From contig AP025283.1 of NCBI GenBank assembly GCA_024347235.1, positions 992,001-1,056,000 of the forward strand: 64,000 nt of DNA, in the 5' to 3' direction. The notes under the pieces were generated by a model. It saw only the letters and a program-made list of their open reading frames with translations, searched no databases and was not told the origin of the DNA. This DNA comes from Aliamphritea spongicola (GTDB lineage Bacteria > Pseudomonadota > Gammaproteobacteria > Pseudomonadales > Balneatricaceae). A program made the translations under genes and the position numbers. The first letter of the stretch is position 1. Every line of letters begins with the position of its first letter. Of this stretch, positions 1 to 64,000 are shown piece by piece.

Positions 1-1
1 G

Positions 2-2139
2 ATGAACAACGTACTCAGTGGCATTATTCTGGTTATGGTCGTGGTGCTGGCTGCCATGGGCTTACGTACTTCTTTGCTGGTGGGGCTGGCTATACCGGGT
101 TCTTTCCTGGCCAGTATGATGGTGCTGAACCTGATGGGCTTCACCCTGAATATTGTTGTGTTGTTCAGTCTGATTCTGGTGGTTGGCATGTTGGTGGACG
201 GTGCGATTGTTGTCACCGAGCTGGCTGAGCGCCGTATGAGTCAGGGCCTCAGTGCCCGTGAATCATTCCGTTATGCGGCGTCCAGAATGGCCTGGCCGGT
301 GATTGCCGGTACCGCCACAACACTGGTGGTATTTATGCCGTTGATGTTCTGGCCCGGTGTCATCGGTGAGTTCATGAAGTACCTGCCTGCCACGGTGGTG
401 GTCTGTCTGACAGCTTCGCTGTTTATGGCACTGATCTTCCTGCCGGTGCTGGGGGCTGTCAGTGCCCGGCGTAAGCAAAATACCGCGCAGGCAAGTGATG
501 AATATGAGTTACCGGAAACGGCCGTCAACAAAGCCTATGTAAAGATCATGTCCCGGATACTGCGTTATCCATTGGTCACTCTGTTTGTGGCGCTGATCGC
601 CATCAGCAGCAGCTACGTTGCCTACGGTGTATTTGGAAAGGGCGTTGAATTCTTCCCGGATGTTGAGCCGGAAATGGTGCTGCTGAATATCCATGCCCGG
701 GGCGATCTTTCTGTATATGAGAAGGACGCAATTCTCCGGGATGTGGAACAGCGGGTGATGCCCGTGGAAGGTTATAAATCCGTGTATGCCCGCAGCTACA
801 ATGCGCCGCCGACGGATGTTGCTGAAGATGTGATTGGCATTATTCAGTTTCAGCTGGATGACTGGGATAAACGGGCCACAGCCAATGAAATTCTGGCGGA
901 AATGAAAGCCCGCACGGCGGATGTGCCCGGAATTATTCTGGAGACCCGTAAAGGCGAAAATGGGCCGAGTTCGGGTAAGCCAATTAAGTTACTTGTCAGC
1001 GGGTATGACAATGAAGTTCTGTACCGGACGGTGGCGGATATCCGTGAAATGATGAACGGAATCGGCGGCTTTAAGGACGCGGAAGATGACCGTCCGTTGC
1101 CGGGAATCGACTGGGAAATTGATGTCGACCGTGAAGAAGCCGGCCGTTACGGTGCCAGCATTGCACTGGTGGGGCAGGCGGTACAGCTGATTACCAACGG
1201 GGTGAAAGTGACCGATTACCGGCCGGAAACCTCTGATGATGAAGTGGATATCATGATTCGCTTCCCGGCGGATAAGCGTAATCTGGACCAGCTCATGCAG
1301 TTACAGCTGAGCACCAGTGTGGGCATGGTTCCTATGTCTAACTTTGTAACCCTGAAGCCGTCTCCTAAAACCGGTTCCCTGAAACGGGTGGACAGCCGCC
1401 GTACAATTACCATTCAGGCAGATGTGCAGGAAGGCGTATTGGCCAATGATCAGGTGCTGGCCATGCAGGCGGCGCTGGCGAAGTATGATTTTGATCCGCA
1501 GATCAAGCTGACCTTCAAAGGTGAAGACGAGCAGCAGAAAGAAACCGGAGATTTTCTGGTCAGTGCCTTCGGTACGGCATTATTCCTGATGGCTCTGATT
1601 CTGGTGACTCAGTTTAACAGCCTGTATCAGGCCGGACTGGTGTTGTCGGCAATTGTGTTTTCCACGGCCGGTGTGTTAATCGGCCTGATGGTGACCGGCC
1701 AGCCGTTCGGCATCGTTATGGTCGGGGTCGGGATTATCGCCCTGGCAGGCATTGTAGTGAATAATAACATTGTCCTGATCGACTGTTATAACGATCTGCG
1801 CCGCAACGGTTATTCCCCTTTGATGCGGCACTGCATACCGGCAGTCTGCGTCTGCGTCCGGTGGTACTGACTGCCGTTACGACGGTACTGGGTCTGATGC
1901 CAATGGTACTGGCGATGAACATAGATCTGATCAACCGGGATATCAGCTTTGGTGCGCCTTCCACCCAGTGGTGGACACAGCTGTCCAGTGCCATTGCCGG
2001 CGGGTTATCGTTTGCTACGGTTCTGACGCTATTCCTGACGCCGTGCCTGCTGGTACTGGGAGACAGAAAACTGTTCCGCCGTAAGGCAAAGGCACCTGTT
2101 GCAGAAGTACCGGATTCTGCGGATTCACAGGCAGTCTGA
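2..2139 (+). CDS. RND-family efflux pump permease, C-terminal part
   Basis: Inner-membrane proton-driven efflux permease of the AcrB/HAE type. The gene enters the window already in progress, so its N-terminus is missing: visible residues begin near the second transmembrane helix of a normally ~1000-residue protein. The segment with LVVGMLVDGAIVVTE is the conserved RND transmembrane motif carrying the proton-relay Asp. A large periplasmic domain follows (about residues 205-510), then the second helix bundle with GIVVNNNIVLIDCYNDL. The reading frame breaks near 1816-1822 (TCCCCTTTG). Adding one base continues into LRPVVLTAVTTVLGLMPM and the real stop at 2139. Substrates cannot be told from sequence. 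A strong hairpin terminator follows. Confidence 0.9.
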
Positions 2140-2147
2140 GTCAGTTT

Positions 2148-2195
2148 AAGGTTATACACAGAAACATAGCGATAACTCTGTGTATAACCTTTTAG
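2148..2195 (+). terminator. Terminator after RND pump gene
   Basis: Perfect 15-bp inverted repeat, AAGGTTATACACAGA (2148-2162) and its complement at 2177-2191, with a 14-nt loop. It continues into TTTAG. It lies 9 bases after the efflux gene stop. Confidence 0.75.
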
Positions 2196-2265
2196 TAACT
2201 CCTTATAGCGGCCATTCTGTGACTGTTTAAGACTTAAGGTTAATTTTCAAACAGCTTTTTAAGAA

Positions 2266-2283
2266 ACGGCTTTAACCGTTTGT
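2266..2283 (-). terminator. Weak terminator after dsdC
   Basis: Small inverted repeat AAACGG/CCGTTT with a 6-nt loop directly beyond the LysR gene stop at 2287 on the minus strand. The short stem and poor U-tract make it only a possible terminator. Confidence 0.4.
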
Positions 2284-2286
2284 TTA

Positions 2287-3216
2287 TCAGACATTTTTAC
2301 CATTATTTTCAGTTGCCTGACGGCGCAGCCAGTCCCTGAGTGTTGCTCCATTCTGGTGGCTGCTGTGTTCGCCCGTTGCCGGTGCTGAAAGGTAGTAGCT
2401 GCAGTTGGATTTAACCGTCTCAAACGGTGTGATCAGCTGGCCGTTCTGTAATTCGTCGCTGACCAGTGTGCTGCGCGCCATAGCGATTCCAAGTCCTGCA
2501 CAGGCTGCGGCAATGGCCATATCTGAACGATTGAAGAAGTGCCCGCTATTCCCCGGTACAGATTCCCGGCCGGTTTGTGCTAACCAGTAGCGCCATTCAC
2601 TGTCCCGTTCTGCATTTCGCCAGGGTGTATCGTCATGCAGCAGGGTAACCTTATTCCAGAAGTTTTTGTCACTGACATCCCGTCCCTGCAGATAGGCAGG
2701 GCTGGCGACCGGAAATATAAATTCATCCATCAGCTTTTCAGTGTTTTGCCCGCAATGGTCACTGTTCAGGCGGTAGTCGATGAGTAAGTCGAAGCCGGTT
2801 TGCCTGTCCGGATTTGTGAGGGAGGTTTCCGCAAAGGCCGACACTTTAATGCGTGGGTATTCCAGACTGAAATCCCTGAGTTTGGGGATCAGCCATTTAA
2901 AGACCAGTGACGGTGTGGAATATAAGCGCAGTTCAGAATGATCAGACCGTTGCAGCTCATGGATAACGTCATTGATACGTCCCACCGCCTGATCCGTGAC
3001 CTGCTGTAACTTTGTGCCGTCTTGCGTTAACCGGATGCCGTCCGGCTGGCGGATAAACAGTTGAAACCCCAGTTGTGTTTCCAGTTTACGGATTTGCTGG
3101 CTGACGGCGCCGGTGGTGATGTGCAGTTCCCGGGCAGCTGCTGTAAAGCTCAGGTGGCGGGCACAGGCAGAAAAATACACCAGGGTGGTAAATATTCGGG
3201 GATGCAAGTCTGCCAT
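2287..3216 (-). CDS. dsdC: LysR-family regulator, DsdC-like activator of D-serine ammonia-lyase
   Basis: Intact 309-residue LysR-type regulator. The N-terminal winged helix-turn-helix covers about residues 10-65 (FTAAARELHITTGAVSQQI) and the substrate-binding domain about residues 90-300. Length and the GAVSQQIRKLE helix match the GcvA/DsdC subgroup. It is transcribed away from the D-serine ammonia-lyase gene at 3367, the arrangement of dsdC and dsdA in enterobacteria, where DsdC with D-serine activates dsdA. The DsdC assignment rests mainly on this context. It is one of the few genes here with no frameshift. Confidence 0.85.
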   Translation of the reverse strand: MADLHPRIFTTLVYFSACARHLSFTAAARELHITTGAVSQQIRKLETQLGFQLFIRQPDGIRLTQDGTKLQQVTDQAVGRINDVIHELQRSDHSELRLYSTPSLVFKWLIPKLRDFSLEYPRIKVSAFAETSLTNPDRQTGFDLLIDYRLNSDHCGQNTEKLMDEFIFPVASPAYLQGRDVSDKNFWNKVTLLHDDTPWRNAERDSEWRYWLAQTGRESVPGNSGHFFNRSDMAIAAACAGLGIAMARSTLVSDELQNGQLITPFETVKSNCSYYLSAPATGEHSSHQNGATLRDWLRRQATENNGKNV

Positions 3217-3324
3217 GTGTATAGCCTATAGTTTTTCTAAAGAGGTGTTTAAAAGGTATCGTTTGTTTATAGCGTTCTTTCTGTTCAGGATACAGCTTAT
3301 TAATAAGTAATTCTAAAGCCGTTC

Positions 3325-3350
3325 GTTCGAATGGAAAGTTCGAATGGAAA
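3325..3350. repeat. 13-bp tandem duplication in dsdC-dsdA promoter region
   Basis: The 13-base unit GTTCGAATGGAAA occurs twice head to tail, at 3325-3337 and 3338-3350, immediately before the dsdA Shine-Dalgarno sequence. Each unit contains the palindrome TTCGAA. Confidence 0.8.
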
Positions 3351-3366
3351 TATGAGGAGAGGCATT

Positions 3367-4679
3367 GTGTCATCACTGAATCTGACCACTGAACAACAGG
3401 CGCATTTACGTGCAGCGACGCCGCAACTATGGCTGAATCCACAATATATGCAGGATCAGGCGATTGTGGCGACGCCTGAGGTTGATGACCTGTATGCGGC
3501 TGAAGCCCGGTTGCAGCGCTTTGCGCCCTTGCTGGAGATTCTGTTTCCTGAGTTACAGGCCAGCGGCGGCCTGATTGAGTCAGCGCTGATTGATACACAG
3601 CAATTAAGCACTGAATTTGCTGAGGGCTGTGAAGGGCGGTTATTTCTGAAGGCGGATCATCAGTTACCGGTGGCCGGTTCTATTAAGGCCCGGGGGCATT
3701 CATGAGGTACTGTGTTTTGCTGAAACACTGGCTCGGCAGGAAGGTTTGCTGGAGGCTGAAGACAATTACACGACTCTGAACAGTGCTGCGGCTAAGGCTG
3801 TGTTTTCCCGTTACACAGTGTCAGTGGGCAGTACCGGAAATCTGGGGCTAAGCATCGGCATCATGAGTGCCGCGCTGGGTTTCAGAGCTGAAGTGCATAT
3901 GTCTGCGGATGCCAAAGACTGGAAGAAGCAGCGTCTTACTGACCGGGGCGTGAAAGTGATTGAGCATGCCGCGGACTATGGTGCCGCAGTAGCCGCCGGC
4001 CGTGCCGCTGCTGAAGCTGATCCTTATGGATATTTTGTCGACGATGAACGTTCCCCGCATTTGTTTATGGGCTATGCCGTGGCCGCGCTGCGGTTGGAGT
4101 CTCAGTTACAGGCAGCCGGGGGCAGAGTAGATGCTGAGCACCCTCTGTTTGTGTATCTGCCAGCCGGGGTAGGCGGTGCGCCCGGTGGTATCGCGTTTGG
4201 TCTGAAGATGCTGTTTGGCCGCTATGTACACTGTTTCTTTGCTGAGCCGGTGCAGGCACCCTGTATGTTACTGGGCATGGCGGGTAATGCCAGCGATGAG
4301 CCTGTCAGCGTGGCTGAATTCGGACTGAGCATTGATACCGAAGCTGACGGGCTGGCGGTAGGGACCGCTTCCCAGTGGGTGTGTGATGCGACCCGTAATC
4401 TGATTTCAGGTGTGTATACGGCAACAGATGAGTCTCTGTACCGGCAGCTGTACCGGCTTAAAGCACTGATTGATACAGAGGTTGAGCCGTCTGCAGCGAT
4501 TGGTTGCCTGGGGCCGGAGTTACTGGAAGGAGATGCTGGCAAGGCGTATCTGCAGGCGCACAAGCTGGAAGATCTGATGGGTAATGCCACTCATATCGCC
4601 TGGCTGACCGGGGAGTTTTGTGCCGGAAGAAGAATACAAACGTTATCTGGATAAAGCCCGGCATATTACAGGCGCTTAA
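3367..4679 (+). CDS. dsdA: D-serine ammonia-lyase (D-serine dehydratase)
   Basis: Pyridoxal-phosphate enzyme converting D-serine to pyruvate and ammonia. The PLP lysine lies in LPVAGSIKARG. The phosphate-binding loop is VGSTGNLGLSIGIMSA, and PAGVGGAPGGIAFGLK and CFFAEPVQAPCML also match DsdA. A GTG at 3367 is preferred as start because AGGAGAGG ends four bases before it; upstream ATG codons lack a ribosome site. Two frame changes occur in G runs. At about 3690 (five G where seven would give KARGGIHEVL) the frame shifts; near 4610 another restores VPEEEYKRYLDKARHITGA and the true stop at 4679. It lies convergent with holA and divergent from dsdC. Apparent breaks are probably assembly errors. 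Confidence 0.9.
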
Positions 4680-4683
4680 GGGA

Positions 4684-5707
4684 TCAGTGGATTTCGGCCA
4701 GTCCCAGTTCAATGCCGCTGAGGCGCAGCATAATGCTGTTAAGGGTTAGCCAGGCATCACCCGGTGCACCCTTGATCTGCTGGTCAACCGTCATGCACTG
4801 GCTGAGCATTTGCTGCAGAGCCTGTGGAGCCGTCCGGCGGGCGGCAGCTTGCAGCAGGCCTTTGCGTTTGCCCCAGATACGTTCTTTCTGGCAGATAGCC
4901 TCATATTGCTGGCCCTGTGCAAGGCCCTGCTGAATGGTCAGCAGCGTGCGTACTTCACGGCTGATTGCCCACAGGGCAACTGGCGCTTCGGTGCCTTCCT
5001 GACGTAATACCTGAATGATCTTGTTGCAGCGAGCGGTCTGTTGCTGCAAGGCGGCATCCACCAGACCATAGATATCGTAGCGGGAGCTGTCGGATACGCT
5101 GTCGATTACCTGATCCGCATCCAGCGTCTGGCCGGGGTACAGCAGGTTAAGCTTATCCAGTTCCTGTTTGGCCGCGAGTAAGTTACCTTCAACCCGTTCA
5201 CAGAGCAGCTGGACGGCATCCCGATCGAGGGTCAGGCCAATCTGCTTGGCGCGGTTATTCAGCCAGCCCGGCAGTTGCTGAGCTTCTACAGGCCAGATCT
5301 GCACGATCATGCCGGTCTTGTCGATGGCTTTAAACCAGGCACTTTTCTGCGCTGCGCCGTCGAGTTTATCTGCAATGATCAGCAGGACGTTGTCCGGTGC
5401 CGGATTGGCGAGATATTCCCGGAGAATTTCACTGGCTTGCTTATTGGGCTTACTGCCCCTAAGCGCAGCTCAATGATTTTGCGTTCAGCGAACAGGGAAA
5501 GGGCGTTGGCACATTCCAGCAGGTAGGTCCATTTGAAACTGGCATCGGCGTGCAGGGTTTCCCGTTCCGAGAAACCCTGATCAACCAGATATTGCCGCAG
5601 CAGGTCGCAACTTTCCTCAATCAGCAGGGCTCATCACCGGTCACCAGATAGACCGGTAGTGGTGCGCCTTTAAGCTGGCTGGCAAGTTGTTCCGGCTTTG
5701 CCTTCAT
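4684..5707 (-). CDS. holA: DNA polymerase III delta subunit
   Basis: Subunit of the clamp-loader complex that opens the beta clamp. The restored protein starts MKAKPEQLASQLKGAPLPVYLVTGDE, the normal HolA start with the degenerate P-loop region. The middle domain carries MIVQIWPVEAQQLPGWL and the C-terminal helical domain LWAISREVRTLLTIQQGLAQG. Two one-base losses break the frame: in GAGCCCTGCTG near 5630 (expected EPLLIEES) and in TTAGGGGCAGT near 5455 (expected SKPNKQAS). With them restored the length is about 342 residues, normal for the family. It is the last gene of the leuS-lptE-holA operon. Confidence 0.92.
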
Positions 5708-5713
5708 GGCTGA

Positions 5714-6236
5714 TTACTGTGCCGGTTTGATAGCGCTGTAAATCCGAACGATCTGGTCAGCCAGGCGTTCAGACATTTCAGTGCGCAGCTGGGATTCTTC
5801 TGCATCACTGGCTGTTTGCGCGTTCGCGTCGTAATCGTAAGTACGGTTAAGTCGCAGGGTTTGCGGTGCCACCACGATTTCGTTATTCCGGTCGAGAATC
5901 TCGAAGGTGATGCTGGTACGCAGTTCATACTCATCAACACTGTTGCTTGAGCTGATGGTTGAGGTTCTGCGTTCCTGACGTTCTTCCAGCAGATTAATCT
6001 GGTAGTTGGCAGCCACATTCCCCACCAGTTTCACACCGTTCGCTTCCAGATTACGTTCCAGAGGACGAAAAACTGAATAGCTGCCCTGACCGGTTTTATT
6101 GATAACGGCCAGCTTAAGGCTCTCGTCGAGGCTGACGATTCCCTTCAGCTGAAAACCACAGGCACTCAGGAAGAGTGCCATAACAGTCATCGCAAAAGCT
6201 TATGCAGCGAAAAGTCCGTGCGCTCAGGTGGGTCAT
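5714..6236 (-). CDS. lptE: LPS-assembly lipoprotein LptE
   Basis: Outer-membrane lipoprotein that plugs the LptD barrel in lipopolysaccharide export. The lipobox LSAC precedes GFQLKG, the typical start of mature LptE. The rest of about 150 residues (SVDEYELRTSITFEILD, AESQLRTEMSERLADQIVRIY) fits the family. The first ATG in the open frame (6190) leaves only ten residues before the lipid Cys and no positive charge. An ATG at 6236, read through a frame change at TTTT near 6195, gives a proper signal peptide with Arg residues, so that start is proposed. Its stop lies six bases before the holA start. Confidence 0.88.
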
Positions 6237-6258
6237 GCTTAATTCCTTTTGGGCCGGT

Positions 6259-8853
<2,595 letters not shown>

Positions 8854-8863
8854 TCAGTAATAA

Positions 8864-8893
8864 GAAAACCGACTTTTAGCGAAGCCGGTTTTC
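8864..8893 (-). promoter_or_regulatory. Attenuator-like hairpin in the leuS leader
   Basis: On the minus strand a 12-bp stem (GAAAACCGGCTT paired with AAGTCGGTTTTC, one G-U pair, 6-nt loop) ends in a U-rich run about 17 bases before the leuS ATG. Its form is that of an intrinsic terminator placed inside the leader. Control of leuS by attenuation is an inference; no leader peptide was identified. Confidence 0.4.
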
Positions 8894-9052
8894 ATCTCAA
8901 TTGGAAAGTTTCTGCATTGGCGCATAGCATACAATATAAGGCAACTGACAGATAGAGAGCGTGGGCAGATATCCCGCTGATGGGAAAACAAATATGCGAT
9001 TTATGTTTACTGTCCGCTGCCACTCTGTGAACAGGGGGTAAGAGGAGGATGT

Positions 9053-9592
9053 ATGAGCGATAAACCTAAGGGAAAAACTGATTTTTCGGATCAGTATGAC
9101 CGGGTGATGACACGTTTGCGTGATCAGCTCGAGGCCGCCGAGTATCAGTCGTGGGATTTTCTTCAGGACCGTATCGAAGAAGCGGTGGAGCTTGAGCTTG
9201 CCGCCGAGGAAATGACCCGTGATGAAATGGACTTGCTGGCTGCCTATATCAAGCGCGACCTGAAGAAGCTTGGTTATTATGCCCATGAAACCGGCGAGGG
9301 GATTGCCGCCTGGCTGAATTTTGATCTGAATATTCTGGAGCATCAGATCGGTGCGCAACTGATGGATCTGGCGGATCGCACGCGGATCGGTCTGACAGAG
9401 CTGGAGCAGCGATCACTGCAGGAAGAAATGTATCTGGCGGGAGAAACCGCCGGTGCCGGTACATTCCGTTGTCTGGCCTGCGGTACCGATAACCGCCTTA
9501 CCCGGTCCAGCAGTCTGACACCCTGTCTGGTGTGTGGCGGTGAACGTTTTGCCCGGCAGTCGGCCCCCTGGGAGGGAGCGTCCGAAGGCTAA
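9053..9592 (+). CDS. YbeL-family zinc-ribbon protein (DUF1451)
   Basis: Intact 179-residue cytoplasmic protein of the conserved YbeL family, whose function is not established. The N-terminal two thirds are charged and helical. The C-terminus carries a zinc ribbon, CLACG and CLVCG, with four Cys spaced for one zinc ion. Start ATG 9053 follows a strong AGAGGAGG. As in E. coli, it lies divergent from leuS. Its stop overlaps by two bases with the convergent lnt stop. Confidence 0.88.
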   Translation: MSDKPKGKTDFSDQYDRVMTRLRDQLEAAEYQSWDFLQDRIEEAVELELAAEEMTRDEMDLLAAYIKRDLKKLGYYAHETGEGIAAWLNFDLNILEHQIGAQLMDLADRTRIGLTELEQRSLQEEMYLAGETAGAGTFRCLACGTDNRLTRSSSLTPCLVCGGERFARQSAPWEGASEG

Positions 9593-11085
9593 CGGTACTT
9601 GCGACGGCCGCTGAACAGCAGGCTCAGTAACAGTAAAACACCGATCACAACCTGCAATGGCTGATCGCCATATTGCTGGTAGGGGTGGAGCCCTGCATCA
9701 GCGGGACTTCTGCGTAAAGCGCACCGGTATCAAACTGGGGCAGTTCCGAATCAATTTTGCCGTCCGGCCGCATAATGGCGGTCAGGCCGTTGTTGGTCGA
9801 CCGGATCAGCCAGCGGCCATTTTCCAGTGCCCGCATCCGGGCAATCTGCAGATGCTGCTGAGGGGCAATGGAGTCTCCGAACCAGGCGTCGTTACTGACG
9901 GTCAGCATCACATTACTGCGCACCGCATAGTCGCGTACCAGTTCCGGATAGGCGATTTCGTAGCAGATAAACGGTGCCATGGCGGCATCTTTTACCTGCA
10001 GCAATGACTGTTCATCCGGCCCCAGACTGAACTGCGACATCGGCAGGTTGAAGAAGTCGATAGTGCCCCGCAGCAAGTTTTCGAGCGGGACATACTCACC
10101 GAATGGCACCAGGCGCTGTTTATGGTAACTGCCTTCACCACCGGCGAGGATGGTGATGCTGTTGTAGTACCCCAGATTATTTTTACGTGACGGATTGTTA
10201 AACACGGAAGGCATGCCGCTGATCAGGGTGCGGTCCTGTTCTTCCAGCTGCTCCAGATACGGTGCAAGAATTTTGACCGCATCACGATAGAAAGTAGGGA
10301 TAGCGGTTTCCGGCCAGATCACCATATCCACGTCTTTGTCTGTCTGGCTCAGATCAACATAGCGTTGCAGAATTTCCGGCATCTGGCTGCGCTGCCATTT
10401 CAGCTGCTGGGGAATACTGGCCTGGGCCAGATAAACTTTAGTGACGCCGCTCTGGGTGGTCCAGTTCTGCGGCACTTTATCCAGCAACAGCCAGGGGCGC
10501 TGAACATCACAATTAATGCCAGTGCCGGCAATGGGCGACGGTAACAGCGGAGGATGCCCAGGGCGGCAATGCCCAGCGCGACGGTGTAAAGGCTGAGGAG
10601 CCAGACGCCGCCAAAGGGGGCATAGACGGAAAGAGGCGTATCAGTGAGGGCATAGCCCATATACAGCCACGGAAAGCCGGTAAACAGCCAGCTGCGTAAC
10701 CATTCAAACGCTACCCAGACGGCGATAAACCCGAGGCCGCTGTAAAAGAAACGCCGGTACAGCCAGGTTTGCACGAGAACAAAAAGTGCCATGGCTGCGA
10801 CGAAAACCGCGGTAAGCAGGGTGGCCAGCCAGACCGGGGCGTTGCCGTGTTCGTGAATACTGACGAATACCCAGGAAACCCCGACACCATAAAGCCCAAG
10901 GCCGTAGCACCAGCCAATCAGGGCGGCACCACGGAAACTGCTTTCATGGAGAAGAATAAATAGCAGAGCGGCGGAAACCGGTGCCAGATACCAGTAATCG
11001 AAAGGTGCCAGTGCCAGCGGAGCCAGTCCGCCGGCGATGACTGCTAATATTACCCTAAGCCAGATGTACGCAGTTTTTGTGGCAT
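9589..11085 (-). CDS. lnt: Apolipoprotein N-acyltransferase
   Basis: Inner-membrane enzyme adding the third acyl chain to lipoproteins. About six N-terminal membrane helices precede a nitrilase-type periplasmic domain with the catalytic Glu in WPETAIP, Lys before QRLVPFGEYVP and nucleophilic Cys in FICYEIAYPE. Three one-base losses split it. Near 11076 a poly-A run hides the start (MPQKTAYIWLRVILAV after repair). At about 10505 GCGCCCCTGG should read on into WLLLDKVPQNW. Near 9690 CACCCCTAC should give STPYQQYGDQPLQ. The restored stop is 9589. It follows corC in the miaB-ybeZ-ybeY-corC-lnt operon and supplies mature lipoproteins such as LptE. Confidence 0.93.
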
Positions 11086-11117
11086 AGCTGAGGTATCCGT
11101 CAGGTCGTTAAAATGGG

Positions 11118-11965
11118 CTAGTTACTGGCCCGGGTTACCTGTAACAACCGGATGCGACGGTTTTCAGCGCTGAGTACCTTAAAGGTAAATTCATCGATAC
11201 TGACCACTTCATCCTTGTGCGGCAGGTGTCCGAACTTCTGAGTCACCAGGCCTCCGATGGTATCAAAGTCATCATCTGGCAGGCCAATATCGAAGTATTC
11301 ATTGAAGTCTTCGATAGGGGTGAGGGCTTTAACTATATAGCCATTTTCATCAAATGGCTTGATGTTACTTTCATCATCTTCGCTGTCGTGTTCGTCTTCG
11401 ATTTCTCCGACGATCTGTTCCAGCACGTCTTCGATGGTAATCAGACCGGCAACACCGGCGTATTCATCAACCACCATGGCCATGTGGTTACGGTTCGCAC
11501 GGAATTCTTTCAGCAGAATGTTCAGACGCTTACTTTCCGGAATAATGGTCGGCTTGCGCAGGTGCTGGGTGATATCGAAGTTTTCCAGACCATCGTCATC
11601 GAGAATCAGGGGCAACAGGTCTTTTGCCAGCAGGATACCCAGCAGGTCGTCCGGGTTTTCACCGATAACCGGGAACCGGGAGTGGGCGCTGGAAATGATG
11701 ATAGGCAAAAATTCTTTAGGTGTCTGGTCGGCTTCAACCACCACCATTTGTGAGCGGGGATCATAACATCCCGGACTTGCTGGTCAGAAACCTGCATGGC
11801 GCCTTCAATGATGCTGTAGGCTTCCTGGTCCAGAATATTTTCGTCAGCAGCGTCTTTTAGGTCTGCTAACAGGTCTTCGCGGGTTTTCGGCTCATCAGAA
11901 AATGCCTGGGTGATTTTGCCCAGCCAGTTTTTCTGTGTGCCATGTTCCGTTCGGTCTTCGCTCAT
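11118..11965 (-). CDS. corC: CorC/YbeX-type CBS-domain protein
   Basis: Cytoplasmic CBS-pair protein of the HlyC/CorC family, linked to magnesium/cobalt homeostasis and, with YbeY, to ribosome metabolism. Two CBS domains cover about residues 65-190 (HSRFPVIGENPDDLLGILLAKDLLP and MAMVVDEYAGVAGLITIEDVLEQIVGEIEDE). The C-terminal CorC_HlyC domain ends near residue 280. It has no DUF21 membrane domain, as expected for CorC itself. One C is missing in ATCCCCGC near 11757; restoring it gives RDVMIPRSQMVVVEA. It starts seven bases after the ybeY stop. Confidence 0.92.
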
Positions 11966-11972
11966 ATTGTCC

Positions 11973-12433
11973 TTATGGGTCCTGATTATCGTATGGGTTA
12001 CTGATGTCTAACTGTGACAGCAATTTAACTTCTAATGCTTCCATTTCTTCAGCATCAGCATCATTTATATGGTCGAATCCTAACAGATGCAAGCATCCGT
12101 GAATGACCATATGCGCCCAGTGGTGCATCAGTGGCTTGTTTTGTTCGTCGGCTTCACGGCTGACAACCGGGGCGCAGATCACCAGATCCCCAGTAAATCC
12201 AGCTCGATGCCTTTCGGTACTTCAAACGGGAAGGACAATACATTGGTGGGTTTGTCCTTGCCACGGTAGTCGTTATTCAGTTGCTGGCTTTCCGCTTCAT
12301 CAACAATCCGCACGGACAGTTCAGCGGTGTCGCGAAAGTCAGCAATGGCCAGGCTGGCCCAGCGGGTCAGCTCGGCTTCGTCCGGCAGGTTGATGTCTTC
12401 GATCTGACACTGGCGGTCAACGTAATAGCTCAT
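11973..12433 (-). CDS. ybeY: Endoribonuclease YbeY
   Basis: Metal-dependent RNase for 16S rRNA 3' maturation and ribosome quality control. The zinc motif [11 protein letters not shown] (H-x3-H-x5-H) is intact. The N-terminus [18 protein letters not shown] and the [20 protein letters not shown] segment are typical. A G is missing in CTGGGGATC near 12183, where the protein should read [16 protein letters not shown]. Restored length is about 153 residues. It sits three bases from the ybeZ stop, inside the miaB operon. Confidence 0.95.
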
Positions 12434-12436
12434 GCA

Positions 12437-13447
12437 TTAATTTCCGGTGTTATGTTGCAGATCGAATTCGTCGTAGGCTTCAACAATGTGCTGCACCAGT
12501 GGGTGACGGACCACATCTTTCGCCAGAAAACGGGTGAAACCGATACCTTCCACATCCCGCAGTACCTGCTGAGCGTGGATCAGGCCGGAGCGTACGCCCT
12601 TGGGCAGGTCGATCTGAGTGGTGTCACCGGTAATAACCGCGGTGGAACCAAAACCGATCCGGGTCAGGAACATCTTCATCTGTTCCCGGGTAGTGTTCTG
12701 GCTTTCGTCCAGAATCACGAATGAACCGTTCAGCGTCCGGCCGCGCATGTAGGCCAGCGGCGCAACTTCAATGACGTTGCGCTCAATCAGCTTGGTTACC
12801 CGTTCAATCCCCAGCATTTCGTACAGAGCGTCATAAAGAGGACGCAGGTACGGGTCGACTTTCTGGCTCAGGTCACCGGGCAGGAAACCGAGTTTCTCAC
12901 CGGCTTCAACCGCCGGGCGGACCAGCAGGATCCGGCTGACTTCATCCCGTTCCAGTGCTTCGCAGGCACAGGCTACTGCCAGATAGGTTTTACCGGTACC
13001 GGCAGGGCCGATGCCGAAGTTGATGTCATGGCGCAGAATAGAACGCAGGTAGTCCTGCTGGTTCGGTCCGCGCGGACGAATCAGTGCTTTGCGGGTACGG
13101 ATAGTAATGTCCGGCTGGTAGATGTCTGCCGGTTCCGGGCGGGCTTTGATCTGCTCCACGCCGGATTGCTGCAACAACAGGTGTACCTGTTCAGCGGTAA
13201 TTTCCTGGCCGTCCTGGGATTCCTGATACAGCTGGGTGATGACCTGCTCGCCGGCTTTGATAGAGCTGGCTTCGCCGGCCAGTTTAAAGATATTGCCGCG
13301 GTTGCTGATATCAATATCCAACCGTTCGGCCATCAGCTTCAGGTGTTCATCCAGCTGGCCACAGAGGTTGGCCAGATGGTGCGGGTCATTCGGATGAAGG
13401 CTGAAGCTAAGGGAGTCAGCAGTGTTCAATGAGGATACCTCAGGCAT
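12437..13447 (-). CDS. ybeZ: PhoH-like ATPase YbeZ
   Basis: Intact PhoH-family ATPase, partner of YbeY in RNA and ribosome metabolism. Walker A is [13 protein letters not shown] and Walker B lies in [31 protein letters not shown] is also diagnostic. ATG 13447 is chosen; a TTG at 13456 is in frame but weaker. The start overlaps the miaB stop by a few bases, implying coupled translation. Confidence 0.93.
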
Positions 13448-14797
13448 CTTTTGCAAAATTATTCAGTTCGGAGCTGACCAGCTGACCCAGCAGGGAGTTG
13501 GCGTAAGCTTCGACAATTTCCACGTCGGCAAAGTGACCAATCAGATCCGGGTTATCGCAGCGGAAGTTTACTACCCGGTTGTTTTCCGTACGGCCGGACA
13601 GCATGCCCGGGTCACGTTTGGAGTAATCGTTCACCAGAATACGCTCTACAGTTCCCACCATACGGCGGCTGATCTGCATTGCCTGCTGAGTAATCCGTTC
13701 CTGCAGGATGTTCAGGCGCTGCTTCTTGGTTTCTTCGCTGACGTCATCCGGCAGATCCGATGCCGGTGTACCCGGACGGCGGCTGTAGATAAAGCTGAAA
13801 GAATGGTCAAAGCCGATCTGGGCGATCAGGTTCATGGTTGCTTCAAAGTCAGCGTCGGTTTCACCCGGGAAGCCAATGATAAAGTCCGAAGAGAAAGAGA
13901 TGTTCGGGCGCAGGGCTTTAATCCGGCGCAGCTTGGACTTGTACTCAATGGCCGTGTGGCCGCGTTTCATGGCCATCAGAATGCGGTCGGAACCGCTCTG
14001 TACCGGCAGGTGCAGGTGGCTTACCAGCTCCGGTACTTCTGCGTATACATCAATCAGGCTTTCAGTGAACTCAACCGGATGAGAGGTGGTGAAGCGGATA
14101 CGGTCAATGCCGTCGACCGCCGCAACACAGCGGATCAGCTCAGCCAGGTCTGCAACATCGCCATCGTGGGTGTTACCACGGTAGGCGTTAACGTTCTGGC
14201 CCAGCAGGTTTACTTCACGGACACCCTGTTCCGCCAGCTCAACCACTTCGGTCAGTACGTCATCCAGCGGGCGGCTGACTTCCTCGCCACGGGTATAAGG
14301 CACAACGCAGAACGTGCAGTACTTGCTGCAACCTTCCATAACCGATACGAATGCTTCGGCGCCGTCTACTTTCGGGGCAGGCAGGTGATCAAACTTCTCG
14401 ATTTCCGGGAAGCTGATATCCACAATGCCTTTTTGTTCTCATGGGTAAGATCAATCATTTCCGGCAGGCGGTGCAGGGTTTGCGGGCCGAAAATCATATC
14501 CACGTAAGGTGCACGCTTAAGAATCGCTTCACCTTCCTGGCTGGCAACACAGCCGCCAACACCGATTTTCAGTTCCGGATTGCCGGCTTTCAGCTTGCGC
14601 CAGCGTCCCAGTTGGTGGAAAACTTTTTCCTGCGCCTTTTCCCGGATAGAACAGGTGTTAAGCAGCAGAACGTCCGCTTCATCCTGGTTGTCAGTAAGTT
14701 CCAGCTCGTGGCTTTCGCCCAGAAGGTCGGCCATACGCGCTGAATCGTATTCGTTCATCTGACAGCCATGGGTTTTAATGAATAGCTTCTTCGCCAT
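13440..14797 (-). CDS. miaB: tRNA 2-methylthio-N6-isopentenyladenosine synthase
   Basis: Radical-SAM methylthiotransferase modifying A37 of tRNAs that read UNN codons. The N-terminal UPF0004 domain ([26 protein letters not shown]) holds the first cluster Cys residues. The radical-SAM motif [15 protein letters not shown] follows, and a C-terminal TRAM domain ([32 protein letters not shown]) ends the protein. One A is lost in GAACAAAAAGG near 14425; restoring it gives [18 protein letters not shown]. It is the first gene of the miaB-ybeZ-ybeY-corC-lnt operon and starts at ATG 14797. Confidence 0.95.
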
Positions 14798-15039
14798 TAC
14801 ACACCTGTTGTAACGTTGGGATTGATCAAAGGGGCAGGAATTATACGCTAAGGTCGAAAGGGTGCCTAGTTATTAATCAGCAAGATCGTATCTGTATCAA
14901 TATTCATGACGGAGTAATAATCCCCCGTTTGCTCTTGTATTTTAGTGCGCTGCCCGTATATTTGCTGCCTGAAATTTTTACGATCAGATTTTGATCATCC
15001 AGTAGTAAATGTCCGGTAACGGGCTGGCAGAGTTAAACC

Positions 15040-15372
15040 ATGGAAAAAGACGCGATTTACCGGATTAAGTTTCTCAATCAGGATGAAGTCTACGAGGTGT
15101 ATGCCAAGCATCTCTACCAGAGCGATTTATGGGGCTTTCTGGAAATTGAAGAGTTTGTCTTTGGCAGCCAGACCCAGATGGTGGTTGATCCTTCGGAAGA
15201 AAAACTCAAACAGCAGTTTGAAGATGTAGAGCGCAGCTACATTCCGATGCAGTCAGTTATCCGCATTGATGAGGTGAAGCACGAGGGCGTGGCTAAAATC
15301 ACGCCGGCCCGGGGCACCAATGTCGCAGCTTTCCCGGAGTGCCCCCAAAGCATAAGTAAAATAATCACTTAG
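15040..15372 (+). CDS. DUF1820 family protein
   Basis: Small conserved protein of about 105-110 residues, function unknown. The core IYRIKFLNQDEVYEVYAKHLYQSDLWGFLEIEEFVFG and YIPMQSVIRIDEVKHEGVAKI match DUF1820 proteins of Pseudomonas and relatives. The tail may be misread: adding one C in TGCCCCCAAAG near 15345 would end the protein at 15359 as FPECPPKHK, closer to the short Pro-rich tails of the family. Confidence 0.8.
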   Translation: MEKDAIYRIKFLNQDEVYEVYAKHLYQSDLWGFLEIEEFVFGSQTQMVVDPSEEKLKQQFEDVERSYIPMQSVIRIDEVKHEGVAKITPARGTNVAAFPECPQSISKIIT

Positions 15373-15471
15373 CTTTATACAGTCTTCTCTGATTTGGGGC
15401 AGGTTTTGTGTGCTTCAAGCATCGACCATAACGTATGTTTGAATTAATCTGTCGGGATGGGTAGTCCCGGA

Positions 15472-15500
15472 TTGAGCCGGCTCTGCCCATTGTCTATGAT
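15472..15500 (+). promoter_or_regulatory. Sigma-70-like promoter for the cyclic-di-GMP gene
   Basis: TTGAGC (15472-15477) and TATGAT (15495-15500) are separated by exactly 17 bases. Four and five of the six consensus bases match. A start around 15507 would give a leader of roughly 155-190 nt. Confidence 0.5.
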
Positions 15501-15540
15501 GAGCTAAACAGTTGTGGAACGTTTGAATCGGGTGACAAAA

Positions 15541-15649
15541 ACAGCTCCCGGCCACAGCTGTCCGACTAATTTCAGGCATGTTTGCAGCTGGACGGTTTGC
15601 GGAGAAGCGCAGTTATCTCTAGGGATAAACCGTTGCAGAGATGCGCTTC
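15541..15649 (+). ncRNA. Structured 5' leader upstream of MASE1-GGDEF-EAL gene
   Basis: A hairpin pairs GAAGCGC (15604-15610) with GCGCTTC (15643-15649) and ATCTCT (15615-15620) with AGAGAT (15637-15642), leaving a 4-nt bulge and a 16-nt loop. The loop contains AAACCGT (15627-15633), the exact complement of ACGGTTT (15592-15598) just upstream, so an H-type pseudoknot is possible. A smaller hairpin ACAGCT/AGCTGT lies at 15541-15561. The conserved core of the GEMM-I cyclic-di-GMP riboswitch was not seen. A regulatory role is inference. Confidence 0.4.
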
Positions 15650-15663
15650 GGGCGGGGAAAGGA

Positions 15664-18600
15664 TTGAATACTCCAGATAACAGTCGTCCCAGTTTTATGA
15701 CTTACCTGCAGGTATATCTGATGCCTGGGGTAATGTATTTCCTGTTGGCTCAGCTGACAGTGTTACTGACCGCGCCGCCCGGCGAACCCTCTATTATCTG
15801 GCCGCCGGCCGGCTTTGCAATTGTCATCCTCATGTTGCTGGGCAAGCCAGCTCTGCCAAGCCTGTTTGCCGGTATGCTGGCCCATCAGTTGTATTTCTGG
15901 TTTGTGGGGGCGCCGGAAACAGTACTTCATCTCAAGTTTATTTTAGGCGGGGTCATCAGTGTCGGTGTCATGCTGCAGGCGATGATTGCCGTGCGTCTGA
16001 TCAACCGTTATGTCGGGCCCGATGATCCGCTGATTGATGACCGGGCGATTCTGCGTTTTCTGCTGATTGTCGGCCCCTCAGTTCGCTGGTGGCCTGTACC
16101 ACGGCGGTCATCTGCTTTGCAGTTTTCAAAACCATGCCGGTTGCTGAGCTGGGAGCTGTGTGGCTGACCTGGTGGCTGGGCGACAGTATTGGCGCCATGA
16201 TTGTAACGCCGCTGTTGCTGGCCCTGATAAAATCCAGCCCGGTAGGGCGCTTCAACCGCCGGGTCAGCGTGGGGATTCCTATTCTGGGTCTGTTGCTGGT
16301 TATCGGTTTGCTGTTTGTGGTTACCGGCGAACGGGAAAAGATGAACGCAACCAATTGTTTGTCCGTCAGGCCGGTACCCTGCATTTACAGTTGGTCGGGG
16401 CGTTTCAGGAAAGTTTTCAGCTGCTGAATATGACCCGGTCTTTCTTGGAAAGTGGTGGGTATGTATCGAAAGAAGAGTTTGCCATATTCGGTCAGGGGTT
16501 GCTGGATCAGACTAAGGGCATTCAGGCCCTTGAGTGGATTCCCGGGTAGCCAGTTTTAACCGGACCTCCTTTGAGAACGCCAATGACGGTCCCGGTGATA
16601 TCAAAGTGTTTGACGGTGACAAGATTAAGCGTGCGCCGGATAAAGCGGTGTACTACCCCATTAAATATGTCCAGCCTTACTCCGGTAACGAGCGGGCCTA
16701 CGGTTATGATGTGTCTTCCAATCCGATGGCTAAGGAAGCACAGGATTATGCTTTTGTATAACAGCATTGGTGCGACAGCTCCGATCCGGCTGATTCAGGA
16801 GTCCGGACAGCAGGCCGGTGTGGTGGTCTATCTGTCCATGAGTCAGAAGGGTAAAGAGCACGTCTGGGATAATCATCTGGGCTTTGTGGCCATGGTGTAC
16901 CGGGCGGATGATTTCATCACCAGCCATTTACTCGGGCCGAATACATCCCTGACACGGCAGATTTATACCCGTATCACCGATGTAACCGATGACACACCTA
17001 AGGAACTGTACCGTTCTCCCCGGTTTGATGAACGTCTGATGGACCCGTCGGATGACCGGCATATTAAGCGTTTATTCCTGCTTGGCGGTCGTCAGTGGGA
17101 GTTTGAATACCTGCCGGCCGGTGAATCCCTGTACAAAGATGGCATTTCGTCCAGCTGGCTGATTCTGTCGGCGGGCATGCTGTTTGCGTCGCTGATCTGT
17201 GGTTGGTTGCTGACCCTGACTGGCCGGACTGTTCGGGTGGGTGAACTTGTCAATGAAAAGACCGCGGATCTGCAGCACGAAATTGATGAGCGTCGTTCTG
17301 CGGAGCTGGCCCTGCGAAAATTATCCAAAGCGGTTGAGTACAGCCCCTACATGGTGGTGATATCACGGCTTGACGGCACGGTTGAATACGCCAGCCCGAA
17401 AGTGCTGGAAGTGACCGGCTTTTCAGAGGAAGAAGTGATCGGACAGCCAATCAATATGCTCCATTACGACCAGGGGCAGGAAACATCCTATGACACGATC
17501 TGGGATATGCTGCGTACCACCCGGGAATGGCAGGGTGAACTGCTGAACCTGCGGAAGAATGGTCAGGCGTACTGGGCCAATGTGCACATTGCTCCGATTT
17601 ATGATGAAGCGGATGAGGTGACTCACTATGTTTCGATTCATCAGGATATTACTGAGGCGCGGGAGATTTCTGAGCAGCTGAATTATCAGGCCAGTCATGA
17701 TCAGCTTACAGATCTGGTGAACCGGCGGGCGTTTGAGCAGTTGCTGGAGCAAACCCTGGAACACAGTCAGGTAACCGGTGAGCAGCATGTGTTCTGTTTC
17801 CTCGATCTGGATCAGTTCAAGGTGGTTAATGATACCTGCGGACATATTGCCGGTGATGAATTACTGCGGCAGCTAGCGCACTTGCTGCAGGAGCGGATTC
17901 GCGCTGGCGATACCCTGGCCCGCTTGGGTGGCGATGAATTTGGTATCCTGATGCGTAACTGTAATTTGCAGCAGGCCGAACGGGTGGCCAATGACCTGCG
18001 AGAGAAAATCGCCTCCTTCAAGTTCAGCTGGGAAAACCAGATGTTCAGCGTCGGTGTGAGTATCGGCGTGGTTGAAATTGATCAGCACAGTGTGAATAAG
18101 ATTGAGCTGATGAAACAAGCGGATTCAGCCTGTTATACCGCAAAGGAAAACGGCCGTAACCGGGTTCACCTTTATCAGCAGGATGATGCCATGCTGCTGA
18201 AGCGGGAAGGGAAATGCAGTGGGTATCGGAAATCAATGCCGCACTGGATGAAGACCGTTTTGTGCTCTTCGGACAGATTATCCTGCCTTTGCAGGATCAG
18301 GGCCTGAAACCGGATATTGAAGTGTTGCTGCGGTTACGGGATAAAGACGGTAACCTGGTACCTCCGGGGCTTTCCTGCCGGCGGTGGAGCGTTATCATCT
18401 GAGCAGCCGGGTGGACCGCTGGGTAGTGGAGCATACCCTTGACTGGCTGGAACAGAATGCCATGGTTTTCTCCCGTACAATAGGGCGCTGTGCCATTAAT
18501 CTCTCCGGCAGTTCCCTGGGAGACAGCACCATTCAGGATGCGATTCTGCAACGCCTGAAAGCGTCTACAATTCCTGCCTCGACCCTGAAATTTGAAATCA

Positions 18601-18998
18601 CAGAAACCTCTGCGATTGCCAATCTTTCAGATGCCCGGGATTTCATTAATGCCCTGAAGGCGTTTGGCTGTCATTTTTCACTGGATGATTTTGGCAGCGG
18701 TCTGTCATCGTTCGCTTATCTGAAGAACTTACCAGTAGATACCCTGAAGATCGACGGTATTTTCATCAGGGAAATCGTTGAGAATAAGCTTGATCTGGCG
18801 ATGGTGAAATCCATCAATGAAATCGGTCATGTGATGGGCATGCAAACCGTCGCCGAGTTTGTGGAAAACGATGAAATCGTTGAGCTGCTACGGGAAATCG
18901 GTATCGATTACGGGCAGGGCTATGGCCTTGGTCGCCCTAAGCCATTGGCTGAACTGCTGCTGGAACAACAGCAGTTACGGGCCCTGGAAGTTTCTTAA
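15664..18998 (+). CDS. MASE1-CHASE-PAS-GGDEF-EAL cyclic-di-GMP enzyme
   Basis: Membrane-bound bifunctional diguanylate cyclase/phosphodiesterase of about 1110 residues. Order: MASE1 membrane domain (IIWPPAGFAIVILML), an extracytoplasmic CHASE-type sensor (FNRTSFENANDG, PIKYVQPYSGNERAYGYD), a transmembrane helix, PAS (YMVVISRLDGTVEYASPKVLEVTGFSEEEVIGQPI), GGDEF and EAL. The GGDEF motif is intact (RLGGDEFGIL near 17930), with an inhibitory RxxD site (RAGD) five residues before it. EAL appears as EVL (IEVLLRLRDKDG) with DDFGSGLSSFAYL and EITETS preserved, so hydrolysis is possible. Seven frame changes occur near 16078, 16340, 16543, 16757, 18205, 18370 and in neighbouring homopolymers. Start is TTG 15664 (after GGGGAAAGGA) or ATG 15697. 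Confidence 0.88.
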
Positions 18999-19001
18999 TC
19001 G

Positions 19002-20047
19002 TTATTCTGCAGGGGCCGGCGTGCTGGCAACCGGTAACAGGGTTTTAGAAGCCCTGCCGGGGATTTCCGGGCCAGCTTCGGTACCAGGTAGCCGGGTAAG
19101 CGGCTCTGTAATTCACTGACCAGTTGCTGGGCTTCCCGGTCGGCAATGTCGAAGTGAGCCGCGCCGGCTACCGGGTCAAAGGTAAACAGGTAATAAGGCA
19201 AAATCCCCGCACGGAATAACGTTTCACTGAGCGCTTCCAGTGCGTCCACTGAATCATTGACTCCCTCAGCAGTACCGCCTGATTCAGTACGGTCACTCCG
19301 CTTTGTTTAAGTTGCGCCACTGCCGTCGCAACGTCGTTGTCTATTTCATTAGCATGGTTGATGTGTAATACCATCACAGTTTGCAGCCGGCTACTGGCCA
19401 GGCGGTTGCTCAGTTCCGGCGTTATCCGCTGAGGAATTACCACCGGCAGCCGGGAATGGATACGTAAACGCTGCAGATGAGGAATGGCTTCCAGTGAGCT
19501 GATCAGTTTATCGAGGCGTTTATCATTGGTTGCCAGCGGGTCGCCACCGGAAAAGATAACTTCTTTGATGCTGCTGTCAGCGGCGATGTAATCCACCACC
19601 TGTTGCCACTGATCCGGCCCCAGGCGGTTATCTTCATAGGGAAAATGTCTGCGGAAGCAGTAACGGCAGTTTATTGCACAGGCACCGGTCAGAATGATCA
19701 GTACCCGGCCTTTGTACTTATGTATCAGGCCGTCATGGGGATTACTGTCTGCTTCCGCCAGCGGGTCTGTGATATAGCCGGGAACATTATCGGCTTCCGC
19801 ACTGACAGGCAGAACCTGCCGCAGCAGAGGATCGTTCAGATCGCCGGGCCTGATCCGCTGCAGATAAGGAGCGGGTACTCTTACAGAAAAATCTTTGTGC
19901 CCCTGCAACGCCCCGTTTACTGTTTCCGGGGAGGTTCAGTGCACTGACAAGTTCAGCCGGGTCGGTGATGGCCTGGCTGAGCAGTTGTTGCCAGCTGTTT
20001 GCTGATTCAGAAGGATGATTCAGATCAGCAACTTTAAGAGGTTTCAT
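19002..20047 (-). CDS. epmB: EF-P (R)-beta-lysylation lysine 2,3-aminomutase EpmB
   Basis: Radical-SAM, PLP-dependent enzyme making (R)-beta-lysine from lysine for EF-P modification. The cluster motif is CAINCRYCFRRHFPYED and the SAM-binding GGDP is in EVIFSGGDPLATNDKRL. N-terminal WQQLLSQAITDPAELVSAL is typical. Three frame changes: near 19925 (CCCCGG, expected LPETVNGALQGHKDF), near 19262 (expected LLRGVNDSVDALEALSE) and near 19065 (expected AREIPGRASKTLLPV). After repair the stop is 19002 and the length about 348 residues. It is divergent from efp, its pathway's target. Confidence 0.93.
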
Positions 20048-20213
20048 GTCGGGGCTACTTTAATTCGCTTGGAAAATTGGCTCGCATTCTCCTTTCAAGT
20101 AGAATGGCTGTCAATTTTGTATAAGCCGGAAAATTGCAGCGGGTCTGAGCCCTGTGCAGACTGATTTTCCGGCCGCTCAGTTTTAGCATATTCCCTTAGG
20201 TATCGAGACAATT

Positions 20214-20777
20214 ATGGCAAACTATTCTACTAACCAGTTTAAAAATGGCCTGAAGGTCATGATCGACGGCGACCCTTGTTCAATGGTTGACGTTGAGTTC
20301 GTAAAGCCGGGTAAAGGCCAGGCTTTTACCCGCGTTAAAATGAAAAACCTGATGTCCGGCCGTACCTGGGAGCGTACCTTCAAGTCTGGTGAAAGCGTTG
20401 AAGGTGCAGATGTAATGGATACCGATATGGAGTATCTGTACAACGACGGTGAAATGTGGCACTTCATGGATCCTAAGACCTATGAGCAGGTTGCTGCTGA
20501 CCAGACCGCTATCGGTGATGCGCACCTGTGGCTGAAAGAACAGGATGCCTGCCAGGTAACTTTGTTCAACGGTAACCCTATTTCTGTTACTCCGCCGAAC
20601 TTCGTTGAGCTGGAAGTGGTTGAAACTGATCCGGGTCTGAAAGGCGATACTGCACAGGGCGGTTCCAAGCCTGCTACTCTGCAGTCTGGCGCTGTTGTAC
20701 GTGTACCTCTGTTCATTGAGCGCGGTGAAGTACTGAAGATCGATACCCGTACCGGTGAGTACGTATCCCGCGCTTAA
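20214..20777 (+). CDS. efp: Elongation factor P
   Basis: Intact 187-residue translation factor that relieves ribosome stalling at polyproline stretches. Three OB-type domains are present. The modified lysine lies in the loop [16 protein letters not shown], within PGKGQAF, the site beta-lysylated by EpmA. Codon use is cleaner than in neighbours, fitting high expression. It is flanked by epmB (divergent) and epmA (downstream), so factor and modification enzymes are together. A perfect terminator follows. Confidence 0.98.
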
Positions 20778-20796
20778 TTGCCCGGTGGTAATCTGA

Positions 20797-20824
20797 AAAT
20801 GGCAGCCCGGGCTGCCATTTTTGT
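20797..20824 (+). terminator. Terminator after efp
   Basis: GC-rich palindrome GGCAGCCC/GGGCTGCC (20801-20816) flanked by AAAAT and ATTTTTG, a classic intrinsic terminator 20 bases after the efp stop. Partial readthrough into epmA is possible. Confidence 0.85.
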
Positions 20825-20911
20825 GCCTGTTATTTGCCGGCTTTGTTACTTTTGTTGAAAGAGCTTCCAGTCGCCAGCCGCCCCGTAACCCTTTATCTCA
20901 GGAAGATTTCT

Positions 20912-21889
20912 GTGTCTGATACTCCACAGTGGAACAGTGCTGCTCCAATCGAAAATCTGCGCCGTCGTGCCGCGATCATTGCTGCTATCCGGGCGTTTTT
21001 TGTCGGTAAAGACGTACTTGAGGTAGATACTCCGGTGATGTCTAACGCAGCGGTTAGTGATCCGTATATCGATACAATCGAGTGCCGGTATCAGCCGCTG
21101 GTGGGCGGCGATGTGGAGATGAAATACCTGCAAAGTTCGCCAGAATACGCCATGAAGCGCCTGCTGGCCAGTGGCAGCGGGCCGATCTATCAGATCAGTA
21201 AGGCGTTCCGTAACGGTGAGGTGGGCCGCCGGCATAATCCTGAGTTCAGCATGCTGGAATGGTACCGGCCGGGGTTTGATCACCGTCAGCTGATGACAGA
21301 AGTGGCTGAGTTACTGTTACCGTTGTTGGGGCTTTCGGAAGCGGTTGAATACAGTTATGCACAGGTCTTTAAGACCCATCTGGGGATCGACCCGCACAGT
21401 GCCTGTGTGGCTGAGTTACGGACAATCGCTGCTGAACATATCGACAGTAATTACGAGGATGATAACCGGGATAACTGGCTGAATTTACTGATGTCCCACG
21501 TGATTGAGCCACGGCTGGCCAGTGAAGGCGCGGTATTTGTTTATGATTATCCCGCCAGTCAGGCGGCATTGGCGAAAGTCTCTGAAGATGCTCAGGGACG
21601 GGCCGTTGCCGAGCGTTTTGAGTTATTTGTGCACGGTGTTGAGCTGGCAAATGGTTACCATGAACTGACTGATGCAACAGAGCAGGCCCGCCGGTTTGAG
21701 GCCGATAACCGCCAGCGTGGTGAAGAAAATCTGCCACAGCGGCCGGTGGATGATCTGCTGATTGCTGCGCTGGAAAATGGCATGCCGGACTGTGCCGGCG
21801 TAGCTGTTGGCATAGACCGCCTGGTGATGCAGGCGATCGGTACCGATAACATTGCCGATGTGATTGCTTTCCCTCTGCCCCTGGCCTGA
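20912..21889 (+). CDS. epmA: EF-P--(R)-beta-lysine ligase EpmA (PoxA/GenX)
   Basis: Class II LysRS-like enzyme without an anticodon domain; it attaches beta-lysine to EF-P. Length is 325 residues from GTG 20912, which follows AGGAAG; the frame is open further upstream but the homologous N-terminus (SDTPQWNSAAPIENLRRRAAIIAAIR) begins here. Motif 2 is ISKAFRNGEVGRRHNPEFSMLEWYRP. Motif 3 lies in GVAVGIDRLVMQAIG. No frameshift. Its stop is 10 bases from the convergent malY-type gene. Confidence 0.95.
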   Translation: MSDTPQWNSAAPIENLRRRAAIIAAIRAFFVGKDVLEVDTPVMSNAAVSDPYIDTIECRYQPLVGGDVEMKYLQSSPEYAMKRLLASGSGPIYQISKAFRNGEVGRRHNPEFSMLEWYRPGFDHRQLMTEVAELLLPLLGLSEAVEYSYAQVFKTHLGIDPHSACVAELRTIAAEHIDSNYEDDNRDNWLNLLMSHVIEPRLASEGAVFVYDYPASQAALAKVSEDAQGRAVAERFELFVHGVELANGYHELTDATEQARRFEADNRQRGEENLPQRPVDDLLIAALENGMPDCAGVAVGIDRLVMQAIGTDNIADVIAFPLPLA

Positions 21890-21899
21890 AAACACCAGG

Positions 21900-23033
21900 T
21901 TAGTCGGTTAGTGCCTGTCTTAAGCGTCTGACGGCTTCTTCCAGCGTGCTGCGGGGCAGCCAAAATTAAGCCGCATAAAGTTATCGTCACCAAAATCCTT
22001 ACCGGGTGACATGCCCACACCGGCGCTTTCAAAAAGGTGACCGGATCATCCAGCTCCGCGTCGCGGATATCAATCCAGGCCAGATACGTGGCGTCAAAGT
22101 GTGCCAGCCGCAGGCCGGGAATCCGGTTAATTTCCGCTAACAGATAATCCCGGTTGCTGCGTAAATACTTCAGTTGCTGCTGATGCCAGTCATCACCGTC
22201 CTTATAGGCGGCAAGTGCGGCGGTATAGCCCAGCAGGTTCACGTCCGGCACGATGCCCCGGCGTACTTTCCTGAAGCGGTTACGTAATGCCTGATCCGGA
22301 ATAATGGCGACGGAACTGCCCAGCCCGGCAATATTGAAGGTTTTGCTGGGAGCCATCAGGGTGATTGTGCGGGCGGCAATGTCCGGGCCCAGTGATGCCA
22401 GCGGGATATGTTCAACACCCGGCTCCAGGATCATGTCACAGTGAATTTCATCAGAGCAGATCAGCAAATCATGGCGCGCGCAGATCTCCGCCAGCTGTTC
22501 CAGTTCTGCCCGCCGGTACACGGTGCCGCCCGGGTTATGCGGGTTACAGAAGAGCAGCAGGCGGGTCTGCGCGGTGATTGCCGCTTCAAGGGCACTGAAG
22601 TCGATCAGCCAGCGGCCCTGCTGTTGAACCATCGGTATACCGAGGTGTTGCCCTCCGGACAGCGTTGGCGCGGAACGGAAGGGTGGGTAGATGGTATCGG
22701 GGGTCAGGGTGACCGGTGAAGCGACAGTCCGGCAGCTAAGGTGCAGGCCGCTGACCAGCCCGGGCAACCATACAAACCACTGTTCATCGGTTTCCCAGCC
22801 ATACAGGCGGCGCAGGCGTTCAGTCATTACCCCGTTGAGTTCCGCCGGGCGCTGGGTGTAACCGAATACTCCGTGGGCAACCCGTGCCTGCAGTGCTTCA
22901 GTAATCACCGGCGCGGTGGTGAAATCGGTATCTGCCACCCACATTGGGAGGATGTCACGGTCTTTGTAACGTTCCCATTTCATGCTGGAGGTTTCCCGGC
23001 GGTCTACCGGTACATCAAAGTGGTCTTTTTCAC
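21900..23033 (-). CDS. MalY/PatB-type cystathionine beta-lyase (PLP aminotransferase fold)
   Basis: PLP enzyme cleaving cystathionine or related C-S compounds. Family motifs are DILPMWVADTDF, LLFCNPHNPGGTVYRRAEL, ICSDEIHCDMIL and the PLP lysine in MAPSKTFNIAGL. The N-terminus is best explained by GTG 23033 with a poly-A deletion, giving VKKDHFDVPVDRRETSSMKW, preceded by AGGAG. Two more losses near 22032 (TTTTT, expected FFESAGVGMSPG) and near 21960 (CCCC, expected FGCPRSTLEEAVRRLRQAL) restore the C-terminus and a stop at 21900. The exact substrate among MalY, PatB and MetC activities is not resolved. Confidence 0.85.
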
Positions 23034-23296
23034 AGTGGGTTTTACTCCTGATCCCAGTAACGGTGCCTGATCTGACCTGCTTCGCAGACAGGTTATTACC
23101 TTGCAAATACACCCTGTCAGGTTATATTAGACGAATCACGACAGTGGCCGGTTCGCCGCGCTGCTGCCGCAACAGGGTTCCTTTTCAGAACAGCTTTACT
23201 ATACAGCAGGTAACCGGTTACCACAGCCGGCCTTAAGTGCCTGCAGAGCGACCTCTCCAAATGGGACAACAGCCATCAGTACCTGGAGCCAAAACC

Positions 23297-24834
23297 ATGT
23301 CTGACAACAATCAGGTTATTATTTTCGATACAACATTGCGTGACGGTGAGCAGAGCCCCGGCGCGTCGATGACCGGTGAGGAAAGCTGCGCATAGCCAAG
23401 CAGCTGGAAAAATGCGAGTAGATGTTATCGAGGCGGGCTTTGCCATTGCCAGCCCGGGTGACTTCACCGCCGTGCAGACCATCGCCAATACCATTAAAGA
23501 CAGCACCATCTGTTCTTTGTCACGGGCGCTGGATAAAGACATCGATCGTGCCGGTGAAGCACTGAAAAAGCCAACTCCGGCCGGATTCATACCTTCATTG
23601 CCACGTCTCCGATTCATATGGAATACAAGCTGCAGATGGAGCCGGATCAGGTTGTCGAGCAAGCTGTGCATGCGGTTAAACGGGCCCGCAATTTAGTTGC
23701 CGATGTTGAGTTTTCCCTGGAAGACGCCAGCCGTTCTGAATTTGAGTTCATGTGCCGGATTATCGAGCAGGTGATTGATGCCGGTGCCCGGACCATTAAC
23801 ATTCCGGACACAGTAGGTTACGCGGTACCCAATGAGTTCGGCAATACTATTGCCCGCCTGATCGAAAATATCCCTAATTCAGATAAGGCAATTTTCTCCG
23901 TTCACTGTCATAACGATTTGGGTCTGGCGGTGGCTAACTCGCTGGCTGCGGTATCTGCCGGTGCCCGTCAGGTGGAATGTACTATCAACGGTCTGGGTGA
24001 GCGGGCCGGTAACGCCTCGCTGGAAGAAATCGTCATGGCGCTGCGGACCCGTCAGGATATTCTCGGTCTGCACACCGGCATTGATTCCACGCAGATCGTG
24101 CCGGCTTCCCGTCTGGTCTCCGGTGTGACCGGTTTCCCGGTACAGCCGAACAAGGCGATTGTTGGGGCAAACGCCTTTGCCCACGAATCCGGTATTCACC
24201 AGGACGGCATGCTCAAGCATCCGGAAACCTACGAGATCATGACGGCTGACAGTGTCGGCTGGAAAACCAACAAAATGGTGCTGGGTAAGCACTCCGGCCG
24301 GAATGCTTTCCGGGCCCGGCTGGAAGAGCTGGGCACTGTGTTTGCTACCGATGCTGAACTGAATGATGCCTTCTCCCGGTTCAAGATTCTGGCGGACAAA
24401 AACACGAAATCTTTGATGAAGATTTGCAGGCACTGGTCAGCGATACCCAGACCGCCAAGCATTACGAAAAGTATAAGCTGAGCAGCCTCTCTGTAACGTC
24501 CCAGACCGGTGAAGTGCCGGTGGCAACAGTTACCATCGGTGTGGATGACAGCGAACAGCAGGCAGAAGCATCCGGCAGCGGCCCGGTAGATGCGGCTTTT
24601 AAAGCCATTGAGGTCATGGTGAACTCTGAGGCAGCACTGGAACTGTATTCTGTGAATGCAATTACCAGCGGCACGGACTCTCAGGGTGAAGTGACTGTAC
24701 GGCTGGAAAAAGGTGGCCGGATCGTTAATGGACTGGGGGCGGATACCGATATTATTATCGCTTCCGTGAAAGCCTATATTCATGCACTGAATATGCTGGA
24801 AACCACTGACCAGAAAGCCCATCCGCAGGTATAA
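23297..24834 (+). CDS. leuA: 2-isopropylmalate synthase
   Basis: First enzyme of leucine synthesis, condensing acetyl-CoA with 2-oxoisovalerate. The start [26 protein letters not shown] contains the metal-binding Asp. The HMGL-like motif is [20 protein letters not shown] and the C-terminal regulatory domain, where leucine binds, begins near residue 390. Four one-base A losses break it: near 23382, 23412, 23570 and 24403. Restored sequences are [40 protein letters not shown] and [17 protein letters not shown]. Length after repair is about 513 residues, normal for LeuA. Confidence 0.95.
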
Positions 24835-24870
24835 TGCCGGGCATTCACACAGACTGAGCAGGATAGCTTC

Positions 24871-25858
24871 ATGGAGCAACAACTAAGACACCAGTATCTG
24901 GATGCCATGGGCATTGTCAGTTGGTTGCCCCGTGAGCAGTTGCCGGGCGCGTTACCCACACCTGACTGGGTGTGGGAATTCTGCTCACTGCCGGAAGATC
25001 TGCAACCGCAGACTGCTCAGCCTTCACCGGCGGCGGCCGGCGCATCAGCCGCTGCACCGAAGCCGCAGAACAGCCAGCAAAATCAGCAGGCAGCCCAGCA
25101 GGCCCGTGCTGCATTGGCAGCAAGCCTTGGGGATAAACCTGCAGAGAAAGCACCGGTGCCTAAAATTCAGAAGCCGGACAATGCTGAGCAGGCTGTACAG
25201 CAGGTGGTGGACAAAACCGCCGTTGCACCTGTTGCAGCTCCTGCCCTGAATAAAGCCTTCGATGCTTCCAATATTGCCGCACCGGAAGCTACTGCTGAGA
25301 CTGATGCCGACAGTGATGTACAGGCACCGTTTAAACTGGCTTTCGTGGCATTTGGTGACTGTCTGGTGGTGGATACCCTGCCGCCTCAGTCCCGTCAGGG
25401 ATTATCCATGCAGCATCAGAGCCTGCTGGATAAAATTCTCCGTTCTGTCGGTTTGCAGGGGGCAGGGAGAGGTCTTCCTGCTGCCGTGGCCGATGTTCGC
25501 CAGTAAGACCCTTGATCAGGGGGCGACCCAGGCCCGCAAGGCGGTCATGCACAAACTCAACAAAAGCCTTGCTGCCCTGCCTGTGAGCCAGGTGATTCTG
25601 TTGGGTGAGTCTGCCGCGCAGATGATCATTCAGCGTTCCGAACCTCTGGAACAGTTACGGGGCATTCTGTTCAGTCTGCGTTCCGATGTGAAGGTACTGG
25701 CCAGCGCCAGTCTGTCTGAAATGATGACTGTTCCGGGCTGTAAGAAAGATGTCTGGCGGGATCTGCAACCGCTGATTCAGCATCTGCAGTCAGTGACAAC
25801 CGCTCAGCCGCAAGCTGCTGCACAGCCGCAAGCCCCTGCAGACAACAGCGAAGGCTGA
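24871..25858 (+). CDS. HolD-like protein upstream of rimI
   Basis: About 330 residues. The N-terminal QYLDAMGIVSWLPREQLPGA resembles the start of the DNA polymerase III psi subunit (HolD). A long Ala/Gln/Pro-rich linker follows (about residues 50-150), then a globular domain with FKLAFVAFGDCLVV, GEVFLLPWPMFASKTL and VILLGESAAQMI. Position directly before rimI is as for holD in E. coli. A frame change near 25460 sits in a G run (five G, seven expected). It is much larger than E. coli HolD (~137 residues). The assignment rests on context and fold-like motifs, so it is tentative. Confidence 0.55.
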
Positions 25859-25881
25859 ACACCGGTACAGGAAATGCAGGT

Positions 25882-26342
25882 ATGCCACGCGTAATTCCTC
25901 TGGCGCAGGTCAGCTTTGCCGACGTAGAACACATCGAACAGGCTTGTTTTCAACCGCCCTGGTCTGCCGCGACCCTTAACCTCTATATGAACAACCCGGA
26001 AAATCTTTGTCTGGGGATTGTCAGCGATGAGAGGTTAATGGGCTTTGCCATTTTTCCCGTTTTGAAACTGAGGCCGAGTTACTGCAGATTGCGGTTGCTG
26101 AAGACTGCCGCGGGCAGGGCATCGCCAGCCAGCTGCTCAGTGCAGCCCATGTTCAGCTTGAGCAGCAGGGTGTGACGGATATTCTGCTGGAGGTCAATGC
26201 AACAAATGCTCCGGCGATTACACTGTATAAGAAACATCTTTACCGGCAGGACGGCTGCCGGAAGAATTATTATGTAACGCCACAGGGCAGGCAGGATGCA
26301 CTGTTGATGCGGCGCTGCTTATCATCCGACAGGGAGGATTAA
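25882..26342 (+). CDS. rimI: Ribosomal protein bS18 alanine N-acetyltransferase
   Basis: GNAT acetyltransferase acting on the N-terminus of ribosomal protein S18. VEHIEQACFQPPWSAATL opens the domain. The acetyl-CoA loop is in the restored segment IAVAEDCRGQGIASQLL, and LEVNATNAPAITLYKK follows. One T is missing in ATTTTTCCC near 26055 (expected FAIFSRFETEAELLQI). Restored length is about 153 residues. It ends one base before the next start, so the two genes are coupled. Confidence 0.88.
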
Positions 26343-26343
26343 C

Positions 26344-27010
26344 ATGAGCCTGTCACCGGACCTTCTCAGCGGGCCGTGGTTCTGGCTGGCCCAGGCGGGA
26401 TATCTGTTTTTCCTGCTGTTTGCGGTTTACCGGGCGCCCTGGCAAACCCTGTTTAATAACCGCCAGTTACAGCACCTGTTTCTGGGAGCCGCCGTTGTGC
26501 TGATGCTGTTGTGGCAATTGCGGGCGGGTATTTCTCCCGGGCTGGCGATTCATTTTGTTGGTATCACGGTGCTGACGCTGATGTTTGGCTGGGATCTGGC
26601 CATTCTGGCAGCCAGTATGGCGCTGCTGGGGCTGACCATTGTAGGTCAGGAAAACTGGCAGAGTTTCGGGGTGAATGGTTTCTGCACCATTGTGATTCCG
26701 GCGCTGGTGAGCATCGGTATATTAAGGCTGGTGGAAGCGAAGCTGACAAAAACTTCTTTGTGTACCTGTTTCTCTGTGCGTTTATCGGGGCCGGGGTTGC
26801 CAGCATTACCGGCGGGCTGACGATGGCCTTCATGTTGTGGATAAACGATGTCTACACGCTGGAAAAATCCACAACGAATACATTCAGTATCTGCCGCTGA
26901 TCATGTTCCCGGAAGGCTTACTGAACGGCATTATCATGACGGCGATGATGGTGTTTCACCCGGACTGGATTCGCACCTTCGATGCTAAGGCCTACATTGA
27001 CGAGCAGTAG
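26344..27010 (+). CDS. CbiM-like energy-coupling factor permease
   Basis: Inner-membrane protein of about 222 residues with six or seven helices. LAIHFVGITVLTLMFGWDLAILAASMALL and MFPEGLLNGIIMTAMMVFHPDWI match the CbiM/PF01891 group of ECF permeases used for cobalt or nickel, though no ATPase or partner gene is nearby. Two A losses (AAAAAC near 26752, expected LTKNFFVYLFLCAF, and AAAAATCC near 26868, expected EKIHNEYIQYLPL) break it. In many Oceanospirillales such orphan members occur alone, so the substrate is not known. Confidence 0.7.
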
Positions 27011-27029
27011 CTGCTGAGAAACTGTCCGA

Positions 27030-27565
27030 TTATTCCTTCACCGGACGCTTCACCAGTTTGCGCTGCAGTGTGCGCCGGTGCATGCCCAGTGCCCGGGCGG
27101 TGGCGGAAATGTTGCCGTCATGTTCCCCAGTACTTTCTGAATATGTTCCCATTCCAGCCGTCCGACGGACATAGGTTTTTCCGCAATATCAATGTTCGGG
27201 TCCGGTTCACTGTGATTCAGCTTGGCGAGAATTTCATCCGCATCGGCGGGTTTGGTCAGGTAATCCTTTGCGCCGAGTTTAATGGCTTCAACGGCAGTTG
27301 AAATACTCGCATAGCCGGTCAGGATCAGAATCTTTATCTGTGGATTAAGGCGGATCAGCTCCGGGATCAGGGTAATACCGGATGCCCCGTCCATCTTCAG
27401 ATCCAGGGTTGCATAGTCCGGTACCTGTCGGCTGAGCAGAGGCCCTGCCTGTTCAGCACTGTTGGCAACCAGCGGTTCAAAGCCACGCCGTTTGAGTGCT
27501 CTGGACAGTACATGGGTAAAGGTTTCGTCGTCATCAACAATCAGAAATGTCGGGGTGTCGCTCAT
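27030..27565 (-). CDS. regA: RegA/ActR/PrrA-type response regulator
   Basis: Receiver domain (LIVDDDETFTHVLSRALKRRG, phospho-Asp in YATLDLKMDGASGI, Lys in DYLTKPADADE) joined to a C-terminal Fis-type helix-turn-helix. One G is missing in CTGGGGAAC near 27122; restored text reads EHDGNISATARALGMHRRTLQRKLVKRPVKE. Total about 178 residues, the size of RegA. It overlaps the kinase stop by four bases, so both are cotranslated. RegA-type regulators control respiration, nitrogen and energy metabolism in response to redox state; targets here are unknown. Confidence 0.88.
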
Positions 27566-28864
27566 TGTAAATGTTCCCGGTTGTCGGAGAGGTGGGCAGG
27601 GCTGTCAGGGCTTGAAACCGGCAGCGATACTTCGGTCAGTGTGCCACCCTGCGGATGGTTATAAAGGCGTACTTCACCGCCGTAAATGGTCAGGGTTGAG
27701 GCGGTCAGAAACAAACCGATTCCCAGGCCGCTGCCTTTGGTGGTGACAAAGGGTTTGCCGATCGCTTCAGCCTGATCCAGCGGAATGCCAGGGCCATGGT
27801 CACGGATATTGATCCGGACTTTGTCAGCATCGGCTTCAAGGCGCAGCTCCAGTGCCTGGCCGGACTTATCCGCATCGGCGGCATTATTCAGCAGGTTAAT
27901 GACCGCCTGCTGTAAGGGAATCGAACTGGCGATAGTTGGCTGGGGCTGCTGGGTAACCACTGGCTTCAGATAACGGGCTGTGGGGCGTAACACTGACCAG
28001 CGTTCCAGTAAGTCATTCAGAAAACGGTCTGCCGGAAGGTGTAACGTCTGCTGCTGTTCTTCCTTAACGGTGCTGGCTAGTTGCTGCAGGTGACCGGTAC
28101 AGTTTTCCACCTGCTGGCGAAGGATTTTAAGGTCTTCCTGCAGGGCTTTATCCTCTGGGTAATCCAGCGAGATCTCTTTGAGCAGAACCCGCATTGTTGC
28201 AAGGGGGTGCCCATTTCATGGGCTGTGCCGGCGGCCATCGTCGCCAGTGACAGCAATTGCTGGTCCTGCGTGAGGCGGTCTTTCACCCGGTTAAAACCAT
28301 GTTCCTTACGGCGCAGATTTTCGCTGATATTAACAATGAAGTAGGTAATCAGCAGGGCCGTGAGGATAAAGTTAATCCAGATGCCGGTGGTGTATAAGTC
28401 AATGTAACTGAGGATCGGCAGATGGTGCCCTGTGGTGGGGGCCTCAGCGGTACATGATAAAACAGCAGAAAGGTATAGCTGGTGGTGACCAGTGTGGCGA
28501 CCAGCCAGGTGTAATTTCGGGGCAGGGTCATGGCGCTGATAATTAGCGGGATCAGCAACAGTGAGGAGAACGGGTTGCCGGTGCCGCCGAGCTGATAGAG
28601 CAGGCATACATAGAAGAAAATATCTGCCATGAGCTGAAATAAAAATTCCAGCTGGGTCAGGGGAAGATCGGCTTTTAAGCGATACAGGGTCAGCAGGTTA
28701 AGCAGGGTCATTGCCAGCAGGGCACCGATGGCCATCCACAGGTGTACAACAATCCCCAGCCCTTCAACAGCATAAAACAGCAGGCAGGCCTGAGCAATGA
28801 TGGTCACGGTGCGTATGTAGCTGAGCTGCAGCAAATGATGGCGCGAATCGCTGAAGTGGGGCAT
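27562..28864 (-). CDS. regB: RegB/ActS/PrrB-type redox sensor kinase
   Basis: Six-helix membrane histidine kinase of about 435 residues. The quinone-site signature GGxxNPF appears as QLGGTGNPFSSLLL between helices 3 and 4. The H-box is GTAHEMGTPLATMRVLLKE. A Cys lies about 33 residues after the His (QQVENCTGHLQQL), where RegB has its redox-active Cys. The ATPase domain shows NLLNNAADA and GSGLGIGLFL. Two C losses near 28203 and 28438 split the frame. Paired with the regulator downstream, it forms a complete redox two-component system. Confidence 0.88.
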
Positions 28865-28964
28865 GTGCGTCAGTGCGTGGCTGTTAACGGGTGCTAAGAA
28901 AAGGCGATTATACCTGAAGGTAAACGCAAATGATTGTGGCGCTTTGTCGCACGGGTTTTATGTA

Positions 28965-28992
28965 ACTTTACCTAACTTTACAGACACTTTAC
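28965..28992. promoter_or_regulatory. Three phased GTAAA boxes, CpxR-like
   Basis: ACTTTAC occurs at 28965-28971, 28975-28981 and 28986-28992. Read on the minus strand this is GTAAA-N6-GTAAA-N5-GTAAA, matching the published CpxR box GTAAA-N5-GTAAA. Spacing is one helical turn. It lies about 100 bases upstream of the kinase gene on one side and 240 bases upstream of the exported-protein gene on the other. Confidence 0.45.
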
Positions 28993-29231
28993 CCAAGTTA
29001 ACCTGCGAAACCGGCATCCTTAAGCCACTGTAAGCAGACCCGGTTCCCCTGTTCTGCTGCCGTAGCAGACATATCAGGCTTGCTTACAGTTTCATTTTTT
29101 TATCTGTTCTCGGGAAGAGATTAGCGGCCAGCCCGGATGCTACCGCTAATTGTGTGGGACGTGTCGCCGAATGGGGAGGGTGGCCGGGCGAGCAGGTGAG
29201 GAACTGTTTTAAATGACAGGAGAACTGACTA
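28993..29231 (+). other. Intergenic region with nested hairpin and T tract
   Basis: No gene recognised in 28865-29231 apart from the GTAAA boxes. An outer stem CTGTAAGCA (29028-29036)/TGCTTACAG (29081-29089) encloses an inner hairpin TCTGCT/AGCAGA (29053-29069). A T tract follows (29094-29101). This could be the terminator end of a small RNA or an attenuator. Confidence 0.35.
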
Positions 29232-29570
29232 ATGAAGACGTTACTGATCGCATCACTGACCGGACTGCTGACGTTCTCAGCGATGCAGGTGGCCGCACAT
29301 CCGGGTAATCATCATGGTGTAAGACACTTACCGGCGGGCGCCGTCAGCGTGGTGTTATCCGGGGTTAAATACTGGCTGAAGGATGATGTGTATTACCGTA
29401 AGCACAATAATGTGTATGTCAAAGTTGCTGCGCCGAAGGGGGCAACTCTGGTGCGGGTCCCTAAAGGGGCTGTACTGGTAAAGCATAAAGGTAAGCCTTA
29501 TTACCGCTATAACAACGTGTATTACCGCTGGGTACCGGTGAATAAACGTTATCAGGTCGTGCAAATGTAA
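29232..29570 (+). CDS. Small exported protein, DUF6515-like
   Basis: 112 residues, intact. A signal peptide is clear (MKTLLIASLTGLLTFSAMQVAAHP, cleavage after VAA). The mature part is basic and Tyr-rich with recurring Y-Y-R units (VYYRKHNNVYVKVAAP, PYYRYNNVYYRWVPV), as in periplasmic DUF6515 proteins of unknown function. AGGAGA precedes the ATG by eight bases. It stands alone, with a hairpin downstream. An envelope role is inferred from export. Confidence 0.65.
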   Translation: MKTLLIASLTGLLTFSAMQVAAHPGNHHGVRHLPAGAVSVVLSGVKYWLKDDVYYRKHNNVYVKVAAPKGATLVRVPKGAVLVKHKGKPYYRYNNVYYRWVPVNKRYQVVQM

Positions 29571-29631
29571 TGCTGCTTTGTCGCATAAGACTGCTTATTA
29601 AAGCCGTGGCTAATCCTGACGGAAGATTCAG

Positions 29632-29660
29632 CTAAGTCACCGGATTATCCGGTGGCTTAG
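29632..29660 (+). terminator. Hairpin after small exported protein gene
   Basis: CTAAGTCACCGGA and TCCGGTGGCTTAG form a 13-bp stem with one G-U pair and a two-to-four base loop. The tail is TTAAAA rather than a U tract, so it is a weak terminator. Confidence 0.45.
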
Positions 29661-29699
29661 TTAAAAATGTGCTGCGGCTGTTATCTTTTCTGTTGTAAA

Positions 29700-29719
29700 A
29701 ATAAGGGGTACCCCTTATT
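29700..29719. promoter_or_regulatory. 20-bp perfect palindrome, candidate operator
   Basis: The half-site AATAAGGGGT is followed at once by its exact complement. It lies 203 bases upstream of the exported metallo-hydrolase gene. The rest of 29571-29922 shows no gene. Confidence 0.4.
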
Positions 29720-29922
29720 CTTCTGTTATTTTCCCCATTGCTGTGTTTCAGCCTTCTTTTATTGTTGATAACGATCTGCTTTTTATCAGCAGTTTCGTTT
29801 TGTTGCCGGTTTTAAACCGCATTGCCAGCGCCAGACTGGCAGGATTTTTGCCATGGAGACCGGCCGCTGGTTGTGTGGTCCTGTGCTGGCAGCCTCAATA
29901 AAAATAAATCGGAGGTTTTACA

Positions 29923-30862
29923 ATGAAAAATGGCAAATCGCTTCCACAGGTTGCGTGGCTACCCTGGGGTTTTCCTCGGGATAGCAACGTCTGCAAGCGG
30001 TTCCGGTCTGACGTCCTGGATGTCAGGGAATAATCATAACCGCATTATTCAGGTGCAAAATGAAGGCGGTGTGCAGCAGGATTCCGGTCAGGTAGAAATT
30101 GCCTACTACGCCAACTCCGCGTTCAGAATTACTTCACCCAGAGGTATCAGCGTGATGGTTGATCCGTGGCGTAACGATCCTTCAGGTGCCTGGGGGCTTT
30201 GGTACCGAATGGAGTTTCCTAAGGAAAATGTTGATATCGGTGCCTCAACCCACGCTCACTTTGATCATGATGCGCTGGATAAACTGGACGCGAATATGCT
30301 GCTGGACCGCATGGCCGGTACATTCACGCTGGGTGATATCACGATTCGCGGTATTGCCGATAAGCATCAGTGTGTTGCCCCGGGAATGGTGCCATGGACG
30401 GAAGCGGTGAAACAGTTTGAGGGCCGGGAACAAATTTGTGCACCGACCAACGCCCGGCATATGGATAACACCCTGTTCGTGATTGAAACCGGTGGTATGA
30501 GCTTCCTCATGTGGGGAGATAACCGTCCGGAACCGCCACAGGAAGTGTGGGACCAGATCGGTGAAGTGGATGTGGTCTTCGTGCCTGTGGATGGCTCTGA
30601 ACATATTCTGGATTATGAACAGGCGAATGCTGTGGTAGAGAAAACCGGTGCCAAAGCCGCCATTCCACATCACTATCTTGTGCCTGAAACCACCTTCTAT
30701 ACATCGACGCTGCTACCGGCAGATGAATGGGTTAAGACTCACCCCTTCACTAATGTGGATGCCCCCAGCTTTAACCTGAGTAAGGCTGACCTGGAAGGCA
30801 AGACAGGCCATGTTTATTACTTCGGCTCCAACAATATGGTTACTGCAAAGTCAGCAAACTGA
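29923..30862 (+). CDS. Exported metallo-beta-lactamase-fold hydrolase (UlaG-like)
   Basis: MBL-fold protein of about 310 residues. Metal ligands are in THAHFDHDALD (HxHxDH), later MDNTLFVIETGGMSFLMWGD and IPHHYLVPETTF. Ribosome site GGAGG lies six bases before ATG 29923. In that frame, with one A added, the start reads MKKWQIASTGCVATLGF, a plausible signal peptide; the long ORF beginning at 29930 is therefore misframed at its N-terminus. A second correction near 29975 joins the two. Its substrate is unknown. A HupE/UreJ gene follows after a hairpin. Confidence 0.7.
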
Positions 30863-30924
30863 CCGGTGCCTTATTGACTTAAGGTATCAGGAATTGTTTG
30901 CAGTTTCTTTGTAATTCATATCAT

Positions 30925-30951
30925 CACCGGCAGCCGTGCTGCCGGTGCTTT
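30925..30951 (+). terminator. Terminator or attenuator between MBL and hupE genes
   Basis: Ten-bp stem CACCGGCAGC/GCTGCCGGTG with a three-base loop, followed by CTTTTG. It lies only 15 bases before the next start codon. Confidence 0.65.
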
Positions 30952-30965
30952 TGTGGCGGAAAACT

Positions 30966-32232
30966 ATGAAAATAATAACCCTGCTCAAACAGATTCCGCT
31001 GGTCTGCCTGTTATTGATTATGCTGCCCTGGCAGCAGGCCAGTGCTCACTTTCAGCTGAACATTAATATCCGGGTTGTACACGTTGAGCACACCCGTGAC
31101 GGCATCCGGCTGTATATGCGACTGCCTACGCCTTATCTGCTGGCGGATAAACTCGGTAAAGCCGGTGAAGATGGCTTACCGGAAGCGGCGCCTTACAGCT
31201 ATCACCGAATCGATAATGGTGAGCTGTTCCATTATGTTGATTATGCGCAGCTAGCCGCTGATCCGGCCGGATTAGGCCAGCTGGTTGCTGACGGGCATCA
31301 GTTGTCCGGGCCTGACGGGATATTGCTTGCGCAGGTGGAAGCCGTACGGCTCTATAGCCAGCAGCAACAGCCTCCTTTGCCAGTCTGGACGAAGCCCGGC
31401 TGGCCTTCAGCAAGCCGCAGCAGGCCGTGCCTGAGTCAGAAGTGTATGTCGGGGATACGGTCACGGATGTGCAGTTGTTCTACCCTGCCAGCAGCACCCT
31501 GTATGACTACCGTTTTTCAAGCAGTCTTAATCCCGGACTGGAGAACCAGCTGGAAACTGCAAATCTGATTCTGGATTATTTCCCGGGTGGCACCCAGATT
31601 TTCCGGGCTAAAGGTTTGCTGGAAGAGCCGGTGGTTGTCAGCCGGTCTGCCTGGGCTGCAGCCTGGACATTTATAGTTTCCGGGGTTGAGCACATCGTCA
31701 CCGGGTATGATCACATTCTGTTTGTGGTGTGCCTGATTATTGGTGCAACAGGGACTGCCAGCCTGCTCTGGCGGGTGACCGGCTTTACTCTGGGTCATAG
31801 TGTTACCCTGATTGTTGGTTTCTTTGGCTGGGTACCGGCAGCGGCCTGGTTTATTCCCAGTGTGGAAACCGGTATCGCATTGTCGATTATTTTCGCGGCA
31901 GTGCTGGCTTTGCGACCAGACGATAAACACGGTTCATTTTGGATGACGGCGGCGATCGGTTTGTTGCATGGCCTCGGGTTTTCGTTCCTGCTGCGGGAAT
32001 TTCTGCAGATTGATTCACCGAATCTGTGGCAGAGTTTACTGGCCTTTAACGCGGGGTGGAAGTCGGGCAACTGGGTATTGTACTGCTGCTCTGGCCACTG
32101 GTGTGGTATACCCGTAACTATCAGCCGCAGTTGAATACCCGTATGACCTGGGCGATAGCACTGCCCTGTATTGCCATTGCAGGCATCTGGACCGGTGAAC
32201 GATTGGTACAACTGGCGGATACGCTGATATAG
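30966..32232 (+). CDS. HupE/UreJ family membrane protein
   Basis: About 423 residues after repair. A signal peptide (KIITLLKQIPLVCLLLIMLPWQQASAH) is followed by a periplasmic beta-rich region of about 180 residues, then the HupE/UreJ_2 core: SGVEHIVTGYDHILFVVCLII, TGFTLGHSVTLIVGFFGWVP and AIGLLHGLGFSFLL, whose His and Asp residues are conserved. The family is linked to nickel/cobalt handling in some members. Losses of a T near 31378 (expected PPFASLDEARLAFSKPQQAV) and a G near 32055 (expected AGVEVGQLGIVLLLWPLVWY) break the frame. True stop is 32232. Confidence 0.82.
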
Positions 32233-32257
32233 AAGCAGAAGATCTGAACCCGGATGC

Positions 32258-32286
32258 AAAAACCACCTGCTAAACAGGTGGTTTTT
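32258..32286. terminator. Bidirectional terminator between hupE and mmsA
   Basis: AAAAACCACCTG and CAGGTGGTTTTT form a 12-bp stem with a five-base loop. It serves both converging genes. Confidence 0.85.
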
Positions 32287-32300
32287 ATTCACAGGGTGGA

Positions 32301-33829
32301 TTAACCGGCGACGCAGCTGCGCACGCTGGAATCTTTATTCGCTGCCGCAGGCTGGCCTGCTTTCGGGTCAACCGTACGGATAGTGGCAACCTTGTTCTGG
32401 GTGAAGAAGTCGATCGCGTCTTTACCCTGAACCTTATTATTACCTACCAGTGAACCCTTGATACCGCCAAATGGCAGGTATGGATGCGGTGCACAGACAC
32501 CCACGTTAACACCGATCATGCCCACATCCGCTTCGTTGATGAACTTCTCGGTGTAGTAGCTGTTCTGGGTGAAGATGCAGGCACCGTTGCCCATTTCGTG
32601 ATTGCGGATCATCCGCAGGCCACCGTTGATGCAGCCAACTTTCATGACACTCAGTACCGGGCCGAAGATCTCATCTTTGGCAATCGGCATGCATGGGGTT
32701 ACATCGGTGAATACAGTCGGGCCAACGAAGTAACCGTCCTGGTTAGCTTCCGGCAGTTCCGGGTTACGGCCATCCAGCGCCAGTTTGGCACCGGCTTCAA
32801 TGCCTAGATCGATGTAGTGGTGGATGCGTTCTTTAGCCTTGGCGGAGATTACCGGGCCCATGAATACATCCGGGTTCATGGCGTCGCCAACGGTAACATT
32901 CTTTGATGCTTCCAGCAGGCGCTCAATGAACTCGTCATAGATCTCTTCAACCACGGCAATGTTAGATACCGCCAGACAACGCTGACCGGCAGAACCGTAG
33001 CCGGACATCAGTACGTTTTCGATCAGCAGATCCATTGGCGCATCTTCCATGGCCAGCAGGAAGTTTTCGCACCGCCTAACAGCATGGTTTTCTTGCCGTA
33101 TTTACCGGCACCGGCGGCGATGGATTTTGCCGTTGGGGTAGAGCCTACCAGGCAGATACCGGTGACGTTTTCATCGTCGTACCAGGCTTCTACTGTTTCA
33201 CGGTCACCGTGAACAATGTTTACTACACCCTTCGGCAGACCGGTTTCGATGATCAGGTCCATCATCCGCTGCATGAACAGCGGCGATTCGGTAGACGGTT
33301 TATACACAAAGGTGTTGCCGGTACCGATGGCAAACGGGATAAACCAGCCGAATACCAGTGCCGGGAAGTTGAACGGTGCTACGCCACAGAATACCCCCAG
33401 TGGTGCCTTGATTACCCGGCCGTTGATGTTGTTGGCAATGCCCTGAATGGTTTCGCCCTGCATCAGAGACGGGATGCTGCAGGCCATCTGCAGAATTTCA
33501 ATTACCCGGCCCACTTCACCGCGGGCTTCAGCAATGTGCTTGGCCTGGTCCACAGCGATGGCTTCCGCCAGCATTTCGTGGTTATCCACCATGGCGCGGT
33601 GCATTTTAAAAATGAAGTCCATCCGCTTGGGTAATGGCATAGCACTCCACTCAGGGAAGGCTTCTGCTGCGGCAGCAACCGCCTGACGGGAGGTTTCCGC
33701 AGAAGACAGCGGGACTTCACCGATCACCGCACCGGTGGACGGGTTCTTTAACGGCTCGTACTGTCCATTACTTTCATCCAGCCACTCACCGTTGATGTGG
33801 TTTTTAATTTTGATGTATTGACTGCTCAT
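32301..33829 (-). CDS. mmsA: CoA-acylating methylmalonate-semialdehyde dehydrogenase
   Basis: Aldehyde dehydrogenase-fold enzyme forming propionyl- or acetyl-CoA from (methyl)malonate semialdehyde, about 500 residues. The catalytic Cys is in SGYGSAGQRCLAVSN. Cofactor motif: CGVAPFNFPALVFGWFIPFAIGTGNTFVYKPS. The C-terminus carries YLPFGGIKGSLVGNNKVQGKDAIDFFTQNK. One base is lost near 33065 (GTTTTCG, expected AKNFLLAMEDAPMD). It is the last gene of the ABC importer operon, 65 bases after the second permease. Its presence suggests that the imported amine is degraded via a three-carbon semialdehyde. Confidence 0.92.
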
Positions 33830-33894
33830 TTCTGTATTTCCTGCATGTCTGAAAAACTCTGCCCGGTCCGAAGCATGCCGGGCAGAAAGGTGAA

Positions 33895-34745
33895 TTATGA
33901 AATCTGGCCGGTACGGATCCGTTCACCACGGGCCCGCAGGTATTCAATGGTCAGTAACAGCAGGGCTGATACCACCACCAGTAATACGGCGACCGCCAGA
34001 ATGGTCGGGTTTATTTGCTCCCGCAGGCCGGAGAACATCTGGCGCGGAATGGTGCGCTGTTCAGGGCCGGCGAGGAACAGGATCACTACCACTTCATCGA
34101 AGGAGGTAATGAAGGCAAACAGTGAACCGGAGATCACGCCGGGGCGGATCAGCGGCATAATGACGTTGAAAAAGGTATAGCTGGGGAAGCTCCCATGCCC
34201 AGCGATGCTCTGACCAGTGAGTAGTCAAAGCCGCTCAGGGCTGCGTTGACGGTAATGATCACAAACGGCGTGCCAAGGGCTGCGTGGGCAATGATGACGC
34301 CGAGGTAAGTACCCGCCAGCCCCAGCTGGGTATAGAAGAAGTACATACCCGCCGCGGTGATGATCAGCGGGACGATCATCGGTGACAGCAGAATGGCCAT
34401 AATCATCCGTTGCATTGGCATATCCGCCCGGGACAGACCGATCGCCGCCAGGGTGCCCAGCACGGTGGCGATGACGGTGGAAGCCGCGCCGATCAGGAAA
34501 CTGTTTTTAATGGCCAGAATCCATTTGTCGTCATTAATAATCTCGGCGTACCACTTCATTGAATAGGCATCCGGATCAAATGCCAGCATGCCCTCGGTGA
34601 AGCTGAAGTAAGGCTCGACATTGAACGACAGGGGAATGATCACCAGAATTGGTAACATCAGAAAAGCCAGTACGGCCCAGGCAGTCAGCCGCAGGCTGTG
34701 CATGCCCAGCTTGTGCCAGAAGTTAAAGTATTTAGGAAATTGCAT
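33895..34745 (-). CDS. ABC importer permease 2 (PotC-type)
   Basis: Six-helix inner-membrane permease of about 283 residues for a polyamine-like substrate. The EAA loop for the ATPase contact is ASLGMGAS with the following PFFNVIMPLIRPGVISGSLFAF, broken by losses near 34183. N-terminus MQFPKYFNFWHKLGMHSLRLTAWAVLAFLMLPILVIIPLSF is typical of PotC partners. It starts seven bases after the stop of the duplicated small ORF, so its translation is probably coupled to it. Confidence 0.88.
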
Positions 34746-34751
34746 CGTCAG

Positions 34752-34928
34752 TTACCCCAGTTTGATAATACTTACGCCAACCAGACGGTCGTAGATCCAG
34801 TACAGCAGGGTGATCAGTATCAGCAGGATTGAGCCCAGTGCGGCGGCCAGTTCCCAGCTGTTGGAGGATTGCGACAAGGGAAAAGTGCGATGATGTTCTG
34901 TTTCTTTAAGTGAAATGTTCACAGTCAT
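34752..34928 (-). CDS. 58-residue single-helix protein, duplicated permease C-terminus
   Basis: Not previously recognised as a gene type. ATG 34928 follows TAAGGAG, in which the Shine-Dalgarno overlaps the stop codon of permease 1. The product has a new hydrophilic N-terminus of about 22 residues (MTVNISLKETEHHRTFPLSQ), then SSNSWELAAALGSILLIL continuing to VGVSIIKLG. From SSN onward it repeats the last ~38 residues of permease 1 almost exactly. DNA identity between the copies (34752-34870 and 34934-35050) is roughly 90 percent by eye, with an invariant stretch near the centre. It lies between the two permease genes with tight spacing on both sides. Confidence 0.55.
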   Translation of the reverse strand: MTVNISLKETEHHRTFPLSQSSNSWELAAALGSILLILITLLYWIYDRLVGVSIIKLG

Positions 34929-35050
34929 TCTCCTTATCCAAGCTTGATATTGCTTACGCCAACTAACCGGTCGTAGATCCAGTACAGCAGGGTGATCAGT
35001 ATCAGCAGGATTGAGCCCAGTGCAGCGGCCAGTTCCCAGTTGTTAGAGGA
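34752..35050. repeat. Tandem duplication of permease 1 gene 3' end
   Basis: About 117 bases at 34752-34870 repeat 34934-35050 in the same orientation. The sequence GTCGTAGATCCAGTACAGCA is shared and the identical run continues well beyond it. Mismatches cluster at the stop-proximal end (about eight changes) with four more near the other end. Confidence 0.85.
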
Positions 35051-36229
35051 CTGCATATGAAACGCAATGATATTACTGATCATCTGGCCGTCGGTGCCGC
35101 CGACCAGCGCCGGAGTGATGTAGTAACCAATGGAGATGATGAACACCAGCAGTGCTCCGGCACTCAGGCCTGGCAGGGTCATCGGGAAGTAAATCCGGCA
35201 GAAAGCTGACAGGGGTTTTGCCCCCAGTGACAATGCGGCGCGGAAGTAACTCGGGTCGATGCCTTTCATGACGCTGTACAGGGGCAGGATCATAAAGGGC
35301 AGCAGAATATGGGTCATGGCGATTACCGTTGAGAACTGGGTATAAAGCATCTCAATGGGTTCGCTGATGATGTGCAGGGTCATCAGGAAGTCGTTAACCA
35401 CACCGTTGGTCTGCAGGATGGCGATCCAGGCGGTGGTCCGCACCAGCAGGGATGTCCAGAATGGCAGCAATACAAATACCATCAGGGTATTGGCGACTTT
35501 GGCCGGTGCAGTTGCCAGATAGTAAGCCAGCGGAAAGCCGATGGCGGCGGTCAAAAAGGTGATCAGCAGGGCGATCTTCAGGCTTTTGGCAAACAGCTTG
35601 ATGTAGATGTTGGTATCCCGGGCAACGATCTCCCCTGTTCATTACGGGTCAGATCGGTGGCGGTCAGGTAGAAACTGTCAGTAAACACTTCGCCGGAGGT
35701 TTTCATAGTCCGCCAGATGCGCACATCCTGCCACTGCTTTTTAGCTGCCAGCAGGCGTTCGGCCCCTTCGCTTGCCAGGGTCGCTTCATCCAGCTTCTTC
35801 AGTTTACGGGCGCTGGATTTGATGGTGCTGGAGCTGCCCGGCAAACCACGGTTAATTTCTTCGGCCAGTTTGCCGGAGCGGCGTTCTTTGGCCAGATAAT
35901 GCAGTTCTTTGGCGAAAACATTCAGGGTGGCTGTGTCCGGAATGCTGTTGCCGCTCATCCCATGATTGCAGTTCCTGCAGGGTTTCCGGGATCAGCTGGG
36001 CGACTGTTGGATGGTAAACACTGCGGTACAGCATGGTACCGATTGGTGCGATGAAGGCGATCAGCACAAAGACAATCAGCGGAACGACGAAGGCGGTGGC
36101 GATCAGTTTCCGGCGGCGCTGGTTGCGCTTGCTCTGGCGCATTTCCTCCGGGGTCAGCCCGGAATGCACGTTGCGGTCTTCTTCAAACGAAGCGGCGCTG
36201 TGTGCGGCGGTTAATTCAGCTTGAGACAT
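34934..36229 (-). CDS. ABC importer permease 1 (PotB-type)
   Basis: Inner-membrane permease of about 430 residues, longer than PotB because of an N-terminal cytoplasmic tail and a large extracytoplasmic insertion after the first helix (about residues 75-195, with KSSARKLKKLDEATLASEGAERLLAAKKQW). The core has FPLAYYLATAPAKVANTLMVFVLLPFWTSLLVRTTAW and the EAA loop AALSLGAKPLSAFCRIYFPMTLPGL. Frame changes near 35950 (GGG in CATGGGATG) and 35633 (CAGGGGAG, expected NEQGEIVARDTNIYIK). Start ATG 36229. The protein ends VGVSNIKLG; the last helix is duplicated downstream. Confidence 0.88.
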
Positions 36230-36300
36230 AGAACAGCCCTTTCTTATTGTTATAAGGGCACTCCGCGGAGTGCCCTGCATGCACAGTGTCAGCTATTGGC

Positions 36301-37355
36301 TCAGTTCAGCAGCCATTCGTTGAATTTCTCACCCAGGGACTCGCCGTAGTCAGCCCAGAATTCACCGGAGGCTTTCAGGCCTTCATCCAGGTGGGCGGAT
36401 GGCAGTTTCGGCAGAATGGCGTCATCCATGTAAGCGTATGCAGACTTACGGGTCGGGCCGTATGCCACGTCCTGCATGCCACTTTCCGGCTTGGAGCCGG
36501 TGGCGAAACGAATGAACTCTTCAGCCACTGCTTTTTCTTGGAGCCGCGGACGATGGCCCATACGTCCAGGTCATAAACGTGAGCATCCCAGACCATTTCG
36601 AATGGCTTGTTGTCCTTCTGAATCGCATCGAAGATCCGGCCGTTAGCCGACTGTGCCATGATGGCTCCGCCGTCGTTCAGAAGTTGTGGTACCTGTGACC
36701 AGCTGTCGAACCACACCAGATCGTTCTTGATGGTGTCCAGTTTGGCGAATGCCCGGGCCTGACCTTCGTCGGTGGACAGTACATCGTAGACTTCATCCTT
36801 CGGTACACCGTCGGCAATCAGGGCCCATTCAAGGTTTACCTGCGGGCGTTTACGCAGGGCGCGCTTACCCGGGAATTGCTGGGTGTTGAAGAAATCATTG
36901 ATAGAGTTCGGATTGCCGCCTTTGATGGTGTCCTGATTGTAGGCATACAGGATGGTCCAGATGATGTTACCTACACCGCATTCGTTGGCCAGTGCCTGTG
37001 GAATGAAGTCGTCTTTCGCAGCGACACCGTCGTCACCCGGTGGCAGGGTATCGTGTGGGAATACTTCCAGCAGGCCTTCAGAACAGGCCCGTTCCAGATC
37101 GATTACTTCCACATCGACCACATCCCATAGGATGTTGCCACTTTCAACCTGCGCCTTCAGTTCGGCGATACCGCCGGAATAGTTTTCAAACAGAATTTTA
37201 TGGCCGGTTTTCTCCATGAAGGGATCCAGCATGTGTTTTTGCTGGGCCGCACCATACGCGCCGCCGAAGGAGACGGCAGTAAACTGCTCAGCCATCGCCG
37301 GTGACATTGCCGTACATAGCGCCAGAGCAGCGCCGAATCGTTTGAGATGTTTCAT
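36301..37355 (-). CDS. Periplasmic polyamine-type substrate-binding protein
   Basis: About 350 residues with signal peptide MKHLKRFGAALALCTAMSPAMA. Motifs VSFGGAYGAAQQKHMLDPFMEKTG, WDVVDVEVIDLERACSEGLLE and VGNIIWTILYAYNQDT fit PotD-like binding proteins of the polyamine/opine/GABA group. One A is missing in AAGAAAAAGCAG near 36537 (expected SKKKAVAEEFIRFATGSKPES). Start follows GAGGAAAAATAATA. Substrate specificity is not decided by sequence. Confidence 0.9.
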
Positions 37356-37402
37356 TATTATTTTTCCTCTTACGTGTTTACGGGTATTGCTGTGTTTGAA
37401 CG

Positions 37403-38518
37403 TTAACTGGCGCGGGCCAGTGCCAGGCCGCCATTGCCTGCCCAGGTCAACTGCACAGTACTGCCGGTGGCAATGTGCGGGGCATCCTGATCATTGAGGG
37501 TTTTCACCATGATTTCGGAGCCGTCACTGAGGCGGAAGAAGTAACGGATGGAGTCACCCACGTAGAGCCGGGTAATGAAGCTGGCATTCACGCAGTTATC
37601 CAGTACCTGACCGTCTTTGGCGATGAACAGGTTCTCCGGACGGATGGTGACCACGCATTCTTCGCCGGCACTCGGACAGTTCGGGTTTTCGGTGGTGGTG
37701 AGGGTACCGTCGGCCAGACGGATTTCGGCTTTGCCTGCATCAACACGGGTTACGGTGCCCGGAATATGGTTGTTCTCGCCGATAAAGTCCGCCACAAAGG
37801 CACAGCTTGGCTGTTCATAAAGTACATCCGGGGCGGCACATTGCTTCACCACACCATCATCGAACACGGCGATACGGTCTGACATGGTCAGGGCTTCAGT
37901 CTGGTCGTGGGTGACGTAGATGGCAGTGAACCCCAGATCTTCGTGCAGGCGCTTAATTTCGAACTGCATCTGCTCACGGAGATTTTTATCCAGTGCACCC
38001 AGCGGTTCGTCCATCAGGACAATGCTTGGCTCAAAGATCAGTGAGCGGGCCAGTGCCACCCGCTGTTTCTGGCCACCGGATAGCTGGCCCGGATAGCGTT
38101 TACCGAAGTCTGCCAGTTCCACCAGTGCCAGCGCCTCTTTCACCCGGCGGTCTACCTCTGCGGCTGCAACCTTGCGAACCTTCAGCGGGTACGCCAGGTT
38201 CTCACTGATGGTCATATGCGGAAACAGCGCGTAGGTCTGGAACACCATGCCGATGTTACGGTGGTAGGGGCGATGTCGTTGACCGGGTTGCCGGCAATGA
38301 GAATCTCGCCGCTGGTAACATCTTCGAAGCCTGCCAGCATCATCAGGCAGGTGGTTTTGCCCGAGCCGGAAGGCCCCAGCAGCGTGACGAACTCACCCTT
38401 TTGATATCCAGATTAAAATTTTTAACCACCAGGTTTTGCTGATCGTAACTTTTTTGACGTTTACGAAGCGCACGTACTGGTCGTCGGATGTTGCGTGTGT
38501 GGCGGTTGTAACAGACAT
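37403..38518 (-). CDS. ABC importer ATPase (PotA-type)
   Basis: Nucleotide-binding subunit of about 373 residues and first gene of the operon. Walker A is [13 protein letters not shown], signature [15 protein letters not shown], Walker [12 protein letters not shown] and switch His in [11 protein letters not shown]-terminal TOBE domain is present ([15 protein letters not shown]). Three losses break its N-terminal third: A runs near 38450 and 38402 and CCCC near 38270. Repaired text reads [24 protein letters not shown] and [19 protein letters not shown]. It is separated from a MocR regulator gene by 290 bases. Confidence 0.92.
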
Positions 38519-38808
38519 GGTGATTACTCTTTTATTATGGTCACGGTGTCGTTTTGTGCGCTGTTTTACTTGGAAACAGCCGCTTTTATGTGCCTTTTCA
38601 GGCAGGATTTACTATAGGAGAGAGGGCTTTTCGGGCTATAGACCCAACGCTGAACCGAAATGTAGTTCCAGGCTGTGAGCCAGGATTGGCGTGCTTTACA
38701 GCGAATCTGAATAAAACTAATAAGGGGTAGAAGAGGGAAAATCAGCGGGTTTGGTACCAGCAGGCTTCCAGCAGGCAGCCTGCCGGTACCAGACTTGTTA
38801 GTAAGTCA
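38519..38808. other. Intergenic region between MocR gene and ABC operon
   Basis: About 290 bases; presumed promoter of the ABC importer operon on the minus strand. It contains a 14-bp inverted repeat GGTACCAGCAGGCT/AGCCTGCCGGTACC (38753-38766, 38777-38790, one mismatch) just beyond the MocR gene stop, with no U tract. No ORF was recognised. Confidence 0.4.
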
Positions 38809-40287
38809 TTACTCCCCGAGCTGATGGATGATAGCTGCCAGCCGGTCAATGCCGGGGCGGATCCGCTCGGTGGCAATGGATGAATACCCCAGCCGGAAAT
38901 AATTCAGTGGCGGGTTTTCGGCGTAGTAGTAAATATCACCGGATTCAATGACCACCCCTTTTTGCAGGGCCAGCCGTTTCAGTTCCCGGGCATCCAAATG
39001 ATCCGGGCCCTTAACCCAGTAGGCCGAGCCGCCGAACACTGGTGGAATTGCTGATTCCGGCAGGCAGTCCTGCAGGGCATCCCCTACCGCCTGCCAGCGG
39101 GCTTCATAGGCCTGAATCAGGTTGCGAACCAGTGAGTCGTGATAACCACGGGCCAGAAACAGCCCGATGGAGCGCTGGTTATTCATGGGCGGGTGGCGCA
39201 GCATCATACGGCGGAATTCCCGGATTTCCCGGATCAGCTCTTTTGGCCCCACGATGTAACCGACCCGCAACCCCGGCGACAGAGTTTTGGACAGGCTGCC
39301 CAGGTAGATCACCCGGTCGTTCTTATCCAGGCTTTTCAGTGCCGGGGTGGGGGTATCCGCAAAGGTAACTTCGCATTCGTAGTCATCTTCGATGATCAGG
39401 AAGTCATCCCGTGAGGCCTGTTCCAGTAACTGTCGCCGCCGTTCCAGCGGCATGGTGACTGTGGTCGGGAACTGGTGGCTGGGGGTGGTGAACAGCAGGT
39501 TACAGTCACTCAGCTGTTCGCCGACGATCAGGCCGTCACCGTCCACCGCCAGGGGCTTTATACGGGCTTCAGTACTGGCGGCCATCTTGGTGAGATCCGG
39601 ATAACCCGGTTCTTCAAGGCCAAAGCAGGCGTCACGGTTGAGCAGCAGCCGCAGGATCATGTAAAGGGCATGCTGGGCACCCACGGTAATGAGAATTTCT
39701 TCCGGATCAGCCCAGACCCCGCGACGGGGTAGCAGGCGTGAGTGAATCTGTTCGATGAGCAACGGATCATCTTCATCATACCGGTCACCGGACCAGTCAC
39801 TGATAGCCTGTACCGAAACTGATTCCCGGCAGCATTCCCGCCAGTGGTTGGTGGGAAACATTTTCGGATCCAGCTGGCCGTAGATAAACGGGTAGGGATA
39901 ATCCTGCCAGCGGTTGACCTTGTTGAGCTTGTGCTCGGTAGGGCGAAATTTCAGAAAGTTCTGCCATTGCGGCGGGTTGCCCTGAATTTCTTCGTTGTCG
40001 CTTTGCGGGTTGCCGTTACCGTTGACACTGGCGCGGAGAATTTCTTCGTTGACGTAAAACCCGGCCCGTTCCCGGGAGATCAGGTAGCCGTCATCGATCA
40101 GGTGCTCATAGGCCAGAATGACGGTGTTACGGGAAACATGGAGCATTTCTGCCAGTTTACGGGTTGAGGGCAGGGGCACATTACTGGGGATGTGGCCGTC
40201 CATAATGGCGGTACTGATCTGCTCCCGGATCTGCTGCTGCAAGCTGGCATCGCTGTCCGGCGATAAGTGAAACAAGTGGTTCAGCAT
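38809..40287 (-). CDS. MocR-family PLP-dependent transcriptional regulator
   Basis: Intact 492-residue fusion of a GntR winged helix (about residues 12-80, PLPSTRKLAEMLHVSRNTVILAYEHLIDDGYLISRERAGFYV) and an aminotransferase-fold domain. The PLP lysine is in YLGSLSKTLSPGLRVGYI and the phosphate loop in ITVGAQHALYMILRLL. MocR proteins sense amines through PLP. Same strand as and just upstream of the ABC-mmsA operon, it is the likely regulator of that pathway, by context only. Confidence 0.9.
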   Translation of the reverse strand: MLNHLFHLSPDSDASLQQQIREQISTAIMDGHIPSNVPLPSTRKLAEMLHVSRNTVILAYEHLIDDGYLISRERAGFYVNEEILRASVNGNGNPQSDNEEIQGNPPQWQNFLKFRPTEHKLNKVNRWQDYPYPFIYGQLDPKMFPTNHWRECCRESVSVQAISDWSGDRYDEDDPLLIEQIHSRLLPRRGVWADPEEILITVGAQHALYMILRLLLNRDACFGLEEPGYPDLTKMAASTEARIKPLAVDGDGLIVGEQLSDCNLLFTTPSHQFPTTVTMPLERRRQLLEQASRDDFLIIEDDYECEVTFADTPTPALKSLDKNDRVIYLGSLSKTLSPGLRVGYIVGPKELIREIREFRRMMLRHPPMNNQRSIGLFLARGYHDSLVRNLIQAYEARWQAVGDALQDCLPESAIPPVFGGSAYWVKGPDHLDARELKRLALQKGVVIESGDIYYYAENPPLNYFRLGYSSIATERIRPGIDRLAAIIHQLGE

Positions 40288-40474
40288 AAGGTTGTTGCTT
40301 CCTGATCCGGGTGATACGGCACGTCTTTAAGGCGAACAAATAAGCATAAATATCAGTTTTGTTGCAACTTCCGGTTTTATCCAGATAAGCAGCATAGCAG
40401 GTGGATTAGACTTAAGAGGGAAATTTTATCCCTCTTCTGTCAGCCAGGTTGGATGGGGCTGCCGGCAGGTAAAA

Positions 40475-41863
40475 TCAGAGCTGCTTGAAAGCGTCAATGG
40501 CATACTGCCGGGCGGACGAATAGTCGATGATCGCCTCAGGATAGCCGCAATTTTGCCGCTGTTCGCGACTCGGGTTGTGAATGGTCTTGTCATCCAGTGA
40601 TGCCAGTTCCGGTAAAAACGGCGGATAAACAGGCCTTCAGGATCAAACTTTTCTGACTGCCGCAGTGGGTTGAAGACCCTGAAATAGGGAGCAGCATCGC
40701 AGCCAACGGATGCACTCCATTGCCAGCCGCCGTTATTAGCAGCGAAATCACCGTCCACCAGATGTTGCATGAAAAAGGCTTCGCCTCTGCGCCAGTCCTG
40801 AAACAGCAACTTGGTGAGGAAGCTGGCGGTGAGCATGCGCAGGCGGTTATGCATCCAGCCGGTTTGCAGTAACTGGCGCATGGCAGCGTCAATGATCGGA
40901 AAACCGGTACGGCCGGTACACCAGGCCTGCCAGTGAGCATCATTCTGTTGCCAGCGGATCTGATCAGTGTCGGCTTTAAACGGTTTATGTTTGTTGATTG
41001 CCGGAAACTGAATCAGCAACTGCCGGTAGAAGTCACGCCAGGCCAGTTCACGTAACCAGTCGGATTCCAGCCAGTAATCGGCGCCCCATTCAGCGCTGCG
41101 CATAGCACTTACAATTTCCCGCGGGCCGATCGCACCCAGAGCAAGATAGGGGAAATCTGGCTGGTGGCTGGTTCCGAGGGGATGTCCCGTTTGTCACCGT
41201 AACCGGCCAGTTTATGCTGGCAAAAATGCATTAACCGCCGGTGGATACTGGCCTGATCCGCAGGCCACAGGTCATCCCGGTATGTGCCGGCCCAGCTGGC
41301 CAGAGGGAAAGCTTGTGCTTCTGAATGGCTGACCGTGGGGAAGGTTGTAATAGGTGTCAGATCCTGTTGCTGCAGTATCTGTAACCAGCGTTTGTAAAGG
41401 GTGTAAATACTTTATAAGGCTGGTCCTGCTGGTTGAGTACCACAGTGCTGACTAGCTGATCAACCGGCTGTATATGGCACTGGATATCCTGACTTTGCAG
41501 CTGTGTCCGGGTGTGAATGTCACGCAGATTTTCATCCAGCGGGCTTTCTGTCAGCCAATGAATGTTGCGGCAGTTCAGTTCACCGCACAGTTGAGTCAGT
41601 AATTCCGGACAACCGGAAAAATCATCGGTTTCCAGCAGGTAAAGTTTTACCCCGTGGGCGTTGAGTTGCTGCTGCAGGTCCTGCAGTAGGGCGGCCCTTA
41701 AACCGAGTTTCGCCGGTGATTCATTGTGCTGTTGCCACTGTGCTGGGGTGGCGATGTGCACCGCCGCAACCGGGCTGTCCGGGGTACTCCGTGCCAACGC
41801 CAGCTGAAAAGCCGGATGGTCGGTGGTACGTAAGTCATTGCGAAGCCAGGCCAGTTGCGTCAT
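40475..41863 (-). CDS. phrB: Deoxyribodipyrimidine photolyase (class I CPD)
   Basis: Light-driven DNA repair flavoenzyme of about 465 residues. N-terminal photolyase domain: LAWLRNDLRTTDHPAFQLA. FAD domain: TGFPIIDAAMRQLLQTGWMHNRLRMLTASFLTK and NNGGWQWSASVGCDAAPYFRVFNPLRQSEKFDP. Breaks near 41398 (expected FTPFYKRWLQILQQQDLTP), near 41160-41175 and near 40613 (TTTTT, expected RRFLPELASLDDK); repaired stop is 40475 after DAFKQL. Four bases separate it from nothing else on the operon's upstream side than the YbgA-like gene, the same pairing as ybgA-phr in E. coli. Confidence 0.92.
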
Positions 41864-41881
41864 GCAGTTTTATCTCCTTTT

Positions 41882-42875
41882 TCATACCTGGTTACGTAGG
41901 CCAAGTGCTTTCGGATAGGGGCTCAGGTAGCGTTGGGCCTGCACGTAATGGCTGCCAAACAGGCGCAGGTAATGGTGCAGCAGTGTCAATGCGGTTGCCA
42001 GATTGACATAACCCTGCAGGTAATTTTTGAAGGTTTCGAGAATATCCTGCTTTACGTCACCTTCCAGATGGGGTTTCAGGTAACCGAACAGGTGCAGCAG
42101 TACATTGTAGTGGTTACCCCGGCTGGCAGGTTTGCTTATGGCCTTCATGAACCGTTGCAGGTAAAGATCACACAGTTCATCAATTGTGTACTGCTGGTGT
42201 TCCTGACCTAACAGCCGTCCCAGGCCACGGTACTCAGTCTGGGAGTGTGCCATCAGAATGTATTTGTACTGGCTGTGAAAGGCCAGCAGGTTTTTAACAG
42301 AGGGTTCTGCCAGTACCTGCTGACGGAAGGTGTGGTGTGCAAATACCCGCTGCACAAAGTTTTCCCGCAGGTGAGCGTCGTTCAGACGGCCATCTTCTTC
42401 AACCGGCAAGTGAGGGTAGCGGGCCATCAGGGCTTTGGCGAACAGGCCGGCCGATTTAATATCGTGTGGATGGCTGTTTGGCTGATATACCTTGACCCGT
42501 TCCATGCCGCAGCTTGGGAGTTCTTTGCCAGAATGTAACCGTCCAGGTGGGCCAGTTTTTCAAGACGGGCTTCATAGCCGGCATGAAACTGTTCGGTAAC
42601 ATCGGTTTCCTGATCACGGGTATAGACCATCCGGGGATTATGGGGATCGCCAATTAAGCGCAGGGTTGCCCGGGGAATACCAAAGCCGGCGGCCACTTCC
42701 GGGCAGAACTTTTCAAACCGGAAGTAATCCTGCAGTGGGCCACAGCAATATTTCGACCGGCTGTGTCCTCCATTAAAGCGGACTTCATCCCCAGCAGGCA
42801 GGCGCTGATGCCCACCACGATGCCGGAATCCTGTTGTGCATTTGAGCTGGCAATCAGTTGGCTTGTATTTTTCAT
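41882..42875 (-). CDS. YbgA-like DUF523-DUF1722 protein
   Basis: About 330 residues. N-terminal DUF523 domain: VVGISACLLG, then (repaired) NGGHSRSKYCCGPLQDYFRFEKFCPEVAAGFGIPRATLRLIG and ILAKNSPSCGMERVKVY. The C-terminal DUF1722 domain is mostly helical (HQQYTIDELCDLYLQRFMKAISKPASRGNHYNVLLHLFGYLK). Conserved Cys residues (SACLLG, PSCGM) suggest a metal or Fe-S site. Frame changes near 42515 and 42765. It precedes phrB in the same direction. The role is not established. Confidence 0.85.
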
Positions 42876-42918
42876 GTTGTTCTCCTCTGCCAACTGATGC
42901 GGTGATGGGGCGTTTGCG

Positions 42919-43878
42919 TCAGCTGCGTATCAGTTCACATAATGTTCTGGCGCTGAGGAGAGCACTGTTGATATTTGCTTCTCCGAGCCAGTCGGCAGCG
43001 ATACCCAGTTTCAGTTCGCTGTCCCACAGGGCGATTTCCCCGCGGTACGCTCATGCTTTGCCAGATTCCAGCGGTGTGGTGTCTGGCTGGTAATGTCCTG
43101 CGGATCAATTTGCATGATGCGGCAGAACTCCTGTTCCAGCTCCTGCTGAACCTGAGCATGATGGGAGTCTGCATACTGTATACTCCATTCGGTGTCTGCC
43201 TGGATCATCCAAAGGTGAAAATTATTTGCCCGGCCCGGTTTATGGCTGTCATTAACGATGCGGGTAATGATGCTGTGATCCGGTGCAATATAGCCCGGAG
43301 CTGGCAGTTCACGGTTCACTTCAATTGCCATACACCACTGGGCCCGGCTGGTCTGGCTGGAGTTGTGGCTGCGGGTCAGCCAGTCCACTGAACAGGGAGT
43401 GCCGGCTAGCAGGGCGCCGGTTTGTCTTGCCGGTGCACAGATAATCAGGCCGCGGGTATAGCAGATGGTTTGTTCGTCGGCATCTTTCAGCTGCCAGCTG
43501 TCGCCTAGGTATTCGAGTCGCTCTACCCGTGTCAGGGTATGCATTTCCGCGTCACCGATCAGATGCCGAGTCAGGCTGCTCATTCTGGGGCGGCCCACAT
43601 ACGCAAGAAACGGATCATGATCTGCTTCCGGCCAGCGTTTCAGTACTCCGGCGTTCTGCCATTGCATCAGTTGATCGCCGAACTGCTCAGGATCAAGGTG
43701 CAGGCAGGGAGCCAAGGTCGTAACTTAGGCTTTGGTAACGTCTGCTGCTGAGTCGGCCGCCGCTGCCGCGGCTTTTTCCAGTACACAGAGTTTCGGATAA
43801 TCGGTTCGTAGCAGACTGGCACAAAAACTGCCTGCCAGGCCTGCACCTATGATTGCAAAGTCGTATGAGTCAGACATG
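42919..43878 (-). CDS. Renalase-like FAD-dependent oxidoreductase
   Basis: About 325 residues after repair. The dinucleotide fold is at the N-terminus (YDFAIIGAGLAGSFCASLLRT, GxGxxG) followed by VLEKARGSGGRLSSRRY, the FAD-binding segment typical of the renalase/amine-oxidase-like group. The C-terminus reads GIAADWLGEANINSALLSARTL, with the second FAD contact. Breaks are at about 43765 (GC run), 43700 and 43050. It is the first of three genes with the YbgA-like and photolyase genes. Substrate unknown. Confidence 0.78.
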
Positions 43879-43971
43879 ATTCCAGCCCCTGTTTTGTATT
43901 TCCTTCGCGAAATGCTCTATTGATCTTAGCTGTTATACGAAGAATTTGCTCTTAAGATCAAGGAGTTAAGC

Positions 43972-44283
43972 GTGAAAAATCTAATGGCTGGGTTCTGGGA
44001 AAAGCTGTTTTTGTCTGAGCGTCTATACTTTCAGACAGGTGGAAAGCAGGAATTTAATGATGCAGAAAGAACAGCAAACTCCCGGGATATTACCTTCTGG
44101 GACATTTTTAAAAGTGTACTGGCTGCATTCTTCGGGGTGCAGAGTAACCGTAACCGTGAACGGGATTTCAGCCAGGGTAAACCTCACCATTTTATTCTGA
44201 TCGGATTACTGGTGGCAGCGATCTTTGTCATGCTGGTCTATGCGGTCGTCAAACTGGTGTTACTGGCTGCAGCTGCCGCGTAA
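43972..44283 (+). CDS. DUF2970 membrane protein
   Basis: Intact, 103 residues. DIFKSVLAAFFGVQSNRNRERDFSQGKPHHFILIGLLVAAIFVMLVYAVVKLVLL is the whole DUF2970 domain with one C-terminal membrane helix. The function is unknown. An AAGGAG sequence precedes the start. Confidence 0.85.
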   Translation: MKNLMAGFWEKLFLSERLYFQTGGKQEFNDAERTANSRDITFWDIFKSVLAAFFGVQSNRNRERDFSQGKPHHFILIGLLVAAIFVMLVYAVVKLVLLAAAAA

Positions 44284-44378
44284 GTTATTGACGGTTTAAC
44301 ACTTCTTCCGGTTCTCCATAGCCGTCCGGCTGTGGAATAATAGCGGCTCTGAATTTTCATTTCTTAACGGGCTGCTCA

Positions 44379-45103
44379 GTGACCTTCACCCTGATTGATT
44401 TTCTGGCTCTGGCAATTGCGATTGTCGGCAGTACGCTGCAAGGCATGGTTGGTATTGGCTTCGGTTTGCTGGCCGCTCCCTTACTGTTTCTGATTGATCC
44501 TGCTTATGTGCCGGTGCCGGTTATTTTCGGCGGTTTCATGCTGTCCGTGCTGGTGGTGTCGTCCCAGCGGCATGAACTGCACTGGCGACGGGTGATGCCG
44601 GCAATTCTGGCCAGGATCCCGGGTTCTTATATCGGTGTATTACTGCTGCTGGCGATGCCGCCACACATACTGGCGATCGTGTTTGGCAGCAGTTTACTGG
44701 TGGCGGTGTATGTCAGTTGCCGGCGTTTTAATATTACCGCCACGCCTCTGAGTCTGGGGATTGGCGGGTTTATCTCCGGCATCGTGGGCACGGCGACTTC
44801 TGTGGGTGGGCCGCCCATTGCACTGGTGTATCAGAATGAAACCCGGATTACCGCCCGTAATGAGCTGGCGGCGTTTTTCCTGATAGGCTCGCCACTGTCA
44901 CTGGTGTTGCTGTTCCTGCAGGGTACGGTGACCGATGAGCATATAATGCTGAGCCTTAAACTGTTGCCCGGTATGTTTATTGGCTGGCTGTTGTCCCGTT
45001 ATCTGGGGGCAAGCTGAAACAGCAGTCTGCCCGGCCGGCGTTGCTCATTATTTCAGCCGTGTCAGCGGTGATGGTACTGAGTAAAGGCTTGATGGCGTTA
45101 TAA
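44379..45103 (+). CDS. TauE/SafE-family sulfite exporter-like permease
   Basis: Inner-membrane protein of about 241 residues with around eight helices. Repeated TauE motifs are seen: GSTLQGMVGIGFGLLAAPLLFLIDP and SGIVGTATSVGGPPIALVYQ. A GTG start at 44379 is used. One G is missing in CTGGGGGCAAG near 45008, where GKLKQQSARPALLIISAVSAVMVLSKGLMAL should follow, ending at 45103. Family members export sulfite, sulfoacetate or other small organosulfonates; the substrate here is not known. Confidence 0.85.
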
Positions 45104-45118
45104 CTGAGGGGAGGTGCT

Positions 45119-45583
45119 TTGAGCATGGTTACAACTGAATGGCGCTGGCAGACATTCACGCAGTTAAGTAATACCGAGTTGTATGAAATTCTGGCGCTAC
45201 GTCAGCAGGTTTTTGTATTGGAGCAAACCTGCCTTTATGCGGATATGGATCATAAGGATCAGCAGTGCCATCACCTCAGTGGCTGGTGTGAAGGTAAGCT
45301 GCAGGGGTATTTGCGGGTGGTACCACCGGGGCTGGTTTATCCGGAGGTTGCGCTGGGTCGTATTCTGACCGCTGAATCTGCCCGGGGTAGCGGGCTGGGC
45401 AGGCAGTTGGTCAGCCGGGCGCTGGATGAAGTGTCTTTACTGTATCCCGGACAGTCGGTGCGGATTTCTGCACAGCTGTATCTGGAACGTTTTTATGCCG
45501 GTTTTGGTTTCAGGACGGTGTCTGATCCCTACGATGAAGATGGCATTCCTCATATTGAAATGTTGTTGCAGTCCCCTGAATAA
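45119..45583 (+). CDS. elaA: ElaA-type GNAT acetyltransferase
   Basis: Intact, about 154 residues. Typical ElaA text: ILALRQQVFVLEQTCLYADMDHKDQQCHHLSGW, then acetyl-CoA loop ARGSGLGRQLVSRAL and AQLYLERFYAGFGFRTVSDPYDEDGIPHIEM. TTG 45119 is five bases after GGGAGG; ATG 45125 is the alternative. Substrate unknown. Confidence 0.85.
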   Translation: MSMVTTEWRWQTFTQLSNTELYEILALRQQVFVLEQTCLYADMDHKDQQCHHLSGWCEGKLQGYLRVVPPGLVYPEVALGRILTAESARGSGLGRQLVSRALDEVSLLYPGQSVRISAQLYLERFYAGFGFRTVSDPYDEDGIPHIEMLLQSPE

Positions 45584-45619
45584 GGCTGCCCGACAGTCGT
45601 TAACAAGTTTGGTTTGTTT

Positions 45620-45663
45620 ATTTACGACGCTTTTGTATTTACGACCTCTTGTTCATTTACGAC
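45620..45663. repeat. Triple ATTTACGAC direct repeat
   Basis: ATTTACGAC occurs at 45620-45628, 45637-45645 and 45655-45663, spaced 17 and 18 bases, each preceded by a TTGT-like element. It lies 108 bases upstream of the dioxygenase start; likely operator sites. Confidence 0.65.
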
Positions 45664-45770
45664 AAACTGGCCTGTCTCTATCAAAATTCCCCGCTCTGTT
45701 CCCTTGAGCAGAGCTTTTGTGCTGCGCTAAGCTGCGGCCAGTTATTACGGTTAACAGCAGGGTTTCAGGT

Positions 45771-46635
45771 GTGGATATTATTCAGTTAGATCAGCCTATC
45801 AGTGATGCTGAGCGGGCGGCGCTTTTATTTGCCGGTCATTTACTGGTGTATCGCCAGCGTCCTGCTATGCAGCGGATGATTGCCTATACCCGGGAGTTAC
45901 TGGAAGACGAATTGCAGGGGCTTGATCCGGTGACGGTGCAGAAACATTTATCCCGGGAAGAATTTCTCGAACGGGTTGGCGCCGTGCAAACCCGCTTTCG
46001 CACCAGTGAAGATGCCAAGCTGATTTTCTTTGATGTGTTACGTGAGTGTGGTGTGACGACCGAAGAGTGTTATTACGATCATTTTCCGCTGAGGGTGGTC
46101 CCGTTTGATGCCACTCATAATGGTGCGCACCGGGCGGCTATCGGCCATCACCGGGATACCTGGGGCAGCAATGTTCAGTGTCAGCAGAACTGGTGGGCAC
46201 CGGTGTTCAGCCTGGAAGCGGAGCGCACTATCGCCTTTATCCGGATTACTGGGAAAAACCGTTGGCGAATAACACCGCCACCTGGAGTTTTGAAGAATAT
46301 CTGGCGACCCGCAAAACCGCACAGCCGGAACGGGGCATTGCCTATCCGTCGGCCCCCGTCCGTCTGAAACGGTGGATGAATCCGGGGTGGTGAAGGTAGT
46401 TATTCAGCCGGGAGATGTGCTGGCATTTTCCAGTGCCCATTTACATGCCAGTGTGCCAAATACCACGGATGCGATCCGTTACAGTGTGGAGATGCGGACT
46501 ATTCATCAGAGTGATTTAGATGCAGGCCGGGTCGCACCCAATGTGGATAATGCGGCGACTGTACCTATGTATCGCTGGTTCCGGCACGTGGAAAGCCGTC
46601 AGCCTCTCAGTCAGTCTTTTAGTGTTGAGCGCTGA
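45771..46635 (+). CDS. Fe(II)/2-oxoglutarate dioxygenase-like protein (phytanoyl-CoA hydroxylase-type)
   Basis: About 288 residues after repair. The metal triad appears as GHHRDTWGSN (HxD) and a distal His in SSAHLHASVPNTTDAIRYSVEMRT, with Arg for 2-oxoglutarate. A WWAPVFSLEAERTIAFYPDYWEKPLAN stretch is characteristic. Two losses near 46238 (TTT) and 46362 (CCCCC) split it. GTG 45771 is used as start after AGG; the upstream frame lacks a ribosome site. Substrate unknown. Confidence 0.7.
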
Positions 46636-46679
46636 ACCGGAGTACACTGCCGGTTTTTCTGCGGGTGTAGTGGGTGAGT

Positions 46680-47021
46680 ATGCGTAAAACTGACAAAAAG
46701 CTGGATAATCAGATCTGTAAAACCCTGACAGTGGTGTGCGAAACAGCGCTGGAGCATATCTATGGTTTTCAGTGGCTGACCCACCGGGTTAACTATCAGC
46801 GTTTTCCTGCCTCTTTAAAGATTGCCTGTGTATTCAGTGATGAGTCTGACCTTGAGCGGATTCGCATGCAGCATGAAGATACCAGCCTGCGTAACCTGAT
46901 TTGTGATGCCCTGGCGGATATCGGTATTCAGCTGGCACATCCTGAAGAACAGATCTACTTTGACAGCGAAGAGGCCTGTGAGGCATCCCATCAGGGTAAC
47001 TGGGCCCGGCGGCTGGGCTGA
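46680..47021 (+). CDS. Conserved protein of unknown function
   Basis: Intact, about 113 residues from ATG 46680 (GTG 46674 also possible). Acidic, soluble, with one hydrophobic core around LTVVCETALEHIYGFQWLTHRV; no signal peptide or known motif. Similar short proteins occur in Pseudomonas-related genomes, sometimes mislabelled as regulators. Function not recognised. Confidence 0.65.
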   Translation: MRKTDKKLDNQICKTLTVVCETALEHIYGFQWLTHRVNYQRFPASLKIACVFSDESDLERIRMQHEDTSLRNLICDALADIGIQLAHPEEQIYFDSEEACEASHQGNWARRLG

Positions 47022-47138
47022 GCTGGATACAGGGCTTACACTAGCCAGCACTATTATTCTTTGATTCGGGAGAATATACCTGAGTACCGGTCAGTAGCTT
47101 AAGTTTGTGGCGGGTTATCAGTGAGTTTGTCGGTTATT

Positions 47139-47561
47139 TCATAAGCACGATTTCAGATCTTTAAGCACCGGGTGGGTAACAAGATAAGACATCTTCGGTA
47201 ACTCACTCAGCCGAATTCTCACGGTATCCAGCTGTTCCATGGTGTCGGCTTCGGCATAGACAATCAGATCAATGTCTCCGGTAATGGAGCGGCAGTCTTT
47301 CACTTCTTCTATCTGGCTGATCAGTGGCAGCAGTTTGTCGTAATCAAGGTGGGTGAAGTTCATCTGGAAATAGGCGGCGACCTGTTTTCCGGGGTTACGC
47401 AGTTCTATTTTATAACCGCTGACAATGCCTTTGTCTTCCAGCCGTTTCAGCCGGCCGGCCACGGCTGTTCTTGATAAACCAATTTTACGGGCCACTTCGG
47501 CGTTGGATTGCCGCGCGTCTTCGCTCAGGTGCTGGATGATCAGCTGATCAAACTTATCCAT
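47139..47561 (-). CDS. Lrp/AsnC family regulator
   Basis: Intact, 140 residues. N-terminal helix-turn-helix (IGLSRTAVAGRLKRLEDKGIVSGYKIEL) and C-terminal RAM ligand domain (SITGDIDLIVYAEADTMEQLDTVRIRLSELPKM). Probably senses an amino acid. It is divergent from uspA and the alanine symporter, which could be its targets (inference only). Confidence 0.9.
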   Translation of the reverse strand: MDKFDQLIIQHLSEDARQSNAEVARKIGLSRTAVAGRLKRLEDKGIVSGYKIELRNPGKQVAAYFQMNFTHLDYDKLLPLISQIEEVKDCRSITGDIDLIVYAEADTMEQLDTVRIRLSELPKMSYLVTHPVLKDLKSCL

Positions 47562-47956
47562 ATGCTTACTCAGGATTCAGATTGTTCTGACAAACTTTAC
47601 CATATAAAAATCATCCTTGGGCGCTGGGCCGTCCGATTGCTGAAATTTGGTAAACCTTGCTAAATCGGCGTGTTTACTGGTGAATTGGTGAATTTTTATT
47701 CTCTGATTAAGGCAATTGTAAGGAGGTTTTTCCGGTATGTAGCTCATAAGCTGCGGTTGATACAGCAGAGCCTGAGCGTAGAAAAATTTGTGCCGCGTCG
47801 ATTCGAAGGCCAAAAGATCGTTTCGGGTTTTTAATACGACGAATCGCGCTGTAAAACATCTGTTTGTCAGGGGATCATTGACCGGTCGTGTCTGAGACCG
47901 GTCGCAACAGATCGCCGGATACGATGCATCCATACAAAAACAATAAAGGTGCATAC
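47562..47956. other. Intergenic region between Lrp and UspA genes
   Basis: About 395 bases without a convincing gene. It contains GACCGGTC twice (47880-47887 and 47896-47903), eight bases apart; each is self-complementary, so they can form an 8-bp hairpin or two operator halves. The lrp and uspA promoters must lie here. Confidence 0.5.
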
Positions 47957-48394
47957 ATGTCTAATACACTTATCGTTGGCCTTGATGGCAGTGAATCCGG
48001 TTCCCGGGCACTGGCTTACGCAAAACGGCTCGCCTCCCTTATCCCTGACTGTACCCTGGAACTTGTCTACGTCATTGAGTGGACACCCTACAGTTTTCAG
48101 ACCCCTGAAGAGAACGCCTCGCGGCATAAACGCCGTGAACAGGAAATCGCTGTGGCTACGTCGCGGGTGATCGATCCTGCGGTGAATACGCTGAACACAG
48201 AAGGTTTTACCGCGAATGGCCGGGTGATGCATGGCGATGCTGCAGAGCTGCTGAATCTGGTGGCGGTTGAAGAAAAAGCCGATCAGATTGTAGTGGCCCG
48301 TTCATCCAGAGGTGGACTGACGTCACGTCTGTTTGGCAGTGTGACAGCCAATCTGGTGATGAACGCAAGCGTACCTGTAACTGTGGTTAACTGA
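47957..48394 (+). CDS. Universal stress protein, UspA family
   Basis: Intact single-domain USP of 145 residues. Start MSNTLIVGLDGSESGSRALAYA holds the first strand and Asp; the ATP-binding motif is seen as ARSSRGGLTSRLFGSVTANLVMNASVPVTVV (G-x2-G-x9-G-S). ATG 47957 follows AAAGGTG. It ends nine bases before the alanine symporter gene, so the two likely form an operon. Confidence 0.88.
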   Translation: MSNTLIVGLDGSESGSRALAYAKRLASLIPDCTLELVYVIEWTPYSFQTPEENASRHKRREQEIAVATSRVIDPAVNTLNTEGFTANGRVMHGDAAELLNLVAVEEKADQIVVARSSRGGLTSRLFGSVTANLVMNASVPVTVVN

Positions 48395-48403
48395 GGCAAG
48401 GTC

Positions 48404-49958
48404 ATGAATAATAAAAACAAAATCTTCTATGCTCTGAGCGCGCTGGTGCTGTTAATGCACAGTAAAATGGCAATGGCCAGCGTTGATGAAACCGTAAACG
48501 AAGCATTCTCCTGGGCGACCGGCTGGTTTGTCGGGCTGATTTTTGCGCCTTTACCGGGCACAAGTTTCCCATGGATCGTACTGTGGCTGGTAATTGGTGC
48601 CTCAGTATTTACGCTGTATTTCGGCTTTATTCAGTTCCGGGCGGTGGGTCATTCCATTGCGCTGGTAAAAGGCGAGTATACCAACCCCGGGATGCCGGTG
48701 AGGTAAGCCACTTTCAGGCGCTGGCCACTGCACTGTCCGGTACGGTCGGTCTGGGTAATATCGCCGGTGTGGCAGTTGCTGTCAGCATTGGTGGTGCCGG
48801 TGCGACGTTCTGGATGATTCTGGCCGGTTTATTGGGCATGGCGTCCAAGTTTGCCGAGTGTACTCTGGGTGTTAAATACCGGAATGAATACAGCGACGGC
48901 ACGGTTTCCGGCGGCCCTATGTATTACATTTCCAAAGGTTTTAAAGAACGTGGCCTGCCAGGCGGCAAGATACTGGCGGCGATGTTTGCTGTGTTCTGTA
49001 TCCTCGGTTCCCTGGGGGCGGTAACATGTTCCAGGCTAACCAGGCCCATGCACAGATCAGCGGCATCGTCGGTGACTATCCGGGCTGGATTACCGGTCTG
49101 GTATTCGCGGCAATCGTGTTTGCTGTGATTGTTGGCGGTATCAAGTCGATTGCCCGGGTGACGGAGAAAGTGGTTCCGTTCATGGGGGTTATGTATGTTC
49201 TGGCGGCGCTGGTTATTCTGCTGATGAATGCGGATAAAATCGGCTGGGCGTTCGGTCAGATTATTGAAGGTGCTTTCACCGGTCTGGGCATTGCCGGCGG
49301 TTTTGTCGGGGCGCTGATTCAGGGCTTTAAACGGGCAGCGTTTTCGAACGAAGCGGGTGTCGGTTCTGCCGCCATTGCGCATTCTGCGGTTAAGACCAAT
49401 GAGCCGGTTACCGAAGGCTTTGTGTCTCTGTTAGAGCCATTCATTGATACCGTGCTGATCTGCACCATGACTGCGCTGGTGATCATCATTACCGGGCAGT
49501 TAATGACTGATCCTGCCACCGGTCTGTACATGCTGGGTGAGAATGGCCGTATTCTGACGGCTGACGGCTCTTCAGGGGTGGCACTGACATCTGCAGCCTT
49601 TGGTTCTGCATTCAGCTGGTTCCCTTATATTCTGGCGGTAGCGGTTGTACTGTTTGCTTTCTCCACAATGATCAGCTGGTCTTACTACGGCCTGAAAGCC
49701 TGGACGTATCTGTTCGGTGAAGGCCAGTCCAAAGAGCTGGCGTACAAGCTTATGTTCTGCGTATTCATTGTGATCGGTGCTGCGGCTAACCTTGGCCCGG
49801 TGATCGACTTTTCTGACGCCGCGATCTTTGCCATGGCGGTGGTGAACATCATTGGTCTGTACTTCTTACTGCCAGTGATCAAGCGGGAGCTGAATTCTTA
49901 TCTGTCCCGTCTGAAAACCGGTGAGATCGTGAAGTTCAAAGGGGCTACTGCGAAGTAA
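48404..49958 (+). CDS. Sodium:alanine symporter (AGCS family)
   Basis: Inner-membrane sodium-coupled amino acid carrier of about 520 residues, roughly 11 helices. Motifs: [62 protein letters not shown] and [19 protein letters not shown] losses near 48693 (expected [14 protein letters not shown]) and 49015 (expected [15 protein letters not shown]). A bidirectional terminator follows. A marine cell would use it for alanine or glycine uptake. Confidence 0.92.
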
Positions 49959-49988
49959 TCTCTGATTGCCTGAGTTATCAGGTGAAAT

Positions 49989-50020
49989 AAAAAGGCCGCG
50001 ACTTTCGTCAGCGGCCTTTT
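49989..50020. terminator. Bidirectional terminator
   Basis: AAAAGGCCGC and GCGGCCTTTT form a 10-bp stem with an 11-base loop, between the converging symporter and ABC-F genes. Confidence 0.85.
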
Positions 50021-50040
50021 GTGGGGGTTAAAGAACAGAG

Positions 50041-51655
50041 CTACTTCTTCGATTTAGCCGCTTTTTCTTTGGCGTCCATGTGGGCCAGATATTCTTCATA
50101 GGTGCCCTGGAAGCTGAACAGCTTCTGGTCACGGATATCGATGATCTGGGTCGCCAGCGAGGATACGAATTCACGGTCGTGGCTGACAAAGATCAGCGTG
50201 CCTTCGTAGTTTTCCAGCGCCAGGTTAAGGGCTTCGATGGATTCCATGTCCAGGTGGTTGGTTGGCTCGTCCATGACCAGCACGTTGGTATCGCTCATCA
50301 TCAGCTTGCCGAACAGCAGGCGGTTTTTCTCACCACCGGAGCAGACTTTACTTTCTTCTTGAAGTCGTCTGCGCTGAACAGCAGGCGGCCCAGAGTGGAG
50401 CGGACGATCTGGTCGTCGTGGCTCGGTTTACGCCACTGGCTCATCCAGTCGAACAGGTTCAGTTCGGTTTCAAATTCGGCATTGGTATCCTGCGGGCAGT
50501 AGCCCAGTGTGGCACTTTCAGCCCACTGGATGGTGCCATGTTCCGGTTGAAGTTCGTCCATCAGACAGCGCAGCAGGGTGGTTTTACCTACACCGTTCTC
50601 GCCGATAACTGCCAGCCGGCTGCCGGCTTCCAGAATCAGGTTACCGTCGCTGAATAACTGCTCACCTTCAAAGCCGTGACCCAGTTCTTCCAGTACCACA
50701 GCCTGACGGTGCAATTTCTTTCCTGATTAAAGCGGATGTACGGGTTAGAACGGCTGGACGGTTTGATTTCTTCCAGCTTGATCTTGTCGATCTGACGGGC
50801 CCGTGAAGTGGCCTGTTTTGCCTTGGAGGCGTTCGCAGAGAAACGGCTGACGAACTGTTTCAGATCGGCGATCTGGGCGCTTTTCTTCGCGTTGTCGGCC
50901 AGCTGACGTTCACGGATCTGGGTAGATGCAAACATGAAGTCATCATAGTTACCCGGGTAGACACGCAGCTCACCGTAGTCGATGTCAGCCATGTGGGTAC
51001 ATACCGCGTTTAAAAAGTGACGGTCGTGAGAGATGATGATCATGGTGCTGTTACGTTCGTTCAGCACGCCTTCCAGCCAGCGGATGGTGTGGATGTCCAG
51101 GTTGTTGGTTGGTTCGTCGAGAAGCAGGATATCCGGATCAGAGAACAGGGCCTGTGCCAGCAGTACCCGCAGTTTCCAACCCGGTGCCACTTCACTCATC
51201 GGACCAAAGTGTAGGCCCAGTTCGATACCGGCGCCCAGCAGGATTTCACCGGCACGGCTTTCCGCGCTGTAGCCGTCCATTTCTGCGAACAGGGTTTCCA
51301 GCTCAGCGACTTTCATGCCGTCTTCTTCAGACATTTCCGGCAGGCTATAAATGCGGTCACGTTCCTGCTTTACTTCCCACAGTTCTTTGTGGCCCATGAT
51401 TACAGTGTCGATAACACTGTATTCTTCAAAAGCGAACTGATCCTGGTGCAGCTTACCCACCCGCTCGTTCGGGGTGATGCTGACGTTACCTGAAGTCGGC
51501 GTCAGGCTACCGTCCAGAATCTTCATGAAGGTTGATTTGCCGCAACCGTTGGCGCCGATCAGACCGTAACGGTTTCCGTCACCGAATTTGACCGAGATGT
51601 TTTCGAAAAGAGGTTTGGCACCAAACTGCATGGTGATATTGGCGGTAGAGATCAA
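50041..51655 (-). CDS. ybiT: ABC-F ATPase, YbiT-like
   Basis: Soluble twin-ATPase translation factor of the ABC-F group, about 538 residues. Two P-loops: [12 protein letters not shown] and [13 protein letters not shown]; signatures and Walker [12 protein letters not shown] and [12 protein letters not shown]. The start [25 protein letters not shown] and the PtIM linker [40 protein letters not shown] are near-identical in type to E. coli YbiT. Frame changes near 50725 and 50350 break it. Members bind the ribosomal E site. Confidence 0.9.
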
Positions 51656-51840
51656 GAGAGTTGTCCTGCTGTAAACCGGTGGATTCTGGCCTCAGGCGGG
51701 GTATTATCCCGGTGGGCCGCAAAAGCCCGACACTATAGAGTTTTGGCCGCCTGAGGTCGAGTGAATTTGTGTGAAATTTGTACACAGAAGCCGTCTGTAA
51801 GCGCCTGCCTGTGTATTCCCTTTAAAAGAACTGAAATATT

Positions 51841-52337
51841 GTGAAAATTTATCTGCTAACACATCCGCGGGAACTGCCAAAACCGACCAATACCGGCAGG
51901 CTGGTGACTGAGGTTTTAGGGAGTCAGCACGGCTGGTGGAATGGTCCAGAGTTGAGCCGGATGAAGAGCTGCTCAGGCTGGCTGAAAAAGGCGCTCTGGC
52001 GCTGATTTATCCCGGAGAGGGCAGTACAGAGCTTTCGACGGCGCTGGCTGACGCCGGTTTATCTGCCCGGCTTAAAGGGCTGGTGGTGCTGGATGGTACC
52101 TGGCAGGAGGCCCGCAAAATGTTTAATAAAAGCCCGTATCTGCAAAATCTGCCGCGTATTGCTTTGGAGGCTAGTGAAGCGTCCCGCTATAACCTGCGGC
52201 GTAATCAGAAAGCGGAAGGTTTATGCACAGCGGAATGTGTTGTTTATGTATTACAGGTGTTGGGGCAGGAGGTTGAAGCAGACAGGCTTAATGGCAGGCT
52301 GGAAGAATTTATTGAGGGTTATGCGAGCCGGAAATAA
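51841..52337 (+). CDS. tapT: tRNA-uridine aminocarboxypropyltransferase (DTW domain, TapT-type)
   Basis: Modifies uridine 47 of tRNA with acp from SAM. Start VKIYLLTHPRELPKPTNTGRLVTEVLG from GTG 51841 is family-typical; the DTW motif is LVVLDGTWQEARKM, followed by SRYNLRRNQKAEGLCTAECVVYVLQ. A G is missing near 51926 (CAGCACGG; expected GSQARLVEWSRVEPDEE). About 166 residues after repair. Confidence 0.82.
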
Positions 52338-52474
52338 CTGTTCGGAAAAGCCTTTTCTGTTAATTGAGTGTAGGTTGAGTATTGTGGGATCGAACGTTCC
52401 TTGCATACGTAACAGGCCCGCCTGGCGAGCCTGTTGTCATTCACAGGGCATTAGATGTGCTGCTATGGAGCTGC

Positions 52475-52859
52475 TTACATACCTGGCTTATCAGAAATTA
52501 ATAACCGGTAATCCACTGCGTCAGGGTTGCTGGCAATACGGCTGATCACAAGGGCATCATCCACGCCGGTTGCTACCAGTGTTTCCCAGCGCGATGACAG
52601 GCCCTTAACCTGATTACCGTCCTTGTCCAGCCAGATGAAGCGGAAGTAATAGCTGTCTGTCATAACCCTTGAGCTGTGAACGAGTACTGCTACCCGCAGT
52701 AAATCACCCTCGGTACGGCCCTGGGTAATATTACGGACCTTCATATGTGTGGCTGTTCCCGGAGAGAACTCAATGTGTGAATAGTCGACCGGCTGAGTTT
52801 GCAGCATATGGCAGCCAGTCAGTAGCAGTCCGGCAAGAAGGGTTAAAAAGTTTGTTCAT
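52475..52859 (-). CDS. YcfL-like lipoprotein (DUF1425)
   Basis: About 128 residues. The mature domain FSPGTATHMKVRNITQGRTEGDLLRVAVLVHSS and YYFRFIWLDKDGNQV is DUF1425. The true start is ATG 52859: with one frame change in the T run near 52845 it encodes MNKLLTLLAGLLLTGC, a lipobox signal. The first ATG of the open frame falls after the lipid Cys, which would lose export. Function of the family is not established. Confidence 0.75.
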
Positions 52860-53256
52860 GTAGTCTTCCTCAGGCTTTGATGCCAATCCTCTTAAGACAA
52901 GTGTGTAATTTGTACCGGTGCCTGTATATGCACAATGGTGAAGCCGGTTTAAGAGATCAGATGGTCAGTCTGCTGCCTGTTTATCGCTATCTGAAACAGC
53001 AGTTAATCAATTCTTCTGAACGTCTGAGCGAAACGCGCTTATCCATGTAACAGGTTGTTTCTAAAGTGGCTAGGTTAACTCACTTTGTGTATCGGTTACA
53101 TCTGTCTGAAGGTTTTTAATCAGGCATTGTTAGATATTCGAATTGTCTGATTTCAAATACCTGTTTGAACAGGAGTCCACGGGATGGGTATAGGGGTGAT
53201 TGTACTTTAAGAGGGCTTTCATATACTCGGATGATTACTCTATGACCTGGTAAGGG
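52860..53256. other. Large intergenic region, possible short ORF
   Basis: About 400 bases with no known feature. One 40-codon frame (ATG 52928 to TAA 53050, starting MHNGEAGLRDQMVSLLPVYR) has coding-like composition but no clear ribosome site. Promoter elements for the DHH gene must lie near 53100-53240. Confidence 0.3.
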
Positions 53257-53265
53257 ATGTTACAG

Positions 53266-54194
53266 ATGGAAGATACCCAATATCGACTCGTTACCCGCAG
53301 TGATTTTGATGGTTTGGTCTGCGCTGTATTGTTGAAGCATATTAATCTGGTTGATGATATTAAGTTTGTACATCCCAAAGATATGCAGGACGGCACCGTA
53401 GATACGTCTGACCGGGATATAACAACGAACCTGCCTTACGTGGATGGTGTGCACCTGGCCTTCGACCATCACCTTTCTGAAACCCTGCGTAATGAAGCCC
53501 GCGAAAATCATATTATCGATCCGGATGCCCCTTCAGCGGCCCGGGTGGTGTTCGATTACTACGGCGGTTTCGATACTTTCCCCGTGCCTGGGACGACATG
53601 ATGAAGGCGGTGGATAAAGGTGATTCTGCTGATTTTAATATGCAGGAAGTACTGGAGCCCTCTAACTGGGAGCTGCTGAACTTCCTGATGGATGCCCGGA
53701 CCGGTCTGGGACGTTTCCGGGAATTCCGCATTTCTAACTATGCGCTGATGATGGATCTGATTGATTACTGCCGTCACCACAGCATCGAAGACATTATTCA
53801 GTTGCCGGATGTTCAGGAACGGGTAGAGCTGTACTTTGAACAGCAGCATAAGTTCAAGGAGCAGATTGAGCGCTGTTCAACGGTACATGGCAACCTGGTG
53901 GTACTGGATCTGCGTAACGAAGAGACCATCTATGCCGGTAACCGGTTTATGATTTATGCGATGTTCCCGCAGTGCAATATGTCGATTCACGTACTTTGGG
54001 GCCTGAAGCAGCAGAACACGGTATTTGCTACCGGTAAGTCGATCTTTGATCGCAGTGCCAAAACCGTGGTTGGTACTCTGATGCTGAAATACGGTGGCGG
54101 TGGTCATGACGCGGCCGGTACCTGCCAGGTGGCAAACGATCAGGCTTCTGAGGTGCTGGGTGAACTGATTGCCCAGATTAATGCCGACGGCTGA
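53266..54194 (+). CDS. DHH-family phosphoesterase
   Basis: About 310 residues. RSDFDGLVCAVLLKHI at the N-terminus and FDHH (LAFDHHLSET) are the metal-binding DHH motifs, with C-terminal substrate motif KYGGGGHDAAGTCQV (DHHA1). Such proteins cleave oligonucleotides, cyclic dinucleotides or polyphosphate. One C is missing in TTTCCCCGTG near 53580 (expected FPRAWDDMMKAVDKGDS). Substrate is not decided; nano-RNase activity is a reasonable guess. Confidence 0.8.
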
Positions 54195-54310
54195 CCTCTT
54201 TCAGTAAACAGACAGCACAGGCAGGCTTTCTGCTCTTGCTGTCTGTTGATGGCTTTCTTACCCTTTCACCGCTTGCCGGTTTCATCCACACGGGCTGTGC
54301 ATTGTTCGGC

Positions 54311-55379
54311 TTACTGTATTCTCAGACCTGCCCGTTCCGCATCTTCCAGTAAATGGCCGACGCATTTTTCCAGGGTGTGGCTGGTGTTAATAAAGCTGAA
54401 TATCGGTGATGGGCGGTGAACGTACATGGTCAGACAGGCTTCCCGATAGGTATCGATATCCTCTGCACTGAGTTCGTTTTTACGGCTCAGAATTACATCG
54501 GCAGGAGCATCTAGCTGAATAAACCAGTGTGTGTTAGGCGAAACGTTCAGCAGTTTTTGCCAGTGACTGCGCAGCGCGGCGGGCTTATCTTCAAAGCGTA
54601 AGTTTTCAATGATGTAATCATGGAAGAAGCGGTCACTGAAATAGTAGCTGCCGGCTTTGCGGGCCTGTTTCAGTAAGCCCGGATAACGCCGTCGGGCGAT
54701 CGCCATCATTTTCAGCCCGTGCTGATCATTATGCTGGTTTTTATCATAGCCTTTCCCTTCGCGCAGCTGCGTCAGAAAGTGGTTCAGCTGATAGCCCAGG
54801 CTTCCCGGAACAGTTTTTAAACCGGTAATAGTGGCTGTTACCGGCAATCTTTTGTACGGCAGTGATCAGGGTGGTTTTGCCGACGCCGTCCGGGCCTATC
54901 ACCGGGATGATGTCTGCACTGATTGCCGAGAGCTGTTCACTGTTATCTGCAGCATGCAGCTCAACCCCGGGCAACTGGCTGAACAGGTTTTCTGTTTCCC
55001 TGTCAGGCGCTGTTTCGAGTGAGCCCTGCTGAATCAGCGCGGCTATTAGAGGAAGGTTTTTCTGGTCCAGCAACGCCAGATCAATGATGGCTATCTGGCC
55101 GTCAGACAGAGGGATTTCCGTATGGATATTCAGGGTTTCTTCTGGCCCTTCAGCAGGTCTGCAACGGATGGTTACCTTGCCGGTGGTACGGGAGTCTATG
55201 CAGAAGCTGAAGCCGTTTTGGCTCAGGCAGCGTAGCAGCGACGCCAGAAAATCTGTATAGGCGCTGCTTGCAAGCAGCAGTTCAGTGCTGTGAGGTGCTG
55301 TATCAGCTTGCGGCAAAATAATTGCCGTCAGGTGTTGCTGCTGGGAGATATTACGGATGTATTGCTGGATGACCGACAT
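54311..55379 (-). CDS. Thymidylate-kinase-like P-loop protein
   Basis: About 355 residues. The N-terminal 150 residues have no recognised domain. The C-terminal half is a TMK-type kinase fold with Walker A VIGPDGVGKTTLITAVQ, then SHYYRFKKLFREAWGYQLNHFL (repaired) and YYFSDRFFHDYIIENLRFEDK. Frame changes near 54822 (AAAAAC) and 54798 (GGG). It resembles kinases found with LPS or polysaccharide genes in marine bacteria. Substrate unknown. Confidence 0.65.
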
Positions 55380-55562
55380 AATAAAAAATCTGCTAAGAAA
55401 CTGAGCCCGGCAGCATTTTATCAGGGGATGTTAAGACGGGTACTTAAAAGCGAGCTTACCGGCCGGGATTTTTGATATGACGATATGCAAAGTAGTCCCT
55501 GTTTTCACAGAGCGCTTCAGGAGTGCACCTTGTCTCTCAGATAAGCACAGGTGCAGGTTTTA

Positions 55563-55997
55563 TCAGCGTTCGAAGAACATTGCTGGCCGGAGTCCAAACC
55601 GTGCAGATAGCTTCTCGATAGCCTGACGGCTGAGCACCCGCTTACCATTCAATACTTTGGAAACCATTGTCTTATCGCCGATTTCCGGCAGGTCGCTGCC
55701 TGTCAGGTTGTACTGACTCATTAAAGTACGGAGCAGGGCAATATCTGCGGGTATCGCTTCAGCTTCTTCAATAAAAGCGGTGAGTTCATCATCCTTTGCT
55801 TCGTATTGCTCAATAGCGTGGCTGATCATATCGATCAGGGGATTCATAGAATCGTCCGGGGTATCAGCAGCGGTCTCCATTATTTGTTCCAGAGTTTCCA
55901 GTGCTGCTTCGTACTGTTCGTCTGAATCAATGTTAATGAAAGGATGGGCTGTAGCCATAAATTGCTGGTATGCATCTACAATTGCTAACTGTGCCAT
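55563..55997 (-). CDS. higA: HigA-type antitoxin
   Basis: Intact, 144 residues. N-terminal helical region, then a C-terminal XRE helix-turn-helix (LTGSDLPEIGDKTMVSKVLNGKRVLSRQAIEKLSARFGLRPAMFF), the layout of HigA antitoxins paired with toxin-first operons. It starts 10 bases after the toxin gene stop. It should neutralise the toxin and repress the promoter. Confidence 0.85.
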   Translation of the reverse strand: MAQLAIVDAYQQFMATAHPFINIDSDEQYEAALETLEQIMETAADTPDDSMNPLIDMISHAIEQYEAKDDELTAFIEEAEAIPADIALLRTLMSQYNLTGSDLPEIGDKTMVSKVLNGKRVLSRQAIEKLSARFGLRPAMFFER

Positions 55998-56007
55998 AAC
56001 ATTGCCT

Positions 56008-56318
56008 TTAATCTTTTTCTTTCATGTATTTCCGGGTTAGCTTGTCATAGTCCGCATGATTCACGATATGTTTGATATACATGCGTTTATTCACAAACTG
56101 GATAAATGCAACTACCCGCAGGTTGTTGCCTCCCACATCTAATACCCACCATTTATCTTTATATTTAAAGTTGTCTAATGACGGGAAAACAGCTTTCAGT
56201 TCTTCAGGGCTGTGGAAATCCGTTTTATGCAGCACTCTGAACATTTCCAGTAATGCTGCCCGGTCATTTGGGTATTTCTTTGCAGCATCATTGAAAGGCT
56301 TTTGGAGATAACATTCAT
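56008..56318 (-). CDS. higB: HigB-type mRNA interferase toxin
   Basis: About 104 residues. The core AAKKYPNDRAALLEMFRVLHKTDFHSPEELKAVFPSLDNFKYKDKWWVLDVGGNNLRVVAFIQFVNKRMYIKHIVNHADYDKL is the HigB fold with Arg and His ribonuclease residues. With one A restored in CCAAAAGCC near 56297, ATG 56318 gives MNVISKKPFND, the family start, and AAGGAACGACTC precedes it. The longer frame start at 56346 is not needed. Toxin-first order with HigA downstream. Confidence 0.85.
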
Positions 56319-56330
56319 GAGTCGTTCCTT

Positions 56331-56375
56331 GTTGACTATATGTCAACTGTGAACTCTGGTTGACTTATTGTCAAC
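56331..56375. promoter_or_regulatory. Paired GTTGAC-N5-GTCAAC operators of higBA
   Basis: Two 17-bp inverted repeats, GTTGAC-TATAT-GTCAAC (56331-56347) and GTTGAC-TTATT-GTCAAC (56359-56375), 28 bp centre to centre, directly before higB. Likely HigA/HigBA autorepression sites. Confidence 0.75.
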
Positions 56376-56478
56376 TTTTGTCTTTCTACTTGCTATAACC
56401 AGCGGGGAACTAATAGAGGTGAGGGCCTGTTTAGCCCGGCGTATTTGCCGGGCTTTTAGCAGGAGGGAGATAGCTGCT

Positions 56479-58034
56479 TTAGTGGGTTTCGTTCAGGGCG
56501 TCAGCAGCTGGGATTTCTGATTCACGGCGGGCAATGAAGTCCTGTAGTTCGTCATTCTTGGCGTCATCCAGTTTCGGTTCCTGATATTCGCTGAGCAGTT
56601 TCTTCGCGTAGTTCAGTGCACGCTCGGTGATTTCCTTGGCGCCTTCTGCTTCCCATTGTTCATAGGAGTTGTTGTCGAACAGTTTCGGCATGTAGAAGGC
56701 CCGTTCGAAATTTTCCATGGTGTGGGAGTGGCCCAGGTAGTGGCCAGCTGGGCCTACATCACGGACAGCCGCCAGCGCTTCGTCGAAGTCATCCCAGCGC
56801 AGGCCTTCGGCCATGCGGTAACCCATGCCACAGACATCGGCATCAACTACAAACTTGGCCATGGAGCAGTGCATACCTGCTTCGTTCCAGCCGGCGGAGT
56901 GCCAGATGTAGTTAGCACCGGACATCAGTACTGCATTCATAGTCATGGCGCTTTCGTAGCCTGACTGGGCATCAAAGGTTTTTGCACCGCCCAGGGTGTT
57001 GGAGGTCCGCCACGGGACATCGTAGAAGCGTGCCATCTGGCCGATCATGAAGTTCATCAGGCTGATTTCCGGGGTGCCGGCCATTGGTGCACCGGATGCC
57101 ATGGATACGGTGGACAGGTAATGTCCGTAGATTGCCGGCGTGCCCTTACGGACCAACTGGGTATAGGCCAGTGCGGAAAGGGCTTCAGCATTCAGCTGGA
57201 CCACCGTTGGTACAGTGGATGCCGGGGTGTTTGCACCGCCCAGTACGAACGGTGAACAGAGGACCGGCTGGTTATATTTGGCGAAGGCCCGCATGGCACC
57301 CAGCATGGTTTCATCCCATACCAGCGGTGAGTTACCGTTGATGTTACCGGTGGTCACCGGGTGGGTTTGCATGAATTCTTCGCCGAAGAGGATGGCACAC
57401 ATCTTCATTACATCTTCAGCATTCTTACCGGAGGTAGTCATGCCCATGAAGGTTTTATCGGAGTGCTTCATGGATGAGTAAGTGATGCGCAGGTGCCGGT
57501 GGGAAACCGGGTGGTCCATCGGCTCGACGATGTGGTGTGCGGTGGAGTGCAGCGCTGGCAGCATATGGGCCAGCTTGTGGAAATCCCCAGGTCGTTCAGG
57601 GTTGGCCAGCGGCGTTTGTCTTCCAGATCCCGCAGGAAAGGTGCACCGGTCATGGGAACAAAGATCGAGTTGTTGCCGCCCAGATCGACATTCTTCTCCG
57701 GGTTACGGGCGTGGTAGGTGATTTCTGACGGGATGGAGGAGATCAGCTCGCGGATCATACCCCGGTCAAACTTAACCAGTTCACCTTCAACGTGGGCACC
57801 GGCATCTTTCCACTGTTGCAGGGCAATCGGGTCGCGGAACATCACACCGACTTCTTCCAGAATCCGCATGGATTCATGGTCAATGCGTCTGATCTGATCA
57901 TCGTCCAGAGGTTCGGTCAGTGGCAGGCCACGGCTCAGACCCGGCAGCATGGTATCAGGGGTTCTGGAACGTAATTCACGCAATGAGGTGCGGGCGCTGC
58001 CGCGACGGCGACGGGGTTTTTCTGCAACAGACAT
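56479..58034 (-). CDS. MttB-family trimethylamine-type methyltransferase
   Basis: About 518 residues. Matches the trimethylamine methyltransferase MttB superfamily: KRRWPTLNDL, SMKHSDKTFMGMTTS, GNSPLVWDETMLGAMRAFA and GAPMAGTPEISLMNFMIGQMARFYDVPWR. No in-frame TAG interrupts it, so it is the non-pyrrolysine type (as in glycine betaine methyltransferase). It would transfer a methyl group from a quaternary amine to a corrinoid protein. One frame change at TCCCCAGG near 57580 (expected LGDFHKLAHMLPALHS). It is divergent from the LysR gene and near the BCCT carrier, a likely uptake partner. Confidence 0.87.
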
Positions 58035-58222
58035 AAGGGCTGGCTCCGGTATTTTTATGCTGAGACTCTGACATGATGGCTGGCCGGAGAGGCCCCGGCG
58101 TGGGCAGTTTCATGGACAGGTTTCACGTTAGTTGGACAGCTAAGCTGTGATGCAGAAAACTTTACAGAGCGGCCACCTACCCGTAAATTGAGTAATTTCT
58201 ATAGTTGCTATGAGGATTTCTG

Positions 58223-59078
58223 GTGGCCAGTGTAATCAATATGGACATCGCTGCGTTGCGCAGCTTTGTTCTGGCAGAGAATCTCGGATCGTTTTCAGCG
58301 GCAGCGGTTGGTCTGCACTGCTCGCAGTCGGCGTTGTCACTGCGCATCAAGAAACTGGAAGAGCAGTTAGGCTGTGAACTGTTTCACCGTAATTACCATA
58401 CGCTGAAGCTGACTGCTGACGGCGCAATGTTGCTGCCGGAAGCGGTTAAGGTGCTGGCCGGTCATGATGCGATGATTCAGGTGGCGCAGAATAATGGCAG
58501 CAGTGACACCATCCGGCTGGGCATTCCGGAGGATATGACCGCGGGTTTTTCCATAACTTTCTCGCTAATCACGATGAATATGTGGATAAGATCGAGCTGA
58601 GCATGCACCTCTGTCGGGATCTGGTGCAGATGCTGTGTGAAGGGAGCTGGATATTGCCCTGATCAATGCCATGCCGGATTATCAGGGCGGTGAGGCCATT
58701 GCGTCCCGTGAACTGAAGTGGGTATGTGCGCCGGGGTTTGAGTATCAGCCGGATCAGCCATTGCCGCTGGCGCTGCATCCTGAGGGGTGTATTTTCCGGG
58801 AACATGTTTTTAAAACCCTGAACGCTCTGGGCCGTCCGCACCGGGTGATGTTTTCTGCCCAGGGGTCTATCAGTGTGCAGGCGGCTGTGGGTACGGGGAT
58901 GGGGTTATCCGTTATGGCTGAGGGGATCATTCCTGATTCTCTGAAGGAAGCACCGGAAGAGTGGCGTTTGCCGGCGCTTGGGCAGGCGGATATCCGTATT
59001 TATCAGATGGGGCATGGCTCACCGTTTCTGGCAGAGTTTATTGAAACCCTGCGCCGTGAACTGCCTAAGGTGATGTAA
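58223..59078 (+). CDS. LysR-family regulator
   Basis: About 286 residues. N-terminal helix-turn-helix DIAALRSFVLAENLGSFSAAAVGLHCSQSALSLRIKKLEEQLG; substrate domain with LCEGELDIALINAMPDYQGG and AVGTGMGLSVMAEGIIPDSL. Frame changes near 58550 (TTTTTCC) and 58643. GTG 58223 has AGGA upstream; ATG 58241 is the alternative. It is divergent from the MttB-type gene and may control it. Confidence 0.85.
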
Positions 59079-59224
59079 GCATTGGGTATAAATTCAGACT
59101 GAAACTGGCGTAATCCAAAATCACTGCTATTGTTTTGTGTCGGCCTGAATTCTTGTCCTGAACTGATCGTCCGGATTCTCAGCCTGACATAACTGACAGC
59201 GATGTTAACAATGCAGGAGTGCGT

Positions 59225-59863
59225 ATGAGTCTGGAAATTTGGTTGGCCTTTGTTCTGGCGACAGTGGTGTTCTGTATAATTCCCGGCCCCACGGTGATTC
59301 TGGTGGTGGGGCAGGCAATTGCCCATGGGAAGAAGTCTGTTGTGCCTTTGGTTGCCGGCGTACTGGCCGGTGATTTTACTGCCATGACCTTATCCGTAAT
59401 CGGCCTGGGAGCGATTCTGGCAGCGTCTGCCAGTCTGTTTCTGGTGCTGAAATGGTTCGGTGTGGGGTATCTGATTTATCTGGGGATAAAAACCTGGCGG
59501 CAGACACCGCAACAGTTTGCCGACGCGGATTTTGAAGGGGCGCAGGACGTTGGAAAGAAACAGGGCCGGAGTATGTTCCGTTCAGCATTTCTGGTTACCG
59601 CGCTGAACCCTAAGGATATTATTTTCTTTGTGGCATTCCTGCCGCAGTTTATTGATCCGCACACCGCTGTATTTCCGCAATGGCTGATTTTGATGGCCAC
59701 TCTGCTGTGTCTGGTAGGGATAAATATCAGTGTGTATACGTACTTTGCCGGTACGGTACGTCAGCGGATTCAGAGCTATCAGGCCCGCAAGCGGCTGAAC
59801 CGGGTGGGTGGCACTGCGCTGGTCAGTGCCGGGCTGATTACTGCAACCTTACAGCGCAGTTAG
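59225..59863 (+). CDS. LysE/RhtB-family amino acid exporter
   Basis: Intact six-helix protein of 212 residues. The RhtB start FVLATVVFCIIPGPTVILVVGQAIAHGKK (PGP motif) and ALNPKDIIFFVAFLPQFIDP are typical. Exports a neutral amino acid or related compound; specificity unknown. AGGAG precedes ATG 59225. Confidence 0.88.
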   Translation: MSLEIWLAFVLATVVFCIIPGPTVILVVGQAIAHGKKSVVPLVAGVLAGDFTAMTLSVIGLGAILAASASLFLVLKWFGVGYLIYLGIKTWRQTPQQFADADFEGAQDVGKKQGRSMFRSAFLVTALNPKDIIFFVAFLPQFIDPHTAVFPQWLILMATLLCLVGINISVYTYFAGTVRQRIQSYQARKRLNRVGGTALVSAGLITATLQRS

Positions 59864-60170
59864 CAATGTGCTGAAGAGGGGGAAGAAGGTCAGCCTGTTC
59901 AGGGTTGATCTTTTTCTCAGTAGCCTGTTCAGTTTCTTCTGTTTGCTCTTCTACTTTCTGCTGCTCAGCAGCGTCTTCTTTAATATCCATCCTGCGGATA
60001 ATGATGAACGAGATACCTTTCAGGAAATGTAGTAGAAGGCTGCAAATGCGATTCGCAGGGTGGAGTCGACGTCACGGGAAACCAGCATTTCATTCATGAT
60101 GATCAGCGGAATCAGACCGACGATCAGAATAACCCAGCTAACCTTGGTGGTTTTTCATTTTAAACATGTC
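59861..60170 (-). CDS. Small membrane protein with acidic tail (tentative)
   Basis: Reading the minus strand from ATG 60170 (or 60161) with corrections in the A run (60160-60155) and near 60027 gives a protein of about 95 residues: KTTKVSWVILIVGLIPLIIM (membrane helix), NEMLVSRDVDSTLRIAFAAF, a second helix FLKGISFIIIRR, then a Glu/Lys-rich tail (DIKEDAAEQQKVEEQTEETE). It is antisense to no other gene except at its very end. Too many corrections are needed to be sure; it may be a helper of the BCCT-type gene opposite. Confidence 0.4.
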
Positions 60171-60405
60171 GACTCCAGGGGATTACAGTGCTCTGTTCCC
60201 TTACGGCGGGGCGATAAATATTTCTGAAGCGGGATTCTGCCACATTTACCTGCCTTTTGCCTGTTCTTCCTGAGATGAGTTTTAGCCCTTTGGTTGGCGC
60301 TTTATCTGCTCGCTTCTCTGTTTTTGTTAACTGACCGAAAACGACCTGAAAGGCCCGTCTGGCCTGCGCCGGTTGACTTTCTTATAGGGGCATGAGATTT
60401 TTATT

Positions 60406-60433
60406 AAATGACTATTTAATTAAATGGTCATTT
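60406..60433. promoter_or_regulatory. 28-bp near-perfect palindrome before the BCCT gene
   Basis: Arms AAATGAC (60406) and GTCATTT (60433) enclose a symmetric TATTTAATTAAATG centre with only one mismatched pair. It lies 132 bases before the BCCT start. The shape suits a TetR-type or BetI-type operator. No TetR gene is in the window. Confidence 0.6.
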
Positions 60434-60564
60434 AAAATAAAAATTGCAGTTATTTCAGTTGTTTATCCCGTTTTATGGAAGAAAACAGATTTTATGTCTG
60501 CGCAGTGAGTGTGCAAATCGGGGGCTGTTTCTGCAAACAATAACAACAACCGCAAGGAGTGTTT

Positions 60565-61768
60565 ATGAACACTTTACTGAGTGCAGGGATCATTTTTACC
60601 CTGCTCGCAATCGTGTTTTGTCTCTATCGCTGGGGTAATCTGAAATGCGTCGGGGTGACGCCGGTAAAAACCTTTACCTTCATCGCCATTCTGTTTACAT
60701 CCGGTCTGGATGTGGGGCTGATCATGTTCCCGCTGACCGAGTTTGCAGGATATGCCGACACCGCAACCAGCCCTGAATATGCCTTCAGTAACCCGCTGGC
60801 AATTGAGTTTGCCTACTGGGGATTCCTGATCTGGGGCTTCTATTTCCTGACCAGCTTTTATTTCTGCGTGATCGAACCACGGGTGGGCTTCTTTGAAATC
60901 CCGCTGGTGAAGTGGATCAATAACGTGGTCATTATCGGTACCTGCGCATTTACCGCGTATCTGTTGTTGACGAACCTGCCCTGGTATCTGCCACAGCTCA
61001 GTGAAGAGGGCAGCATTGTTGCCACCTTCTATGTGATTGTATTTGCAGTGATTATGGCGGCAGTTTTTCGAGCACAGATATTAAATACGTGCGTATTCTG
61101 AGTCTGGCGTCGACCTGGCTGTTCCTGGCGCTGATCGCAGTGATGTGGATTCTGGCAGCGATGGGCCCGAACGAGATGCTGGATGCAGCAAATCTGATCG
61201 GCAACTACTTCGTAAATATCCATAAGTTCGTGCTGCCGCTGAATGATTACCATGCCTTCTACCTGTTCTGGTGGTTTGCCTGGAGCATCATGATTGGCCA
61301 GTTCACGTCACGTTTTGTGGGCGGTCTGCGTACCTGGCAGGTGCTGGCGGCGCTGCTGATCTTCCCGTCTATTCCTCTGGCGATCTGGTTCAGCGTACTG
61401 TACTTCTACCATAACAACGGTCTGGACAGTTCCGGCTTCGTGGGTATCTCGATGGTAATTGTGGGAATTACATTTGTAATCAACTCACTGGATTCCCTGA
61501 TCCGTCTGTATACCGATAACCTGAACCTGACCACCTCACGGGTGGGCCGTTCCAAGTACATCATCGGTAACCTGGTGGCGCTGTGTGCCCTGACCATGCT
61601 GTTCAAACTGAATTTCCTGGAAATTCAGTGGGTAGGTGCGCTGGTAATCGGTCTGTACTTCAGCTGTTTCGCTTACATTTTGCTGAAAAACGCAAAGAAG
61701 TGGCGGCTATTCAGAGTTCTCCGGAAGGGCGTGAGCTTAATTTCGAGAAGATTGAATCCGTGCACTAA
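60565..61768 (+). CDS. Divergent BCCT-family transporter
   Basis: About 400 residues, shorter than the usual 500-700. The second-bundle motif reads KTFTFIAILFTSGLDVGLIMFPLTEFAGY, where BCCT carriers have SAGMGIGLVFWG; the signature box appears as HAFYLFWWFAWSIMIGQFTSRFVGGLRTWQVL, and LDSLIRLYTDNLNL follows. It lacks the first two helices of ordinary BCCTs. Losses near 61060 (TTTTT, expected FSSTDIKYVRILSLAS) and 61690 (AAAAACG, expected LKKRKEVAAIQ). AAGGAG precedes ATG 60565. Probably carries a quaternary ammonium compound. Confidence 0.72.
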
Positions 61769-61803
61769 AGGAAAAATCCCGCTCAGAAACCGATGTTTCT
61801 GAT

Positions 61804-61847
61804 TAAAAACCGCGGTGCTCTCAGTCAGATGGGAGACTGCGGTTTTT
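61804..61847 (+). terminator. Terminator after BCCT gene
   Basis: AAAAACCGC and GCGGTTTTT stem with a long loop, 36 bases beyond the stop. Confidence 0.75.
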
Positions 61848-62040
61848 ATATCTGCAGTTTGTCGCCGCAGCTGTTATGTGAACTGTATTGATGAGTGTCC
61901 GGATATTCTTAACCCGGGTAAGCGTGGTATTACGTTTTTAGATAAGTGGACTGCCGGGCTTATTGCCAACAGGAGGCGGTAGTATGGGTAAGAGAAGTAT
62001 TATTCAGGGGAAACGATGTGGGGTCAGACCTTTGGAAAAA
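61848..62040. other. Intergenic, possible RAYT remnant
   Basis: No gene. The string TGGGGTCAGACCTTT near 62018 is the sort of sequence that flanks REP-associated tyrosine transposases; no transposase remains. Confidence 0.3.
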
Positions 62041-62041
62041 T

Positions 62042-62066
62042 CCCCGGCTGATTGCCAGCCGGGGAT
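62042..62066 (-). terminator. Terminator after NmrA-like gene
   Basis: CCCCGGCTG/CAGCCGGGG stem with a five-base loop; on the minus strand it is followed by ATTTTTCC. Just beyond the oxidoreductase stop. Confidence 0.8.
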
Positions 62067-62073
62067 CTGTGTA

Positions 62074-63053
62074 TCAGCTCTTAACCGCAGCTGCTTCTTT
62101 CATGGCGTCTTCGCCTTTTTCCACAGGTTACCCTGCCACAGTTCTTCCAGACCTGTTTCGCCGGACGCACCTTTGGTGGTCAGGTAGTCGTAGTAAGACG
62201 TAGGTTTGTGGCCGGTCAGGTTGTAGAAGTCCGGGCTGCAACGGCAGTAGAAGCCATTTACCAGGTATTCGAAGAATTCCGCACGGGTCGCACCGAAGTC
62301 TGCTTCGAAGCTTTCCATTGACTGCGGACGATACTCGATTTCTTTATCCATCGCACGGCCCAGATCCGCGGCGATTTCAGCCATGGTCTGTGGCTGCGGG
62401 CCGGTGATGTCGTAGAACTTGTTACCGTGGCGCTCAGGGCCTTCGCTCAGTACAACCGCTGCTGCTTCTGCAATGTCACGGGTCGCAACGAAAGAGTTAC
62501 GGGCATTGCCCAGCGGGTTGGTGAACCAGCCTTCCTGTGCAATGTTGTCGCAGTCGGTTTTCAGCAGGTGGTTCATGAAGAAGTTGTTACGCAGCACGGT
62601 CAGGTTCAGACCGGCATCGATCAGGGCTTTCTCACCCCACCAGTAGTGTTGCAGCATCAGCGGGATTGACGCACCTTCACGGGAAGAGTGCTGGTCGGCT
62701 TCGTAAGACGCTGTATTGGTATCCGCGCCCATGCAGCTTACACGAACAACGTGTTTGATGCTGTCGGTACGGTTACCCAGTTCTTTACAGAAGTTCAGGT
62801 GGCCTTCCAGCATTGGATCCAGTGACGCAGAGTAAATCGCGCTGACGCCTTCCAGTGCAGCATCCCAGGTAGCGGCATCATTCAGGTCAAAGAAGACGGT
62901 TTCATCAGCACCCACGGCTTTCAGGTCGGCAACTTTGGATTCGCTGTGATAGCAGGCACGGACAGTAAATTCACCAGCCTGGGACAGGCGGGCAACCAGT
63001 TCTTTACCGATACGGCCGGTAGCAGAAGTAACCAGAACAACAGGTTTGGTCAT
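62074..63053 (-). CDS. NmrA-like NAD(P)-binding oxidoreductase
   Basis: About 325 residues. N-terminal Rossmann motif VLVTSATGRIGKELVARL (GxxGxxG type). AIYSASLDP, VVRVSCMGAD and DITGPQPQTMAEIAADLGRAMDKEIEYRP fit the NmrA/SDR-a5 group; such proteins bind NADPH and act on quinones or as redox sensors. ATG 63053 is used. One A is lost near 62115 (TTTTTCC on the plus strand); repair extends it to WKKGEDAMKEAAAVKS with stop at 62074. Confidence 0.82.
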
Positions 63054-63328
63054 GGGATGTATCTCCGGGTGTAAGTGTGAAATCAGTGTGTGCGGTATGG
63101 GTTCGTCAGCAGATCTTAATTGCTCTGAACCTGATATGTGCATGTACCCTATGCAGCCATGATCCTAAGGGATTGGGCTTTGGTGTAGGGCCAGTTTGCT
63201 CGCTGTCGTAGAGCCTGTCGTAAAGGGGCATATGAGATGCAGGCGGTGTACCTTCCAGTTACTATAAATTCATGTAATTGGGAATTATTATTATTTAAGA
63301 TGAGGTAAATATCCTGACGGAGAATTGT

Positions 63329-63712
63329 ATGGGTACTCTATCGCCTGAAGCACTGCAGGTAACTGAAATTAAGGCCTTTGTGCCGGCAAAAGACTTTGCG
63401 CTTGCGAAGCAGTTTTATACTGACCTTGGCTTTACGCTAGCGTCTGACGGAGGCGGTATCGCGTATTTTTATTATGGCAACAGCAGTTTTTTGCTGCAGG
63501 ATTTCTATGAGCCGAAACATTGTGAAAACTTCATGATGCATTTATTGGTGAGTGATGCTGCCGCCTGGCACAGCCATGTTGTCAGCAGCGGTATTGTGGA
63601 AAAGTATGGTGTGAAGGTGTCGGATGTGACTGAGCAACCGTGGAAGATGCTTGATTTTGTGCTGACTGATCCAAGCGGGGTGCTGTGGCGAATTGGGCAA
63701 AATATTGAGTGA
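63329..63712 (+). CDS. VOC-family (glyoxalase-like) protein
   Basis: Intact, 127 residues. A single beta-alpha-beta-beta-beta module with IKAFVPAKDFALAKQFYTDLGFTLASDGG and VLTDPSGVLWRIGQ is typical of VOC proteins, including bleomycin-resistance-like and glyoxalase relatives. Likely dimeric. Metal ligands cannot all be identified. Substrate unknown. Confidence 0.8.
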   Translation: MGTLSPEALQVTEIKAFVPAKDFALAKQFYTDLGFTLASDGGGIAYFYYGNSSFLLQDFYEPKHCENFMMHLLVSDAAAWHSHVVSSGIVEKYGVKVSDVTEQPWKMLDFVLTDPSGVLWRIGQNIE

Positions 63713-63752
63713 AGGTTGCAGTTTTGGTGACCAAAGGCTGTTCGGTGCGTGA

Positions 63753-63784
63753 CTACTCATATTGTTGGTCTACATTATGAGTAG
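63753..63784. promoter_or_regulatory. Inverted repeat before the last gene
   Basis: CTACTCATA (63753-63761) and TATGAGTAG (63776-63784), 14 bases apart. Possible autorepression operator of the downstream antitoxin-like gene. Confidence 0.45.
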
Positions 63785-63829
63785 GGGCACCGGTAATGTG
63801 CCGGTGCAGGTTATCCAGGAAGGACTCCA

Positions 63830-64000
63830 TGAGTAGCCAGAGTTTGTTAGATGAATTAAGCAGTGCCTTAAGCGAGGCTTGTCAGTTTATTCAGGAAAAG
63901 AGGTGTTAGAGTCCGCTGAGCCGGACGGGCAGCACGTCCCTGAAATTACTGCCGAAGATATTCTTCAGCTTCGGCAGGCATTACACCTTTCACAGTTAGA
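63830..64000 (+). CDS. Probable XRE antitoxin (NadS/HigA2-like), partial
   Basis: ATG 63830 after AGGA opens MSSQSLLDELSSALSEACQF. A frame change near 63895 (GAAAAGAGG) joins it to LESAEPDGQHVPEITAEDILQLRQALHLSQ, the start of a helix-turn-helix that runs off the window. The layout (short N-terminal helix, then LRQALHLSQ) matches RelE/HigB-type antitoxins such as NadS. A toxin gene would be expected nearby but outside or absent. Confidence 0.5.

Follow-up and report, generated by a model that had tools for sequence, protein, structure and literature searches.

How did a polyamine-type transporter operon come to carry the end of one of its permease genes twice, and is the small open reading frame (ORF) that spans the second copy a gene or a by-product of its formation? 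The question arises in a 64,000-nucleotide stretch of the genome of the marine bacterium Aliamphritea spongicola (contig AP025283.1, positions 992,001–1,056,000; hereafter the window), where a minus-strand run of genes encodes a MocR-like regulator (38809–40287), an ABC ATPase, a solute-binding protein, permease 1, permease 2 and an aldehyde dehydrogenase. We take this run to be an operon. For the two permeases the highest-scoring models are PotH/PotB and PotC; because the scores fall below the model cut-offs, 'polyamine-type' ABC importer is as far as the name goes. Permease 1 was recovered in this genome as three pieces, with identities of 89–99%. At the 3' end of permease 2, a 300-base bin (33800–34099) is 98.7, 93.0 and 96.7% identical to the relatives G001, G002 and G012, respectively; these values are well above those of the neighbouring bins and are raised against all three genomes.

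The 3' end of permease 1 (copy A) recurs as a second copy (copy B) over 121 nt without a gap (Table 1). The copies are identical at 109 of 121 positions (90.1%), their starts lie 182 nt apart and the pair is the only same-strand repeat in the window with starts at most 3 kb apart at an E value threshold of 1e-8. With an E value of 6.7e-41 the match is far beyond chance. An initial annotation, made by eye, had described a repeat of about 117 bases with roughly 90% identity and about 12 base changes, several of them in the last codons; this description holds, as the 12 differences comprise four in the first 31 nt in the coding direction, none in the next 56 and eight in the last 34. Together with a 61-nt spacer, copy B forms a 182-bp insert (34752–34933) between the two permease genes, which in this assembly has the form of a partial tandem duplication: one end of a gene stands next to it a second time, and the relatives examined lack this repeat.

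Table 1. Features at the junction between the two permease genes (window coordinates).
Feature	Coordinates	Strand	Basis
Permease 2, PotC-like; frame interrupted near 34182 as assembled	33895–34745	-	ORF list, indels, profile match
Copy B, the repeated permease-1 3' end, running directly into the ancestral 6-nt junction with permease 2	34752–34872	-	Repeat search, 90% over 121 nt; last three codons, stop and junction as in G001, G012 and G002
ORF of 58 codons (58 aa), ATG start, in-frame GTG at codon 3; unproven as a gene	34752–34928	-	ORF list
Spacer, 61 nt: roughly 33 nt that match no source, followed by some 27 nt with weak similarity to permease 1 (sequence just upstream of the tail, 5-nt net indel)	34873–34933	-	BLASTN and alignments
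Copy A, permease 1's own 3' end, 40 codons including the stop	34934–35054	-	Repeat; five derived changes, all synonymous
Permease 1, PotB/PotH-like; frame interrupted near 35636 and 35956 as assembled	34934–36229	-	G001 orthologue (432 aa) matches the PotH and PotB models below cut-off

In the three nearest relatives (G001, G002 and G012), permease 1 has a single tail and is joined to permease 2 by 6 nt (CTGACG) with no insert, which supports the earlier reading of a duplication at this junction. A TBLASTN search found no second tail in 99 relative loci (19 plus 80 kept from at least 204 relatives; 96 after three exact duplicates are dropped); applied to the window itself, it gives one. In the family, a DNA search matched 19 of 116 genomes including this one, and the 18 others match in one place each, with no second copy. 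The corresponding protein search matched the peptide in 64 of the 116; in the 63 matching genomes among the 115 others, the match always lies within a frame of 160–473 residues. Ten of these 63 have two or three peptide matches, on different contigs or, in one genome, 580 kb apart. Every match listed starts at ORF residue 18, 19, 20 or 24, and residues 1–17 have no match in the 115 other family genomes. Looking for the small ORF between potB- and potC-like genes elsewhere, as had been proposed, thus yielded no second tail in the 99 loci and no free-standing copy in the 115 family genomes. The repeat is present in the assembly and, among the genomes examined, is found in this genome only. The same junction shows other arrangements elsewhere: five loci (L007, L028, L030, L121 and L122, two of them named Marinobacterium) have 53 nt behind the permease-1 stop, with a 14-codon mini-ORF that reads by eye in three versions (MKPSRILSARQYGE and near variants), and Amphritea balenae (L010/L026) has a different spacer with a 19-codon ORF.

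The reading frame of the insert has to be judged against the quality of the assembly. Compared with G001, to which its aligned blocks are 86–91% identical, the window lacks a single base at 96 places and carries an extra one at 18, counted over 60,100 aligned columns. Runs of three bases or more cover 16% of window positions and hold 50 of the 96 deletions, 34 of them where the run is five to seven bases long; for the remaining 46, the aligner chose runs no longer than two bases. One account of uncorrected nanopore errors describes them as mostly homopolymer indels that shift reading frames (PMC8011154). Judged by its indels, the assembly looks like unpolished long reads with residual error mainly in homopolymers, and for this reason the apparent pseudogenes and new small ORFs of the window should be distrusted. 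A completeness of 78.5% (contamination 4.9%) fits such residual error; 15 of 16 other genomes of the genus reach 93–100%, and one 75%. Gaps of one or two bases, most of them deletions, disrupt genes in the window, for example at 33068 (the dehydrogenase), 34182, 35636, 35956, 36535, 38267 and 38403. Frame-shifting indels amount to at most about 2.4 per kb, an upper bound from 145 events of 1, 2 or 4 bases, some of them real, and at that rate about 0.4 errors are expected in a frame of 177 nt. Because of this expectation, and because both flanking permease genes are broken, the frame of the ORF is not established and cannot be trusted in this assembly as read. The substitutions between copies A and B are less suspect than the frame.

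False duplication is a separate concern. A search for local direct repeats (at least 60 bases, within 1.5 kb) gave 24 pairs here, in 864 kb that include the window, and 29 in 876 kb of G001; both are samples of about 17% of the genome, searched stretch by stretch and compared as totals rather than pair by pair. Within that sample no general excess over G001 was seen, so the assembly is not full of false duplications. Three other stretches of the window also differ from relatives. At 29536–32301, about 2.7 kb (81% in G002) stand where G001 and G012 have about 100 bp; 45583–45650 holds short TTTACGAC-type repeats and needs insertions of 19, 16 and 11 bases to align with G001; and at 55472–56475 about 1 kb lies between blocks that match G001, which has about 20 bp at the same place.

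The ORF itself begins 5 nt after the permease-1 stop and ends 6 nt before the permease-2 ATG, and the tight spacing to both neighbours that the initial annotation described was therefore measured as such. It had also assigned the ORF its own Shine–Dalgarno sequence, overlapping the permease-1 stop, together with the ATG; an AAGGAG motif does overlap the stop, but it lies only 1 nt from the ATG and 7 nt from the in-frame GTG, which is the better placed of the two. If anything is made from the ORF, a 56-residue product from the GTG is likelier than the 58-residue one for this reason. The hydrophobic stretch covers residues 27–45, with a mean Kyte–Doolittle value of 2.4. The product matches no Pfam or NCBIfam family at an E value of 0.001, PF00528 (BPD_transp_1) included, unlike a permease-1 piece that matches PF00528 at 1.3e-13. 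Forty of its codons come from the permease frame and the first 17–18 from the spacer; that these new codons are open is unremarkable, with an estimated chance of about 0.4. A reading as an RNA element was dropped, since no Rfam family reached its gathering score within 30000–40000 and the folding energy is ordinary (z = 0.61).

How old is the second copy? Over the 121 nt, A and B differ at 12 positions, A and G001 at 10, A and G012 at 10, B and G001 at 12, B and G012 at 10, and G001 and G012 at 6. By these counts, A and B are as divergent as alleles from sister species. Of the 'recent duplication' suggested earlier, the duplication stands; its recency is not clear, as A and B differ by 12/121, much as either copy does from the two closest relatives (10–12/121). 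Two changes (TCC and GTT) are shared by A and B and missing from G001, G012 and G002, and A and B group together in the tree with weak support (69); a tree constrained to join them is the same as that of the free search. Copy B retains the last three codons and the junction of the relatives; copy A does not. Against an ancestor inferred by eye from A, B and the relatives' rows, copy A has five base changes and no residue change, and copy B has seven base changes, of which two alter the protein (N to S, N to I), each replacing an asparagine retained in A, G001, G012 and G002. One of the seven could belong to A, which would leave six. In a neutral simulation, two or fewer residue changes without a stop occurred in 2.4–3.8% of trials with seven changes and in 6.7–9.0% with six.

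This synonymous bias is the best evidence for the idea that the frame was kept by selection despite the base changes. The bias itself was borne out, if weakly (seven base and two residue changes, P 0.02–0.09); selection does not follow from it, as non-functional explanations fit equally. The same bias is equally expected from two working permease alleles that were later joined, or from gene conversion from A, with which the 56 identical bases in the middle of the two copies may be cited. For an imported allele, no break in identity at the junction was consistent against three relatives, and no donor was found.

The spacer supplies the new N-terminus of the ORF. In its own genome it matches only its own place and four 14-base chance matches, and a sample of 389 further genomes from the order gave no match. 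A mobile or phage source was rejected: copy and spacer had no match to plasmid records at an E value of 1e-5, and no viral contig contained an exact match to a 25-base piece. A paralogue elsewhere in this genome was likewise rejected as the source, the matches other than permease-1 pieces and copy B being only 22–40% identical. The first 33 or so bases found no source in any of these searches (own genome, plasmid records, viral contigs and 389 genomes of the order). For the remainder, BLASTN matches in two relatives (G020 and G072) extend beyond the 121-nt block to query base 146 and are there a net 5 bases shorter, and the spacer sequence CAGAACATCATCGC aligns opposite CAGTAACATTATCGC of G001 permease 1. 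When compared with shuffled spacers, the unanchored alignment score gave P values of 0.019 for G001, 0.29 for the window's own permease, 0.30 for G012 and 0.96 for G002; aligned from the right-hand end, the corresponding values were 0.036, 0.135, 0.13 and 0.32. When the last 35 spacer bases were anchored at 3252 positions of the G001 locus, five of the eight best positions were no more than 9 bases away from where homology predicts, although the exact expected position scored lower. From such alignments, about 27 nt of the spacer are likely to be homologous to permease-1 sequence, although the case is not strong. On that assumption, the ORF would read a permease-like stretch one frame off; the frame that yields KKQNIIALF (compare NIIAF in the permease) is different from that of the ORF.

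We consider it probable that the insert is a non-conserved recombination or duplication scar that carries an incidental ORF. Its presumed origin is a recombination event, illegitimate or homeologous, where permease 1 ends, and two routes are conceivable. A diverged allele may have replaced permease 1 with its incoming end misaligned, so that the old tail was left behind. Alternatively, the tail may have been duplicated in tandem and then held alike by gene conversion. The shared TCC and GTT changes and the weakly supported grouping of A with B favour a duplication within the lineage over an imported allele. In either case the 40 codons of the permease frame would come free and the first 17–18 would be spacer, partly permease sequence in the wrong frame. 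The ORF probably has no function of its own, although ribosomes already at the site may happen to translate it into a short helix. A scar accords with the lack of a second tail in the relatives examined and of spacer matches in the genomes sampled from the order, with the relatives' last three codons and junction being present in B and not in A, with derived changes that are all synonymous in A and mostly so in B, with an A–B distance like that between sister species and with a spacer that, beside B, aligns to permease sequence only with a frameshifting 5-nt difference. Against it, copy B is open over 40 codons with only two residue changes among seven base changes (P 0.024–0.09), a result that selection on a small gene would also give, no consistent identity break was seen at the junction against three relatives, no donor was found and the spacer homology is weak.

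That the insert is instead a functional mini-gene, as originally proposed (a separate gene for an accessory subunit or decoy helix under selection), is unlikely. Such a gene would encode a translationally coupled accessory or regulatory subunit, a single-helix protein of 56–58 residues that takes the position of permease 1's last helix or packs beside it. The close spacing with AAGGAG ahead of GTG/ATG, the retained hydrophobic helix, the few residue changes and a distance that makes the copies as old as the species split all suit it, yet it does not recur in the relatives examined, its N-terminal part is unmatched in the family and in 389 genomes of the order, its frame is unreliable here and both of its residue changes hit asparagines that are constant in A and the three nearest relatives. 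We find it quite improbable, in particular, that the duplicated helix is a lineage-specific coupled subunit that pairs or competes with its parent's last helix and has been under purifying selection since about the species split. An assembly artefact, in which two diverged haplotypes of a mixed sample or a badly resolved bubble were written in series, is likewise unlikely: the completeness, contamination and many one-base deletions would allow it, and A and B do differ like sister-species alleles, but such events should be frequent and local repeats are not in excess over G001 (totals only), a 182-bp insert should be spanned by long reads and about 33 nt of the spacer match neither gene. Very unlikely is a very recent neutral tandem duplication of the tail within the strain. 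The two changes shared by A and B and their grouping in the tree point to it; however, 12 differences in 121 nt are as many as separate sister species, and neutral decay does not readily give the synonymous bias.

Partial (3'-end) tandem gene duplications and gene-fragment scars occur in bacterial genomes, and the scar proposed here resembles them in its adjacent second copy of a gene end, its lack of conservation and its flanking filler sequence. It differs in that the copy is open from an ATG or GTG just behind the parent's stop and shows a synonymous bias. The copied segment is the end of a PotB/PotH-type polyamine permease (BPD_transp_1, PF00528; NCBIfam PotH NF007963 and PotB NF007044), but copy B holds the last helix only and matches no Pfam or NCBIfam model. 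KdpF and AcrZ are small single-helix proteins that bind transporters, are conserved and have been shown experimentally. The ORF shares with them its size, a lone hydrophobic helix and a place within or close to an operon for a transporter; unlike them, it is neither conserved nor experimentally shown. As it stands, a scar in one genome, seen in an error-prone assembly, has little significance. Were the product of the ORF shown to be made and needed, however, the locus would clearly capture, at an early point, how a small membrane subunit arises out of the last helix of the protein encoded next to it, the parent gene still adjacent to its offspring.
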